From assembly GCA_019218315.1 (NCBI GenBank), contig JAHUUI010000005.1, positions 1 to 64,000 on the forward strand: DNA of 64,000 nt. The letters are read 5' to 3'. This DNA comes from Cardiobacteriaceae bacterium TAE3-ERU3 (lineage in GTDB: Bacteria; Pseudomonadota; Gammaproteobacteria; Cardiobacteriales; Cardiobacteriaceae). The position numbers and the translations under genes are program-made. How positions within the stretch are numbered: position 1 is the first letter of the stretch; every line of letters starts with the position of its first letter. Under the pieces are notes generated by a model. It ran no database searches and had not been told where the DNA came from. It saw only the letters and a list, made by a program, of their open reading frames with translations. Shown here piece after piece: positions 1 through 64,000 of this stretch.

Positions 1-59
1 TTTGTGTGTTTTTCATGAATTCTTCCTGAGTATAAAAGCAGCTCCAACAATACTACATG

Positions 60-80
60 ATATGTTGATATACAACATAT
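60..80. promoter_or_regulatory. Palindromic operator candidate upstream of HTH regulator
   Basis: A perfect inverted repeat, ATATGTTG-N5-CAACATAT, lies about 60 bases before the start of the HTH regulator at 143. Phage-repressor-like XRE proteins commonly bind such dyads in their own promoters, so autoregulation is the simplest reading. Binding is inferred only. Confidence 0.45.
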
Positions 81-142
81 TGAGGTGTTCATTTAAAAAG
101 TTCAATAAGCGACTCTACATGTTTTACTGAGAGAGTCTTTCA

Positions 143-499
143 ATGAGTGCCAATGATCTGAACCAGAGGATTGGACAGCGCATAGCCGTGCAGCGTTTAA
201 AAGTAGGTATGACGCAAGAGGACGTTAGCAAAGCTCTAGGGATGAATAATGAATCTATCTCACGCTTAGAGCGAGGTGCGGTTGCAGCATCAGTTCCGCG
301 CCTGATGGAATTGGCCGAATTGTTTGGTTGTAAAACCGGGGATTTTTTCCTGGACCAAAGTACGCTTCTGCAAGATCAGGCGGCAGAGATTCAAGAGCTA
401 TTAAATCGTGTTAGCCCCAATGCAAGACGGCATCTCGTTGAACAGTTGCGGCACTCAGTTGAATGGATCGAAAAGTATGAGTCACAACTACGTAAGTAG
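143..499 (+). CDS. XRE-family HTH transcriptional regulator
   Basis: A 118-residue protein with a Cro/CI-type helix-turn-helix in its first 70 residues (RIGQRIAVQRLKVGMTQEDV, then a recognition helix around NESISRLERG). A charged C-terminal tail of about 45 residues follows and could mediate dimerisation. It is a probable DNA-binding repressor in the cytoplasm. An AGAGAG-like ribosome site precedes the ATG. A palindrome at 60-80 is a plausible operator. It sits in the accessory island, rightward, next to a second small HTH gene. The regulated target is unknown. Confidence 0.85.
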   Translation: MSANDLNQRIGQRIAVQRLKVGMTQEDVSKALGMNNESISRLERGAVAASVPRLMELAELFGCKTGDFFLDQSTLLQDQAAEIQELLNRVSPNARRHLVEQLRHSVEWIEKYESQLRK

Positions 500-617
500 A
501 TCGAGAGAAACAATGACTACAAGATTCGAAGTCTATAATCTCATACATTGAATCGATAGCTCCATGGATAGCTAATATAATACTTACTCCTCTTGCCGAC
601 TGTAGAGGAGCTCGTAG

Positions 618-884
618 ATGAAAATGCAAAGTTTTGATTCCGTTTTTGATGCTATAAGTAATACACCAGATGAAGCAGCCGATCTAAAAAAACGAGCAGA
701 GCTTATGCTGGATATTAAAACTATTATCAACCAATATCACTGGACACAAGCACAAGCTGCTAGACATGGTAGTACCACGCAATCACAGATACGCGACCTC
801 CTTCATGGAAAAATCTATCTGTTCTCGTTGGAAACATTGAATAATATCCATAAACGATTTATCTACTATATCGACAAATCCTAA
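618..884 (+). CDS. Small HTH protein, antitoxin-like XRE family
   Basis: An 88-residue protein. The stretch from about residue 20 to 80 (KKRAELMLDIKTII, then WTQAQAARHG and QIRDLLHGK) matches the HTH fold of short XRE proteins that act as antitoxins of RelE/HigB-type toxins. A good ribosome site (GAGGAG) precedes the ATG. No toxin-sized open frame is adjacent: the 118 bases before it are non-coding and the next gene is a recombinase remnant on the other strand. It is therefore either an orphan antitoxin or a small regulator. The family call is moderate and the partner is unknown. Confidence 0.7.
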   Translation: MKMQSFDSVFDAISNTPDEAADLKKRAELMLDIKTIINQYHWTQAQAARHGSTTQSQIRDLLHGKIYLFSLETLNNIHKRFIYYIDKS

Positions 885-901
885 TCTGTTCAGGTTTAGA
901 C

Positions 902-1540
902 TTAATCTTCCATATATGAATTAAGCAGCTCCTCCAGTGCACTACCATCAACCCTTATCAAATTAGGCACGTAATTGCTGTATACCGTAAACAGCATTTT
1001 TGTGGATACATGCCCCATCTGCTTGGCAATCCACTCCGGGTTTTCCCCGGAAGCCAGCCATAGTGTTGCGGCAGTATGGCGTGTTTGATAGGCACGACGG
1101 CGTTCCAAGCCGGCTCTTTCAAGCAATGGATACCACACATTTCTATTGACGTTGTGATACTTCAGCGGGTTACCATGAGTATTGCAGAATACGAAGTCAG
1201 AACGGTTTTTGGTCACTTCCAATTGTCTTTTCATCGCATCATAAACAAAGCTGGACATCGTAATACTTCGATAAGATTGGTCATTTTTGGGCGGCGCCAT
1301 TTCGCCTTTGACGATGGTTTCACGAATATGAATCAGCCCATTATCAAGATCGACATATTTCCGCTTCAAGCCATCAATCTCGGCTGTACGCATGCCGGTA
1401 AAAATCCGTACGATATAGTAGTCACGATAATATTCCGGTGCTGCATCCAGCAACAAAGCTATTTCATCGAGTGAAAAAGGATGAATATCTGAATTTTGCT
1501 GCTTTAGCCGCTTGATCTTTCTATATTGGAATGATGTGAA
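902..1540 (-). pseudogene. Tyrosine recombinase, C-terminal catalytic fragment
   Basis: The leftward frame encodes only the catalytic half of a phage-type tyrosine recombinase and closely parallels residues of the full enzyme at 2810-4039. The GMRTAEIDGLKRKY block with Arg I, the YQTRHTAATLW block with Arg II, MGHVS and the nucleophile Tyr in LFTVYSNYV are all present. Without requiring an ATG, similarity extends to about 1540 (DIHPFSLDE upstream of the first ATG at 1456). The arm-binding and core-binding N-terminal domains are missing. It is best read as a truncated duplicate. A short expressed protein from 1456 cannot be excluded. Confidence 0.75.
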
Positions 1541-1602
1541 AATTCGGAGGAAATAGCCCCCGCCAAATAGACGGAGGCTGTTGTATTGGTTAAATTGAAA
1601 GG

Positions 1603-2175
1603 TTATCTGACGGTTAGTTCAGGGATCATCATCCAGAGTTCGGTGGTTAATTCCTCTATAACCACTTCGATACGATCCCAAGGCTTGTCCTTCAGTTTGT
1701 TGTGTATCCAGATCAGCAAGGCATCATTGTTCGTGTAATGATATGCAACCTTGAGATAGCTATTGAACCGTACCCAATGAGGGTATTCGATATTGTTCAG
1801 AATATTATTGCAAATACAGACCTCGGCGGTGGTATAGCCAAATAGTGGAGGTTCAAGATAATCCACTTCCTTCATGTTATGTCGTACCAGTCGTTGACGA
1901 AGTTCTTTTCTGTTTAACCATTCCTCCGGCAACATCCACATAAATGTCTTGCGCAGGTGCTCAGGGGTTAGTTGACGGTTTACCAGTTGATGGTCAGCCC
2001 AGATCATCAATGCTCTATGGTCATCGTAGTAAGAATCCACATCGAGATATGAGTGCAGTGTATGCAATGGTTCAATTTCGAATTCACGGATAATGTCATG
2101 GGCCATATCGATTGCTTGTTGAGACAAAATCAAAGGAACTTTGAGATTGTTTGATTGTGGGTTGGCGTAAATCAT
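1603..2175 (-). CDS. Unknown protein with internal duplication, in recombinase operon
   Basis: A 190-residue protein that I do not recognise. It contains two related units: about residues 42-90 (HSYLDVDSYYDDHRALMIW ... MLPEEW) and about 140-187 (NSYLKVAYHYTNNDALLIW ... MIPEL). Shared features are a Tyr-rich start, an ALxIW core and a closing (L/I)PE motif, so the gene arose by tandem duplication. No membrane segment or signal peptide is visible. Its ATG overlaps the stop of the preceding recombinase-like gene by ATGA, so the two are probably translationally coupled. Operon context suggests an accessory role in recombination or island maintenance, which is inference. Confidence 0.75.
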   Translation of the reverse strand: MIYANPQSNNLKVPLILSQQAIDMAHDIIREFEIEPLHTLHSYLDVDSYYDDHRALMIWADHQLVNRQLTPEHLRKTFMWMLPEEWLNRKELRQRLVRHNMKEVDYLEPPLFGYTTAEVCICNNILNNIEYPHWVRFNSYLKVAYHYTNNDALLIWIHNKLKDKPWDRIEVVIEELTTELWMMIPELTVR

Positions 2176-2813
2176 TTGTTCTCTCCAGAGAGTAATTCGG
2201 TTAAGTTGTCAGCAAGTAGTTGTTCAAAAGTGGTTGTTGCCGGTAAGACGTGTTTCATTTCGATGCCGGAGGGTTCAAGACCTAATTGCGCCTGAATCCA
2301 TTTGCGATCTTTCCCCTCACTTTCCCATAACGCTACGGCTGTGCGGCGGGACTGGTAGCATTTGCAATGTGGCATACCTACAGACTCTAGTAGGGGTAAC
2401 CAGATGTGCCGATAAACATAGATATGATTAAGAGGACGACCTTGGCTACTACAAAATACAAACTCGGATTTGTCCTTGGTCATATCTATTTGCCGCAGGA
2501 ATGCCCCACGTGTTACTTGAGACATCACTATGTTCCGTTTACAAAAGCTGTCAGCTGGAACTGACTTGCCATTGGTATAAAGTTCACGAACCCTGATGAT
2601 GTTCCGATCAAGGTCAATGTGCTCATGTTTCAGCCCATGAATTTCTGATGAGCGCATGCCAGTCATGAAGCGCACAACGTAGTAATCGCGAAAGTCCGGT
2701 CGTACTGCATTAATCAATTTGAGTACATCATTTGCTGAGAGTGGCTGTTCAACACTTTGGGTTTTTGCCGATGATCTACGCTGCTTGCGCTGTTGATTGC
2801 TGTAATTTTTCAT
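2172..2813 (-). CDS. Catalytically degenerate tyrosine recombinase homologue
   Basis: A 213-residue homologue of the catalytic domain of the neighbouring integrase. Arg I survives in GMRSSEIHGLKHEH and Arg II in YQSRRTAVALW. The MGH block is replaced by LGLEPSG, and the region that should carry the Tyr nucleophile reads EMKHVLPATTT. It therefore cannot perform the standard reaction. A lysine/arginine-rich N-terminus of about 20 residues replaces the arm and core-binding domains. Its start overlaps the stop of the full integrase (ATGA) and its stop overlaps the next start, so it is retained in a coupled operon. It may be a regulator or architectural partner, or a decaying copy. Confidence 0.8.
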   Translation of the reverse strand: MKNYSNQQRKQRRSSAKTQSVEQPLSANDVLKLINAVRPDFRDYYVVRFMTGMRSSEIHGLKHEHIDLDRNIIRVRELYTNGKSVPADSFCKRNIVMSQVTRGAFLRQIDMTKDKSEFVFCSSQGRPLNHIYVYRHIWLPLLESVGMPHCKCYQSRRTAVALWESEGKDRKWIQAQLGLEPSGIEMKHVLPATTTFEQLLADNLTELLSGENK

Positions 2814-4039
2814 ACAAATAACTCCTCTAATTCAGATTTTTCTACAGTACTGTCTTCATGCCATGTACTCGTGTTTTGGGTTAGGTTCTTGGTTATCAGC
2901 GCTTCAAGTGCGCTACCATCTTTTCTAACAAGGTTGGGGACAAATCGACTGTAAACCGTAAAGAGCATGACGGTCGTTGCATGCCCCATCTGTCTTGCGA
3001 TCCATTCAGGATTCTCCCCGGCTGCGAGCCATAAGGTAGCCGCTGTATGTCTCGTTTGATAAGGTCTGCGATAGTCCATTCTTAAAGATCGCAACAGTGG
3101 AGCCCAAACTCTCTTGTTCACATTGTGATAGTCAAGGGGAGAGCCATTTTCCGCACAAAAGACAAACTCCGACTTTCCTTCCGTTGCTTTCATCTGTCTA
3201 GTAAGAGCTGCATGGACCATATTCGACATGACAATGTCCCTTCGAGACCCTTTGGTTTTGGTTCGCCCCATCTTGCCACGAACTTTAGATTCACGAATCA
3301 TGATGAGACGTTTATCCAGATCAACGTACTTCCTTTTGAGACCGTCAATTTCACCCGTACGCATACCTGTAAAAAAACGTACGATGAAGTAGTCTCTGTA
3401 ATCCTTTCGAACGTTATTAATCAGCAGCATAACTTCGTCCAAAGAAAATGGATGAATGTCCTCAGGAACCACTTCGAGAGACTTTATCTCCTTGTAAGGG
3501 CATTCGAAGTGGTAGCGCTCTGCGGCCTCACGTAGTATCATCCCCAGTGAAGTCATAATCTGATTGATCCGTGACTTTGACAGTGACTTGTTGGTACTAC
3601 CGTAGCGAACTTTGGCGAGCGAGGTACGGAAGGCGAACAGGTCCTGTCTTTGTATTGTGCTAACATCTTGCGTCCCAAAAGCTGGTAGCAGATATTTATC
3701 GAGTATCTGAGTTATCTTTTCCTGATAACTAAATTTCCACTCAATCTCCATCTCAGAGAACCACAGGGAAGCAAATGCAGCGAATGTCGGTGTCTTGCTT
3801 GTTGCTGCTTCTTTCCTATTTCGGATCGTCTCAAATTCTTTGATTTTTTGGCTTTTGGGGAAGTAGCGCTCGTAATTAAACGTGCCCAGTAAAAGCTCCG
3901 CATCCATTTTTTCCAAAATAGCAGCCAGTTTTTTGCGATTTGCCGGAGTGTCTGCTAGATTTGTTGTCTCCCGGCACCGCTTGTTGAGATAGCGAAAATC
4001 CACTATCAGCTTTCCGTGTCTTTCTCTTATTCCAGACAT
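2810..4039 (-). CDS. Tyrosine site-specific recombinase (integrase), full length
   Basis: A 409-residue integrase. The N-terminus (MSGIRERHGKLIVDFRYLNK) matches the DUF3596-type arm-DNA-binding domain, followed by a SAM-like core-binding domain at about 85-190 and the catalytic domain. Arg227 lies in GMRTGEI, Arg II in YQTRHTAATLW (Tyr replaces the usual first His of HxxR), the His in MGHAT, and the nucleophile is Tyr363 in LFTVYSRFV. A strong AAGGAGG site precedes the ATG. It heads a leftward operon with a small HTH protein 17 bases upstream. It is the likely integrase of the island that ends near 9678. Confidence 0.92.
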   Translation of the reverse strand: MSGIRERHGKLIVDFRYLNKRCRETTNLADTPANRKKLAAILEKMDAELLLGTFNYERYFPKSQKIKEFETIRNRKEAATSKTPTFAAFASLWFSEMEIEWKFSYQEKITQILDKYLLPAFGTQDVSTIQRQDLFAFRTSLAKVRYGSTNKSLSKSRINQIMTSLGMILREAAERYHFECPYKEIKSLEVVPEDIHPFSLDEVMLLINNVRKDYRDYFIVRFFTGMRTGEIDGLKRKYVDLDKRLIMIRESKVRGKMGRTKTKGSRRDIVMSNMVHAALTRQMKATEGKSEFVFCAENGSPLDYHNVNKRVWAPLLRSLRMDYRRPYQTRHTAATLWLAAGENPEWIARQMGHATTVMLFTVYSRFVPNLVRKDGSALEALITKNLTQNTSTWHEDSTVEKSELEELFV

Positions 4040-4056
4040 AAATGACCTCCTTAGGT

Positions 4057-4269
4057 CTATTGAAGTGCAATGGCATTAATGCCACTTTCGTAAGAACGCA
4101 TGTCCTTCTCGATTTGTTCCCAAATGAAAAGAATTTTGCGTCCGCCAAAAGGTCGAACATAGTGAACCCCCTCGATTAATACGCTATCCTTTAATTGATT
4201 ACGGATTGTGCGTACATCGTATTTGATGCGTTGAGAGAGTTCTTGCGTTGTCAGGTAGGTAGCGTTCAT
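4057..4269 (-). CDS. Small HTH DNA-binding protein, excisionase/AlpA-like
   Basis: A 70-residue protein with a winged-helix-like start (YLTTQELSQRIKYDVRTIRN) followed by a basic, aromatic turn (VRPFGGRKILFIWEQIEKDM). Short proteins of this shape serve as excisionases (directionality factors) or AlpA-like activators beside tyrosine integrases. It lies 17 bases upstream of the integrase on the same strand, consistent with one transcript. The promoter region is shared with a divergent XRE regulator. The excisionase role is inferred from size and position. Confidence 0.75.
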   Translation of the reverse strand: MNATYLTTQELSQRIKYDVRTIRNQLKDSVLIEGVHYVRPFGGRKILFIWEQIEKDMRSYESGINAIALQ

Positions 4270-4303
4270 AATAAAATCCTCAATTAAATGTTACTCTGGG
4301 TAG

Positions 4304-4385
4304 CATTTGACTATCCAGTGAGTAAATTATGACCCATTTAGGGATTCTAAGCAACATTAAGCTATACAGAATAGCATTAAGTTAT
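4304..4385. promoter_or_regulatory. Repeated operator-like motif between divergent regulator and integrase operon
   Basis: Three related copies of an 11-base motif occur in the divergent intergenic region: CATTTGACTAT at 4304, CATTAAGCTAT at 4355 and CATTAAGTTAT at 4375. The last two are exactly 20 bases apart, about two helical turns. They lie just before the XRE gene start at 4395, suggesting binding by that regulator. Confidence 0.35.
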
Positions 4386-4394
4386 GGAGAGAAT

Positions 4395-4613
4395 ATGGTA
4401 AAGTGTAATCTTTACAGATACATGGGCGAAAATAGGCTTAAAATAATTGACGTCGCAGAAGCTACAGGGCTGAACAGAAGCACAATTGCACGCCTCTATA
4501 ATGATGAAGCAAAACGTTTTGAAGCTGAGGTATTGGAAAAACTATGCCAATATTTTGATATCTCAGTTGGTGATCTAATTGAATATGTTCCTGATGAACC
4601 CAATGTTAAGTAA
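4395..4613 (+). CDS. XRE-family HTH regulator
   Basis: The protein is 72 residues from the ATG at 4395, chosen because GGAGAG sits directly before it and homologues begin at MVKCNLYRYMGE. An upstream in-frame ATG at 4329 has no good ribosome site. The sequence DVAEATGLNRSTIARLYND is a Cro/CI-like helix-turn-helix and the C-terminus (YFDISVGDLIEYVPD) is typical of small YozG-type regulators. It is divergent from the excisionase-integrase operon and is the natural candidate for its repressor. Confidence 0.82.
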   Translation: MVKCNLYRYMGENRLKIIDVAEATGLNRSTIARLYNDEAKRFEAEVLEKLCQYFDISVGDLIEYVPDEPNVK

Positions 4614-4741
4614 ACTGAGCTAGACCTTATTTACTTGAACAACCAAATTTTTTATGTCCCTAGCGAATTTTTATGGCGCAACAGCAAACCATAATTAGAG
4701 ACACTTATATACAGATCCTGATTGGGCTTTAATGCACAAAA

Positions 4742-5014
4742 ATGAAAAAAATTAAGATACCAATTGTTATATTTAAAGATGACAATTGCATGAATTATGG
4801 TGTTGTTATCCCCGATGTACCAGGTGTGTTCCCAGTCGGAGATACGATCGAAGATGCTATTGAAGACAGCAAGAGTGCACTTACTGCGCATCTAGAATGT
4901 ATGAAGAATGAAAGAATTCCACTCGATCTAACAAAACTCAGGAGTATCGAAGACTTGACGGCAACTCCTGATTTCTCTGATGCCTTGTGCTGGACGATCA
5001 TTGAAATGGGATAA
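4742..5014 (+). CDS. hicB: HicB-family antitoxin-like protein, orphan
   Basis: A 90-residue protein whose first half (MKKIKIPIVIFKDDNCMNYG, then VVIPDVPGVFPVGDTIEDAI) matches the partial RNase-H-like fold of HicB antitoxins, with the expected helix SKSALTAHLECM after it. HicA mRNA-interferase toxins of about 60 residues normally sit immediately upstream. The 126 bases between the previous stop and this start hold no such frame. It is thus an orphan HicB-like gene. The C-terminus lacks an obvious DNA-binding domain. Confidence 0.72.
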   Translation: MKKIKIPIVIFKDDNCMNYGVVIPDVPGVFPVGDTIEDAIEDSKSALTAHLECMKNERIPLDLTKLRSIEDLTATPDFSDALCWTIIEMG

Positions 5015-5076
5015 ATTTATCTGAAGCCACCCGAAACCCTAAACCTACTTATTTTATCGTTCAAGGAGCTGTACTT

Positions 5077-5176
5077 ATGAGATGCCCAGTATACGGAATG
5101 GGAGAACTGCAGCCTGACACTATGGACGAAGAATAAACCCTACAAAGGTGAACTCCTTATTATCCCAAGTGTACTA
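5077..5176 (+). pseudogene. MqsA/YgiT-type antitoxin pseudogene, 5' part
   Basis: After AAGGAG the frame reads MRCPVYGMGELQPDTMDEE, which resembles the first zinc knuckle of YgiT/MqsA-type antitoxins (normally CPxCG), with the second Cys changed to Tyr. It then meets TAA. One extra C shifts the frame. Correcting it gives TYKGELLIIPSVL up to the element boundary at 5176. The remainder resumes at 7477. The gene was broken by the mobile unit at 5177-7474 and also carries point damage. Confidence 0.7.
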
Positions 5177-5383
5177 GGGTCTGTTGACAATTGATACACC
5201 ATAACAATCTGCATAGGTACGCAGTGAAAAGTATTTGCTTTTGTGCCAAAATGGGTTAAATCTCGTTTATGCTGCTTTGATGAACATAGCAGGATTTCTA
5301 ATGTTCTGGCACAGTTGTCTCTAATGCCTATCACCCCTAACTTGTTTTTCATGATGAGATTATTTTGGATATTTAGACAAACA

Positions 5384-6517
5384 TCATACTTGACCGTTTT
5401 TTACCAATTCTCCCCACTCCTTTTCACTCCTTACCAAAAAATCTGTATATTTTTCATCAAATACATTCATATTCCTATAAGATCCTTTGGTAAAAAATTG
5501 TTTAATATCCTGAGGTGTGATAGAAATAAGTTCTTGATCTATTTTAAATATTTCCTTTGCAAAATAGTATCTTGCTATATCATAGAGTAAAAATGTGATG
5601 CCTACGTTAATCTCCTCTTTATGCTCATCATCTAACTCTAATCCTCTAAAATCAGTATAAAGACTTCCATTGTGTACAACTTTGTTTCTCACAAGAGTGA
5701 CCCAACGAAGCTTTTTATAGGAATCTTCATCATCATCTTCGGGATATAGATCATGTGCAATAAGAAAGCTTTTAAGTTTTTCTATTGCTGGCAACGAGTC
5801 ATCTATTCTTACTCTTTTTTGGATAAACTCTGAAATGAAGTCATACTCAGCACCTAACTTACTGAGTATGTCTTTTGTGCTATCCTTTATTTGTTCCTTT
5901 ACTTCATTCATATCAATCATTCTATTATCATAAACACTCTTCTTATTTTTTCTACACCATTTATCATAAATAGAATTAATAATGCTATTTACGTAAAAAG
6001 AAAGAGCAAGGAGATCGTTGGTACGGCCTGCTGTCACAATGTTATAGAATTGATTAGTTAAGCTAGAATCTTTTAGTTTTTGAAATGCAATATCTAAGTC
6101 TATTGAATTAAAAAAAAAGAAATCTCTTTTTATTATCCGGGTGAAATAGCAAAGAGAATTTTCTCCATCAAGATCACCCTCAAGGAAAACATTTCTCCCT
6201 GTAGCAAAAGATAGAAATAATATGAAATCATCAATAGATGTTCTTTCCAATCCTTTCCTATATATTGTAGAGGATTTAATATCCTCCTTTGGTACATGGA
6301 GTGTTGCAGTTTCAACGACCTCACCTGGTTTCGTATCTATCTTTCTCGTATAAGCTTCACCATCAATATTAATGCTGTGCTTCCGCCCACCATTGTTTTT
6401 TAATTTTTCGATATTTTTAGATTGTTTATCATTGACAGAGATACGATACTTTCCAATTGTAAACTCTTGTTTACCTGGGAAACCAGATTCAAAATTATAC
6501 AAGGCAAATTCTTCCAT
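5384..6517 (-). CDS. HEPN-domain protein, possible RNase or defence effector
   Basis: A 377-residue, AT-rich gene. The C-terminal helical region contains RNKVVHNG, the R-x4-H motif (Arg277, His282) that marks the HEPN superfamily. Many of these are metal-independent RNases in toxin-antitoxin and anti-phage systems, while Apea-type members are less well characterised. The N-terminal 130 residues are beta-rich and unassigned. No membrane segment is seen. GAAGAGAG precedes the ATG. It is the only passenger gene of the mobile unit at 5177-7474 and has a repeat array in its promoter. Its own antitoxin, if any, is not visible. Confidence 0.7.
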   Translation of the reverse strand: MEEFALYNFESGFPGKQEFTIGKYRISVNDKQSKNIEKLKNNGGRKHSINIDGEAYTRKIDTKPGEVVETATLHVPKEDIKSSTIYRKGLERTSIDDFILFLSFATGRNVFLEGDLDGENSLCYFTRIIKRDFFFFNSIDLDIAFQKLKDSSLTNQFYNIVTAGRTNDLLALSFYVNSIINSIYDKWCRKNKKSVYDNRMIDMNEVKEQIKDSTKDILSKLGAEYDFISEFIQKRVRIDDSLPAIEKLKSFLIAHDLYPEDDDEDSYKKLRWVTLVRNKVVHNGSLYTDFRGLELDDEHKEEINVGITFLLYDIARYYFAKEIFKIDQELISITPQDIKQFFTKGSYRNMNVFDEKYTDFLVRSEKEWGELVKNGQV

Positions 6518-6579
6518 AAATCTCTCTTCATTTTTGACACTTGATTACTCGCTAACAGTCCCAAGCTTGACTTAACTAT

Positions 6580-6648
6580 AAACCACATAAACCACTTACA
6601 AACCACATTAACTTAGTTTATATTTCAAAGTTAAATAATAAACCACAT
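6580..6648. repeat. Four AAACCACAT-type direct repeats upstream of the HEPN gene
   Basis: Copies of AAACCACAT (one ending TT) start at 6580, 6589, 6600 and 6640, all in the same orientation, between the HEPN start at 6517 and the IS left end at 6666. The first three are spaced 9 and 11 bases. This looks like a multi-site operator or iteron-like array controlling the leftward HEPN gene. Confidence 0.5.
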
Positions 6649-6679
6649 AATATAATGAATTTAGAGGGTCTGTTGACAA

Positions 6680-7066
6680 TTATCGGAGTGCCATAATTGT
6701 CGCTGCCAAATAGATATTTGCCGCAAAAGATGCATCTGTCTTTTCTGTACGCATCGCTATCTTGCGGTACTCTTTCAGGTTACAGAAAAAGTTTTCGACC
6801 AGGTGACGCCACTTGTACATATGCCGATCATAGATTCGTTGTATTTTCCTGCTACTTCTTGATGGTATAACTGCCTGAGCACCTCTTTCATCAAGTTCTT
6901 TCAACAGCCAGTTTGCATCAAATGCTTTGTCCGCAAGTAAACTGCCAAATTCTCTATCTTTGATTAATGGCTCAACGCCCAAAATGTCATGACGCTGCCC
7001 TGGCAGTAATGTGAAAGAAACCAAATTGCCCAACCCATCAACTAACACCATGATTTTTGTCGTCAT
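6680..7066 (-). CDS. IS5-family transposase, C-terminal frame (orfB)
   Basis: A 128-residue frame with the second half of a DDE transposase: MTTKIMVLVDGLGN, the second Asp in ADKAFDAN, and the region with the catalytic Glu near VENFFCNLKEYRKIAMR. It overlaps the upstream frame by 4 bases (ATGA). Full transposase needs a -1 shift at the AAAA-G9 run (7102-7114). Reading on in this frame from the run gives ASSQAIGKSKEGMTTKI, the sequence expected for intact IS427-group transposases. Confidence 0.85.
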   Translation of the reverse strand: MTTKIMVLVDGLGNLVSFTLLPGQRHDILGVEPLIKDREFGSLLADKAFDANWLLKELDERGAQAVIPSRSSRKIQRIYDRHMYKWRHLVENFFCNLKEYRKIAMRTEKTDASFAANIYLAATIMALR

Positions 7067-7467
7067 GCCTTCTTTTGACTTGCCAATGGCCTGACTTGAA
7101 GCCCCCCCCCTTTTGCGCCTTGTCCCAGCCGGTGGACTTTAACGATGGTTCCGTCAATCATTGCATATTCCATACCGGGCTCACCGCATAATGCTTCAAA
7201 AATACAGGCAAAACGGTCGGCTTCAACCCATCTGCGATAGCGCTTGAACACACTATTCCATTTACCAAATTCTTTGGGCAAGTCTCGCCACGGGCTGCCT
7301 GTACGGATAACCCACAGTACTGCTTCGATAAATAGTCTGTTATCTTTCGCACTCCTGCCTACATCCGAGACCTTGCCTGCGCATAGTGGCTCTATCTTTG
7401 CCCATTGGGCATCACTCAATATCAATCTACTCATGCGAACTATTATCCATGAACAGACATATGTCAA
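7063..7467 (-). CDS. IS5-family transposase, N-terminal frame (orfA)
   Basis: The frame encodes the N-terminal helical domain (LSDAQWAKIEPLC) and the first catalytic Asp in YAMIDGTIVKVHR, then GQGAKGGG, after which it leaves the conserved frame and ends in LQVRPLASQKKA. The true start is probably the ATG of MSRLILSDAQW at 7434. The switch point is a homopolymer of nine G preceded by AAAA on the coding strand, a slippery site suited to programmed -1 frameshifting or transcriptional slippage. Confidence 0.85.
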   Translation of the reverse strand: MTYVCSWIIVRMSRLILSDAQWAKIEPLCAGKVSDVGRSAKDNRLFIEAVLWVIRTGSPWRDLPKEFGKWNSVFKRYRRWVEADRFACIFEALCGEPGMEYAMIDGTIVKVHRLGQGAKGGGLQVRPLASQKKA

Positions 7468-7476
7468 CAGACCCTA

Positions 7477-7738
7477 GCCAGCTATTGCAGCGCGTGCAAG
7501 GAAAGAATCACTACAGAGCGAGTGATGCAGGCATTGGCTGTTTTTCGCAAAATGGTCAATGCACAAGAAGGCGAATCTGACGAAATATAGCCCACTAAGA
7601 ATACCCTCGTCTGAATCACCCATAGATCTGAGAGTTCTTTGTTGATGATTTCAATGCATTCCACAACGTGCTGCTTTAGCTATTACGACTGTTGCCCCCT
7701 GTGTTACTCGAAGAAGTCTACAACAAGCAGTGTCATTG
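7477..7738 (+). pseudogene. MqsA/YgiT-type antitoxin pseudogene, 3' part
   Basis: Directly after the TA duplication the frame reads ASYCSACKERITTERVMQAL and AVFRKMVNAQEGESDEI then TAG. SYCSACKE supplies the second CxxC zinc knuckle and FRKMVNA the linker of MqsA-like antitoxins. Beyond the stop, degenerate pieces such as NAFHN and LLRLLP...LLEEV (to about 7738) look like the eroded XRE-type HTH and C-terminus. It joins the 5' part at 5077-5176. No MqsR-like toxin is adjacent. Confidence 0.6.
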
Positions 7739-7754
7739 AAAATTGTTATATCCT

Positions 7755-7948
7755 ATTCGAATAAAAACGACAAATTAAACCGCGATATTCGCAAGTTTAT
7801 AGCCAAGTGAGGTTACATAATTAACTAAATTATATGACACCTATTGAGTAGAAAAAATAGTCTGATTATTCTAAGAAATGGCTGTGTGTCAAATGGGATA
7901 TTTACTTCCCGGCGATATGAAAAAATCGATGATACTTTAAAGGAAATG
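7755..7948 (+). pseudogene. Probable decayed higB toxin gene
   Basis: Short pieces in different frames recall HigB: KLNRDIRKF (compare the usual KLPxDIxxxA), then NSLIILRN, WLCVKWD and RYEKIDDTLKE in place of the SIRIN-WRICFxW-DAYDVEIVDYH ending. They stop just before the higA ribosome site. This order and position match a higBA operon whose toxin has been lost. The call rests on eye alignment only. Confidence 0.3.
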
Positions 7949-7951
7949 TGT

Positions 7952-8203
7952 ATGAGTAAAATGAAAAATCCTGCTCACCCTGGTAAGTGTTTGAAAATCG
8001 CTTACCTAGAGCCTAAAGGAATCAGTAGAGAAGATGCCGCCAAAGTATTTAACCTATCACTTGAAGAGTTAGATGACCTATTAGATGGTAAGAAAAGCAT
8101 TGATTTAGTGCTAGCCACAAATATAGCAAATTATTTCCAATCCACACCTCAGTTCTGGCTACGACTCCAAGCAGCATATGATGTTGCCCAGACCCGCATG
8201 TGA
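7952..8203 (+). CDS. higA: HigA-family antitoxin (VapI-like XRE protein)
   Basis: The protein is 83 residues from the ATG at 7952, chosen because AAAGGA lies 8 bases upstream and because HigA proteins begin near MKNPAHPGKCLKI. The block GISREDAAKVFNLSLEELDDLL is the helix-turn-helix and STPQFWLRLQAAYDVAQTR the highly conserved HigA end. It is a DNA-binding antitoxin that normally neutralises the HigB mRNA endonuclease. Only a ruined higB seems to precede it, so it is an orphan. The longer frame from 7844 runs through the relic. Confidence 0.85.
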   Translation: MSKMKNPAHPGKCLKIAYLEPKGISREDAAKVFNLSLEELDDLLDGKKSIDLVLATNIANYFQSTPQFWLRLQAAYDVAQTRM

Positions 8204-8772
8204 TGATACATCTAGTAGATGTTAACCCAGTATCAACTCAGTCACTCCAGTACACTATCAGTCACCTGAGTACACTATTTGTTACTGTGATGACAAATCT
8301 GTCGATCTCTTTCACTGTTGGTCCACTGATGGAACAATAAGGCCAGTACTGGTACAGCAGTACCAGCCATGGCACAAATGACTATACGAAATGGATTGAT
8401 ACTATTTCAATACTCCGTTTTCTGAGACGAGAGCGTAACTAGCTACTGGTTCAGTAAACAGATTCATTATTGGAAAAATGATGTGGATTCATTGGCTGCA
8501 AGTGGTAGCCAGAAATTACAGCCACGAGCACTAGCTTTTATCGCTCCAAATCTTTGGTTCTTAGCCATTTGACTGGCGCTGACCAGTGCCCGCTATTTAT
8601 GCTCCATCCCAATTACAGTATTTAATAATGTCTAGAAAAGGGACAAATGGAGCAACGAAACCGAACAAACGAGACTAAAAAAACAGTGATTCCAACTATG
8701 AATATTTCGGGTTGTAATTAAGTTATAGTGAGGTTGCCCAGTGTTTCCTTTGTCAAAGCGTAAGGAGCTAAA
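8204..8772. other. 569-base stretch without a recognisable gene
   Basis: No credible coding frame was seen. It contains a tandem pair of 20-base units at 8239-8278 and a small dyad (GGTAC-AGCA-GTACC) near 8353. It is probably eroded island DNA. Confidence 0.5.
8239..8278. repeat. Two tandem 20-base units
   Basis: CAGTCACTCCAGTACACTAT is followed immediately by CAGTCACCTGAGTACACTAT. The two differ at three central bases. No third copy was seen. Confidence 0.6.
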
Positions 8773-9216
8773 ATGAAAAATGTAAACGCAGACTATCATC
8801 AAGATTTTTATGCTTGGCTTTCAATTCAATTATTTCATTTAAAAAACCATAACTTTGACAATTTAGATTTAGATAACTTGATAGAAGAAGTCGAGGCGAT
8901 GGGTAGAAAAGAAATACGGGAAATGAAAGGCATAATGATCGTCCTTATTGCTCATTTGTTGAAAGCAAAATTTCAACCAGAAAAAAATGAAACGAGTTGG
9001 CGCAAAACATTACAGGAGCAAAGAATACATTTGGGTTTTGTTCTTGAGGATTCACCCAGTTTAAAAAATCATTTAGAGGATGAGGAGTGGATGAACAACG
9101 TATGGGGTTATGCTGTGAATATGGCAAGTGCGGAAACTAACTTGGCAAAGGGCACATTTCCTGATTTACCAATTTGGACGGCCAATCAAATTCTAGATGA
9201 AAATTTTCCATGTTAA
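8773..9216 (+). CDS. DUF29 family protein
   Basis: A 147-residue protein. The start (ADYHQDFYAWLSIQLFHLKN), the NLIEEVEAMGRKEIREMKG block and the end (TFPDLPIWTANQILDENFPC) are diagnostic of the DUF29 family: small alpha-helical proteins of unknown role that are abundant in cyanobacteria and found patchily in accessory DNA of proteobacteria. A good AAGGAG site sits before the ATG. It stands alone between non-coding stretches near the island end. Confidence 0.85.
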   Translation: MKNVNADYHQDFYAWLSIQLFHLKNHNFDNLDLDNLIEEVEAMGRKEIREMKGIMIVLIAHLLKAKFQPEKNETSWRKTLQEQRIHLGFVLEDSPSLKNHLEDEEWMNNVWGYAVNMASAETNLAKGTFPDLPIWTANQILDENFPC

Positions 9217-9642
9217 TGACTCGAACCAATACGCGTCAGGACCACTCTCTAAAAGCCCCCCATGAGCCTCTCAATGAATTCAATCGAATCTCCTGACTGA
9301 CACTTGCCGCATTTACTGACGCATTACACAATCAAAAAATAGCCATAGTGTGACCATAGGAAACCAAAAATTTATGGGGAGATAATTTCGTTTGTTGGTC
9401 ATGAAAATTTGTGCTGTAAAATGTGAGTGGTAGTCTAGTGAAAACGTGACCATATCATGTAAATCTACATTTAATTACAATCACTATGATACTAAATTTC
9501 AACTGAGACCATGACAATCAACATTGAATGACGTTAAATTATCTCAAAAAAGTCCTTTTATATTAGCCGAATATATGTTTTAATGTATCTACTGCTCATT
9601 TAAGGTGGTTTTTCGAAATTCCAAAAAACCACATTGACATGG
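9217..9642. other. Non-coding island end with GTGACCA repeats and a hairpin
   Basis: No gene is seen. The stretch holds GTGACCA at 9350 and 9446, continued beyond the tRNA fragment by an inverted copy at 9784 and direct copies at 9806 and 9817. It also holds a 9-bp-stem hairpin at 9605-9632. The layout resembles recombinase arm sites around an attachment site. Confidence 0.4.
9605..9632. repeat. Perfect 9-bp inverted repeat beside the attachment site
   Basis: GTGGTTTTT at 9605-9613 pairs with AAAAACCAC at 9624-9632 across a 10-base loop. It ends about 10 bases before the tRNA-derived segment. It could be a recombination structure or a transcription stop for island genes. Confidence 0.45.
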
Positions 9643-9678
9643 TGGGGGTCGTTGGTTCGAGTCCAATCGTGTCTACCA
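9643..9678 (+). other. 3' fragment of a tRNA gene (attachment-site scar)
   Basis: The bases form a T-arm (GTTGG-TTCGAGT-CCAAT), an acceptor 3' strand (CGTGTCT), a discriminator A and an encoded CCA. No 5' half of a tRNA precedes it: acceptor, D-arm and anticodon arm are absent. A rho-independent terminator follows 10 bases later. This is the standard remnant left when an island integrates into the 3' end of a tRNA gene. The amino-acid type cannot be fixed from this piece. Confidence 0.75.
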
Positions 9679-9687
9679 GAATTTCAA

Positions 9688-9717
9688 AAGCCGCTTTCTT
9701 CAAGAAGCGGCTTTTTT
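9688..9717 (+). terminator. Rho-independent terminator after the tRNA fragment
   Basis: A stem AAGCCGCTT/AAGCGGCTT with a short loop is followed by a T run. It is probably the native terminator of the tRNA gene, carried along with the attachment site. Confidence 0.85.
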
Positions 9718-9888
9718 GTTAATCAAATACAAGTACTTATCTCTCCTACTTCGCCCTATCACCCACGACCACTTTTCTGCACTTGGTCACGTCCATCTTT
9801 ACGCCGTGACCAAAACGTGACCAAACCTGATTTCTTATGGATCGAGCATGACCCCCACTTTTCTTGCATAACAGCCGCTACATCATGA

Positions 9889-12099
9889 AACCTTGGCCAA
9901 GGTGAAAGCAACGACAACGCACACATCAGTGACGTTGGCGGACAAGGAGGATTTAGCAAATCAGTTGGCTATGGTACAGACAGCGACAGCCGTAGCAGCA
10001 CTACCCGCGCCGGTATAGCCACCGCTAATCTCACTGTGACAGATGATGCTGCACAACGCCGACTAACCGGGCAAAGTGCTGCTGAAGCAGCCAAAGCCGC
10101 ACAGATCGGCATCACCACAGAAACCGCTAAAGCCAACAGCGGCGCCCTGTTTAACACTTTTGACGCTGAAAAAGTCCAGCAGGACATCGACACGCAAATT
10201 GCGGTAACCAAAGAGTTTGGCAAAATTGCGCCGAAAATTGTTGCAGATGTGGCAGACAGTTTGGGCAATACGCAGGAATACGAAATAAAGTTACAGTTAA
10301 AAGGCGATCTTGAGAGCTTGGTTGCAAATAGTAGCGACCCGGAAAAACGAGCACTTGCACAAGCAGAACTTAATAAAGTAAATACCTATCTTGTTGAGAA
10401 CAAAGCAAGCTACGACTTATGGAAAGAAGGAGGGATTGCTCGGGGCATTGCCCAAGGTGGAGTTGGCGGTTTAATGACAGGTGATTTTGGTGGTGCCGCA
10501 GCCGGTTTCGGGACATCACTTGCAGCCCCTGTACTGAATGACCTTAGTGGAAAACATGGTGGTTCAGTTATCAATACCTTCGCCAGTGCAGCCATCGGTG
10601 GTGCTCTTGGCGGGAATATGGGCGGTGCAGTGGTTGGTACTAACGTTGACGCAAATAATCGCCAGTTGCATCCCGTGGAAATAGACATCATCAATACTCA
10701 TGCCAAGGACTTCGCACTTAAGCAAGGTATCAGTGAAGAAGAAGCAAGAAGTGAATTGGCATCAGCTGCCCTATCACAAGTAGACGCAGAATACAGTTAC
10801 CTAATTAGTGATAAGCAGAATTATCGCGATGCACAGGCATTCCTGAAAACTATTGGTGCGGGAGAATCTTTTAAGGACGACTACGGACGGACACAAACAC
10901 TCTTTGATGAAAGAGGTAAAGCAAATTTCTATGACTATGCGATGAATACAGAGTATGTCTATGGCGACAACCCATTCTATGACAACATCAAAGCGCATGC
11001 CCCAGCGTTTGCGGGGCACCTGAATAAAGAAATATTGTGGAAGGCCGGTAGTTCTCATCTTGCTGATACGGTAAATCAGCCTGAAACCGTGAAAAAACTC
11101 GTCTTGAATAACATCATTGAAGGCAGAACCAAAATCGTCGATGAATTGACTGATAATCGTAAGCGTGCAGAGAAAGAACATGGTTGGGAAAAAGAAAGTG
11201 ATATTTCGGTTCCATTGATTGGTGATCTCGGATACAAAATTAGCGGTATTAGACGGGCTGAAGTCAGTGATGAACAAAATCGACAAAGAGTGAGCTTACA
11301 GAGTATCAGTACCTTTTTGGATAATAGCTATGCAGGTATTTATAGCGCCACTGAATCAGATTTAACGTCCAAGGAGCGCAAACACTATCAAAGTGCAGGC
11401 AATTTACTGAGTGGATTTGAAGCACTCGCAGCCATTGATGCAACTGTTGCCATGACTGGTAACTTAGGTAAGAATAAAACCGTTATTACAAAAGGTATCA
11501 GACAAGGTACCCAAGAAGCCAAAAATACCTTCAAGGAAGCCATAAACAGAGGCTGAGATGGTCGTCTTGGAGAGTATAAATTTAATCCTGAAGATGGAAC
11601 GTTTATAGGCACCAGGGGAGGAAAGCTCATCAATACCGGTGTTAAAGACACCGTAACTGGCGACTTTATTTTCCAACGTATTAATGCTCAAGGTCGACCT
11701 TATGGTAACTACCTTACGGTTAATGCAGATGGAATACAAAACTACCGTGTTAGCAAGCCTACAGGACAAAAGGGAAATAGTGACCAACCCCATGGAAACT
11801 CGTTAGCATATCAGGGAGAAACGCATGTTTATGCAATCCGCGGTGAGGACGGCATTTACAAGATTGGCGAAAGTACACAAGGCATGAATCAGTATGGCCA
11901 GTCCATTCGCGGCGAAGCGCAGGCTCAGGCCTTGCGTGAGCAAACGGGTGAATTTTTTTGGTCAGAAATACGGAAAAATTTTCCAAATAAAAGAGAAGGA
12001 GTTTCCTATCAGGATGCAATCCGTGACCGTTATCGTCGTTTATTTGGTGATGACAAACTACCCGGTAACCTTGAACATTTGAGAGGTAAAAAGAAATGA
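9889..12099 (+). pseudogene. 5'-truncated CdiA/filamentous-haemagglutinin toxin with in-frame TGA
   Basis: One reading frame runs from after a stop at 9886 to 12099, broken only by TGA at 11554-11556. The start (GFSKSVGYGTDSDSRSSTTR) and the glycine/alanine-rich segments match the C-terminal third of two-partner-secretion adhesins/CdiA. The several-kilobase N-terminus with signal and TPS domain is absent. After the TGA the frame continues to a tip, HVYAIRGEDGIYKIGEST ... RDRYRRLFGD, that resembles a GIY-YIG-like nuclease. The tip ends in ATGA overlap with an immunity-like gene. Both lesions mean no functional effector is made. Confidence 0.7.
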
Positions 12100-12509
12100 G
12101 TAAATTAAACCATAACAAAAAATTTGTAATAAGTGGAATTTCACTAACTAAATTAAGGATTAGAAAAGATAGCATTAAAATTTCTAAAATTATTTGTGAG
12201 TCATTAGAAAAAAAATTAATTGAGCATGATTTTTTTGAAGGGTTGCCTTTCGTTTGGATTGGTCTAAGCATTCTTCTCGGTCTAAAAGACGATGAAGCTC
12301 CTGAGTTCGTTAATATAAGTAAAGATTATGAATGTATTAATTTAAGGATAGAGGTCAACTGTGAGCATATGCGGGAAATGAGCGTTGATGAATTTACCCA
12401 TTTTTTGGAGCGGCCGATATATAAAACCATGCTTTGGATATGCGAGGAGTATGACAAAGATCCTACTTTTATCCATCAGCACTTCCAGCACTTGGAATTG
12501 GATAGCTAG
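12096..12509 (+). CDS. Immunity protein for polymorphic toxin (Imm39-like)
   Basis: A 137-residue cytoplasmic protein that starts inside the stop of the toxin frame (ATGA), the classic toxin-immunity layout. The pattern FVISGISLTKLRIRKDSIK, FEGLPFVWIGLSILLGLKDD and FVNISKDYECINLRIEVN recalls the Imm39 family as I remember it. It probably binds and neutralises the nuclease tip of the neighbouring CdiA-like protein. It is intact although the toxin is broken, so it may still protect the cell against siblings carrying a working toxin. The family name is tentative; the immunity role rests mostly on position. Confidence 0.65.
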   Translation: MSKLNHNKKFVISGISLTKLRIRKDSIKISKIICESLEKKLIEHDFFEGLPFVWIGLSILLGLKDDEAPEFVNISKDYECINLRIEVNCEHMREMSVDEFTHFLERPIYKTMLWICEEYDKDPTFIHQHFQHLELDS

Positions 12510-12581
12510 GCTGGTGGCTATGGATAAGGTATAAATGTCCGATACCTAAAGGTTTTATTGTTTTAGCCCACCCAAAGATAA

Positions 12582-12983
12582 GGTGTAAAGCCTTATGGAC
12601 ACTACCATACGATCAATGCAGATAAAATAAAAAATCACCATCTAATAAACAAGCAAGTAGTTTATAGTGGTGATTCCTGCTTTGTTGCCGGAACACTGAT
12701 CGAAACAGCCAATGGTCTCAAGCCAGTTGAGCAAATCAATCTTGGGGAGTTAATCTGGTCAAGAGAGGAATTTGGCGACAAGTATGACTATCGCCCTGTT
12801 ATCGCCACAAAAGTCACCCCGGATGTTCCTATCTATGCAGTCAATGTACGCCATGACAATGGTTTGGAAGAGACCTTTAACACTACCGAAGAACACCCGT
12901 TCTGGATTGACGGTATAGGCTGGCGAAAGCGAAAGCCATCAAAACTACCAAGCAGCTCAAGCCAAACAAGCCCCAGTAGATAA
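12582..12983 (+). pseudogene. Orphan Hint (hedgehog/intein) pretoxin fragment
   Basis: An open frame without a start codon reads PYGHYHTINADKIKNHH, then GDSCFVAGTLIETANGLKPV, LGELIWSREEFGDKYDYR and TTEEHPFWIDGIGWRK. The Cys after GDS, the AGTxI strand and the terminal EEHPFWI box define a Hint domain of polymorphic-toxin (PT-HINT) type, which releases toxin tips by autoproteolysis. Sense collapses after GWRK and TAA follows at 12981. It is a displaced tail cassette from a CdiA/Rhs-like protein. Confidence 0.75.
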
Positions 12984-13113
12984 TGCGGTTACACACTGTT
13001 TTGTGCAGCGACAAACGATTAATATAAATCTTTTCATCAGGATTTTTAATAGGCATTTCAAAGCGACGTGTATAATGCCTGCTCTTTCTGTGCCCAGCTT
13101 TACAGGTAACTTA

Positions 13114-14400
13114 ATGTCTGCTTTTAACATTATTGCCATCGTCCTTGTGATTACAGCGATTTTTGCAGTTATCAACGACCGCTTCATCAAATTACATCGA
13201 ACCATCGGCGTGATGCTTATCGCCTTGATTGCTTCATTACTGATTTTGGTTGCAAAATTTTTTGGCCTCATCCACGATGACGTGCTGACCAAAATGATCA
13301 CTCAGTTTCATTTTAGTGAAACATTGATTCAAGGTATGCTTGGTGCCTTACTCTTTGCCGGCGCTATTCACATTAGATCCGATGATTTACGACCACGGCT
13401 TATTCCCATTGCAGTAATGGCAACTTGTGGCGTATTGATTTCAACGTTTATCGTTGGTTACTTGATCTACTACGCCTTACATTTTCTGAGTAGTATCAAC
13501 TTGCCGTTGATGTACTGCTTTACTTTCGCAGCTTTGATTTCACCTACTGATCCTATCGCCGTACTCGCCATTTTGCGCTCCATCGGCGTATCAAAAGGGT
13601 TGGATATGGATGTATGCGGCGAATCGCTATTCAACGATGGTATTGGCCTGGTTGTATTTACTTTCTTCGTTTCGCTAGCGGTCAATGCTGAAAATATGGG
13701 TGCTTTGGAAGTATCGCTGTTCTTTTTACAGAACGTCGGCGGTGCTTTAATCCTCGGCGCCGTAAGCAGCTATCTTGTGTTCAAGATGATGGGCTCAGTT
13801 TCCGATTACCATATCGAGATTTTGCTCAGCTTGGCGCTTGTTTTTGGCTCCTTCCAGTTTGCCGAATGGATAGGCGTATCGCCAGCGATTACTTCAGTGA
13901 TGGTTGGCTTGGTGTTTGGCCACCTCTGCTATAAAAACATGACGGAAAAGAGCCGCAGCTCGATGTACACTTTTTGGGAAGTGATTGATGAAGTGCTGAA
14001 TACAGTGCTGTTCGTCATGGTTGGCATCGTTTTGCTATTGGTTCAATTTGATGCGCACCGGATTGTGCTTGGTATTTTCGCCATTATTATTGTGCTCTTT
14101 GGCCGCTGGGTCAGTGTGGCAATCCCTGTCAGTATCATGCAGAAGTGGTTTTACTTTTCGCCACGCTCAATTCTGATTCTTACTTGGGGCGGTTTGCGTG
14201 GCGGGCTCTCGATTGCGATGGCCCTAACGCTACCAAATGGCGAATATAAAGAGTATATTCTGCTGATGACTTATGCAGTAGTCGTCTTTTCTATTCTCAT
14301 TCAGGGTACGACGGTTGGTAGATTGGCCGGCTCGCGTAAAACCCATGGTAACGAATATCGCGACCCTCGCCTAAACGAAGAAATACCGCCCGAACAGTAG
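13114..14400 (+). CDS. Na+/H+ antiporter, CPA1/NhaP type
   Basis: A 428-residue inner-membrane protein with about 12 hydrophobic segments. The block FAALISPTDPIAVLAILRSI, with GESLFNDGIGLVVF about 30 residues later, contains the ion-binding Asp residues of the CPA1 (NhaP/NHE) family; LTWGGLRGGLSIAMAL is the conserved late helix. It exchanges cytosolic Na+ or K+ for protons in pH and salt homeostasis. I place the start at MSAFNIIAIVLVI (13114); the ATG at 13003 would add an implausible polar leader. It is the first core gene after the haemagglutinin debris. Confidence 0.9.
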   Translation: MSAFNIIAIVLVITAIFAVINDRFIKLHRTIGVMLIALIASLLILVAKFFGLIHDDVLTKMITQFHFSETLIQGMLGALLFAGAIHIRSDDLRPRLIPIAVMATCGVLISTFIVGYLIYYALHFLSSINLPLMYCFTFAALISPTDPIAVLAILRSIGVSKGLDMDVCGESLFNDGIGLVVFTFFVSLAVNAENMGALEVSLFFLQNVGGALILGAVSSYLVFKMMGSVSDYHIEILLSLALVFGSFQFAEWIGVSPAITSVMVGLVFGHLCYKNMTEKSRSSMYTFWEVIDEVLNTVLFVMVGIVLLLVQFDAHRIVLGIFAIIIVLFGRWVSVAIPVSIMQKWFYFSPRSILILTWGGLRGGLSIAMALTLPNGEYKEYILLMTYAVVVFSILIQGTTVGRLAGSRKTHGNEYRDPRLNEEIPPEQ

Positions 14401-14473
14401 AAGAAATGGCTACTTCGTTTAAACCTCAGCCTTGATCTGATAGCATCAGGGCCTATTTTCTATGGAGCACGTT

Positions 14474-15793
14474 ATGCACGAAGTACTTTCTCAAGATATC
14501 TTTTCCAAACGCAGAGCAGCTTTACTGGATAAGCTGCCAGATCATGCCGTAGTCGTTTTATATTCAGCGCACGCAGCACACCGCAATGGTGACGTTCATT
14601 ATCCACTACGCCAAGATAGCTACTTTTGGTACTACACTGGCTTCCCTGAGGGTGAATCAATTGCGGTATTACGCAAGAAAAACGGGAAACCACACTACAC
14701 ACTGTTCAATGCGCCGCGCAATCCGGAAAAAGAGATTTGGGAAGGTAAAATCATTGGTCAAGATGGCGCTATAGCCAATTATGGCGCTGACGAGGCCTTA
14801 CCAATTGCAGAACAAGGCAAGCTCGCCGAAATGCTTGCTGATGCCGGTAGTATTTATACGATCTTGGGCGTCAATGCACATAATGATGGCCGCATTACCA
14901 AGCTCCTGCGCGACGTTCATCAGCGCACTGGCCGTGGTGGTGCGCCAATTGACGGCATTCAAGATTTGCGCCGCGTCGCAGATGAAATGCGTATGCACAA
15001 AAGTAGCGAAGAAATCGAGCTAATGCACCGTGCCGGCAAGATTTCAGCTGATGGCCACCGCGCGGCAATGATCGCAACTTATCCGGGCATGTATGAGTAT
15101 GAAGTCCAAGCCGTACTGGAAGCAGAATTCCGCCGCCACAATTGCCATTGGGCTTATGGCAGCATAGTCGCAAGTGCAGAAAATGCCTGCTGCCTGCACT
15201 ATCACGCCAATAATGCAAAATTGCGCGATGGCGACTTAATGATGATTGATGCTGGCGCAGAATATGGCGGTTATGCTGGTGACATCAGCCGTACATACCC
15301 AATTAACGGCAAATTCAGCCGTGATCAGCAAGCACTGTACGAAGTGGTACTCGCTGCAGAAACTGCTGGGATCGAACATGCACGTGCCGGCATTCGCCAT
15401 CTGGAATTGCACGAGCAAACCAAGCGCATTCTCATGCAAGGCATGATCGATGAAGGCATCATCAAAGGTTCACTGGATTACTGGCTGGAAGAAGACCGCT
15501 TTAAGCAATTTTACATGCACGGCACCGGGCACTGGATCGGGCTCGATGTACATGATGTTGGCGTATATATGCCGGATGGTCAGTCGCGAATTTACGAGCC
15601 GGGCGTTGCAATTACCGTCGAGCCAGGCCTTTACATTCAGGCTGATGACACCAGCGTTGATGAGCGCTGGCGCGGTATTGGTATCCGCATTGAAGACGAT
15701 GTCATCATTACGGATGGTCAAGCAGAAGTCACCACAGCGGACATCCCAAAAACCGTCAGCGAGATCGAAGCCATCATGCGTGATCGGCGCTAA
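14474..15793 (+). CDS. pepP: Xaa-Pro aminopeptidase (aminopeptidase P)
   Basis: The protein is 439 residues from the ATG at 14474, whose ribosome site GGAG lies inside an earlier in-frame ATG at 14462. The N-terminal AMP_N domain (LLDKLPDHAVVVLYSA) is followed by a pita-bread metallopeptidase fold. Metal ligands are recognisable in MIDAGAEYGGYAGDISRTYP (Asp, Asp), GTGHWIGLDVHD (His), AITVEPGLYI (Glu) and GIGIRIEDD (Glu). It removes N-terminal residues preceding proline, using two Mn ions. Its length is close to the E. coli enzyme (441). Confidence 0.95.
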   Translation: MHEVLSQDIFSKRRAALLDKLPDHAVVVLYSAHAAHRNGDVHYPLRQDSYFWYYTGFPEGESIAVLRKKNGKPHYTLFNAPRNPEKEIWEGKIIGQDGAIANYGADEALPIAEQGKLAEMLADAGSIYTILGVNAHNDGRITKLLRDVHQRTGRGGAPIDGIQDLRRVADEMRMHKSSEEIELMHRAGKISADGHRAAMIATYPGMYEYEVQAVLEAEFRRHNCHWAYGSIVASAENACCLHYHANNAKLRDGDLMMIDAGAEYGGYAGDISRTYPINGKFSRDQQALYEVVLAAETAGIEHARAGIRHLELHEQTKRILMQGMIDEGIIKGSLDYWLEEDRFKQFYMHGTGHWIGLDVHDVGVYMPDGQSRIYEPGVAITVEPGLYIQADDTSVDERWRGIGIRIEDDVIITDGQAEVTTADIPKTVSEIEAIMRDRR

Positions 15794-15819
15794 CTGGCTT
15801 TAACGATCTTGATATTACT

Positions 15820-15847
15820 ATTATCCTGGCACATCAGCCGGGATAAT
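15820..15847 (+). terminator. Stem-loop after pepP
   Basis: ATTATCCTGGC and GCCGGGATAAT pair around a 6-base loop 27 bases after the pepP stop. Only a weak T tract follows (CTTATG), so termination may be inefficient. Confidence 0.45.
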
Positions 15848-15865
15848 CTTATGAATAGCCAGTTA

Positions 15866-16534
15866 CTAGGCAGACCCATCATTTGAAGCCGGCAACTCTC
15901 TAGCATTCAGCCAATTGACTATCGGCTTAATCAAAGATTTTGAGAATAGCATGGTCATATGTGTTTCATAGACCAACAACGACGCTCTAGCCTCAGGCAA
16001 CAAAGTCTCACCATACCCCACCACACCATCATTAATCACGTCTGCTACCTGTGCGCCAAAGATCACCCGAACAATCCCCAGACCCAAGCCATTACTCCCT
16101 GCAATACTGAGCAAAGGTATTTCTATAGACCACGGCGGCGGAGCACCATCTAACCCTTCGTGATACGCACGGTTAAGTACCGGTTTTTCCCAACCGCGCC
16201 TAACCAAATAATCAGCTATTGAGCAACCTTGATGTGGTGTACCGAGGGTAATCACACGGCTGTCCACAAATCCTTCCGGCCAGATGCTGCGCAAATGGCG
16301 AATAAAAAACCCACCGAGGCTATGGCCAATAAAGTGCACAGGTTCACCCGCAGCAAATGCCTGTATTTTGGGCAATGCGCGGCGCACATTCTCGGCCAAT
16401 GTCCGCTGGTAAGTCGCATAACTAATGCTGAGGCAAGTAAATCCCTGCTCTTCCAAGCGCCGCTGCAATGGCCACATGATTGGCGCTTTCATAAAGAACC
16501 CGTGAATAATGACGACTTTCCGTACTGTACTCAT
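15866..16534 (-). CDS. Alpha/beta hydrolase, lipase-like
   Basis: A 222-residue hydrolase. The start (KVVIIHGFFMKAPIMWPL) gives the oxyanion-hole HGF, and VHFIGHSLGGFFIRHL carries the nucleophile elbow GHSLG with its serine. VITLGTPHQG is typical of PGAP1/triacylglycerol-lipase-like members. A late Asp/His pair is plausible in INDGVVGYGE and YETHMTM. It has no signal peptide. Its start overlaps the VanZ-like gene stop by 4 bases. Substrate unknown; an esterase or lipase acting on small lipids is likely. Confidence 0.85.
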   Translation of the reverse strand: MSTVRKVVIIHGFFMKAPIMWPLQRRLEEQGFTCLSISYATYQRTLAENVRRALPKIQAFAAGEPVHFIGHSLGGFFIRHLRSIWPEGFVDSRVITLGTPHQGCSIADYLVRRGWEKPVLNRAYHEGLDGAPPPWSIEIPLLSIAGSNGLGLGIVRVIFGAQVADVINDGVVGYGETLLPEARASLLVYETHMTMLFSKSLIKPIVNWLNARELPASNDGSA

Positions 16535-16875
16535 CGACCATTCCTTAGTTTATTTCTCATAACCCGACCCAGCCACCAACCAAGCAAAACGCCCAATGTA
16601 TTAGCGCATCCGTCATAGATATCTCCGCTACGATAGCTCAAGCACGATTGAATTAATTCAACGGCAATGCCAAAAGCGACAAGATAAGCAATCCACTTCC
16701 AATTGATCCGAGCCGCTACACTAAGTAAGCAAGCTGGTAATGCATACATAAAGCCATGAACTAGCTTATCAATATGCGCTATATTTGGCTGCACCGATAC
16801 AGGCGTCGGTAAAACACACAATATCAGTACCAACACTAACCATCCATGAACGATTGGTACGGTATATATAACCAA
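16531..16875 (-). CDS. VanZ-like small membrane protein
   Basis: About 115 residues with three to four hydrophobic segments. HIDKLVHGFMYALPACLLS, VELIQSCLSYRSGDIYDGCANTLG and the final WWLGRVM helix fit the VanZ-like family of small inner-membrane proteins with unclear function. The open frame continues upstream to 16992 but would run through the marR terminator at 16874-16901. I therefore favour a start after it, such as TTG at 16875 or GTG at 16833. The start is uncertain. It overlaps the hydrolase gene downstream by 4 bases. Confidence 0.75.
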   Translation of the reverse strand: MVIYTVPIVHGWLVLVLILCVLPTPVSVQPNIAHIDKLVHGFMYALPACLLSVAARINWKWIAYLVAFGIAVELIQSCLSYRSGDIYDGCANTLGVLLGWWLGRVMRNKLRNGR

Positions 16876-16901
16876 AAAAGCCTGCGACGAACGCAGGCTT
16901 T
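16874..16901 (-). terminator. Rho-independent terminator after the MarR gene
   Basis: On the minus strand AGCCTGCG-TTCGT-CGCAGGCT is followed by a run of six T. It ends the marR/topA transcript and lies inside the longest possible VanZ-like frame. Confidence 0.85.
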
Positions 16902-16924
16902 CAGCTATTTTAGCGCAAAATACC

Positions 16925-17368
16925 TTATGCACTGGCCATGTTTTCGCGCATGCGTACCAGATATTCGCGTAATCTTTCGCGCTCTTCCTCATCGAAGTGC
17001 TTTAATGCCGCTTCTTTGGCTTCCACAGCAATTTCATGCATGTGATCCATCAGTGGCTGGCTCTTTTCAGTGAGATAGATCAAATTCGTGCGGCGATCCT
17101 GTGGATCTTGGCGACGATCAAGCAAGCCATCACGCTCAAGCTTGTCGATCTGGCGCGTCAGCGTCATTGGCGCTAAGTCCATATACTCCGCAAGTTTCGT
17201 CTGGCTAACGCCTTCATAGCGTGACAAATAAGTCAGTAGCGTCCATTGTGTACGCGTGATACCAAAGACACGTACACGTCGGTCATAGTAGCGATTCATA
17301 AGTCGGGTGATGTCGTGCATCAAAAACCCAAACCCGTGTCGCAAATCGTCCAAATTTTGTTCTTTCAT
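16925..17368 (-). CDS. MarR/SlyA-family transcriptional regulator
   Basis: A 147-residue winged-helix regulator. ITRTQWTLLTYLSRYEGVSQ, KLAEYMDLAPMTLTRQIDKL and ERDGLLDRRQDPQDRRTNLI give the MarR wHTH and the wing with its DxRxxxxxLT signature. The N- and C-terminal helices form the dimer interface. It probably acts as a ligand- or redox-responsive regulator of nearby or distant efflux and virulence genes. It starts 7 bases after the topA stop and is followed by its own terminator, so it may be partly co-transcribed with topA. Confidence 0.9.
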   Translation of the reverse strand: MKEQNLDDLRHGFGFLMHDITRLMNRYYDRRVRVFGITRTQWTLLTYLSRYEGVSQTKLAEYMDLAPMTLTRQIDKLERDGLLDRRQDPQDRRTNLIYLTEKSQPLMDHMHEIAVEAKEAALKHFDEEERERLREYLVRMRENMASA

Positions 17369-17374
17369 CGTAAA

Positions 17375-19777
17375 TTAACCCTTTTCGGCAGATGATTTTG
17401 TTTTCTTTACGGCCTTTTTCGAAGTAGCAGCTTTTGTTCGTTTCGTTGTTTTGGTCTTAGGCTTCGCAGCTGTGGTTTTTTTTGCCGCTGCTGTTTTACC
17501 TTTTCCTCCACGCTTTGCTTTTCGTTCCTTGGCCTTCTCCAATAATTCCAAACTTTCTTCAAGCGTTAAATCCGCAGGTTCTATCTTTTTTGGGATAGAT
17601 GCGTTAATACTACCATTAGTTACATAAGGTCCAAAGCGACCATTTAGTACTTGTAAAGTCTCATCCCCATTTTTTATCTCTTTGATATATTTTTGTCGGT
17701 CCAATTCCTTCTTTTCAGCAATCAGCTCTAATGCTCGCTCACGTGAGACAGTTAGCGGATCTTCCTCTTTTGGCAATGATACATACTTGCGTCCAAAACG
17801 CACATACGGACCATAACGACCAATGTTTATTACGATTTCTTCATCTTCTTCAGTAACCCCCAATTTCCTCGGCAATTTGAACAATTCCAAAGCATCTTCC
17901 AAGGTAATTTGCTCAAAATTCCACTCATCCGGGATACTGGCAAATTTTGGCTTTTCCTCATCTTCTTTGGTGCCGAGCTGTACAAAAGGCCCGTAGCGAC
18001 CAAAGCGTACGCTAATCGGCTTACCTGTCTTTTTATCAATACCCAGCTCTCGTGCTTGCATGACTTCTTCACGAGAAATATCTTTTTTCTCTTCCAGCTG
18101 ATGATGGAATCCTCCCCAGAAATCACCCAACAGCGGCTTCCACTCACGCTCACCTCGTGATACGGCATCAAGATCATCTTCCATTCGCGCAGTGAAGTCG
18201 TAATCGACATATTGCTCGAAGTGATTGGTCAAAAAGTCATTAACGATTTTGCCAATGGTTGTTGGCGTGAAGCGGCGGCTTTCAAGCTCAATATACTCAC
18301 GATTAACCAACGTGGTAATGATGCTTGCATAGGTAGATGGTCGGCCGATGCCTTTTTCTTCCAACGCTTTGATCAAGCTGGCTTCAGAATAGCGTGGCGG
18401 TGGCTGGGTAAAATGCTGCGTACCGATGATATCTTCAAGATCGACTTTTTCCCCTTCGACCATCTTCGGCAAAATCCCACTTTCTTCTTCAGTTTCATCA
18501 TCTTTATCTTCCAGATAAACACTCATAAAACCAGGGAATTTAATGGTCGAACCTGTAGCATGGAATTGATATTCCTCGCTACCGGCATAAAGCTCGACAC
18601 TGACTTGCTCAAGTACGGCCGAGGCCATTTGTGAAGCCAAGGTACGCTTGCGGATCAAATCGTAGAGCTTGCATTCATCCGCGCCCATATCCGACAGTTG
18701 CTCAGTGGTAACACGGCAATCAGTTGGCCTGATTGCTTCGTGCGCTTCCTGAGCATTTTTTGATTTGGTCGTATATGAAGGGGGCGTCTTCGGTAAGTAT
18801 TCTTTACCATACTGCTCACCAATCAAGCTACGTAGTTCATCGACTGCTTCTTGCGCCAAGTTGACCGAATCCGTACGCATGTAGCTGATATAACCTTGCT
18901 CATAGAGACGCTGTGCGAGGCGCATGGTGCGCTGCGCAGAATAACGCAGCTTACGCGCGGCTTCCTGCTGCAAAGTTGAGGTAATAAACGGCGCAGCCGG
19001 ATTGCGCTTGCGGTCTTTCGCGACCACTTCCGCAACAGATAACTGCCCGCCGCTAAGCTGCTTGAGCTTGTCGATCGCATTATGGCTGTCAGTTTCGTTA
19101 TTAAAAGTAAATTGCTTGACCTTCTCACCGGCATAAACGGATAAGTTGGCCGAAAAAGCATTCCCTTTATGCTTATTCTGAGCAATGATTTTCCAGTATT
19201 CTTCGCTCTTAAATGCTTCAATTTCCCGCTCGCGCTCAACGATCATGCGCAGTGCAGGAGATTGTACGCGCCCAGCTGAAAGCCCGGGCTGTACTTTACG
19301 CCACAGCAATGGTGAAAGATTGAAGCCAACCAAGTAATCCAGCGCGCGGCGTGCTTGCTGGGCGTTGACCAAATCCATGGCAATACCGCGCGGATTATCT
19401 ACCGCAGACTGAATTGCACGCTTGGTTATTTCATGGAAAACGACGCGATAGACTTCTTTATCATCCAGCTCACCACGATCTTTGAGTAGCTGATACAAAT
19501 GCCACGATATCGCTTCACCCTCACGATCGGGGTCAGTCGCGAGATACAGGGTATCGGCCTTTTTCAGCGCTTTGGCAATCGCATTGACGTGTTTTGAATT
19601 ACGATCAATGACTTCGTAATTCATGGCAAAATCATTGTCGGGCTCGACGGCACCATTTTTAGGAATCAGATCGCGTACATGCCCATACGAAGCCAGCACT
19701 TCGAAATCTTTCCCGAGATATTTGTTCAGTGTCTTGGCCTTGGCAGGCGATTCGACAATCAGCAATGATTTACTCAT
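17375..19777 (-). CDS. topA: DNA topoisomerase I
   Basis: An 800-residue type IA topoisomerase that relaxes negative supercoils. The Toprim domain begins KSLLIVESPAKAKTLNKYLG with the DPDREGE metal motif at about 80. The nucleophile is Tyr299 in GYISYMRTDS. GIGRPSTYASI is the conserved domain-III loop. The C-terminus carries three glycine-aromatic repeats (GRYGPFVQLG, GRYGPYVRFG, GRFGPYVTNG) and a lysine/alanine tail of about 60 residues. The tetracysteine zinc fingers of the E. coli enzyme are not visible. It follows smg leftward. Confidence 0.97.
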   Translation of the reverse strand: MSKSLLIVESPAKAKTLNKYLGKDFEVLASYGHVRDLIPKNGAVEPDNDFAMNYEVIDRNSKHVNAIAKALKKADTLYLATDPDREGEAISWHLYQLLKDRGELDDKEVYRVVFHEITKRAIQSAVDNPRGIAMDLVNAQQARRALDYLVGFNLSPLLWRKVQPGLSAGRVQSPALRMIVEREREIEAFKSEEYWKIIAQNKHKGNAFSANLSVYAGEKVKQFTFNNETDSHNAIDKLKQLSGGQLSVAEVVAKDRKRNPAAPFITSTLQQEAARKLRYSAQRTMRLAQRLYEQGYISYMRTDSVNLAQEAVDELRSLIGEQYGKEYLPKTPPSYTTKSKNAQEAHEAIRPTDCRVTTEQLSDMGADECKLYDLIRKRTLASQMASAVLEQVSVELYAGSEEYQFHATGSTIKFPGFMSVYLEDKDDETEEESGILPKMVEGEKVDLEDIIGTQHFTQPPPRYSEASLIKALEEKGIGRPSTYASIITTLVNREYIELESRRFTPTTIGKIVNDFLTNHFEQYVDYDFTARMEDDLDAVSRGEREWKPLLGDFWGGFHHQLEEKKDISREEVMQARELGIDKKTGKPISVRFGRYGPFVQLGTKEDEEKPKFASIPDEWNFEQITLEDALELFKLPRKLGVTEEDEEIVINIGRYGPYVRFGRKYVSLPKEEDPLTVSRERALELIAEKKELDRQKYIKEIKNGDETLQVLNGRFGPYVTNGSINASIPKKIEPADLTLEESLELLEKAKERKAKRGGKGKTAAAKKTTAAKPKTKTTKRTKAATSKKAVKKTKSSAEKG

Positions 19778-19846
19778 CTTATCTTTCCACTTTACCGTGC
19801 TTCGCAGCGGCTCCTTTTTGTTGTAATTACCTGTCCTAAACCGGCT

Positions 19847-20326
19847 CTACTGAATAACTTCTATTTGACCAGTATATGCTGGATCTTCCAACCCCAATGC
19901 GCGCATGTCTTCAACCCGCCCATACACATTCAATACAACCATGGCCGTTACCCAGCGCAATGTATGTTCATCAAGCGGCTCTTCTAGTGCCAGCGCGCGA
20001 TCAATAACTTTTTCTAGCAAAGCATTGCTCAAAATTCCACGGCGCAATAACCCAAGTAGATAATCCTGCCCTTCAATACCTATGAAATGAGCTTCACGCT
20101 CATCAAAAATACGTACCAATGGTGGATGGCTAACTTGCGGTGGCTGGAACTGCTTTAGTTCTGACAACTCCATAAACCACGTCATAGCTCGCCCGACGTC
20201 TTCATTTGCAAAGCCTGCTTCGCTGAGCTGATCCGCCATTTCTTTCATGTCTGTCTGAGGTGAAGCATCTTCATCAAGTAAATCATCGAATAGATAAAAC
20301 AACACATCGATCACGGATTCACGCAT
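19847..20326 (-). CDS. smg: Smg family protein (DUF494)
   Basis: A 159-residue protein matching the Smg/DUF494 family: MRESVIDVLFYLFDDLLDED at the start, AMTWFMELSEL in the middle and LRWVTAMVVLNVYG near the end. Function is not established. In many proteobacteria smg sits between dprA (smf) and topA, exactly as here: dprA is 15 bases upstream and topA 69 bases downstream. The AGGAGGGGAAG before the ATG is a strong ribosome site. Confidence 0.92.
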   Translation of the reverse strand: MRESVIDVLFYLFDDLLDEDASPQTDMKEMADQLSEAGFANEDVGRAMTWFMELSELKQFQPPQVSHPPLVRIFDEREAHFIGIEGQDYLLGLLRRGILSNALLEKVIDRALALEEPLDEHTLRWVTAMVVLNVYGRVEDMRALGLEDPAYTGQIEVIQ

Positions 20327-20341
20327 TTCTTCCCCTCCTTC

Positions 20342-21454
20342 TTAATGCAGGCGACGGTAACGCCCGCCTGGCATGCGCTCAACGTATTCATCAAGTTCAA
20401 GCTCTAACAGAATGGCTGAAATTTGCGCATTCGTCAATTCAAGTGCGCTGTCAAGATAATCAACCGTACAGATTTCATATGACATTGCGGAAAGTATTTT
20501 TTGGGCATCTGCACTTAAATCTGTTGTCTCTCGAGAATAATCCGGCCCTGTTACAGCCTGCGCGGAGATGCTTCCGTTAAGCCCTCGTAACTCTGTGATA
20601 ATGTCTGTAATGCTTTCCACTAATGCCGCACCGGACTTAATCAACGCATGGCATCCATGAGAAAGAGGGTCATGGATTGAGCCCGGAATGGCAAACACTT
20701 CACGCCCTTGCTCCAAGGCTTGCCGCGCAGTAATTAAAGATCCGCTACGCATAGAGGCCTGGATAACCAATATACCCAGAGATAACCCACTAATGATACG
20801 GTTACGTCGTGGAAACAGATAGTTGCGCACTTCTGTACCAATTGGCATTTCAGAAACGACAGCCCCATGGCTGATGATATCTGTTGCAAGCTTGTGATGA
20901 CGAGCTGGATATACTCGGTCTAATCCGGTTGCGACGACGGCGATTGTTCGCCCACCACCATCGATTGCACCTTGATGCGCAGCACCATCCACACCCAGCG
21001 CCAAGCCACTGGTGATAACCAATCCGGCGGAAGCAAGGCCAGCAGAAAAATCATGACTATTGCGCAGTGCCGATCGATCTGCTTGCCTGCTACCAACCAC
21101 AGCTAACTGCGGCGCATGCAATACCTCGGGATCTCCACGCACAAACAGCACCGGTGGCGGATCAGGAATATGGCGTAATTGAGGTGGGTAAGCTGGATCA
21201 TGCAAGGTAATAATATGGCGATCATCACCTTCATCAAGCCAAGCTAAATCAGCACTGCCTGTATCTCTGGCAGATTCCCATTGTGCCCACAGTTTGTCGC
21301 TGATACCGGGTATTGTCTTGCGCTTATGTGCAGTACTGGCTATGAAAAAAGCCTCTGGCGAACCAAAGGCTTCTACAAGCATATTAAAACGGAGACAGCC
21401 AATACCCGGCGCACGCCATAATGAGCACCAGGCACTGAGTTCCTTTCGCGTCAA
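20342..21454 (-). CDS. dprA: DNA-processing protein DprA (Smf)
   Basis: A 370-residue protein. The Rossmann-like core binds incoming single-stranded DNA and loads RecA in natural transformation: LAVVGSRQADRSALRNS, ITSGLALGVDGAAHQGAI, GLDRVYPARHH, FPRRNRIISGLSLGILVIQA and GREVFAIPGSIHDPLSHGCH are all hallmark motifs. A C-terminal winged helix follows (QKILSAMSYEICTVDYL). Its ATG overlaps the stop of the LysM gene by 4 bases. Its presence suggests at least residual competence. Confidence 0.95.
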   Translation of the reverse strand: MTRKELSAWCSLWRAPGIGCLRFNMLVEAFGSPEAFFIASTAHKRKTIPGISDKLWAQWESARDTGSADLAWLDEGDDRHIITLHDPAYPPQLRHIPDPPPVLFVRGDPEVLHAPQLAVVGSRQADRSALRNSHDFSAGLASAGLVITSGLALGVDGAAHQGAIDGGGRTIAVVATGLDRVYPARHHKLATDIISHGAVVSEMPIGTEVRNYLFPRRNRIISGLSLGILVIQASMRSGSLITARQALEQGREVFAIPGSIHDPLSHGCHALIKSGAALVESITDIITELRGLNGSISAQAVTGPDYSRETTDLSADAQKILSAMSYEICTVDYLDSALELTNAQISAILLELELDEYVERMPGGRYRRLH

Positions 21455-22683
21455 GGTCGTACCAAATAATCAGTTTCACTAATCGGCTGAGTAGAGTCCA
21501 GCACGACAGCCAAACTGACCCTATCGTAAACTTTATAGATCATCAAAAAGCCGATTGTTTCACCAGGAATGATAACTGGCTTATTCTGAATCAAGCGTAC
21601 CTGCCCTGGTCGCTCAATCGCCCAAACATCTCCAACTTGCGCACCATCACTAATCCCGAAGCTGGTCACAACCGTATCATATTCGGTAATGCTAAGCTGT
21701 TGGTCATGAGCACTATTGAGAATATAACCACGCTGGCATTGTGCTGAAGGTAGACGTGGGAAAAAGTTAACTGGTGCCATCTCACTTTCAGGGTACATCA
21801 GCACATCGCCTTCCTGCATCGACTCAAGTACACTGGTTGGCTGAAGTTCCGTTAGGCCATTGATCGGGTTATAGCTCAGCACAGAAACTTCCCCAATATA
21901 TCTCATCTGTTGTCCCAGTATTTCTGGCTTATGGTTAGCCTCATGCTTTTTCTGTCGTTCAACATCATAATCCAACACTGGTGCACCTGGGCGATATACG
22001 CCCAACTTCGTACCACGCTCTGCCTCTATACCATGGGTATAGATCACACGCTGCTGCGAAAGCGTCAGATATTGTTCTCCGCTGCCAAAGATAAACGGCA
22101 ATCCAGGCAATGCCTCAACGCCAACAATACGGGTTTTATTCAAAAATGGACCAAGGATTGATTGGCTAATTTGGCTTGCAGCCCCTGGAAGGGTTGGGTC
22201 ATTCATTCCTGGTTCATAGCGCACCACAGGGCGGCCATCAGAAGTCTGGCGACCAGTTGCGATACCGTGATAAGGATTATATGACTCGGTGATCGTTAAA
22301 TAACGCTGTCCATTAACCACGACGATATTAAGTACATCGCCAGGATAAATTAGATCAGGATTTTTGATTTGTGGGTTACTGTACCAAATCTGACGCCAGT
22401 ACCATGGCTTGCGTAGGAAGCGACCAGAGATATCCCATAAAGTATCGCCCTTTTTAACGACATAATTATTCGGGAAGCCATCAATAAAAGCAGCATCATT
22501 ACTGATCAAGCCATTTTGCTCATGATACCTCGTATCGCCTCCCATACGGGCAAATTCACTGGCAGAAAAGCACTGCTCTTGTGGTCGTTCGAATTGGCGA
22601 TAATACGGTTCTTTTGGCGATGTGCATCCTGCAATAACCAACACACTTGCCAATAACACTCCTGTCTTGCTGTTTAAAAACAC
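21451..22683 (-). CDS. LysM-domain lipoprotein
   Basis: The protein is 410 residues if translation begins at GTG 22683, which I prefer: AGGAG lies 8 bases upstream and the product then starts with a compact lipoprotein signal, MFLNSKTGVLLASVLVIAGC, with lipobox IAGC. The ATG at 22719 would bury this. A LysM domain follows at about residues 72-120 (YVVKKGDTLWDISGRF ... NPDLIYPGDVLNI), binding peptidoglycan. It is the common LysM partner encoded next to dprA. Divergent from def, so the 123-base gap holds both promoters. Confidence 0.9.
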   Translation of the reverse strand: MFLNSKTGVLLASVLVIAGCTSPKEPYYRQFERPQEQCFSASEFARMGGDTRYHEQNGLISNDAAFIDGFPNNYVVKKGDTLWDISGRFLRKPWYWRQIWYSNPQIKNPDLIYPGDVLNIVVVNGQRYLTITESYNPYHGIATGRQTSDGRPVVRYEPGMNDPTLPGAASQISQSILGPFLNKTRIVGVEALPGLPFIFGSGEQYLTLSQQRVIYTHGIEAERGTKLGVYRPGAPVLDYDVERQKKHEANHKPEILGQQMRYIGEVSVLSYNPINGLTELQPTSVLESMQEGDVLMYPESEMAPVNFFPRLPSAQCQRGYILNSAHDQQLSITEYDTVVTSFGISDGAQVGDVWAIERPGQVRLIQNKPVIIPGETIGFLMIYKVYDRVSLAVVLDSTQPISETDYLVRP

Positions 22684-22806
22684 GATTACAGCTCCTACGT
22701 TTTGTCCATTAAAATTCAATCACAATCAAGCTTTCCGTATAATAGCTTTTTTCAGGTGTTTTCACACTAATTTAAAATACCCCTTGCAAATATTGAGAGT
22801 TTAATT

Positions 22807-23331
22807 ATGGCTGTATTACCTATCTTAATCCACCCTGACAAACGGCTACGCAAAACAGCCGAACCTGTATCTACATTTGACGCCGATCTCGCGCAGACGG
22901 TTGAAAATATGTTTGACACCATGTACGAAGCGCACGGCATTGGTTTGGCTGCAACGCAAGTCGATATCCATCGCCGCATCGTTGTTATGGACATTCCAGA
23001 AAACCCGGATTTTCCCGAAGCACCAAGCGGAAAACATGCGTTTATCAACCCGGAAATCATTCAGCACAATGAAGAAACAGCAATGGGGCAAGAAGGTTGC
23101 CTTTCTATCCCAAACCAATACGCAGACGTTGAGCGTTTTACCAAGATCACCTATCGCTATCAGGATCTTGAGGGAAATTCGCACGAATTTGAAGCAACTG
23201 GATTGCTGTGCGTCTGCATGCAGCACGAAATTGACCATTTGAATGGTGTACTGTTTATCGATCACCTTTCCCGCCTGAAGCGCGAGCGCATTGAGAAGAA
23301 ACTGGCCAAAGAGATGAAGAACAGAAGCTAA
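22807..23331 (+). CDS. def: Peptide deformylase
   Basis: A 174-residue metalloenzyme that removes the formyl group from nascent N-terminal methionine. All three motifs are present: GIGLAATQV (GxGxAAxQ), EGCLS with the metal-binding Cys, and QHEIDHLNG (HExDH). The length is normal. It heads a tight rightward operon def-fmt-rsmB-DUF4390-ntrY-ntrX. The stop overlaps the fmt start (TAATG). Confidence 0.97.
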
Positions 23332-24272
23332 TGAGTAACAAAACAGCTGATATCTGGTTCGCAGGCACCCCGGAATTTGCCGCACACAGCCTACTCGAGT
23401 TAATCCGACATCCTGACTACCACGTCAGTGGCGTACTTACTCAGCCAGACAGACCAGCAGGACGTGGTCGCAAATTAAAAGCCAGCGCTGTCAAAGAAGC
23501 AGCGCTGGCACACGACATTCCTGTTGCGCAACCAGAAAAATTGCGCCAAGAGGAAATGCCTTTTGCCGACCGACCACGTCCAGATGTCATTATCGTCGCT
23601 GCTTACGGATTATTACTGCCACAATGGTTTCTCGATTATCCTCGGCTCGGCTGCATCAATATTCATGCATCACTTTTGCCACGCTGGCGTGGCGCAGCAC
23701 CGATTCAGCGTGCCATTGAAGCTGGTGATGATGAAAGCGGCATTTGCATCATGCAAATGGATGCCGGGCTCGACACGGGTGCAGTATGGCTGGAAAAACG
23801 CCTAACAATCAAAGCAGAAGACGATGCAACCACCCTTCACAATCAGCTGATGGAACTTGGTGGTGAAGCCCTGATTGAAGCACTACCAACTATTCTTGCC
23901 CAACAATCGCAGCCTATTCCACAGGATAACGACCAAGCGACCTACGCACACAAGTTAAACAAAGCTGAAGCCGCAGTGAATTGGCAAGAAAGCGCCGAAC
24001 TGATCAGCCGTAAAATTCGTGCATTCAGCGCTTTTCCGGTTGCACACGCCCAGCTTGACGGTAAAAGTGTACGCTTTTACCGTGGAGAAGCCCTCAATCA
24101 GCCCCATCACGCGCCACCCGGCACCGTTATCAAACACGACAAAGACGGTCTCGATATCGCAACCAGCGATGGCGTCATACGCATCATATCCCTGCAAATG
24201 CCAGGCAAACAAATCACCAGCGCTGCAGACCTACGCAACGGGCGCGACCTTACCGGACAACTATTTTCATGA
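23331..24272 (+). CDS. fmt: Methionyl-tRNA formyltransferase
   Basis: A 313-residue enzyme that formylates initiator Met-tRNA using 10-formyl-THF. The GART domain shows AGTPEFAAHSLLEL, VAAYGLLLPQ, INIHASLLPRWRGAAPIQRAI-type catalytic residues (Asn, His) and QMDAGLDTGAVW. The C-terminal OB-like domain begins about residue 205 (NWQESAELISRKIRAFSAFP). It is coupled to def upstream and overlaps rsmB by 4 bases, the conserved order in proteobacteria. Confidence 0.97.
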   Translation: MSNKTADIWFAGTPEFAAHSLLELIRHPDYHVSGVLTQPDRPAGRGRKLKASAVKEAALAHDIPVAQPEKLRQEEMPFADRPRPDVIIVAAYGLLLPQWFLDYPRLGCINIHASLLPRWRGAAPIQRAIEAGDDESGICIMQMDAGLDTGAVWLEKRLTIKAEDDATTLHNQLMELGGEALIEALPTILAQQSQPIPQDNDQATYAHKLNKAEAAVNWQESAELISRKIRAFSAFPVAHAQLDGKSVRFYRGEALNQPHHAPPGTVIKHDKDGLDIATSDGVIRIISLQMPGKQITSAADLRNGRDLTGQLFS

Positions 24273-25531
24273 TTAACGCACGCCAAGCCGCACTCGAAAC
24301 CATTCTCGCCGTTATCAAGCGCAAACAATCTCTCAGCCAACTGATGCCAGCTCAACGTAGCAACGTCCTCAGTGCAGACCAAGGGCTTTATCAAGCACTG
24401 GTCTATGGCACATTGCGTGAATATGAATCGCTCAGCAGCATCCGTGATGAACTCCTCAGCGCACCACTCGAGCGCCAAGCAGACGTCATCGGCACCATCA
24501 TCAATCTGGGGCTTTATCAGCTATTGCGTATGCAGCTTGGCGATCACGGCGTTATCAATGAAACCGTCACGCTCGCCAAAGACAACCGCTGCCCTCAGGC
24601 ACGCGGCCTGATCAACGCCATCCTGCGCCGTGCCCAACGTGAGCGCGAACAATGCCGTGAACTGCTCGATCAGCGCAAAGCGTACAATCTTCCGGCATGG
24701 CTAAAAGCCGCTTTCCCTGAAGACAAAGCAGCGCTCGCGGAAGTTTACACATGTCAGCCCCCCTTTACACTGCGCTTATCCCCCAAGATCAACCGTGAAC
24801 AATGGCTGGGAGATTACCCAACTGCACGCAGCAACCCACTGGCACCACAAGCAGTGACGATACCGGCTGGCAGTGCCATTATTGACAGCGAAGCATTCGT
24901 TAGTGGCACTCTATCGGTACAAGACGGTGCAGCTCAGCTCGCGACACTGTTGCTCGACCCACAAAATGGGGAGCGCGTGCTTGATGCCTGTGCAGCTCCT
25001 GGTGGCAAAACTGGACACATCCTGGAATACGCACCGCAAGCTCAGGTTACGGCGCTTGATCAAGCCAACGAACGCCTCGAACAAGTCAAAGAAAACCTTG
25101 AACGTCTTGGTCAAACAGCCATTCTAAAGGCCACTGATGCCGCCCACTTCGATGACTGGTGGGATCAAGTTCCCTTTGATGCTGTATTGCTCGATGCACC
25201 ATGCTCCGGTAGCGGCGTCATTCGTCGCCATCCCGACATAGCCTATCTGCGTAGCCGCAAAGACTTACAGCAATTCCCGAATGAGCAAATGCGCCTGATC
25301 GAAGCCTTATGGCAAACAGTCAAGCCCGGCGGTCGATTACTTTACGTCACCTGCTCCATTTTGCCTGCAGAAGGCGCTGAGTTGGTTCAAACATTCCTCA
25401 CCGCACACAGCGATGCCCAACTTCGCCAGCTGAATCATCCAGCCTGTAGGGATACGGGCCACGGCCTGCTTCACCTCCCTGACGAAAATGGTGATGGATT
25501 CTTTTACGCTTTGCTGGATAAAGCACCATGA
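24269..25531 (+). CDS. rsmB: 16S rRNA m5C967 methyltransferase
   Basis: A 420-residue protein with an N-terminal NusB-like RNA-binding domain (AALETILAVIKRKQSLSQL to about 130) and a C-terminal SAM-dependent methyltransferase domain. VLDACAAPGGKTGHIL is the SAM motif, LLDAPCSGSGVIRRHPDI and YVTCSILPAEG contain the two catalytic cysteines. It methylates C967 of 16S rRNA. It overlaps fmt and the DUF4390 gene by 4 bases at each end. Confidence 0.96.
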   Translation: MINARQAALETILAVIKRKQSLSQLMPAQRSNVLSADQGLYQALVYGTLREYESLSSIRDELLSAPLERQADVIGTIINLGLYQLLRMQLGDHGVINETVTLAKDNRCPQARGLINAILRRAQREREQCRELLDQRKAYNLPAWLKAAFPEDKAALAEVYTCQPPFTLRLSPKINREQWLGDYPTARSNPLAPQAVTIPAGSAIIDSEAFVSGTLSVQDGAAQLATLLLDPQNGERVLDACAAPGGKTGHILEYAPQAQVTALDQANERLEQVKENLERLGQTAILKATDAAHFDDWWDQVPFDAVLLDAPCSGSGVIRRHPDIAYLRSRKDLQQFPNEQMRLIEALWQTVKPGGRLLYVTCSILPAEGAELVQTFLTAHSDAQLRQLNHPACRDTGHGLLHLPDENGDGFFYALLDKAP

Positions 25532-26064
25532 GACTATCGCACTTGCTGTATCTGTTTTGCTTTTTGAGTCATTTCGCTCATGCAGACATCACTTACCGCA
25601 ATGGCCATTGCTTTATCGAAGATGGTCAAATCTATCTCTCTCAAGCGTATGACATTACACTCGCTGAAGAGCCGGTGAATGCCCTGAAAAGCGGCATCGT
25701 ATTCTATTTTGTCTTCGATATTACTTTGGATGAGGATGACAGCTGGTTTGCTACTAGCCATCAATTACAACGCGAACGCATACTGCGCTATGACCACATA
25801 TCGCGCCAGTTTATCGTTGAAGACCCGGTGACTCTGATCCAACAGGGTTTTATCAATGTTGATGCAGCACTTGAAGTGCTCGGTAATATTGAGCATATGG
25901 CGATTGCCAACACAAATTTGCTCAATGCAGAAGCAAAGCCTGTACTCAATAGCCAGCTGCGCCTCAATCTGGACAAACTACCCGTTTCTTTACGCTTGAG
26001 TACCTTACTCGACCAAGATTGGACCCTCAAAAGCGAGTCGTGGACATGTCAGCCAAGCGCATGA
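25528..26064 (+). CDS. DUF4390 exported protein
   Basis: A 178-residue protein with a signal peptide (LSHLLYLFCFLSHFAHA) and a beta-rich mature part (EDGQIYLSQAYDITLAEEPV, ALKSGIVFYFVFDI), typical of DUF4390 proteins. The role is unknown. In beta- and gammaproteobacteria this family lies between rsmB and an NtrY-type kinase, which is the arrangement here, suggesting a link to periplasmic signal input. The ATG overlaps the rsmB stop, and the stop overlaps the next ATG. Confidence 0.88.
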   Translation: MRLSHLLYLFCFLSHFAHADITYRNGHCFIEDGQIYLSQAYDITLAEEPVNALKSGIVFYFVFDITLDEDDSWFATSHQLQRERILRYDHISRQFIVEDPVTLIQQGFINVDAALEVLGNIEHMAIANTNLLNAEAKPVLNSQLRLNLDKLPVSLRLSTLLDQDWTLKSESWTCQPSA

Positions 26065-28190
26065 AGCTAAGCCGCGTGGTCTTCTCGCTGTTGGCGGGCG
26101 GCAGCTGTATTCTGCTGACATTATTTGCCATTTATGGATTAAGCCAGGCAGCCGTTAATGAAGGCCAGACCAGCGAACACTACCTCTCCTTGCTCATCCT
26201 TGCCGGTGTTGGGCTGGTCGTTTTGGTCAGTGTCATTATTTGGCAGATCGTTGCCTTGTGGCGTCATATTCGCCGGCGACGCAGCGGCGCACGTCTCACT
26301 GTATTTTTTGGGCTCTCGATGCTCACTGCGGCGCTACTCCCCGTCACCATCATCGCTTTTTTCTCGTGGCAGTTCCTTTCCTATGACCTCGGTAAAACCT
26401 TTAACCGACAGGTTTCCGCAACACTTGATGACGCACTCCAACTCACCCGTGAGGCCATCTCGCTACGTGCACGCCAAGCATTGGATGACACGCGCAATCT
26501 CAGTGTTCTGATTACGGACATGACCTACGGCGAACTGATCAATAACATCGAAGCAATGCGCCGCAACAATGACGCCATCGCACTGGCTGTTTTTGACTAT
26601 CAAGGCAATATCGTCGCATTTGCTCACCGCAACCTTGATGTCATGACCGTACCTTCGCCTACACCGGAAGCACTGATCCGGGCCGATCAAGAACAAGAGT
26701 ATTTTGAATTTACTAGCCATGATGATGAGTACAGCATTAACGTCCTCAGCAACATCAATAAACTCGGCCGTAATCCCTATTATTTACAGGCCGTCTTCTC
26801 GATGCCGGAATCTTTTAACTCACTGGCCAAGTCAGTGCGTGACAATTATCAAGAGCATCAGGCTTATACATATTTGCAGCCACACATCACGACTAGCCTT
26901 CTGCTAATTTTAATCATGATTTTGGCCTTAACCCTGCTATTTACCTTCTGGCTCAGTGTATTATTCGGTGAGCACATGACCCAACCATTGCGCACATTGA
27001 TTACCGCGACCAGACGCATTGCCGATGGCGACTATCGCAGCCGCGTGGTTGGCCTGCCAAACAATGACCTCGGCGCCCTTGGCGACAATTTCAACCGCAT
27101 GAGTATGGCGCTCAGTGAAGCTCAGCGCATCAACGACAGTACCCAGCGCCTGCTCGCAGAACAAAAAACCTACCTTGAGAAGCTGATGGACAACATCACA
27201 GCCGGCGTGATCGTATTGAACAGTGATGGACAAATCGAGCTTTACAACCGCAACGCCCAGCACATCCTCGAAATTGATCTCACGCAACGCAATACGGGCA
27301 CTACAGATCAGCCACCAGCTGACAGCCTTGATGAACTACTCCTTGCCACAGCCGAGCAGCGCACAAGCGATAAAGACAACTGGCAGCAGCAGATCACCCT
27401 CAGTCAAGCCAGTACACGCCGCGTGATCATGTGCCGTGGTACGCGCCTACACGACCCGGACAACCATACCAGCGTCAGCATCTTGGTCTTTGATGACGTC
27501 ACCGATCTGATTCACAATCAGCGTAACGCAGCGTGGGAAGAAGTTGCTCGCCGCCTTGCCCACGAAATCAAAAATCCGCTAACGCCAATTCGCCTACAAA
27601 GTGAACGCCTACAGCTCAAGCTCGCAGACAAGCTACACGATGAAAAAGACTTGCGCATTTTGCATCGCGCAACGGATATGATCATCAACCAAGTCGATGC
27701 CATGAAAGAAATGGTCAGTGATTTCAGTCAGTTTGCCAAGCCCATAGAACTGCGCCGCAAACACGTCGACATCAATCATCTGCTGCAAGAAATTTGCGAC
27801 CTCTATCCTGAGCATAACCTTCACGTTGAAGCTGACACACAATTGCCACTGGTGATTGCTGATCCGGTCAAGCTACGTCAGGTTTTTATCAACTTAACCA
27901 AAAATGCCTTTGAAGCTGCTGGTGAAGGTGGGCAGGCCATTTGGTATACCGAGCACACCGATAATCAGGTAACCATCACCATTTGCGACAGCGGAAAAGG
28001 CTTCAATGATCTCGAACACGATCCTTTCGAGCCATACGTCACCAGCAAAAGCAAAGGTACAGGGCTGGGGCTAGCGATCGTCAAAAAAATCATTCAAGAG
28101 CACAGCGGACAAATCACCATCGGTAACAGCAGTGCCCTAGGCGGTGCTAAAATCACCATCATCTTACCCATTAATACAGCACATGAATAA
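26061..28190 (+). CDS. ntrY: NtrY-type sensor histidine kinase
   Basis: About 709 residues from the ATG at 26061, which overlaps the DUF4390 stop (ATGA); ATGs at 26046 and 26019 are alternatives. Three N-terminal membrane helices are followed by a periplasmic or sensor loop, another helix near 280-305, HAMP (TATRRIADGDYRSRV), PAS (LMDNITAGVIVLNSDGQIEL), then HisKA with the phosphorylated His in RRLAHEIKNPLTPI. The ATPase domain has NLTKNAFEAA, GFNDLEHDPFEPY and KGTGLGLAIVKKI. It autophosphorylates and passes phosphate to NtrX. Confidence 0.95.
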   Translation: MKLSRVVFSLLAGGSCILLTLFAIYGLSQAAVNEGQTSEHYLSLLILAGVGLVVLVSVIIWQIVALWRHIRRRRSGARLTVFFGLSMLTAALLPVTIIAFFSWQFLSYDLGKTFNRQVSATLDDALQLTREAISLRARQALDDTRNLSVLITDMTYGELINNIEAMRRNNDAIALAVFDYQGNIVAFAHRNLDVMTVPSPTPEALIRADQEQEYFEFTSHDDEYSINVLSNINKLGRNPYYLQAVFSMPESFNSLAKSVRDNYQEHQAYTYLQPHITTSLLLILIMILALTLLFTFWLSVLFGEHMTQPLRTLITATRRIADGDYRSRVVGLPNNDLGALGDNFNRMSMALSEAQRINDSTQRLLAEQKTYLEKLMDNITAGVIVLNSDGQIELYNRNAQHILEIDLTQRNTGTTDQPPADSLDELLLATAEQRTSDKDNWQQQITLSQASTRRVIMCRGTRLHDPDNHTSVSILVFDDVTDLIHNQRNAAWEEVARRLAHEIKNPLTPIRLQSERLQLKLADKLHDEKDLRILHRATDMIINQVDAMKEMVSDFSQFAKPIELRRKHVDINHLLQEICDLYPEHNLHVEADTQLPLVIADPVKLRQVFINLTKNAFEAAGEGGQAIWYTEHTDNQVTITICDSGKGFNDLEHDPFEPYVTSKSKGTGLGLAIVKKIIQEHSGQITIGNSSALGGAKITIILPINTAHE

Positions 28191-29538
28191 AGACACCAGC
28201 ATCCTCATCGTCGACGACGAACCCATGATTTTTGAAACCATTGCCGACATTCTTGAAGATGAAGGCTATCGTGTATTCACCGCTGAAAATGCCGAAATAG
28301 CGCGGGAGCTATACCGTGAGCACACCCCGGATCTCGCCTTGCTTGATATCTGGATGCCCGATACAGATGGCATTACACTGCTACGCGAATGGCAGGAAAA
28401 TGGCAATAACCACACCATGACCATCATGATGAGTGGGCACGGCAATATCGAAACTGCCGTTGAAGCGACCAAGCTTGGTGCTTATGATTTTCTTGAAAAG
28501 CCGCTTTCAACCGGCAAAATGCTGCTGATTATCAACCGTGCCTTACAAACGCAGAACCTGCAAGCACAAAATACCACGCTACGCTCGCGCCTGGACCCAC
28601 CGGCTGAACTGATCGGCAACAGCAGCCTGATGAATGAGCTGCGCCAGCGTGCAGAGCAACTTGCAGATAAAAGTGCTCCACTAACCATCACCGGGAATGC
28701 CGGTAGTGGCAAGCAGCAAGTAGCGCGCTATATTCACCAACACAGCGCACGCAAGCAAAACCGCTTTATCAGCGTCAATATCGCAGCCATGGACGCAGAA
28801 CGTATGCTTGTACACCTCATCGGCGACGGTAAAAAGCCCGGCATGATTAGCCAAGCTGATGGCAGTACGCTCTATATAGACGAAGCCAGCCAGCTTAATG
28901 AGGAATCACAGGCGCTACTCAGTGAGTTACTCGAACACGGCGAATACCTGGGGCAAGATGGCATCAAGCATAGCGTTGATGTACGTCTGATTTTCGCTAG
29001 CCGCTTACCGCTCAATCTACTCAAAGAACAACTCAACCCGGCTTTGTTTGACCAGATCACCGTCTCCACCCTACATACATCCGATTTGCGCGAACACAGC
29101 GAAGATCTCCCGGATCTTCTCGATTATTTTGCACGCCACTTTGCCGACAGTGAAGAAATGCCTTATCGCCACTTTACTCTGCCTGCACAAAACTTCCTGC
29201 GCCAGCAAACATGGTCAGGCAATATCCGCGAAGTACGCAATCTCGTCCAGCGCTTATTGCTCAAAAGTGAAGACCCGGAAGTTGGCCTTGAAGAAGCTCA
29301 AGAATCCTTGAAACCGTTGGATACACCGGCTCAGGAAGACACATGGTCGCAAATCATTCCCAAAGATCTATCGCTACGTGAAGCCAGAGAGATGTTTGAG
29401 CATCAATATTTGCTCGAGCAATTCCGCCACTGCGACGGCAACGTCGCACAGCTGGCCGGGCGAGTCGGCATGGATCGCACCAATCTATACCGCAAGCTGC
29501 GCAGCCTTGGTATCGACCCAACCCAAAAGCCAAATTAA
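28183..29538 (+). CDS. ntrX: NtrX-type response regulator lacking the GAFTGA loop
   Basis: The protein is 451 residues from the ATG at 28183, which overlaps the ntrY stop; a longer frame from 28144 is unlikely. The receiver is complete (ILIVDDEP, LALLDIWMPDTDG with the phosphoacceptor Asp, FLEKPL with Lys). The AAA+ domain has Walker A GNAGSGKQ and Walker B STLYIDEAS. Where sigma-54 activators carry LFGHEKGAFTGA it reads LIGDGKKPGMISQADG, so the sigma-54 contact loop is gone. The Fis-type HTH is intact (NVAQLAGRVGMDRTNLYRKL). It probably regulates without sigma-54. Confidence 0.94.
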   Translation: MNKDTSILIVDDEPMIFETIADILEDEGYRVFTAENAEIARELYREHTPDLALLDIWMPDTDGITLLREWQENGNNHTMTIMMSGHGNIETAVEATKLGAYDFLEKPLSTGKMLLIINRALQTQNLQAQNTTLRSRLDPPAELIGNSSLMNELRQRAEQLADKSAPLTITGNAGSGKQQVARYIHQHSARKQNRFISVNIAAMDAERMLVHLIGDGKKPGMISQADGSTLYIDEASQLNEESQALLSELLEHGEYLGQDGIKHSVDVRLIFASRLPLNLLKEQLNPALFDQITVSTLHTSDLREHSEDLPDLLDYFARHFADSEEMPYRHFTLPAQNFLRQQTWSGNIREVRNLVQRLLLKSEDPEVGLEEAQESLKPLDTPAQEDTWSQIIPKDLSLREAREMFEHQYLLEQFRHCDGNVAQLAGRVGMDRTNLYRKLRSLGIDPTQKPN

Positions 29539-29590
29539 TCGGCATTCACTACGAATAAGTGATAGAGATATAAGGCTGTAAATTGCTTGC

Positions 29591-30934
29591 TTAGTTATCA
29601 TGATGCGGCTCAGCCTCACCTGGCCGCATTTGCTTGGCACAATCAAACTGCCAAATGGAATCAACCACGCCGTGTTCACTGCGAATAAACAAGCGATGAT
29701 GTACTTCGCGTATAAAGCTTTTATCTGTAACCAGCATATCGCTCGCTTCGTGATAATCCAAAGCACGCTTCGCCTGCCAACGCGCCACCTCACGGATAGA
29801 TTGCTCCGGTGCATGGCGCCAAATGGCTGCGAGTATTTTTTGCCCACGTTCGGCAATATCAAGGTTACCCGCACCATCGCGAAGCATTGGATCAAATGGC
29901 TGCACAATTAAATCCTGCTCAACCAATGGTTCTATACTCAGGCGGTAATACGGCACTTCAGGCTGCCCATCACGGCTGGGTTTGACGCTGATCATGATAT
30001 TGGCAAGAACCGTCATGATCTTAATCGCCGTACCCGGATCATTCACCGCAGGAGATAATGCCCGTTGCGCGACCTCACTCAATATAATCAAACCATAACG
30101 CGGATCTTGATCGTAACTGCGGTTATCTTGCACCACAAAGCAATCCCGCAATGCTTTGATATTCTGATGTTGGGGCTCATAGCCATATAGCTTTGCCAAA
30201 GTATCACCCGGATAAAGTAGTTTGCCCGGGCGCACAGTGATGTGAAGCCGGTAATTACCGGCTGAGGCAAGTTCGTTGAGCATTGCCATATTGATGTGGG
30301 TCAAATAGCCGGTTTCATGATTATTCAACCACATCACCGGCTCACCATCGGGCTCAGTGCCCGCTGCACCGAGAAATGGTTCCGCTCGGTATGTAGCAAC
30401 CGTGGCCTTGGCCTGCTGCTCAATTTTTCGGATTGTATTGCTCATTCGCCCCAGCTGAGAGAGCGTAAAAACCCAGCGAATCAATGTGATGATCAAATAG
30501 ATGAGCACCAGAACCGTCGCGACAAATAACACAAAGCGACCATTTTGATGATAGTAGCCCATGCCAAGTGCCGTCTTGGCGATCACCGCATAAATGAACG
30601 CCGAAATAAAACTTGCGATGGCTACCCGTGTATTGTCGTCAGCCATTACCAGCTGCGTCGCGCGAGGAGTTGCACCACTCGAAGCCGAGGCAAATGCTGA
30701 CACCATAATCGACAGAGAAAATGTGGTGACAGCCAACATGCTGCTCGACAATACATCAAGCAAATCATCTATCGTTTCCAACTGTATATCCGGAAAACTA
30801 AAGTCTTGCGGTAATAGGAAGCGTGGCATGACGGCTGCTAGTGCCGCCATTGTAATGGCAAATAAAGCACCCAATGCCGGTGTCGCCCAAAGGGTATTTT
30901 GCGGCCGACGCAGCCATAGCCAGAAACGATACAT
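29591..30934 (-). CDS. DUF2254 integral membrane protein
   Basis: Start placed at MYRFWLWLRRPQ (30934), giving 447 residues; the ATG at 30961 is an alternative. Four membrane helices in the first 160 residues (WATPALGALFAITMAALAAV; MLAVTTFSLSIMVSAFASAS; IAVIA-type; VATVLVLIYLIITLIRWVF) precede a large soluble part with ALSPAVNDPGTAI, the family hallmark. The DUF2254 function is unknown. It is convergent with ntrX and no clear terminator lies between them. Confidence 0.88.
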   Translation of the reverse strand: MYRFWLWLRRPQNTLWATPALGALFAITMAALAAVMPRFLLPQDFSFPDIQLETIDDLLDVLSSSMLAVTTFSLSIMVSAFASASSGATPRATQLVMADDNTRVAIASFISAFIYAVIAKTALGMGYYHQNGRFVLFVATVLVLIYLIITLIRWVFTLSQLGRMSNTIRKIEQQAKATVATYRAEPFLGAAGTEPDGEPVMWLNNHETGYLTHINMAMLNELASAGNYRLHITVRPGKLLYPGDTLAKLYGYEPQHQNIKALRDCFVVQDNRSYDQDPRYGLIILSEVAQRALSPAVNDPGTAIKIMTVLANIMISVKPSRDGQPEVPYYRLSIEPLVEQDLIVQPFDPMLRDGAGNLDIAERGQKILAAIWRHAPEQSIREVARWQAKRALDYHEASDMLVTDKSFIREVHHRLFIRSEHGVVDSIWQFDCAKQMRPGEAEPHHDN

Positions 30935-31119
30935 AGCAAATTCCGTCTCAAAAAGCGTCATGATATATCAACTTACCACCTTTGCCGGATATTCATCACA
31001 GCATTGATCTACACAAACAGCTTTACGGATTAATATGCGCCTCAGCATTGACTTCCCCCATCAATCCATGACAATAACCGCTGCTAATCACACCAATCTT
31101 CATGCCAAGGAGTACCGTA

Positions 31120-32499
31120 GTGCTGACATTTCGCACCTTACTCGCCTTTATCTGCCTATCGTGCATCAATACATTTGCACAGCAAATTACGCCGCCACCG
31201 GCCACTGACCCTGTTGACCAACCTGAGCAAGCCGTGGCTGTTGAGCCAGTTGCTCGTGATGACGCGATCGCCAAGCGTATCCGCGAAATCATGGTTACAA
31301 CCGGCTGGTACAAAGACATCAAAGTGCGCGTTGATGAAGGTGTCGTCTTTCTCGACGGGCTTTCTGGTACTGAAGATCAGCGGGTTTGGGCAAGAAACTT
31401 GGCCAACAAAACACAAGATGTCGTTGCAGTGGTTAACCGCATCCAAGTTGACCCGACCCCGCATTGGAGCTTTCGCCCTGCTTACAATGAACTGAAAAGG
31501 TTGGTTTATCGCTTTGTCGGCGTCCTGCCGTTGATTATTCTTGCGATCGTCATTTTGCCTTTAGCATGGCTGCTCGCCAAGTTAGTTTATCGCATCATGA
31601 ACGGCTTTTTGGCACGACGCATTGACTCACCACTACTGACTGACATCGTTGCCAAAGTAATCGCCACGCCAGCCCTATTGATCGGCCTGTATGTCGTCTT
31701 GCAAGTTGCCGGCTTGACCAGCATCGCACTGTCATTACTCGGCGGCGCGGGGGTGATCGGTATCGTACTTGGCTTCGCTTTCCGCGACATCGCCGAGAAC
31801 TTCCTCGCCAGCCTGCTACTCAGCATTCGTCGGCCATTCCGTGCTGGCGATTTAATCGAAGTTGCCGAACAAACTGGCATTGTCCAAAACATGAATACGC
31901 GCACCACCATTCTGCTTTCACCAGAAGGTAATCACATCCAAATCCCTAATGCCACCGTGTTTAAAAGCATTATTAATAACTATAGTGCATCAGATGCACG
32001 GCGTAATGTGCTCAGTATTGGCATTGGCTATGATGCCCCAGTAAGTATGGCACAAAGCCTACTGATCGAAATTGTCGGTAGCCATGAGGCCGTACAAAAA
32101 GATCCGCCACCACTGGCTCTGGTCGACACCCTTGGCGCCGCCACAGTTAATTTAAAAGTCTATTATTGGTACAACGGCGCACAATACGACAAACTCAAAG
32201 TGCAATCTGCCTTGCTACGCCTGATCAAGCGCAAACTCACTGATGCAGGTATATCCATGCCGGACGATGCACGTGAAGTCATCTTCCCTCAAGGTGTACC
32301 GATTATTCAGGCAGGTAGTGAACCACAGCCATCTTCTGCCAGCAGCACTCAGCCAGAACAAATGCCACAGCGCAGCGAGCAAGACGAACAAAGTGTGACC
32401 CCAGCCGAAGGTGATCTCGTTAATGAACGTAAAGACATTGAGGCCCAGAGCGCTAATGCAGATTTACCAGAAAGCCAACAGAATCTTTTGAAGGACTAA
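31120..32499 (+). CDS. MscS-family mechanosensitive channel with periplasmic BON domain
   Basis: The start is GTG at 31120 because AGGAG lies 7 bases upstream; an ATG at 31102 precedes it. The 459-residue product has a signal peptide (LLAFICLSCINTFAQ), a BON domain at about 50-110 (MVTTGWYKDIKVRVDEGVVF ... VVAVVNRIQV), membrane helices, the pore helix and MscS beta domain (LLGGAGVIGIVLGFAFRDIA, FRAGDLIEVAEQTGIV, IPNATVFKSIINNYS), and an acidic/Gln-rich tail of about 70 residues. It likely opens on membrane tension to release solutes during hypo-osmotic shock. Confidence 0.92.
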   Translation: MLTFRTLLAFICLSCINTFAQQITPPPATDPVDQPEQAVAVEPVARDDAIAKRIREIMVTTGWYKDIKVRVDEGVVFLDGLSGTEDQRVWARNLANKTQDVVAVVNRIQVDPTPHWSFRPAYNELKRLVYRFVGVLPLIILAIVILPLAWLLAKLVYRIMNGFLARRIDSPLLTDIVAKVIATPALLIGLYVVLQVAGLTSIALSLLGGAGVIGIVLGFAFRDIAENFLASLLLSIRRPFRAGDLIEVAEQTGIVQNMNTRTTILLSPEGNHIQIPNATVFKSIINNYSASDARRNVLSIGIGYDAPVSMAQSLLIEIVGSHEAVQKDPPPLALVDTLGAATVNLKVYYWYNGAQYDKLKVQSALLRLIKRKLTDAGISMPDDAREVIFPQGVPIIQAGSEPQPSSASSTQPEQMPQRSEQDEQSVTPAEGDLVNERKDIEAQSANADLPESQQNLLKD

Positions 32500-32504
32500 G
32501 CAAC

Positions 32505-33227
32505 ATGCCAACCAATGAATCCGACATCAATCAATCAGGCATCCGCGTTGATCCTGAGCAAGTTGCCATTGAATCAGGGTGGAAACGCGCCTTATACGAT
32601 GAGTTCAGCGCACCATACTTTAGCGTGATCAAGCAAAATTTACTCGAAGCAAAGCATGCAGGTAAAGTCATCTACCCACCCGGCAAGCAGATTTTTAATG
32701 CCTTTGACCGAACCCCTTTTGACCAAGTCCGTGTCGTGATTATCGGTCAGGACCCTTACCACAGGCGAGGCCAGGCAATGGGGCTTTCATTTTCCGTACC
32801 GCAAGGGATAGCTGTACCACCCTCGCTAAAAAATATTTACAAGGAACTCGCCCGTAGTATTGAAGGTTTCCGCGTGCCAAACCATGGCGACTTATCCGCA
32901 TGGGCCGAGCAAGGCGTGTTATTACTCAATGCCTCACTAACGGTTGAAGAAGGAAACGCTGGCAGCCATTCGCGCATTGGTTGGCAACAATTCACCAACG
33001 CTGCCATTGCCCGCCTTTCCGAGCAACGCGAAGGTATTATCTTTCTTTTATGGGGAAATTTTGCCAAGCAGAAAGCCGCATTAATCGATCAAGAAAAGCA
33101 CCATATTCTTACCGCAGTCCACCCTTCACCGCTGGCTGGTGGTGCTTTTATCGGTTGCAATCATTTCGCAGAAACCAACCGTATTCTGCAAGCGCGAGGT
33201 GAAAAGCCAATCAACTGGCAAATTTAA
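32505..33227 (+). CDS. ung: Uracil-DNA glycosylase
   Basis: A 240-residue family-1 enzyme that removes uracil from DNA to start base-excision repair. Motif A is GQDPYH with the catalytic Asp, and motif B is HPSPLAGG with the catalytic His. LLLNASLTVEEG and LLWGNFAKQKAALID are also diagnostic. It follows the mscS-like gene after 5 bases, so they are probably co-transcribed. A bidirectional terminator follows. Confidence 0.96.
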   Translation: MPTNESDINQSGIRVDPEQVAIESGWKRALYDEFSAPYFSVIKQNLLEAKHAGKVIYPPGKQIFNAFDRTPFDQVRVVIIGQDPYHRRGQAMGLSFSVPQGIAVPPSLKNIYKELARSIEGFRVPNHGDLSAWAEQGVLLLNASLTVEEGNAGSHSRIGWQQFTNAAIARLSEQREGIIFLLWGNFAKQKAALIDQEKHHILTAVHPSPLAGGAFIGCNHFAETNRILQARGEKPINWQI

Positions 33228-33242
33228 GCAAACGCTGCCCAT

Positions 33243-33273
33243 AAAAAAGCCGGGGTCAAAGCCCGGCTTTTTT
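33243..33273. terminator. Bidirectional rho-independent terminator
   Basis: AAAAAAGCCGGG, a 7-base loop, then CCCGGCTTTTTT. It lies between the convergent ung and lipoprotein genes and can serve both. Confidence 0.9.
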
Positions 33274-33294
33274 GCATAAGCATGAGGTAAAAAA

Positions 33295-33795
33295 TTACAG
33301 TGCACCAACGCCCGAATTAACACTCCAAGACTGTGTACGGCCTTTGGATTCTGTGAAGTTGTAGTCAACAACGCGCCCTGTTGCCAGAGAGATCAACACT
33401 TCCAAATACTGCGACTCTTGGCGTGCCGTTACTGCATTATCAGCAAGCAGGCCACCCGCAACAGCACCAAGCGAACCGGCAATAACCGAACCACTACCAC
33501 CGCCAATTTGGCTACCAAGTAAACCACCGGCAATCGCACCACCTGTGCCCGCTGCAGCCTTCTTGATCTCATCACTATTGCGATAGCCATAAGTCAGCTT
33601 TTTAACACCTGTTTTTTGGTTCAACTCCAATGTCACAGGTTCACCAAACATGGCACGAATCTGCTGTTCAGTCGTAACACCACGCTGAATTTGGTTCACT
33701 TGAGCATAATCCATACGCGTGCCCGTAGCGATACAGCCTGATAGAAAAGTTATAGCCAACAAGCCAGCCAGCCCATATTTCAATAAAGATTTCAT
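33295..33795 (-). CDS. Lipoprotein with BamE-like and glycine-zipper segments
   Basis: A 166-residue outer-membrane-type lipoprotein: signal LLAITFLSGC with lipobox LSGC. Residues about 30-75 (YAQVNQIQRGVTTEQQIRAM FGEP-type pattern) resemble the SmpA/OmlA (BamE) fold. A glycine zipper follows (GTGGAIAGGLLGSQIGGG, GSLGAVAGGLLAD). This combination is common in envelope proteins of uncertain function. A strong start site is not obvious beyond AGGGAG. Monocistronic with its own promoter in the 208-base gap to the right. Confidence 0.85.
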   Translation of the reverse strand: MKSLLKYGLAGLLAITFLSGCIATGTRMDYAQVNQIQRGVTTEQQIRAMFGEPVTLELNQKTGVKKLTYGYRNSDEIKKAAAGTGGAIAGGLLGSQIGGGSGSVIAGSLGAVAGGLLADNAVTARQESQYLEVLISLATGRVVDYNFTESKGRTQSWSVNSGVGAL

Positions 33796-34004
33796 ACTAA
33801 CTCCCTACACTTAATAAAAATTCATTTAAGAGCAAAAACCGATAATCGTCAAGCTCTTACACCAGCTATTTTTTACAGATACATTCTCATGAAATACCCA
33901 TCATTGCCGATAATCAGAATAGCCGATATTCTGAAATACTGCTATTGCAAGTTTTCGAGACCAAGTTCATTATAAATTGCCTTATCCGAGATAAATAACT
34001 TTCC

Positions 34005-35243
34005 ATGCACGCATTTTTCTCGACAAAACGTTTTATTGTTCTGATCGCTCTACTCATGGGGCTGACCGCCTTTGGCATAGATGCAGTGTTACCCGCATTT
34101 CCAGAAATGACGACCGACTTTTCACTGCCACTTGCGGAGGAGAACCGTATCCAACAAGTCGTATTCATGTTCATGCTTGGCTTCGCCTTATTTCAATTAC
34201 CCTTCGGTACATTAGCTGATGTTTTTGGGCGTAAAATCATCCTCTGCACCGGTATCGTGATTTATATCATTGCCTCGGCTTCCGTCATATTCATTGATGA
34301 CTTCACCTACCTGCTGATAGCACGCTTTATGCAAGGCGTCGGGCTTGCAGCACCGCGTGTTATCAGCCTAACTGTAGTACGGGATGTCAGCTCCGGTCGG
34401 CTGATGTCAAAAATCATGTCATTTGTCATGATGGTATTTATTATTATCCCGGTCATGGCGCCAGCTATAGGCCAAGTTGCGCTCAATTACGGCTCGTGGC
34501 ACAACATATTTTGGCTATTCGTCATGATGGGCTCAATCGCGCTGGCATGGGTCATCATTGATCTCCCTGAAACCCTGCACGCAGAACACCGTAGCCGTTT
34601 CAGCATGGCCAATATTGGCCATGCCATCAATCAATGCCTTACTCATAAACCAACCCTGATTTACCTTGCCATGCTCGGCATGCTATTTGCGATGCTCATG
34701 ATATACATTAGCCAATCCGAACAAATATTTCAGCGCGACGTCTATGCACTCGGCGACCTCTTCCCGCTCATCTTTGGCATCACCGCCAGCGGTATGGTGC
34801 TAGCCTCACTGCTCAACTCAAAGCTGGTCATGCGTCTTGGGATGCATAAAATGGTTCACTACGCACTCATTGCCATGTTAGTCAGTGATACCAGCATGCT
34901 ATTTGCGACAATGTTATTTAGCGGCAAAATGCCATTATTGCTTTTTGTCGCGTTGCTGATGGTTCATATGTTTTGCTACAGCATACTCATGCCCAACCTC
35001 AATAGCCTGATTCTCGAACCACATGCCAAAATTGCCGGCACTGCATCAGCATTGGTTGGATCAGTCATGACAATTATTGGCGTCGCAATTGCACACTTCA
35101 TCTCAGGCCTATTCAACGGAACGCTCTACCCAATTGCCATCGGCTATATCAGCATCACCGCCTCAGTATTTATACTGAATATTGTCGTCTGCCGCATAAC
35201 GCACCATCAACAGGAAAGAGCCAATACTGATTATGGCACTTAA
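34005..35243 (+). CDS. Bcr/CflA-family MFS drug exporter
   Basis: A 412-residue 12-helix major-facilitator transporter. FIVLIALLMGLTAFGIDAVLPAFPEM is the typical Bcr/CflA opening, here with GIDAVLPAFP; FGTLADVFGRKIIL is motif A between helices 2 and 3, and MQGVGLAAPRVISLTVVRD gives helix 4. It probably expels bicyclomycin- or chloramphenicol-like drugs using protons. No adjacent regulator is seen. The start at MHAFFSTKRF lacks a strong ribosome site. Confidence 0.9.
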   Translation: MHAFFSTKRFIVLIALLMGLTAFGIDAVLPAFPEMTTDFSLPLAEENRIQQVVFMFMLGFALFQLPFGTLADVFGRKIILCTGIVIYIIASASVIFIDDFTYLLIARFMQGVGLAAPRVISLTVVRDVSSGRLMSKIMSFVMMVFIIIPVMAPAIGQVALNYGSWHNIFWLFVMMGSIALAWVIIDLPETLHAEHRSRFSMANIGHAINQCLTHKPTLIYLAMLGMLFAMLMIYISQSEQIFQRDVYALGDLFPLIFGITASGMVLASLLNSKLVMRLGMHKMVHYALIAMLVSDTSMLFATMLFSGKMPLLLFVALLMVHMFCYSILMPNLNSLILEPHAKIAGTASALVGSVMTIIGVAIAHFISGLFNGTLYPIAIGYISITASVFILNIVVCRITHHQQERANTDYGT

Positions 35244-35352
35244 AATAACGTTGATATTATTTGTATAATTTTTATTCACAAACTACCTTCAGCCCGACAG
35301 CATGATAAACTGACAAGTGACGTTTACTAAAATACCATTTAAGGAGATAAAA

Positions 35353-35682
35353 ATGGATCCACGTGTAGAAAAGCTTGAATCTGACTTGGCTGACGTTCGT
35401 AAGGACTTTGCTGAAATCAGTAAGACACTGAAAAGCCTCGCAGAGAGCAAAGCTGATGAATATCAAAACCGTGCACGTCGTGCGTATTACGACGCTGCTG
35501 ACCGCGCCCAAAACATCTGGGAAGACGTCAGCGACGCTGGTGAAGAATACTACTACCGCGCACGCGATCAGTTCAGCGACAGCATTGATGACCTGAACGA
35601 CTGTGTTCGTGAGAAGCCACTGCAGTCACTTGCTATCGTTGCAGGTATTGGCTTTGTTATCGGCTTCCTGACTCGCCGTTAA
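35353..35682 (+). CDS. YqjD/ElaB-family (DUF883) membrane-anchored protein
   Basis: The protein is 109 residues from the ATG at 35353, preceded by AAGGAG. A charged coiled-coil (VEKLESDLADVRKDFAEISK) is followed by basic-aromatic repeats (NRARRAYYDAADRAQ, YYYRARDQFSDS) and one C-terminal helix, SLAIVAGIGFVIGFLTRR. YqjD and ElaB of E. coli are inner-membrane proteins that bind ribosomes in stationary phase. That role is known for those members and inferred here. Its stop overlaps the next ATG (TAATG). Confidence 0.88.
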   Translation: MDPRVEKLESDLADVRKDFAEISKTLKSLAESKADEYQNRARRAYYDAADRAQNIWEDVSDAGEEYYYRARDQFSDSIDDLNDCVREKPLQSLAIVAGIGFVIGFLTRR

Positions 35683-36137
35683 TGAGAGCATTACTGAAAG
35701 CCCTTTTTGTTAAAGGCCTCGTACAGTTTGGTGTCAGTGCGGGACTTAAATCGAAAGCGCCGAAGTATATTTTGCTGAAAATCATTGCTGGCTGCCTATT
35801 TTTGGTAGCCAGTATCTTCGCGTTAATTGCCGGGCATGAAATTCTACTTGAATACTACGATCGCCCGATTGTTAACCTGATTTTTGCCGCTGGCTTTGCA
35901 TTAATCGCCATCATCATTTTGATTACGGTCTCAATTAAGCGCAAGCAGCATCAAAGCAAAAGCCCTATCGACGCTCCTCTGCGAACTCTTGAACAGTTGG
36001 GTGATCGTGCTCAAGTTCAGGCCAAGTATCTCGGTGAAAAAGCCGAAACGGTTATCCGCCGTAAGCCAAGTAAAGCGGTACTTGGTGTAGCGCTTGTTTC
36101 ACTGATTCTCGGCTGGCGTACTGCTCGGAAGAGATAA
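35682..36137 (+). CDS. Membrane protein paired with the YqjD-like gene
   Basis: A 151-residue protein with two clear membrane helices (IIAGCLFLVASIFALIAGHE, IFAAGFALIAIIILITVSI), then a basic linker and a final hydrophobic segment (AVLGVALVSLILGWRTARKR) that resembles the YqjD tail anchor. Position directly after the DUF883 gene, with overlapping stop and start, parallels the yqjD-yqjE pair of enterobacteria, although sequence identity to YqjE is not obvious. Probably an inner-membrane partner. Confidence 0.75.
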   Translation: MRALLKALFVKGLVQFGVSAGLKSKAPKYILLKIIAGCLFLVASIFALIAGHEILLEYYDRPIVNLIFAAGFALIAIIILITVSIKRKQHQSKSPIDAPLRTLEQLGDRAQVQAKYLGEKAETVIRRKPSKAVLGVALVSLILGWRTARKR

Positions 36138-36154
36138 ACAAGCCCATCTGTTAT

Positions 36155-36181
36155 AAAAAAGCGCCGTAATGGCGCTTTTTT
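36155..36181 (+). terminator. Terminator after the YqjD-like pair
   Basis: GCGCC-GTAAT-GGCGC, preceded by A run and followed by T run; 17 bases after the stop. Confidence 0.85.
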
Positions 36182-36260
36182 ATTGCCTGATCTTTCAAAA
36201 CATATCATCCAACCAATACCAAGCTAAACGCTATGTAGAAATTATTATTCAACAACAAAA

Positions 36261-36283
36261 AAGCCGCCTGAAACAGGCGGCTT
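36261..36283 (-). terminator. Terminator after ihfA
   Basis: On the minus strand AAGCCGCCTG-TTT-CAGGCGGCTT is followed by TTTTTG. It ends the leftward pheS-pheT-ihfA transcript. Confidence 0.88.
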
Positions 36284-36299
36284 TACAGCAAGATAATGC

Positions 36300-36596
36300 T
36301 TAATCTCTTGGTTTGCTCTCAGCAACCCGAGCTTTGAGTTTTTGGCCGGCTTTAAAGCTAACCACACGGCGGGCAGAAATAGGAATTTCTTCACCGGTTT
36401 TTGGGTTACGACCAGGGCGCTGACTTTTGTCACGCAATTCAAAGTTGCCGAAGCCGGATAGTTTTACCGGCTCACCATCAGCCAGACATGCACGGATTTC
36501 TTCAAACATGTCATCAACCATTTGCTTGGCATCATGGCGTTCGAGCCCTACCTGCAAAATAATCGATTCGACGATATCGGCTTTGGTTAATGTCAT
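36300..36596 (-). CDS. ihfA: Integration host factor alpha subunit
   Basis: A 98-residue DNA-bending protein that pairs with Ihf[21 protein letters not shown] forms the N-terminal helices, [26 protein letters not shown] contains the beta arms with the intercalating Pro (GRNPKTGE), and [13 protein letters not shown] completes the fold. Location directly after pheT (5-base gap) is the conserved gammaproteobacterial order and separates it from HU. Confidence 0.96.
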
Positions 36597-36600
36597 GGAT

Positions 36601-38961
36601 TCACCTTAATTCTGCGTTAAACGATTGTTGTAGTTTTTCGATAAGGGCGGCAATCATACGCTCAACTTCTTCATCTTGCAAGGTTTTATCCTCTGCTTGA
36701 AGAATAATTGCAATAGCAAGACTCTTTTTATCCTTACCGAGGCGTTCACCTTCAAATTGGTCAAAGAAGAATGTGTCAGCAAGCCATTCTCCAGCCTCAT
36801 TACGTACCAATGCTGCAATGTCTGCAGCCGCGACTGACTTATCAACGACTAACGCCAAATCACGGCGTACAGCCGGGTATTTACCTATCGCATTGAATAC
36901 CGGCACATCAGCTGCACGTAATGCCGAACAGGCAAGCTCAAACACCCACACGGCACTTCCTTTCATACCCAAAGTCTTTTGTAGATTTGGGTGTAGTGCA
37001 CCGACGCAGCCAACGTATTGACCATCAATAAACACATCCGCACCCTGCCCGGGATGCAGGTAAGCTTGCTCAGTTGGTAGATATTCACCACGCCCATCAA
37101 GCAGTGTTTCAACCACACCTTTGACATCATAGAAATCGACCAAATGCCCATCCTGTGCCCATTGCTCAGGATACATACGGCCACACATCACACCGCCAAT
37201 ACGCATTTCCTGCGTACAATCAACAGCGCGAGTACCGTTAGGAATAAATACTTTACCTGTTTCAAACAGACGTAAATCAAGCTGTTGGCGATTGCGGTTA
37301 TACGCCACTGTATTGACCAATCCTGGCAACAGACTAAGGCGCATTTCAGCAAGCTGTGCACTGATCGGATTATGCAATAAGATTGCTGCGTCGCCCGGGA
37401 AAAATGCTTCATGGCTAGCACGATCAATAAAGCTATAAGTAATAGCCTCATTAAAGCCTGCTCTGATCAGTTCTTCGCTGTGTCCATAGAGGCTGTTTTG
37501 TGTCTCTCGCGGGCGATAATCAACCACAGGCACAACCGCATCAACTTTGTCATACCCATCAACGCGGACAATCTCTTCGATTAAGTCTTCCTCTATCGCC
37601 ATATCAAAGCGCCAGCTTGGGGGAGTGATCGACCAGCCATTATCTTGACTGCTTACACTACATCCAAGGCGCTTAAAAATGGTCTCTATCTGCGTATCTT
37701 CGTAACTACGGCCAACGCGCTTGGCAATAGCATCACGGTGCAGAGTAATTGCTGCACGCTGCGGCAATTTATCACTGTGCTCATCTGCGACAATATCGTG
37801 CACCGTACCGCCACAAATATCTGTGATCAACTGGGTCGCAAGAGCCATTGCTGCTTGCTGCAGGGTAAAATCCACCCCACGTTCAAAACGTTGCGCACTG
37901 TCACTCGCCAAGCCATAACGCCGCGCTTTACCTGCAATACAAACTGGATCAAACCATGCTGCTTCCAAGACGATATTGCGGGTTTGTGCGTGGCAGGCAC
38001 TGTCAGCCCCACCCATCACACCGGCAAGTGCCAGTGGTTTTTGCGCATCTGCAATCAGCAATACGTCATCATCAAGCTCTGCTTTCTGCTCGTTGAGTAA
38101 TTGCAACGACTCACCTTTTTTAGCGAATCGCACAACTATCCCGCCATCAATTTTATCGCCATCAAATGCATGCATTGGCGTACCGAGTGCCATCATCACA
38201 TAGTTAGTGACATCAACCACGGCATCATGCGGACGCACACCAGCACGACGCAGGCGCTCAGCCAACCATAATGGTGTCGGTTTGCTCAGATCGACATTTT
38301 TGATCTCACGTGCAAGATACAGTGGGCAAGCTGAAGCTGCTTCATTTTGTACGCTAACTGTCGCTGCTTGAGAGCTCGCACTGTCTGCAGCCGTCTCAAG
38401 ATCAACATCAGTATTGAATAAAACGCCAGCTTCGCGCGCCAAGCCGCGAACGGAAAACGCATCAGCACGGTTAGGGGTTAAATCAATATCCAAGATGGTA
38501 TCATCGAGTTCTAACCAGCTACGGATATCCTCACCGACCGGTGCATCTTCAGGCAAAATCATCAAGCCGGCAGGATCGTCACTGATGCCCAGCTCACGCG
38601 CCGAACAAAGCATGCCATGAGATGGCACACCACGTAGCTTGGATTTTTTAATTTTAAAATCACCTGGCAATACAGCGCCGACCAATGCTGTTGGTACTTT
38701 CACACCTTGCGCGACATTCGGCGCACCACAGACAATTTGCAACAACTCATCCGCACCAACATCGACCGTTGCCACGCGCAGCTTATCTGCATCAGGGTGT
38801 GCTTCCAGCGTTTTCACTTCACCAATCACAATTTTACTGAATGCAGGTGCGGCAGGGATAACCTCATCCACTTCCAAGCCCGCCATTGTGAAACGCTGTG
38901 CCAATTCATCAGCAGGAAGATCAAGGCCATGTGCCTTGAGCCAATTCATACTCAAACGCAT
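36601..38961 (-). CDS. pheT: Phenylalanyl-tRNA synthetase beta subunit
   Basis: Start placed at [12 protein letters not shown] (38961) after AAGGAG, 11 bases beyond the pheS stop; the frame extends to 38997 but overlaps pheS. It gives 786 residues. The EMAP-type tRNA-binding domain is at about 40-150 ([20 protein letters not shown]), followed by B3/B4 editing, B5 ([20 protein letters not shown]), the catalytic-like module and the C-terminal FDX-ACB anticodon domain ([20 protein letters not shown]). It forms the alpha2-beta2 enzyme with PheS. Confidence 0.96.
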
Positions 38962-38972
38962 AACTTTACTCC

Positions 38973-40426
<1,454 letters not shown>

Positions 40427-41311
40427 ATGAATAAAAACATCGTTATCACCACCTCATCCTGCGGCCTTGACTATTACGACCAGCCACATAACATCTATAC
40501 AATTTACGGGCATGCACAAATTAAAGGTGAAGGCAATCTGATCAGCCTCACAGATATTGAAGATTTTTGCGCCATCCAAATGCGAGAACATCACCTGCAA
40601 GATAAAACCAGCAACATCACATTTATCTCCCCAAGTGTTGAGGAGATTAGCGCCAACCTCAATGAATTACTGGCTGCTGGGTATGAGCAATTATTTGTGG
40701 TCGTTTCAGAACAACTTGACTGTTATCGAAATTTCACGCTTGCCATCGATAAGCTCAGCGAACAAAACCAAGCAAAAATAAATCTTTATGGCTCAGTCAC
40801 ACAAGGATTTTGTGCCGGATTATTGGCGGTATACGCAGAACGACTACTGAATAAAGGCAGATCGCCAACATCAATTATCAAAGAGTTGGCAACACTAGAG
40901 CGTAACAGCATAATGCTCTATTGCGTGATGGATTTAGAATACGCACCAAAAACTATTTTTGTGGATATACTGCGCAAGCAATCACCACAACACCATGCCC
41001 GGTTCCCTATAGCAGTAGCCACAGGTGAAGGGGAAATACGCTACATCACAGCAGTAAACAGTGAAGAAGCACTAGTAGATCAGTTTACCAATGAAATACG
41101 CCGTTATATCGGTAATGCGCCATATTCGGGTTATGTTATATGCCCCAGTAACCACAGCATCAGTGAGTGGTTCTGCACAACACTCGCTGAAAAACTGGGG
41201 GAGAACCATATTGCCACCATGCCAATCACCCCGGTGATGGCACAGCTTGCCGGCCTAAATTGCCTTGCAGTTCGCGTTTACCAAACAGATGAAACTCCTT
41301 GGGCTAAGTAA
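40427..41311 (+). CDS. DegV-family-like protein (probable fatty-acid binding)
   Basis: A 294-residue protein. SPSVEEISANLNELLAAGYE, LFVVVSEQLDCYRNF and QGFCAGLLAVYAERLLNKG follow the DegV pattern (TPSxxE, a helix ending GYD/E, a beta strand ending in Ser, and the GxGLxV helix), although the N-terminal TDS motif is altered to TTSSCGLDYYD. DegV proteins bind fatty acids and in Firmicutes feed FakA kinase. It lies inverted inside the usually continuous rplT-pheS interval, so it looks like an insertion. Family call moderate. Confidence 0.65.
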   Translation: MNKNIVITTSSCGLDYYDQPHNIYTIYGHAQIKGEGNLISLTDIEDFCAIQMREHHLQDKTSNITFISPSVEEISANLNELLAAGYEQLFVVVSEQLDCYRNFTLAIDKLSEQNQAKINLYGSVTQGFCAGLLAVYAERLLNKGRSPTSIIKELATLERNSIMLYCVMDLEYAPKTIFVDILRKQSPQHHARFPIAVATGEGEIRYITAVNSEEALVDQFTNEIRRYIGNAPYSGYVICPSNHSISEWFCTTLAEKLGENHIATMPITPVMAQLAGLNCLAVRVYQTDETPWAK

Positions 41312-41441
41312 AGCTACAGCCTTATCGACTTATACCAAAGAAGTATCACTTGTGGGAAATGCCATATTTTTAGAACACTGGAACAGTACTACAGTGCAAA
41401 AACCGCCATCTCAACCAGCTTACCTTCACTTGAGTACGCAC

Positions 41442-41471
41442 AAAAAACGGCCACTAAAGTGGCCGTTTTTT
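41442..41471. terminator. Bidirectional terminator between DegV-like gene and rplT
   Basis: AAAAAACGGCCACT-AA-AGTGGCCGTTTTTT, near-perfect dyad with T runs on both strands, serving two convergent genes. Confidence 0.92.
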
Positions 41472-41490
41472 GCATCTCTGTAAAGAAAAT

Positions 41491-41844
41491 TTACAGTGCT
41501 GCTTTCGCTTTTTCAGTCAGTGCTGCAAAGACAGCTTTATCATAAACTGCCAACTCAGCAAGAATCTTGCGGTCAACAGTGATACCAGCTTTCTTCAGAC
41601 CGTTGATAAAGCGGCTGTAAGACAAACCATGCTGACGAGCACCCGCGTTGATACGGATAATCCACAGCTGGCGGAACTGACGCTTCTTGTTACGGCGGTC
41701 ACGATAAGCGTATTGACCCGCTTTGATGACTGCCTGATTAGCAACACGAAATACCTTACGGCGAGCGTTGTAATAACCTTTAGCTGCTTTCAGAACCTTC
41801 TTGTGACGCGCACGCGCAGTGACGCCTCTTTTAACTCGTGCCAT
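41491..41844 (-). CDS. rplT: 50S ribosomal protein L20
   Basis: A 117-residue, strongly basic protein: [60 protein letters not shown]. It is needed for early 50S assembly and in E. coli also represses its own operon by binding the mRNA leader. It starts 10 bases after rpmI. Confidence 0.97.
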
Positions 41845-41854
41845 GCTTTACTCC

Positions 41855-42043
41855 TTAACCGATCATTTGCTTGATTGCTTTAACATCACTTGCGTGTACC
41901 TGTGAAGTACCGCGCAGATGACGCTTACGCTTGGTCGGCTTTTTGGTCAGGATGTGACGCAGATGTGAACTGGCACGCTTGTAACCATTTTTGGTCTTTT
42001 TGAAGCGCTTTGCGGCGCCTCGGTGTGTTTTCATTTTAGGCAT
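41855..42043 (-). CDS. rpmI: 50S ribosomal protein L35
   Basis: A 62-residue basic protein with the typical opening [20 protein letters not shown] and closing DVKAIKQMI. It lies between infC and rplT as usual. The 128-base gap upstream carries two hairpins that may regulate rpmI-rplT expression. Confidence 0.97.
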
Positions 42044-42085
42044 GGTAATAACTCCGCATTGTATTGTTTAGCCTTTTATCTTTTT

Positions 42086-42107
42086 GTTACCTACAAAAGT
42101 AGGTAAC
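42086..42107. promoter_or_regulatory. Hairpin in the rpmI leader
   Basis: A perfect 9-bp dyad, GTTACCTAC-N4-GTAGGTAAC, lies 43 bases upstream of the rpmI start on the leader strand. No U tract follows in the leftward direction, so a regulatory RNA structure (for example an L20-binding element) is more likely than a terminator. Confidence 0.45.
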
Positions 42108-42125
42108 CCCTTAAATACGCAAAAG

Positions 42126-42149
42126 CCGTGCGGCGCAAGCGCTGCACGG
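42126..42149 (-). promoter_or_regulatory. Terminator/attenuator-like hairpin between infC and rpmI
   Basis: On the minus strand CCGTGCAGCGC-TT-GCGCCGCACGG forms a stem with one mismatch, followed by CTTTTGCG. It lies 23 bases after the infC stop. It could partly terminate transcription or shape the rpmI-rplT leader. Confidence 0.55.
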
Positions 42150-42171
42150 TTATCGCGTGAATGTGACGTAA

Positions 42172-42690
42172 TTACTTTTTAACTGGTGATAAGACCATCG
42201 TCATTTGACGGCCTTCCATACCAGCTTTTTGCTCTACCGTACCCACTTCGGCCAAATCGGCTTCAATGCGGTTGAGCAAATCACGCCCGAGGTCTTGGTG
42301 TGCCATTTCGCGGCCACGGAAACGTACCGTGACCTTGGCTTTATCGCCACCTTCGAGGAAACGGGTCAGGTTGCGTAGTTTGACCTGATAGTCTCCCTCG
42401 TCCGTCCCAGGACGGAATTTGACCTCTTTTACTTGGATGCGCTTCTGATTTTTCCGCGCTTCCTGTTGCTTCTTTTGCAGCTCAAACCGGAACTTGCCGT
42501 AATCCATGATTCGGCACACTGGTGGTTGTGCATTTGGTGCGACTTCCACTAGATCCATATTCTGGTCATAAGCTGCCTGCAAAGCTTCATCAATTGATAC
42601 GACGCCGCGCTGTTCGCCATCGGCATCGACCAGTCGAATTTCTTTATCGGTGATCTTATCGTTAACCCGAGTTTCTTGTTGCTTAGCTAT
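42172..42690 (-). CDS. infC: Translation initiation factor IF-3, apparent AUA start
   Basis: The protein is 172 residues if it starts at the AUA at 42690-42688, 8 bases after AGGAG (42703-42699). The frame upstream of the first ATG (42582) encodes indispensable N-domain sequence ([40 protein letters not shown]), and no ATG, GTG or TTG exists upstream in frame. Later motifs: [54 protein letters not shown]-3 checks start codons, and E. coli infC itself uses AUU so that IF-3 represses its own synthesis; AUA here would act the same way. It begins 2 bases after the thrS stop. Confidence 0.93.
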
Positions 42691-42692
42691 TG

Positions 42693-44612
42693 CTAAATCT
42701 CCTGTGCTTTGGTCTCAATCTTGTCGCGCATGAGTGCTGCGAACTCGCTCACGGCCATTACGCCAAGATCGCGCCCGTCTCGCGTACGTACTGCTACGTT
42801 TTCAGATTCCTTTTCACGGTCTCCGGCAACCAGCAAATACGGTATGCGCTCTAAAGTGTGTTCGCGGATTTTAAAGCCAATCTTCTCATTACGCAAATCT
42901 TTTTCGATGCGGAAGCCCTGTGCAGTCAATTTTTCATCGACTTCGCTGACATAATCACCCTGCGCATCGGTAATCGGCATAACAACGGCTTGGACGGGAG
43001 ACAACCACAACGGCATCCAGCCAGCATACTGCTCAATCAGGATACCGATGAAGCGCTCCAGCGAACCGAGTATTGCGCGGTGGATCATAACCGGCGTTTG
43101 TTTATCGCCATTTTCATCGATGTATTGCGCACCAAGACGCCCCGGCATTGAGAAATCAAGCTGCACTGTTCCACACTGCCAGCGGCGACCAAGACTGTCT
43201 TTCAAAGTGAATTCAATTTTAGGGCCGTAGAATGCGCCTTCACCAGGTTGCAGAATATAATCCAAGCCCTGCTCTTCAAGAGCAGCTTTAAGATCTGATT
43301 CAGCTTCATCCCATAGTTCGTCAGAGCCAACACGTTGCTCAGGACGAGTAGAGAGTGCCAACTCAACTTCAGTAAAGCCGAAGTCTTTGTATACATCGTA
43401 AACCATCTTACAGCACTGCTCGATCTCGCTTTTAATCTGCGCGCGAGTACAAAAAATGTGCCCGTCATCCTGTACGAAACGACGCACACGCATCAAGCCG
43501 TGCAGCGTACCTGATGGTTCATTACGGTGGCAAATACCAAATTCGGCCATGCGAATCGGCAATTCCCGATAGCTACGCAAACCTTGATTGAAAATCTGCA
43601 CATGCCCCGGACAGTTCATTGGCTTAACGGCATAGTCATGCTCATCAATACAGCAAGTAAACATATTGTTGCCAAACTTATCCCAGTGGCCGGATTTTTC
43701 CCACAACGTACGGTCAAGAATCTGCGGCGCCATCACTTCCTGATAGCCATATTCACGCAATTTGCCGCGCATGTAGTTTTCAATTTCGCGGTAAATCGTC
43801 CAGCCTTTGGCATGCCAAAATACCATACCCGGCGCTTCTTCCTGGAAGTGGAACAAGTCGAGCTGCTTACCTATTTTGCGGTGGTCACGCTTTTCCGCTT
43901 CCGCCATCTGCTCAAGGTAAGCATTAAGTGCTTTTTTGTCACGGAAAGCGACGCCGTAAATACGCTGCAATGGCTCACCATTGGCATCACCGCGCCAATA
44001 AGAGCCGGATAGTTTCATCAGTTTGAATGCCTTGATGTGCCCCATGTTCGGTACGTGTGGCCCACGACACATATCGAGATATTCTTGGTGATGGTAGAGG
44101 CCGACTTGCTTGACGTCAGCATCAAAATCGTCGATCAGGCGAATTTTGTAGGTTTCGCCGCGATCATCAAATGCAGCGCGCGCATCTGCAACAGGTGTCC
44201 ATTTCTTTTCGACTTCGTAGCCTGTCTTGGCCAGCTCTTTCATGCGCTGCTCAAGCTTTGCAAGATCATCAGGATTAAAGCGGTGTTCGCAAGCAACGTC
44301 GTAGTAAAAGCCGTTTTCAATTACCGGACCAATGACCATTTTTGCATCTGGCCACAGCTGCTTCATGGCATGGCCGAGCAAGTGTGCACATGAGTGACGA
44401 ATGATCTCCAGACCTTCATCGTCTTTTGCAGTGATAATCGAAAGCTCTGCATTTTCATTGATCGGATCACTTAAGTCCTGCAATTGCCCATTAACACGTA
44501 CGGCAATTGCTGCTTTGGCAAGCCCTGCGCCAATTGATGCCGCAACTTCTGCGCCGGTGGTCGTTCCTTCAAAAGACTTAATACTGCCATCGGGAAGGGT
44601 AATATCGACCAT
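42693..44612 (-). CDS. thrS: Threonyl-tRNA synthetase
   Basis: A 639-residue class II enzyme. TGS domain at 1-60 ([20 protein letters not shown]), editing SAD domain with [17 protein letters not shown], catalytic core with [28 protein letters not shown] (motif 2) and [20 protein letters not shown] (motif 3), then the anticodon-binding domain ([17 protein letters not shown]). Length is nearly the E. coli value (642). It heads the thrS-infC-rpmI-rplT cluster and ends in the infC ribosome site. Confidence 0.97.
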
Positions 44613-44771
44613 AGAAAACTCCTTAATTACTCTGGATCAAGTACTTGCAACACTCGACCGGCAAAAGCTATGCTAAGCTTCGCGGATAGCCAACAATGCA
44701 GTTCGAGTTTGATTTTACAAACGGGCTATTTTAGTCGATATTGCGGCAAAACCAAACTTCGGAGTTATTTT

Positions 44772-45428
44772 ATGTACCGCATCCATCATCTTGAGCAATC
44801 ACGGAGCCATCGTATTGTTTGGTTAGCTGAAGAATTGCAGCTGAATTATGAGCTGGTGACTTATAAGCGAGATCCACAAACGCTACGTGCGCCGCAATCA
44901 CTATGTGCCATTCACCCTTTGGGCAAATCTCCATTGTTGGAAGATAACGGACAAGTTATTAGTGAGTCGGCAAGCATCATCGACTATCTTCTAGACCGCC
45001 ACAACCATAATTTACGCCCAGCATACGACACATCCGCTTACGAGCAATACCGCTACTGGCTACATTTTTCTGAAGCCAGCCTGATGCCTTTGCTATTCGC
45101 CCGCTTGATTGTCTCACGTACTGCAAAGCCACCTATTCCAGCGCTGCTACGCCCTATCACGAGCAAAGTTGTTAATGGCATAAACAGCGCTTTTTTTGAT
45201 CCAGAACTCAGCAAGCTAACAACCTACCTTGCCGATCATTTGGATCAACAGCCGTATTTCGTTGGTGAATCGTTTACAGCAGCTGATATTCAGATGGCTT
45301 ATCCGGTATCAGCTTTTGCTGGTGCGCATCCCACTATCGATGCGTGGCTAGAACGTGTTTGCAGCCGCCCTGCCCAGCAGCGAGCTGTTGAAAAGGGTGC
45401 TGCTATTGAGCGACCAGGCGCAAACTGA
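44772..45428 (+). CDS. Glutathione S-transferase
   Basis: The protein is 218 residues from the ATG at 44772 after GGAG; the longer frame from 44670 would overlap the thrS promoter region. The thioredoxin-like N-domain (YRIHHLEQSRSHRIVWLAEE, HPLGKSPLLEDNGQVISESASI with the glutathione-binding cis-Pro region) and the helical C-domain (YFVGESFTAADIQMAYPVSA) are clear. Cytosolic conjugation or peroxidase activity is likely; the substrate is not predictable. Confidence 0.92.
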   Translation: MYRIHHLEQSRSHRIVWLAEELQLNYELVTYKRDPQTLRAPQSLCAIHPLGKSPLLEDNGQVISESASIIDYLLDRHNHNLRPAYDTSAYEQYRYWLHFSEASLMPLLFARLIVSRTAKPPIPALLRPITSKVVNGINSAFFDPELSKLTTYLADHLDQQPYFVGESFTAADIQMAYPVSAFAGAHPTIDAWLERVCSRPAQQRAVEKGAAIERPGAN

Positions 45429-45435
45429 TTCCGAA

Positions 45436-46497
45436 TCAGCGATGATAGTCGGGGCTCAGCTCGTGCACGGCCTCAATCATCGCAGCTGCGTGCTCTGGTG
45501 GTACATCCGGCGTAATTCCATGGCCTAAATTAAAGATATGACGATGGCCGTGACCGTAGTCTGCCAGTACACGCGCTACTTCTGCACGAATAGTAGTAGG
45601 ATTGGCGCGCAAAATACCGGGATCAAGATTCCCTTGTAATACCATATCATCGCCAACTGTCTGTCGTGCTTTTGCCAATGACGTGGTCCAATCCAAACCC
45701 AACCCTTGAGCACCACTGTCTTTCATCAAGTCCAACCACTGTCCGCCACCTTTGGTAAACAACATCGCGGGAACTTTATTACCTTGCGCATCATTTTGCA
45801 GACCAGCAACAATCTTCTTCATGTAATCAAGAGAGAACAATGGATACGCCCAATGTGGCAATGCCCCACCCCATGTATCAAAAATCATCACAATTTGCGC
45901 ACCGGCGGCAATTTGCGCATTGAGATAGTCAGTAACTGACTGCGTCAGCTTAGCCAATAAGCCGTGCATGACTTCCGGCTGCTGATAGGCGAGCTTCTTT
46001 GCTTCAGCAAAATCACGACTGGATTTTCCCTCAACCATGTAGGTCGCCAACGTCCAAGGGCTACCAGTAAAGCCGATCAGCGGCACCTTACCATTAAGCT
46101 CACTGCGAATGGTACGCACCGCATTCATCACATAATCCAGCTCATCATCCATTTTGGGCAATGGCAATGCAGCCACATCTGCTTCACTGCGCACGGTTCG
46201 TGCAAATACAGGCCCTTGACCAGAAACAAATTCCAATCCCAAACCCATCGCATCAGGAATAGTTAGGATATCGGAAAATAAAATGGCAGCGTCGAGTGCG
46301 TAACGGCGTAGCGGCTGTAAAGTTACCTCACACGCCAGATCTGCATTGCGGCATAAGTCCATAAAACTACCGGCTTCACCACGCGTTGCGCGATATTCAG
46401 GTAAATAACGCCCAGCCTGACGCATCATCCAAACCGGTGTACGCTCTACTTTCTCTCCGCGCAACACGCGCAGCATTAAATCATTGTTCTCGCTCAT
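45436..46497 (-). CDS. hemE: Uroporphyrinogen decarboxylase
   Basis: A 353-residue haem-biosynthesis enzyme converting uroporphyrinogen III to coproporphyrinogen [21 protein letters not shown] holds the substrate-binding Arg residues, [20 protein letters not shown] the catalytic Asp, and [19 protein letters not shown] plus [15 protein letters not shown] the other family signatures. Convergent with the GST gene, 7 bases apart. Confidence 0.97.
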
Positions 46498-46590
46498 CTC
46501 GCCTCCGAATCAATACTACTATTATGACCCAATACGTCATAAAACCGTGGCAATTCTAAACCATCTTTTCAATCGAACCATAAAAACACA

Positions 46591-46616
46591 GAAGGCTGAC
46601 CATACAGCCAGCCTTC
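46591..46616 (-). terminator. Terminator after the alanine symporter gene
   Basis: On the minus strand GAAGGCTG and CAGCCTTC pair around a 10-base loop, followed by TGTGTTTTTA. It lies about 20 bases after the symporter stop. Confidence 0.6.
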
Positions 46617-46637
46617 AATCATATAGGGACTATCTAC

Positions 46638-48110
46638 TTAATCATCTTTATCAAGTACCGGCCATGCTTTCGGATCAACACCACGACCAATAATTGGGAA
46701 GTTCGCAGGGTTAAATGAAAGATCCATGATACCTTTGGTTTTTATTTGACGTTCGTAGTCTTTCAACACACGCAATGCCAAGCTGCCAAGTAGCAAAATA
46801 GCAACCAAGTTGATCAACGCCATCATGCCCATTGCCAAATCTGCATAATCCCAAACTGTAGAAAGATCCGCGACACTACCGAGATACACGACCCCAAGCA
46901 CACAACAGCGGAATACGATGATTGCTATATTGGCATTACGGCGGCCGGCAATATAAGCAATATTCGACTCACCATAAGAGTAATTACCCAAGACGGAAGT
47001 AAAGGCGAAGAAGAACAGTGCAATCGTGATGTAATGAACACCCCAATCCCCAACAAAGGTAGACAACGCATTTTGCGTCAATGTAATACCCTGCACATCA
47101 TCAGAGCCCGGGTTATAAAATTCCGGACCAGCCAAAATGATAATAACCGCTGTAACGGTACAGATAACCAAGGTATCAACAAACACACCAAACATCTGCA
47201 TAAAACCTTGTACCGCAGGATGCTTAGGCACAGTCGTTGCGGCTGCAGCAATGTTCGGCGCAGAACCCATACCCGCTTCGTTAGAGAACAAGCCACGCTT
47301 AATACCGTTTAGCATAGCCGCTGCCAAGCCACCAAATACCCCACCGGCAACCTGATCAAGGCCAAAAGCACTCTTGTAAATTACCAACAATGCTGCTGGT
47401 ACATCTGCAATATGGGTAATGACTACAAACAAACCAATCAGGATATAGCCAAGCGCCATCAGTGGCACAATTACTTCTGAGACCTGACCAACACGGTGAA
47501 TACCACTAAAAATAATTGGCGCGATCAATAAGACCAAGCCGATACCAACCCATTTAGTATCCCAACCAAGTGACGTTTGTAGCGCATCGGCAATCGTATT
47601 TGCCTGCGCAGCATTAAAAGCAAAGCCAAAGGCAATCAGCAAGCAAATTGCAAAAATAATGCCCAGCCAACGCTGTTTCAGCCCTCGCTCAATATAGTAT
47701 GCTGGCCCACCGCGGAATTGCCCTGGATTTTCTCCGGCAACCTTATAGACTTGCCCTAGCGTCGACTCAATAAATGCCGTTGCCATACCGACTAAAGCAG
47801 TCACCCACATCCAAAACACCGCACCAGGTCCGCCAACGCTGATCGCAATGGCCACCCCAGCCAGATTACCCGTACCAACACGTGCCGCCAACGAAGTCGC
47901 CAACGCCTGAAATGAAGATACGCCATGCTCAAGCCCACCGCCGTTACGGCTATGCTTGATCAGACCAATCGTATGCGCAAACAAGCGTACTTGAACCACA
48001 CGAGTCAGAACGGAAAAGTACAACCCTGCGCCAACCAGCAGTACAACCAAGACCTTGCCCCACAAGACCCCATTAATTGAGCCAACAAGCTCATGAATCC
48101 ATGCCAACAT
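46638..48110 (-). CDS. Sodium:alanine/glycine symporter (AGCS family)
   Basis: The protein is 490 residues from the ATG at 48110, preceded by GGAG; a TTG at 48122 is less likely. It has about 11 membrane helices with AGCS signatures: SSFQALATSLAARVGTGNLA, GPGAVFWMWVTALVGMAT, ATAFIESTLGQVYK, FRGGPAYYIERGLK and LFSNEAGMGSAPNIAAAA. It imports alanine or glycine with Na+. It stands alone, with its promoter in the 200-base gap shared with divergent corA. Confidence 0.95.
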   Translation of the reverse strand: MLAWIHELVGSINGVLWGKVLVVLLVGAGLYFSVLTRVVQVRLFAHTIGLIKHSRNGGGLEHGVSSFQALATSLAARVGTGNLAGVAIAISVGGPGAVFWMWVTALVGMATAFIESTLGQVYKVAGENPGQFRGGPAYYIERGLKQRWLGIIFAICLLIAFGFAFNAAQANTIADALQTSLGWDTKWVGIGLVLLIAPIIFSGIHRVGQVSEVIVPLMALGYILIGLFVVITHIADVPAALLVIYKSAFGLDQVAGGVFGGLAAAMLNGIKRGLFSNEAGMGSAPNIAAAATTVPKHPAVQGFMQMFGVFVDTLVICTVTAVIIILAGPEFYNPGSDDVQGITLTQNALSTFVGDWGVHYITIALFFFAFTSVLGNYSYGESNIAYIAGRRNANIAIIVFRCCVLGVVYLGSVADLSTVWDYADLAMGMMALINLVAILLLGSLALRVLKDYERQIKTKGIMDLSFNPANFPIIGRGVDPKAWPVLDKDD

Positions 48111-48323
48111 ACCGAACTCCAAAAAATAATTTGCTAAGATAGCACATTAACAAACATTTAAATACTGACCCAATGATTAAATTAATAATCAATTTCATTT
48201 AGAAAATAGCACATATAACTCTACCCCAATAAAAGTGCTTTAAAATCCCTAACAAGCATTGACATAGCCACGCAATAACGTACATTGCATTCCATACAAC
48301 TTACTTAAAATGGTTCTTAATTA

Positions 48324-49304
48324 ATGAGTAAAAGTATCATCACCCACACCCAGTATTTCAGCCGTGAATTTGTACGCAATACTTCAAAACCAGACAAATT
48401 TGTCGCGCCAACTATTGAAGAAGAAACTTTACACTGGATTGATTTTTCATCAAATTTAGACGCCGAAGAACTTACTAAAACACTACAACCTTACAATATC
48501 CACGAACTGGTCATTGAAGACATCTGCAACACTCGTCAACAGCCAAAAGTAGAACTTTATGACGACTATATCTTTCTCGTCTCTCGCGCCTTTAAATATA
48601 AGTCAGGCAAACTACAAGGCGAGCAAATATCAATGATCATCAAAGCCAATATGGTAATGACGTTCCGTAGCGGCCAGATAGCCATCTTTGAGCCAATGGG
48701 AGCACGCTTTGATCATCAACCCAGAGATGACGATGAGTTCAGCGCAGGATTTTTAGCCTACACCTTATTAGATTGCCTGGTAGATGATTATTTTGACGTC
48801 ACCGAACATCTCATTGACAAGATAGACAAAAGTGACCGCAAACTGTTTTCACCCGATTCAAAGCTAACCTTGGCAAAGGCACATACCCTGCGCCTTGAAG
48901 CAGGCAAGCTACGCCGCTATATGCGCCGCACCAATGACAGCGTCATCCAGTTAATGCGCAACCCACACCCACTGATTGATGAACACACCAAAGTCTATTT
49001 TCGCGATATTGCTGACCACTGCTCACAAATGGTCGATACCCTCGATGGCGCACGCGATACAATCAGTTCCATTACTGATACTTACCTGAATATCCAGTCC
49101 AACCAGCTTAACTTGCAAATGCGCCTGCTCACGGTCATCACCATCATCTTTATGCCTCTAACCGTACTCACCGGCATCTACGGCATGAACTTCGACTACA
49201 TGCCCGAGCTAAAATATCATTACGCCTATTTCATACTATTAGGTGTCATGGCGACAATTGTTATCGTATTATTGATCGTCTTTCGCAAAAAACGTTGGCT
49301 TTAA
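48324..49304 (+). CDS. corA: CorA-family magnesium transporter
   Basis: A 326-residue protein with a large cytoplasmic N-domain (LHWIDFSSNLDAEELTKTLQ, IHELVIEDICNTRQQPKVEL), a long helix and two C-terminal membrane helices. The pore signature YGMNFDYMPEL carries GMN, required for Mg2+ selectivity; MPEL follows as in the family. It mediates Mg2+ (or Co2+, Ni2+) uptake through a pentameric channel. Translation starts at MSKSIITHTQYF without a strong ribosome site. Confidence 0.94.
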   Translation: MSKSIITHTQYFSREFVRNTSKPDKFVAPTIEEETLHWIDFSSNLDAEELTKTLQPYNIHELVIEDICNTRQQPKVELYDDYIFLVSRAFKYKSGKLQGEQISMIIKANMVMTFRSGQIAIFEPMGARFDHQPRDDDEFSAGFLAYTLLDCLVDDYFDVTEHLIDKIDKSDRKLFSPDSKLTLAKAHTLRLEAGKLRRYMRRTNDSVIQLMRNPHPLIDEHTKVYFRDIADHCSQMVDTLDGARDTISSITDTYLNIQSNQLNLQMRLLTVITIIFMPLTVLTGIYGMNFDYMPELKYHYAYFILLGVMATIVIVLLIVFRKKRWL

Positions 49305-49334
49305 TTATCACCACATGACATTTAAGGAGTAATT

Positions 49335-49589
49335 ATGGGTACTGGAATCATCGGCATGATCGTCATTGGCTTTCTCGCTGGATTAATCGCACGTGCGCTG
49401 CACCCGGGACAAGACAATCTCGGCTGCCTATTGACCATTGGCTTGGGTATTGCCGGTTCATTTGTTGCGGGCTTTATTGGCCGCGGTCTCGGCTGGTACC
49501 GTGAGGGCGAGCCAGTCGGATTTTTAATGTCCGTCATCGGCGCAATCTTAATTCTCGTCGTCTACAACATGGTAACGCGTAAGCGCTAA
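49335..49589 (+). CDS. GlsB/YeaQ/YmgE-family membrane protein
   Basis: An 84-residue hydrophobic protein with three helices: GIIGMIVIGFLAGLIARALH, CLLTIGLGIAGSFVAGFIGR and FLMSVIGAILILVVYNMV. The pattern is typical of the transglycosylase-associated (GlsB/YeaQ/YmgE) family, often stress-induced, with no proven activity. AAGGAG precedes the ATG. Only 10 bases separate it from dapF. Confidence 0.92.
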   Translation: MGTGIIGMIVIGFLAGLIARALHPGQDNLGCLLTIGLGIAGSFVAGFIGRGLGWYREGEPVGFLMSVIGAILILVVYNMVTRKR

Positions 49590-49599
49590 GCCAGACGCA

Positions 49600-50436
49600 A
49601 TGGGCATTCAATCATTCAGTAAAATGCATGGGCTGGGCAATGATTTCATTGTCCTGAATGCCCTACACGAACCTTTCGATTGGTCAGCGGCACATATTCG
49701 CGAGCTGGCTGACCGTTATACCGGTATTGGCTTTGATCAACTCTTGGTGGTCGAGCCACCCCCTTCTCCCGATACAGATTTCGCCTACCGCATATTTAAT
49801 GCCGACGGCAGTGAGGTAGAGCATTGCGGCAACGGCGCTCGCTGTTTCGGGAAATACATCCGAGACCATAACCTCTGCCCTACTAAGAACCAATATCGCG
49901 TCGCCATCAAAAAAGGGATTATCGATATTGCCTATGCAGGAGAAAAAGACGGAATTGATCAATTTCGCGTGAATATGGGCGAACCAGATTTCACCCCTTT
50001 CACCACCGAACAGTGCGACCGTCTACACCAACCTATTTCTGTAAATGAGCACAATTGCTCCTTCGGTATTGTTTCTATGGGTAACCCCCATGCCGTTACC
50101 GCATGTCACGACATCACAAATGCTGCGGTCACACCTATTGGCTCAGCACTACAAAAGCACCCTCTTTTCCCTGCACAAGTAAACGTTGGCTTCATGCAAA
50201 TCATCCATCGTGGTGCAATCGCACTACGTGTTTTTGAACGCGGTGTCGGTGAGACGCAAGCATGTGGCACAGGCGCATGTGCAGCCGCTGCGGTAGGTAT
50301 CGCGCGAGGAGACCTCGATCAATCTGTAGCAGTAAAAATGCATCGCGGTGAACTCATCATTGAATGGTGCGGAGAAGGTCATGACCTATTTATGACCGGC
50401 CCGGCTGAAACCGTGTATCACGGCACACTGGCATGA
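49600..50436 (+). CDS. dapF: Diaminopimelate epimerase
   Basis: A 278-residue cofactor-independent epimerase converting LL- to meso-diaminopimelate for lysine and peptidoglycan. The two active-site cysteines lie in [16 protein letters not shown] (first) and [17 protein letters not shown] (second). [14 protein letters not shown] and [12 protein letters not shown] are further signatures. Its stop overlaps the xerC start (ATGA). Confidence 0.97.
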
Positions 50437-51359
50437 GTTCAGGCAACGATCTTTTACTTTTACAAGACTACCTGCGCTATATCCGATACGAACGACAGCT
50501 GGCCGAAAGCAGTTGTGCCACCTACCAGCGCATACTGACCTCTCTCACACAACAAACAGACGTTCCTCTACATCAGCTTGACCAGAACGCCTTGCAAGCA
50601 TTACTCAATGCCGCATATCGTAAAGGCATTAATCCACGGACACTAGTACAGCACAGAGCGGCATTACGCAGCTATTTTTCATGGCTAAACATGCAAGGCA
50701 AATGCAGTAACGACCCAACATCCGGGCTAAAACTCCCCAAGCACCGCGAGCAAGCACTACCGGAAACCCTGTCCCCAGAAGAACTTGGCCAATTACTGCA
50801 GCCACCACCCGAGGATGAAAATGATCCGCTTATTTTGCGTGATCATGCCATTGGTGAGCTGTTTTACAGCAGCGGCCTGCGCCTCGCAGAATTGGCCGCT
50901 TTAGACATTGACAGCATAGGCAAACAACATTTACGCATCCGCGGCAAAGGCGGCAAAGTACGCAACATATATATTGGCAGTAAAGCTCAAATTGCTTTGC
51001 AACGCTGGTTTTCAGTTCGTACCCAATGGAGCTCGCCAGCCGATAATGAATTGGCACTATTTCTTTCTCGACGTGGCAACCGCCTTAGCCACCGCAGTAT
51101 ACAATTGTCCTTAGAGCGCCTCGCACAGCGCAACCTTCCCGGCCGACACATTCACCCACACCAATTACGCCACAGTTTCGCCAGCCACATTCTGCAATCC
51201 AGCCAAGATATCCGCAGCGTACAAGAGCTTTTAGGCCATAGCAGCCTAAGCACCACACAAATTTATACCCACCTAGACTACCAACATTTGAACAAGGCAT
51301 ACCATCAAGCACATCCACGCGCACAAAAGCATAAAATTGATAATACCGACAAAAGTTAA
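50433..51359 (+). CDS. xerC: Tyrosine recombinase XerC
   Basis: A 308-residue chromosome-dimer-resolution recombinase. A SAM-like core-binding domain ([20 protein letters not shown]) precedes the catalytic domain with Arg I in [16 protein letters not shown], Lys in [24 protein letters not shown] (HxxR), [15 protein letters not shown] with His and the Tyr nucleophile. It acts with XerD at dif. Position after dapF is the usual gammaproteobacterial one and distinguishes it from the island integrases. Confidence 0.95.
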
Positions 51360-51390
51360 TAAATTATCACCTGCCATTTCATGCAATTTA

Positions 51391-51419
51391 TTGCAATTAA
51401 TACCGTAAACTCATAACAT
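51391..51419 (+). promoter_or_regulatory. Sigma-70-type promoter candidate for azurin
   Basis: TTGCAA (-35) and TAACAT (-10) are separated by 17 bases, ending 36 bases before the azurin start. This was matched by eye only. Confidence 0.45.
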
Positions 51420-51454
51420 TGGTTCAGTTTTCCAACCAAAAGGTAGAGATAAAT

Positions 51455-51910
51455 ATGAAAAAATTACTGATCGCAGCCATTGCTACCACTTTTGCTACAG
51501 GTGCATTTGCTCAAGATGCTGAGCAGTGCAAAGTTGTCATTGAAGGCAATGACGCCATGCAATACAACATTGACAACTTCACCATCAACAAAGAAGCTTG
51601 CCCTGAGTTCACTGTAGAGCTTGACCATGTCGGCAACTTGCCAAAAAATGCCATGGGGCACAACGTTGTGATTTCAGCTACTGGTGATTTCCAAGCTATT
51701 GCAAATGATGGCATCAGCGCCGGTATCGATAACGACTACCTCAAGCCAGATGACGAACGCGTCATCGCCCACACTGACGTCGTTGGTGGCGGTGAAAAAA
51801 CAGAAGTTAGCTTCAGCACAGCTGATCTTGAGGCTGGTGGTGACTACACATTCTTCTGTAGCTTCCCAGGTCACAGCTCAATCATGAAAGGCAGCATCAC
51901 TGTCGAGTAA
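51455..51910 (+). CDS. azu: Azurin, periplasmic blue copper protein
   Basis: The protein is 151 residues from the ATG at 51455. The signal peptide is LLIAAIATTFATGAFAQ. The mature cupredoxin carries all type-1 copper ligands: His in AMGHNVVIS, and Cys, His and Met in FFCSFPGHSSIMKG. Two further cysteines (EQCKV, EACPE) form the conserved disulfide. It shuttles electrons in the periplasm, for instance to a cytochrome c peroxidase or nitrite reductase; the partner is not in this window. A terminator follows. Confidence 0.96.
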   Translation: MKKLLIAAIATTFATGAFAQDAEQCKVVIEGNDAMQYNIDNFTINKEACPEFTVELDHVGNLPKNAMGHNVVISATGDFQAIANDGISAGIDNDYLKPDDERVIAHTDVVGGGEKTEVSFSTADLEAGGDYTFFCSFPGHSSIMKGSITVE

Positions 51911-51928
51911 TATCGCTTTTCGAGCAGA

Positions 51929-51954
51929 AACGGCTCCTTTGGGGCCGTTTTTTT
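51929..51954 (+). terminator. Terminator after azurin
   Basis: AACGGCTCC-TTT-GGGGCCGTT followed by TTTTT, about 20 bases after the stop. Confidence 0.88.
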
Positions 51955-52108
51955 ATGCGGCAATTATTTACAAACGTATAGTTTTATACAAACGCTACGT
52001 ACACGATGCTACACAATCAGTTACCCCACTAAACCCCAATTTATTGCGAATACTGATCGCTATCAGGAAAATTAACGCAGCTGCCAGCCGCATTCATTCA
52101 AATTATTT

Positions 52109-52123
52109 GGTCATCATATGACC
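52109..52123. promoter_or_regulatory. Dyad upstream of the PpiD-like gene
   Basis: GGTCAT-CAT-ATGACC is a perfect 6-bp dyad about 100 bases before the gene start. The 311-base gap from azurin to this gene otherwise shows only the azurin terminator and no coding frame. Confidence 0.3.
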
Positions 52124-52221
52124 TGAAAATATGAAAGTTTGGCACAAGGAAAAGTAATTCCACCTTGCCCAATAGTACTTACTCACATAAAATTCAGCTT
52201 TTTATTCCACCGAGGCCAACC

Positions 52222-54006
52222 ATGCTTGATGATATACGAGAAAAGAAGACCAGCCTAACGACTTATATACTGGTAGGCCTCGCAGGTATTGGTATGTTGT
52301 TTATTGGTGTGCCATTTTTTGCCATGGATCAAAGCAACAGCGTTGCTGAAGTAAACGGACAAGATATTTCATACAACCAGTTCCAGCGCGCAGTAGGCGA
52401 TATTCAACGCAATAATCCTGATCTTCCATTACAACAAGCCGAGAGTGAAGCAATGCGCCAACTCATCAGCCAGTTGGTGCTGAGCGAACATGTTGGCAAA
52501 ACTGGATTCCACTACCCTGACCAAGCACTTTACGAGACAATTAAAGAGCGCTTTAACGACGAAACGGAATACCAGCACTTTTTGAACCGTATTGGGATGG
52601 ACGCTGCAAACTACGAGCGCCTAGTACGCCATGATATGGCCACGCAAACGTACTACAGTATGCTGGCACAAGCGCAACGCAGTCAGCCAATTATCGCTGA
52701 TACCTTTATCAAAAATATTGCTCAAAACCGCTCATTCAGTATCGTCCGCCTGCCTATTGCTGATGCCATGTCTAAGGCCAAGGTTAACGATGCCGATATT
52801 CAAGCTTATTACGATGAACACCACGAAGCATTGATGCAGCCACCAGAAGTTGCATTAAATTATGTTCTTTTTGATATTGCCACTCTGGCTGATCCAAGCA
52901 AAGTAAGCCCGCAAGCACTGGAACAAGCGCGTTCAGAATTACTCGCCAAGTCCTCAAAGCGTGATGGTGATTACTTATTATTTGATGAAAAATCCAGCGC
53001 CGAGAAAGCCCATCAAGAGCTGCTTGATGGTGTAGATTTGGCCACAATCACTGCAGCAATTGATGATGGTTCGGAAAGTGGCGAGCATGGTAAATTCAAT
53101 TTGCACAGCCAAGGGGAAGGGCTTTCTCAAAAGGCAGATGATGCACTTTTTGCACTTGATAAAACGGGTGATATCTCACCTGTTCTCGATACAGATTATG
53201 GATTTATGATTGTCGTTGCAGGCCAAATTCAGCAAGGTGACGTTCCAGACGATGAAACACTCCGCCAACAAATTGCCAACGAAAATGCCCAAGCACGCTA
53301 CCATGAATTGACCAACAAAGCTTTTGATGCAGCCCAAAGTGGCTCAGATATCAAGCAAATTGCTGCTCTGCTAGGAGTTGAAGCCCAACAGACTGGCCTG
53401 TTTAACCAAGAGAACCCACCCAAGCCTTGGATGAACGAAGAAGATGTCGCACCACAATTGTTTGGTGAGCAACAAGTTGGCGTCGGTGAAATGGCACAGC
53501 CGGTTGCCTTAAGCGACGACCAGAGCGTTTTCTTCGCCATCAGTGAACGCCAAGACGCCAAGCTTCCTCCTTTGGCTGATATTCAAGCTGAAGTAAAAGC
53601 ATTAGCCACTCAAGCTGCTGCAGAAAAACAACTCGATACTGCAGCTGATGAAGTGAAGGCACAATGGACTGATATACAGCCTCCAGAAGCACTTATCGCG
53701 CAGCACAATGGCAGCGTCACGCAATATACAGACCTCGCTCCGGGCCAACAGCAAAACAACCTTACTGAAGACACCCTACGCGCACTTTTCCAACAAAGTG
53801 AACAGGTAGCGATATTAAATGCTGACAATGGCGATAAGCTGATTGCCCGCCTTGATAGTGTATCCAGTGGTGAAATTGATGAGGCGATACAAAACTTCAT
53901 CAGCACCCAGTGGCAACGACAAGAGCAGCTCTTAAACTACCAAGGTATGCTGAGCTGGCTCACTGAACATGCTGACATCAGAATCGAACGACAACCTACC
54001 CAATAA
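52222..54006 (+). CDS. ppiD: PpiD/SurA-like periplasmic folding chaperone
   Basis: The protein is 594 residues from MLDDIREKKTS (52222). One N-terminal membrane anchor (TTYILVGLAGIGMLFIGVPFFAM) tethers a large periplasmic part. NSVAEVNGQDISYNQFQRAV is the SurA/PpiD N-domain opening. A parvulin-like segment lies at about 230-350 (EHGKFNLHSQGEGLSQ, FALDKTGDISPVLDTDYGFM), somewhat diverged, so isomerase activity is uncertain. It helps newly exported proteins leaving the Sec translocon. The frame extends to 52165, but the leader is unlike the family. Confidence 0.9.
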   Translation: MLDDIREKKTSLTTYILVGLAGIGMLFIGVPFFAMDQSNSVAEVNGQDISYNQFQRAVGDIQRNNPDLPLQQAESEAMRQLISQLVLSEHVGKTGFHYPDQALYETIKERFNDETEYQHFLNRIGMDAANYERLVRHDMATQTYYSMLAQAQRSQPIIADTFIKNIAQNRSFSIVRLPIADAMSKAKVNDADIQAYYDEHHEALMQPPEVALNYVLFDIATLADPSKVSPQALEQARSELLAKSSKRDGDYLLFDEKSSAEKAHQELLDGVDLATITAAIDDGSESGEHGKFNLHSQGEGLSQKADDALFALDKTGDISPVLDTDYGFMIVVAGQIQQGDVPDDETLRQQIANENAQARYHELTNKAFDAAQSGSDIKQIAALLGVEAQQTGLFNQENPPKPWMNEEDVAPQLFGEQQVGVGEMAQPVALSDDQSVFFAISERQDAKLPPLADIQAEVKALATQAAAEKQLDTAADEVKAQWTDIQPPEALIAQHNGSVTQYTDLAPGQQQNNLTEDTLRALFQQSEQVAILNADNGDKLIARLDSVSSGEIDEAIQNFISTQWQRQEQLLNYQGMLSWLTEHADIRIERQPTQ

Positions 54007-54154
54007 AAAGGCCATAACAACTTAGTACTATCTACACCATGACAGATTTAAAATAGTGAGCAATCTTATCTGCTTGTTCATACAGATCTATTATGGGCGA
54101 TGTTATGATTTAAATATCGCAGCAGCGATATCACTAACAACAAAGGAGAGCATT

Positions 54155-54346
54155 ATGAACTGGGATCAAATTATGGGTCAGTGGACTCAACTCAAAGGTA
54201 AAGCCAAACAACAATGGGGTAAGCTCACCGATGATGATTTAGATATTATCGATGGTAAGAAAGATGTTCTGATCGGTAAGCTGCAAGAGCGTTACGGCTA
54301 CACAAAAGAAGAAGCTGAACGCGAAGCTGATAAGTTCGATTTCTAA
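54155..54346 (+). CDS. CsbD-family stress protein
   Basis: The protein is 63 residues from the ATG at 54155, preceded by AAAGGAGAG. MNWDQIMGQWTQLKGKAKQQ and WGKLTDDDLDIIDGKKDVLI match the CsbD/YjbJ family of small, abundant, stress-induced soluble proteins of unknown mechanism. The longer frame from 54056 is spurious. A strong terminator follows 8 bases after the stop. Confidence 0.93.
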   Translation: MNWDQIMGQWTQLKGKAKQQWGKLTDDDLDIIDGKKDVLIGKLQERYGYTKEEAEREADKFDF

Positions 54347-54353
54347 TTCAACG

Positions 54354-54386
54354 AAAGTCAGCCCGGTATCGCCGGGCTGACTTTTT
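54354..54386 (+). terminator. Terminator after the CsbD gene
   Basis: AAAGTCAGCCCGG and CCGGGCTGACTTT enclose a short loop and are followed by T. It is a 13-bp stem immediately before lnt. Confidence 0.92.
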
Positions 54387-54392
54387 TATTGT

Positions 54393-58419
<4,027 letters not shown>

Positions 58420-58426
58420 TCGACCC

Positions 58427-58459
58427 GACCAATCCGGCTTAAATCATGCCGGATTGGTC
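58427..58459 (+). terminator. Strong stem-loop between leuS and lptE
   Basis: GACCAATCCGGC and GCCGGATTGGTC pair perfectly over 12 bp around a 9-base loop. No T run follows (ATTGACT), so it may be an mRNA-processing or pausing signal rather than a full terminator. Confidence 0.55.
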
Positions 58460-58478
58460 ATTGACTCAAAGGTATACC

Positions 58479-58964
58479 ATGAAAAAGATCCACATCTTTA
58501 CCATCGTTTTATTGACAACATTCATTACTGCCTGCGGCTTCCATCTCAAAGGACAAGAGCAACATAGCACCAAAATTCACGCTATTTACCTTGACTGCGC
58601 ATGTGACGACGCATTAGCTGAAAACATCGTCTCACAACTACAAGCACGCAATATTCAGCTGATTAGTGACCCAACCAACGGACTCGCTCTATCCATATCA
58701 AATGCTCGGGAAAACTCATTCAATACCGCTATCGGTGATAATGACCGGAGCAAAGAGGTTGAACTCACCATCGGATTCGATGCTCGAGTTGAACGTAATG
58801 GCAAATTTTTGGGCCAACGCCGTATAGAAAGTAGTGCCTATGTACAATACAACAGCGATACTTATCTCGGCAGCAGTGCTGAAGCTGCGGAAACACGCCA
58901 CCGCTTACAACGAGAAAATACGGACAAGCTGATCCGCTTCCTCGAATCAGTAAGCGCGAAATAA
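58479..58964 (+). CDS. lptE: LPS-assembly lipoprotein LptE
   Basis: The protein is 161 residues from the ATG at 58479; an ATG at 58446 falls within the preceding stem-loop and is unlikely. Lipoprotein signal IFTIVLLTTFITAC with lipobox ITAC, then GFHLKGQ, the family's opening. The rest is a beta-sheet protein (ARENSFNTAIGDNDRSKEVE, LGQRRIESSAYVQYNSDTYL). It plugs the LptD barrel in lipopolysaccharide export. Order leuS-lptE-holA is conserved in gammaproteobacteria. Confidence 0.93.
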   Translation: MKKIHIFTIVLLTTFITACGFHLKGQEQHSTKIHAIYLDCACDDALAENIVSQLQARNIQLISDPTNGLALSISNARENSFNTAIGDNDRSKEVELTIGFDARVERNGKFLGQRRIESSAYVQYNSDTYLGSSAEAAETRHRLQRENTDKLIRFLESVSAK

Positions 58965-58972
58965 CTCAACCA

Positions 58973-59998
58973 ATGAATATTCAAGCCGAGCAAGCCCCCC
59001 AGCACTTCGACAAGCAAAGCAGTACGCCCGTAACCTTAATCTACGGCGAAGAAACATTGCTCAATGTCGAAGCTGCTGATGCTTGGCGGCAATGTGTCCT
59101 AAAAGAAGGCTATAGCGAGCGCCAACGCCTCGACAGCGATGGTGGTTTCCGCTGGCCGACTCTACTCAATGAATTTGACACACCATCGCTGTTTGCCAGC
59201 AAACGCGCTATAGAGCTGCACAGTGACGATAAAAAGTTCAATAAAGCAGCCGGTGAAATACTCAAAGCGCTTGCCTCACGGCAATCTGACAGTATTCGCC
59301 TCCTGATCTACGCACCAAACCTTGAGAAACCGCATACCGCCGGTTGGTATAAAGCTTTATTTAACGGCCAAAATACCGTGGTGCAAAGTAAAGCCCTTTA
59401 TCCCAGCACTCTGGCCCGACAAATAGACCAACGCTTGCGTAACGCCAAGCTACACCTCACAGAAGATGCATATCAGCGCCTGATGGATTATTGCCAAGGT
59501 AATTTGCTTGCCGCACAGCAGGCTATTGACCGACTCAAAATTCATCCTGAGCACAAAAGCGTCATAGGCCCTAATCTACTCAGCGATTTACTTTCAGATG
59601 TTTCACATTTTGGCGTATTTACCTTAAGTGACGCTTTACTCAGCGGGCACTGGCTCGAAGCATGGAAAATCACCAACAAACTGCGCGACGAACATGCTGA
59701 CCAAGCAACGCTTGTCACATGGCTAATCCAGCGTGATATGAATACATTGCTGCAACTACACACCCTTCCCCCGCAGCAACACGGTGATATGTTCAAGCAA
59801 TATCGGCTCTATAGCCCACAGCAACAGAAGCGCTACCAGCAAGCCAAGAAACGCTTTTCCCCGGCATTGATCCGGAACACACTAAAACTCTGCGCCAAGC
59901 TCGACCGCCTCACCAAAGGTGCCGAAGCTGGTGATTTTTGGCTCACACTCAGTCAGTACCTACTATTACTCGCTCAGCGCCATCATGCGACTCGTTAG
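58973..59998 (+). CDS. holA: DNA polymerase III delta subunit
   Basis: A 341-residue clamp-loader subunit that opens the beta clamp. VTLIYGEETLLNVEAADAWR starts the AAA+-like domain I; FDTPSLFASKRAIELHSDD, IDQRLRNAKLHLTEDAYQRL and YCQGNLLAAQQAIDRLKIH follow the family order. It starts 8 bases after lptE. nadD, which usually follows, is absent here. Confidence 0.93.
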   Translation: MNIQAEQAPQHFDKQSSTPVTLIYGEETLLNVEAADAWRQCVLKEGYSERQRLDSDGGFRWPTLLNEFDTPSLFASKRAIELHSDDKKFNKAAGEILKALASRQSDSIRLLIYAPNLEKPHTAGWYKALFNGQNTVVQSKALYPSTLARQIDQRLRNAKLHLTEDAYQRLMDYCQGNLLAAQQAIDRLKIHPEHKSVIGPNLLSDLLSDVSHFGVFTLSDALLSGHWLEAWKITNKLRDEHADQATLVTWLIQRDMNTLLQLHTLPPQQHGDMFKQYRLYSPQQQKRYQQAKKRFSPALIRNTLKLCAKLDRLTKGAEAGDFWLTLSQYLLLLAQRHHATR

Positions 59999-60228
59999 TA
60001 TGAGGTATCATAAATGCCGTATGTTTGCTGCACCCACTCCCTGCTTCGCTGGATTTTCAAGCCACGCAGCAATAAGCTATGATGTACTTTTTAACCTGAC
60101 AAACATGCAAATGATTTCACCCCCCAAACATAATAGTTCTCTACTACGTGCGATATCGCATACTTGGCAAGAGATAGCATCTATTTGGGCGATGAGATTG
60201 TTTAGCGTGATAAACAACTCATAGCAGT

Positions 60229-60900
60229 ATGGCTAACCCTTCGCCCCCACCTCTCAATCAAGCCATTGATGGCACCATCAGTCACTGGAATGATGAGAAA
60301 GGCTTCGGCTTTATCCAATACAAAGCCAAATCACCCGGTGTATTTTTCCATATATCCAGCTTTGCCTATCACCACAGCCGACCACAAAAAGGCAATAAAG
60401 TCGTTTTCATTGCTATGGAAAAAAATGGTCGCTATAGTGCACAACGCGTTGTACTGGCTAAAGATGCAGACAGCATCAACGGCGACAACATCATCGACAA
60501 CACCCAACTGCCACCACATCTTGCGGAAGGTTTCATTTTCGCCCTGATCAGTATTTTTTTCTATGCTGCGTTAACCTATATTTCTGCACCGCTTGCCATT
60601 GCTTCATTGATCATCAGCAACCTGACCTATATGCTTTACAGCTTGGACAAGCAGGCCTCTCTTCAGCATCGTCAGCGCATCCCCGAAGCCAGCTTACACA
60701 TTGCAGCCATACTTGGCGGCTGGCCTGGTGCTTTAATTGCCAGAGCGCTACTGCGCCATAAAACCAAGAAAATCCGCTTTGTCATCTTTTTTTGGCTGAG
60801 CATCATCATAAATTTTGCCGCACTTTACGCCCTGGTACTTTTTATTCCTGAGCATCTTGATTACTTCAACCATTACATCATGTCTTATTTGGGCTTTTAG
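60229..60900 (+). CDS. Cold-shock domain protein with DUF1294 membrane domain
   Basis: A 223-residue two-part protein. Residues about 12-78 form a cold-shock/OB fold: GTISHWNDEKGFGFIQYKA with RNP-like FGFI and VFFHISSF. Residues about 100-220 hold four helices of the DUF1294 type, with RRIPE-like QRIPEASLHIAAILGGWPGA and ALLRHKTKKIRFVIFFWLSI. Such fusions are widespread; they may bind nucleic acid at the membrane, but function is unproven. The 230 bases between holA and this gene contain no gene I can support. Confidence 0.9.
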   Translation: MANPSPPPLNQAIDGTISHWNDEKGFGFIQYKAKSPGVFFHISSFAYHHSRPQKGNKVVFIAMEKNGRYSAQRVVLAKDADSINGDNIIDNTQLPPHLAEGFIFALISIFFYAALTYISAPLAIASLIISNLTYMLYSLDKQASLQHRQRIPEASLHIAAILGGWPGALIARALLRHKTKKIRFVIFFWLSIIINFAALYALVLFIPEHLDYFNHYIMSYLGF

Positions 60901-60967
60901 TGCCGTAACATTGCTTGCACGAAAAGTTATTTGTATGATGCAGGTTTACCTTAATTGATCTAACACC

Positions 60968-62224
60968 ATGAGTATCATTGCCCAACTGGGTCAGCAGGCA
61001 AAAAGCAGCGCGAGAATTCTTGCCAATGCAGGTAATCAGCAAAAAAGTGCTGCGCTACACGCTATTGCAGACAGCATCCTCACAATGCAGGATCAGATAC
61101 AGCAAGCTAACCAAAAAGATTTGACTGCTGGTCGAGCCAAGGGCTTAAGCCCTGCGTTACTCGATCGACTGGAGCTGACGCCAGCAAGACTACAGAGCAT
61201 GACTGACGGTATCCGCCAAATCGCCACGCTCAGCGATCCCGTTGGTGAAATCAGTAAAATGCGCACCAATGACAAAGGCCTGCAAATCGGCAGAATGCGC
61301 GTTCCACTCGGTGTTATCGGTATCATCTATGAATCACGCCCAAACGTCACGGCAGATGCTGCTGCACTGTGCCTCAAATCTGGCAATGCTGCCGTTTTAC
61401 GTGGTGGCTCAGAGGCCATCCACAGCAACCGCGCCATCATGGCGGCTATTCAGCAAGGATTAGCCCAAGCAGGATTACCAGAACATGCCGTGCAGTTGGT
61501 CCCAGACACTGATCGTGCTTTGGTCGCAGAGTTACTCAATGCAGCAGAATATATTGACGTCATCATTCCACGCGGTGGCAAAGGATTGGTCAAGCTGGTC
61601 AGTGAGCAGGCAAAAATGCCGGTCATCAAGCATCTCGACGGCCTTTGCCACACTTATATCGATCAACACGCAGATATGAACAAAGCGCTGCGTATCGCCG
61701 ATAACGCCAAAACCTACCGCTATGGTATCTGTGGCGCAACCGAGACGCTACTCGTCCATCAGGGCATTGCTGAAGCCTTTTTGCCACGCATTGCCGAGAT
61801 TTACGCTGACAAAGGAGTGGAAATACGTGGCTGTGAACAAACCAGAGCCATTCTAAGCGCTCATACAGCTGAAATTAATCCAGCCAGCGATGATGATTGG
61901 TCCACTGAATACCTCGCGCCGGTGATTGCGATTAAAGTCGTTGCCGATTATGATGCCGCCTGCGCACACATCGACAAATACAGCTCAAAGCATACCGATG
62001 CCATTGTGACTGAGCATTTCAGCACCGCGCAACGCTTCTTGCGCGAAATTGATTCCGCTTCAGTCATGGTCAATACCCCAACTTGCTTTGCTGATGGCTA
62101 TGAATATGGCCTCGGTGCAGAAATTGGCATCAGTACAGACAAAATACATTGGCGTGGTCCTGTCGGGCTTGAAGGGCTCACCGTAGAAAAATTCATCGTC
62201 ATCAGTGATGGCGTTACCCGTTAA
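60968..62224 (+). CDS. proA: Gamma-glutamyl phosphate reductase
   Basis: A 418-residue proline-biosynthesis enzyme of the aldehyde dehydrogenase superfamily. [47 protein letters not shown] (equivalent of the catalytic-loop region), the active Cys region in [17 protein letters not shown] and [19 protein letters not shown] are all family signatures. It converts gamma-glutamyl phosphate to the semialdehyde with NADPH. proB is not adjacent. Confidence 0.96.
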
Positions 62225-62256
62225 ACAACATTATTTACACACAAAATTGGAATTTT

Positions 62257-62592
62257 ATGAACGTAGAACAACTTAAAGAACTCGTCCACGCAAGCCTTGA
62301 AGACATGAAAGGCGTCGATATTCAGACCATCGAATTAGCTGGCAAAAGTGACATCGCCGATTACATGGTCGTCGTCAGTGGTACTTCTGATCGCCACTTG
62401 CACGCCATGGCAGACAAAGTCGTCACTGACAGTAAAGCAGCCGGCGTGCCACCAATTGGAGTAGAAGGCGAAGACAGCCGCGACTGGGTACTGGTTGACC
62501 TCGGCGACATCATCGTACATTTGATGCGCCCTGAGACGCGTGAACTCTATGCGCTGGACAAGCTGTGGTCATTGCCACCAACTCGCGGCTAA
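62257..62592 (+). CDS. rsfS: Ribosome silencing factor RsfS
   Basis: A 111-residue protein: DIQTIELAGKSDIADYMVVV, SGTSDRHLHAMADKV and DSRDWVLVDLGDIIVHLMRP define the RsfS/RsfA family. It binds L14 on the 50S subunit and blocks subunit joining during starvation. It usually follows nadD; here it follows proA by 32 bases. Confidence 0.96.
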   Translation: MNVEQLKELVHASLEDMKGVDIQTIELAGKSDIADYMVVVSGTSDRHLHAMADKVVTDSKAAGVPPIGVEGEDSRDWVLVDLGDIIVHLMRPETRELYALDKLWSLPPTRG

Positions 62593-62602
62593 ACCATTGA
62601 GA

Positions 62603-62630
62603 TTCGATCTGTCATTGCGTACAGATCGAT
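62603..62630 (+). terminator. Stem-loop after rsfS
   Basis: TCGATCTGT and ACAGATCGA pair over 9 bp across an 8-base loop, followed by TTTCCC. A weak terminator at best. Confidence 0.5.
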
Positions 62631-62670
62631 TTCCCGTCGCCTATACTTAACATCCACGACTGAGAAACAA

Positions 62671-63321
62671 ATGATGCGCCCACTTTGGACCCTGACTTTA
62701 CTCTGTGTACTCACCGCTTGTTCCACAGCCTACTATGGGACTATGGAAAAATTTGGTGTTTACAAACGCGATATCCTCGTTGACCGCGTCGTCTCGGCAC
62801 GCGATGCGCAAGACGACGCAAAAGCCGAGTTTCAATCAGCACTAGAGCAATTTGGTTCAGTCGTGTCGTACAACGGTGGTGAGCTGGAAGCAACCTATAA
62901 GCGGCTTGATGATGCTTATAAGGACAGCGAGTCAGCAGCTAAGCGTGTTGATGAGCGCATTCGTGCCATAGAGCGCGTCGCAGAGGATTTATTTGACGAA
63001 TGGGAAGATGAGCTCGACGAATACAGTAATGCTTCGCTACGCGCAGATAGTGAGCGACAACTGCGCGATACCCAGCGTGAATATCAGCGTCTTATCCGTG
63101 CGATGAAGGCCGTACAAGCGAAGATTCCACCTGTACTAACCGTATTCCACGATCAAGTACTTTACTTAAAGCACAATCTCAATGCCCGTGCAGTTGCCGC
63201 ATTACGCGGTGAATATCGCAACGTCCAAGGCAATGTATCGCGCTTGCTAAACGAACTTGACGCATCTATTCGCGAGGCCGATCAATTTATTCAGCGTATG
63301 AAATACACTCAGGGTCAATAA
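62671..63321 (+). CDS. DUF2959 lipoprotein
   Basis: A 216-residue protein with lipoprotein signal LWTLTLLCVLTAC (lipobox LTAC). The mature part is highly charged and helical, predicted coiled coil: VDRVVSARDAQDDAKAEFQS, YKDSESAAKRVDERIRAIER, DTQREYQRLIRAMKA. This fits DUF2959, a periplasmic-facing family of unknown function. A second ATG directly follows the first. Confidence 0.9.
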   Translation: MMRPLWTLTLLCVLTACSTAYYGTMEKFGVYKRDILVDRVVSARDAQDDAKAEFQSALEQFGSVVSYNGGELEATYKRLDDAYKDSESAAKRVDERIRAIERVAEDLFDEWEDELDEYSNASLRADSERQLRDTQREYQRLIRAMKAVQAKIPPVLTVFHDQVLYLKHNLNARAVAALRGEYRNVQGNVSRLLNELDASIREADQFIQRMKYTQGQ

Positions 63322-63330
63322 ATCACTTCC

Positions 63331-64000
63331 ATGAAAAATGATCCTATTGCGCGCTATTCAACAGATTTTATTATCCGTTGTTGGCCTTTTTTACTGGTAT
63401 TTGCTGTTTTTTCTATCGCTGGCTTAGCCGCACAAAGTTATTTTGGCAAAGTTGATCTGCATTTAATGCTGGTGACTAAAGGTACGCCGGCTTTGGATCA
63501 CGCCTTTCAGTTTATTACCGACTTAGGAGACTTGCCTTTCGCATTGTTGGTTGCTGCAGTCATTGGCTGGCGCTATCGCTGGGGTGGGGTTGGCTTTTAC
63601 GTCGTTGCCTGCTTATTACAGCTGATCATCGTGCAAGCACTCAAGCATGGACTGTTTGCCCATCATCTGCGGCCAATCCATTTCTTTCAAGAGATGGGCA
63701 TCACGGTACACAGTATTGCCAGCGTTGATCAAGGCATGTACTTCCACTTCCCTTCGGGCCATACCGCGATGACTTTCACCGCCTTCTTGTGCCTGGCAAC
63801 ATTTAGTCACCGGCGCTGGTGGCAGTTCGTCTGTGGGCTGCTCGCTGTAGCCGTCGCCTATTCTCGGCTTTATCTCGCGCAGCACTTTATCCTTGATACC
63901 ATCGCTGGCGCGACTATTGGCGTTCTATGCGTTATTGCTAGCTATTATGGCTGGCAAGCAATCGTCGCACGCAAGCAATTACGCGACAGTGAATCTAACC
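63331..64000 (+). CDS. PAP2-family membrane phosphatase, partial
   Basis: An open frame from the ATG at 63331 runs off the window, about 223 residues visible. At least five helices. The three PAP2 motifs are present: KHGLFAHHLRP, FPSGH (with the catalytic His) and SRLYLAQHFILD. Such enzymes dephosphorylate lipid substrates such as undecaprenyl pyrophosphate or phosphatidic/PGP lipids at the periplasmic face. It starts 9 bases after the DUF2959 gene, so the pair may share a transcript. Confidence 0.92.
   Translation, partial: MKNDPIARYSTDFIIRCWPFLLVFAVFSIAGLAAQSYFGKVDLHLMLVTKGTPALDHAFQFITDLGDLPFALLVAAVIGWRYRWGGVGFYVVACLLQLIIVQALKHGLFAHHLRPIHFFQEMGITVHSIASVDQGMYFHFPSGHTAMTFTAFLCLATFSHRRWWQFVCGLLAVAVAYSRLYLAQHFILDTIAGATIGVLCVIASYYGWQAIVARKQLRDSESN

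Follow-up and report, generated by a model that had tools for sequence, protein, structure and literature searches.

A recombinase gene that lacks catalytic residues and lies directly behind the gene of an intact integrase raises the question of whether a mobile element has kept a dead copy of its own enzyme as a working part or only carries it as debris. This question was addressed in Cardiobacteriaceae bacterium TAE3-ERU3, using a window of 64,000 nucleotides, which is the whole stretch of DNA analyzed (positions 1 to 64,000 of contig JAHUUI010000005.1). An earlier note on this DNA had described an operon of an excisionase-like gene, a full tyrosine recombinase, a second recombinase without the His and Tyr positions, and a duplicated protein, and the four ORFs were found on the minus strand where it had placed them (Table 1). 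A literature search returned no description of such an operon, in which an active int is accompanied by a dead int copy.

Table 1. Features of the operon and of the adjoining element remnants in the window.
Feature	Position	Strand	Description
118-aa HTH gene	143..499	+	Recurs with the 3' part of int3 where contig C3 begins; left over from an older element
int3	902..1528	-	N-terminally truncated recombinase fragment; catalytic residues intact; without ATG start and arm-binding domain; relic
acc	1603..2175	-	190 aa; two tandem copies of the ~85-aa protein encoded after int in relatives
ORF2	2172..2813	-	213-aa predicted dead recombinase paralogue, catalytic domain only; PF00589 E 4e-11
int1	2810..4039	-	Complete tyrosine recombinase; PF12167, PF14659, PF00589; all catalytic residues present in the alignment
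xis	4057..4269	-	70-aa HTH protein, excisionase-like; without curated family; almost all related loci have it directly upstream of int
HTH_26 regulator gene	4329..4613	+	Cro/C1-type, divergent; Pfam HTH_26 E 8e-20; position common to nearly all related loci

The int1 product was complete, as had been proposed, with Arm-DNA-bind_2, SAM-like (core-binding), and Phage_integrase domains, and it carries the only Arm-DNA-bind_2 domain in the host genome. In Pfam, ORF2 showed the Phage_integrase domain alone, and its first ~17 residues are strongly basic. The genes were thought to be joined by ATGA overlaps, which holds for the 4-nt overlaps of int1/ORF2 (2813/2810) and ORF2/acc (2175/2172), but not for xis and int1, which are separated by a 17-nt gap. 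SD-like AGGAG and GGAG motifs precede the starts of ORF2 and acc, respectively, by ~7-8 nt. The product of the divergent HTH_26 gene is likely the repressor of the xis/int1/ORF2/acc operon. A HicB-like antitoxin gene (4742-5014) adjoins this HTH gene, and no HicA was noticed beside it.

No att repeats were found flanking the operon; the only repeats were the homology between int1 and int3 and one of 17 nt close to an insertion sequence. The copies of the 17-nt repeat at 5176 and 6665 enclose the gene of a 377-aa protein (5384-6517) with no Pfam or PADLOC match, and one copy adjoins IS4/5-type transposase ORFs at 6680-7467. At 10036-11556, a 506-aa protein without a Pfam match looks, from its sequence, like the terminal part of a large haemagglutinin/contact-dependent inhibition protein.

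The catalytic positions were compared in a 101-row recombinase alignment. ORF2 kept both Arg residues, and its Lys was changed to Ala, the His of RHT to Arg, and the His of GH to Leu, while the Tyr was absent together with the helix segment that carries it. The Lys and both His were present in 100/100 other rows and the Tyr in 99/100. The reported absence of His and Tyr was therefore confirmed, and the Lys was found to be lost too. The R-K-H-R-H/W pentad and nucleophilic Tyr of an active tyrosine recombinase are incomplete in ORF2 and, judged from its sequence, it is a catalytically dead recombinase paralogue in one operon with an intact island-type integrase. A hidden frameshift behind the missing Tyr segment was also considered; the other frames were read by eye and no Tyr motif was seen. 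In the recombinase tree, ORF2 stood on a long branch with no firm placement.

The losses were unevenly distributed. ORF2 retained 34 of 64 near-invariant positions and changed 30, with 17/23 retained in residues 196-300 versus 5/19 in residues 347-385 (int1 numbering; Fisher P 0.005). Mean identity of the N-part to 98 integrases was 0.41 for ORF2, 0.52 for int1, and 0.47 for int3; across residues 301-352, the corresponding values were 0.38, 0.75, and 0.71. The N-part of ORF2 is nearly as well conserved as that of a paralogue of active type, unlike its catalytic C-part. These contrasts indicate that the decay of ORF2 is centered on its catalytic part.

Despite these losses, ORF2 still matched the tyrosine recombinase catalytic domain by both profile and predicted fold. 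The model reached pLDDT ~90-98 across residues 21-180, with low confidence in the Tyr region, and its best solved-structure matches were the Tn1549 integrase (Z ~21), XerA, and lambda Int; the alignment underlying the model consists of active enzymes, and a recent relic would also score well. The recombinase-fold regulators MrpR/YopR and phi3T SroF appeared among the lower-ranked matches. In integrases, the C-terminal helix packs onto neighboring protomers, and a C-terminal helix (196-210) remains at the same place in the ORF2 model.

Related loci were surveyed in plasmids and in one genome per species. The module, a widespread one of integrative elements, recurred in ~100 loci as a divergent HTH_26 gene, xis, and an Arm-DNA-bind_2 integrase; mostly in Moraxellaceae, a small gene, here named acc, overlaps the stop codon of int or directly adjoins it. 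The window carries the same HTH/xis/int/acc arrangement, with ORF2 sitting between int1 and acc. In none of the ~100 loci did another recombinase gene separate int from acc. The combination of int, Tyr-less int, and a 190-aa gene, for which a neighborhood search had been suggested, had no other instance among them, and no full-length active counterpart was found at this place in relatives, where int runs straight into acc. In the flanks of these loci, the extra recombinases were one distant integrase on a viral contig and frame-broken int copies. No ORF2 orthologue was found among 96 relatives or among 369 genomes of the class, two sets that overlap; outside the host genome, ORF2 matched integrases with open frames of 401-486 aa. 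ORF2/acc was also considered as a phage or plasmid gene; among the matches listed from plasmids, viral contigs, and phages, there were only full or distant integrases and no ORF2-like short recombinase.

The loci of A. lwoffii pALWED3.4 and Psychrobacter resemble the window in gene order, divergent HTH gene, and acc homologue, and the pALWED3.4 copy is ~65% identical in xis and ~57% in int. In many relatives with the module, in Moraxellaceae and other gamma-proteobacteria, int likewise overlaps acc by ATGA or a few more bases, and AGGAG precedes acc. In contrast, a dead catalytic domain that separates int from acc, and a doubled acc, occur in the window only. A Moraxellaceae-type integrase module was also found in Streptomyces cinereus BMPS01000050.1 (locus L030), which is probably an assembly contamination.

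The acc gene follows int directly in 49/80 genome loci, and acc-bearing integrases belong mostly to Moraxellaceae, with a few other genera or lineages (loci L030-L080, L099, and L011, and the window). The claim of a duplicated protein held: the N and C halves matched each other (BLASTP E 5e-6), and a profile built from relatives alone matched both (N 2e-15, C 7e-6). The 190-aa protein thus appears to consist of two tandem copies of one acc domain. Since the base plan of relatives leads from int to acc without a second recombinase, the 190-aa protein is best read as a tandem acc duplication and ORF2 as an insertion that is apparently unique to this genome. No entry for acc was found in Pfam, PHROGs, or NCBIfam, and none in PADLOC. 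Its fold model was helical (pTM 0.52), and a fold-based identity was set aside with no usable PDB match, the best being a designed helical repeat (Z 6.9). A profile search of the class genome sample returned the window alone, with a 195-position model that is insensitive to single-domain copies. From its position, acc is probably a recombination co-factor. The survey defines acc as an unnamed ~85-aa integrase-coupled family without a database entry.

The sequence beyond acc holds further remnants; these, like the divergent HTH gene, were absent from the earlier note. Contig C3 begins with a repeat of window positions 1-548 at 93% and of 913-1233 at 90% (C3 1-1128, L007). Its int3 copy is truncated, carries a frameshift, and borders a chromosomal gene that reads as lyase-like. 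Both contigs open with the same sequence and contain the same HTH gene together with a truncated 3' part of int3, which suggests that one element is present twice, as old copies, and that the assembly broke at a repeat. The int3 fragment, its 90% copy on C3, and the doubled acc indicate that several elements of the same family, partly deleted, are stacked at this contig end.

We consider that ORF2 arose in a collapsed tandem of same-family elements, as a truncated second int that was retained as a non-cutting partner of int1, and we give this explanation about an even chance. The ancestral state would have been two int-acc units in tandem, each with translationally coupled int and acc. A deletion from the first acc into the second int would have removed that acc as well as the arm-binding and core-binding regions of the second int, leaving its catalytic domain coupled to int1 through the old int-to-acc signal of int1 (AGGAG...ATGA). 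The remaining acc, coupled to ORF2 in like manner, would have been doubled. A tandem int-acc history is the simplest one, because the SD-ATGA layout that starts acc in relatives starts ORF2 here and recurs at the ORF2 end for acc. ORF2 would afterwards have lost the Lys, both His, and the Tyr segment while keeping its coding capacity and the remaining fold. Probably translated with int1, it may touch int1 protomers without cutting, and so temper or help int1 at core sites.

This explanation as a whole is favored by the absence of a second recombinase from the module in ~100 loci, the position of acc directly behind int and the shared SD and overlap layout in relatives, the pattern of residues and constraint, the confident fold, and the adjacent recombinase debris. 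Counted against it is the missing core-binding domain, from which weak DNA binding is expected. The earlier note had suggested an architectural or regulatory subunit of the island integrase, a role for which ORF2 is a candidate. If functional, ORF2 would offer a natural case of a dead protomer encoded in the operon of an active relative, and a clean system for how non-cutting subunits tune tyrosine-recombinase synapses. A further step, which we regard as rather unlikely, is that the element converted its own second integrase copy into a non-cutting subunit supplied at a fixed ratio, setting the excision frequency in cis by a dominant-negative or architectural effect.

The main alternative, tentatively rated somewhat below retention, is that ORF2 is a passive relic: a divergent integrase left as a by-product of tandem-element recombination, truncated fairly recently, drifting without function, and open in frame by luck. 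ORF2 was found in this genome only among those searched. The neighboring copies are plainly debris, and in Acinetobacter elements acc is followed by a DUF1376 gene, which is not seen in the window, where int3 debris lies in that place. The earlier note would have been contradicted by homologues that were solely pseudogenes; int3 and its C3 copy are of that kind and keep this alternative alive, whereas ORF2 itself has no stop. Its 213 codons are free of stops and frameshifts in spite of 30 changed near-invariant positions, and it keeps its own SD and ATGA coupling. The branch lengths of ORF2 at codon positions 1/2/3 were 1.43/0.54/7.6 (third saturated), with the third fastest, and those of int1 were 0.39/0.15/6.4. 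Stops, frameshifts, and equal codon-position rates, the marks of a pseudogene relic, were not found, although constraint predating the catalytic loss is not separable in this comparison.

Free drift was simulated by mutating int1 neutrally until 34/64 near-invariant residues were left, in 2000 runs. The runs accumulated a mean of 4.1 stops, with zero stops in 2% (P 0.02) and an ORF2-like contrast of N and C losses in 1.3% (P 0.013). Both together occurred in 0/2000 runs, where the columns and the N/C split had been picked after the data were seen and third positions are saturated. The pattern of change in ORF2 therefore does not look like free drift. Part of the constraint may date from its time as an active integrase, and since no ORF2 orthologue was found in the genomes searched, selection after the loss is inseparable from that earlier selection. 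Together with the debris next to ORF2 and a fold model that would flatter a recent relic, this is counted against the non-cutting partner.

ORF2 could also act as a stand-alone DNA-binding regulator of the operon or the att site, similar to MrpR (YopR) of Bacillus prophage SPbeta, a master repressor that has lost recombinase function (PMC10516654). This precedent, the MrpR/YopR and SroF structures among the fold matches, and the basic N-terminal residues are in its favor. However, ORF2 is without the N-terminal core-binding domain, which leaves such a repressor little probability; a divergent HTH regulator, conserved in position among relatives, is already present at the operon, and sequence identity to MrpR is weak. 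We regard this role as improbable. That ORF2 and int3 each supply one half of an active split recombinase and so complement int1 is very improbable: int3 keeps its catalytic residues, but it has no ATG start, SD, or arm domain, and its C3 copy is frameshifted.

Among known proteins, the C-terminal fragment of the SSV1 integrase and the catalytic core of lambda Int, both found as fold matches, resemble ORF2 as domains without N-terminal domains. Unlike ORF2, they retain the catalytic residues. RIT elements (recombinases in trio), whose proteins belong to the simple-recombinase subgroups (PMC8138268), likewise carry several tyrosine recombinase genes with a common orientation. They consist of three complete simple recombinases, whereas the window has one complete arm-type integrase, int1, and catalytic-domain fragments in ORF2 and int3. 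MrpR and SroF share the tyrosine recombinase fold that is predicted for ORF2, and by its model ORF2 would also present a recombinase fold without catalytic residues. However, MrpR is a full-length protein that has retained Tyr and Lys, with only ~11% identity to ORF2 across the aligned region, whereas ORF2 consists of a catalytic domain alone and shares its operon with an active relative. Dead tyrosine recombinases that act as regulators are already known from MrpR; particular to this genome is the dead copy between int and acc.
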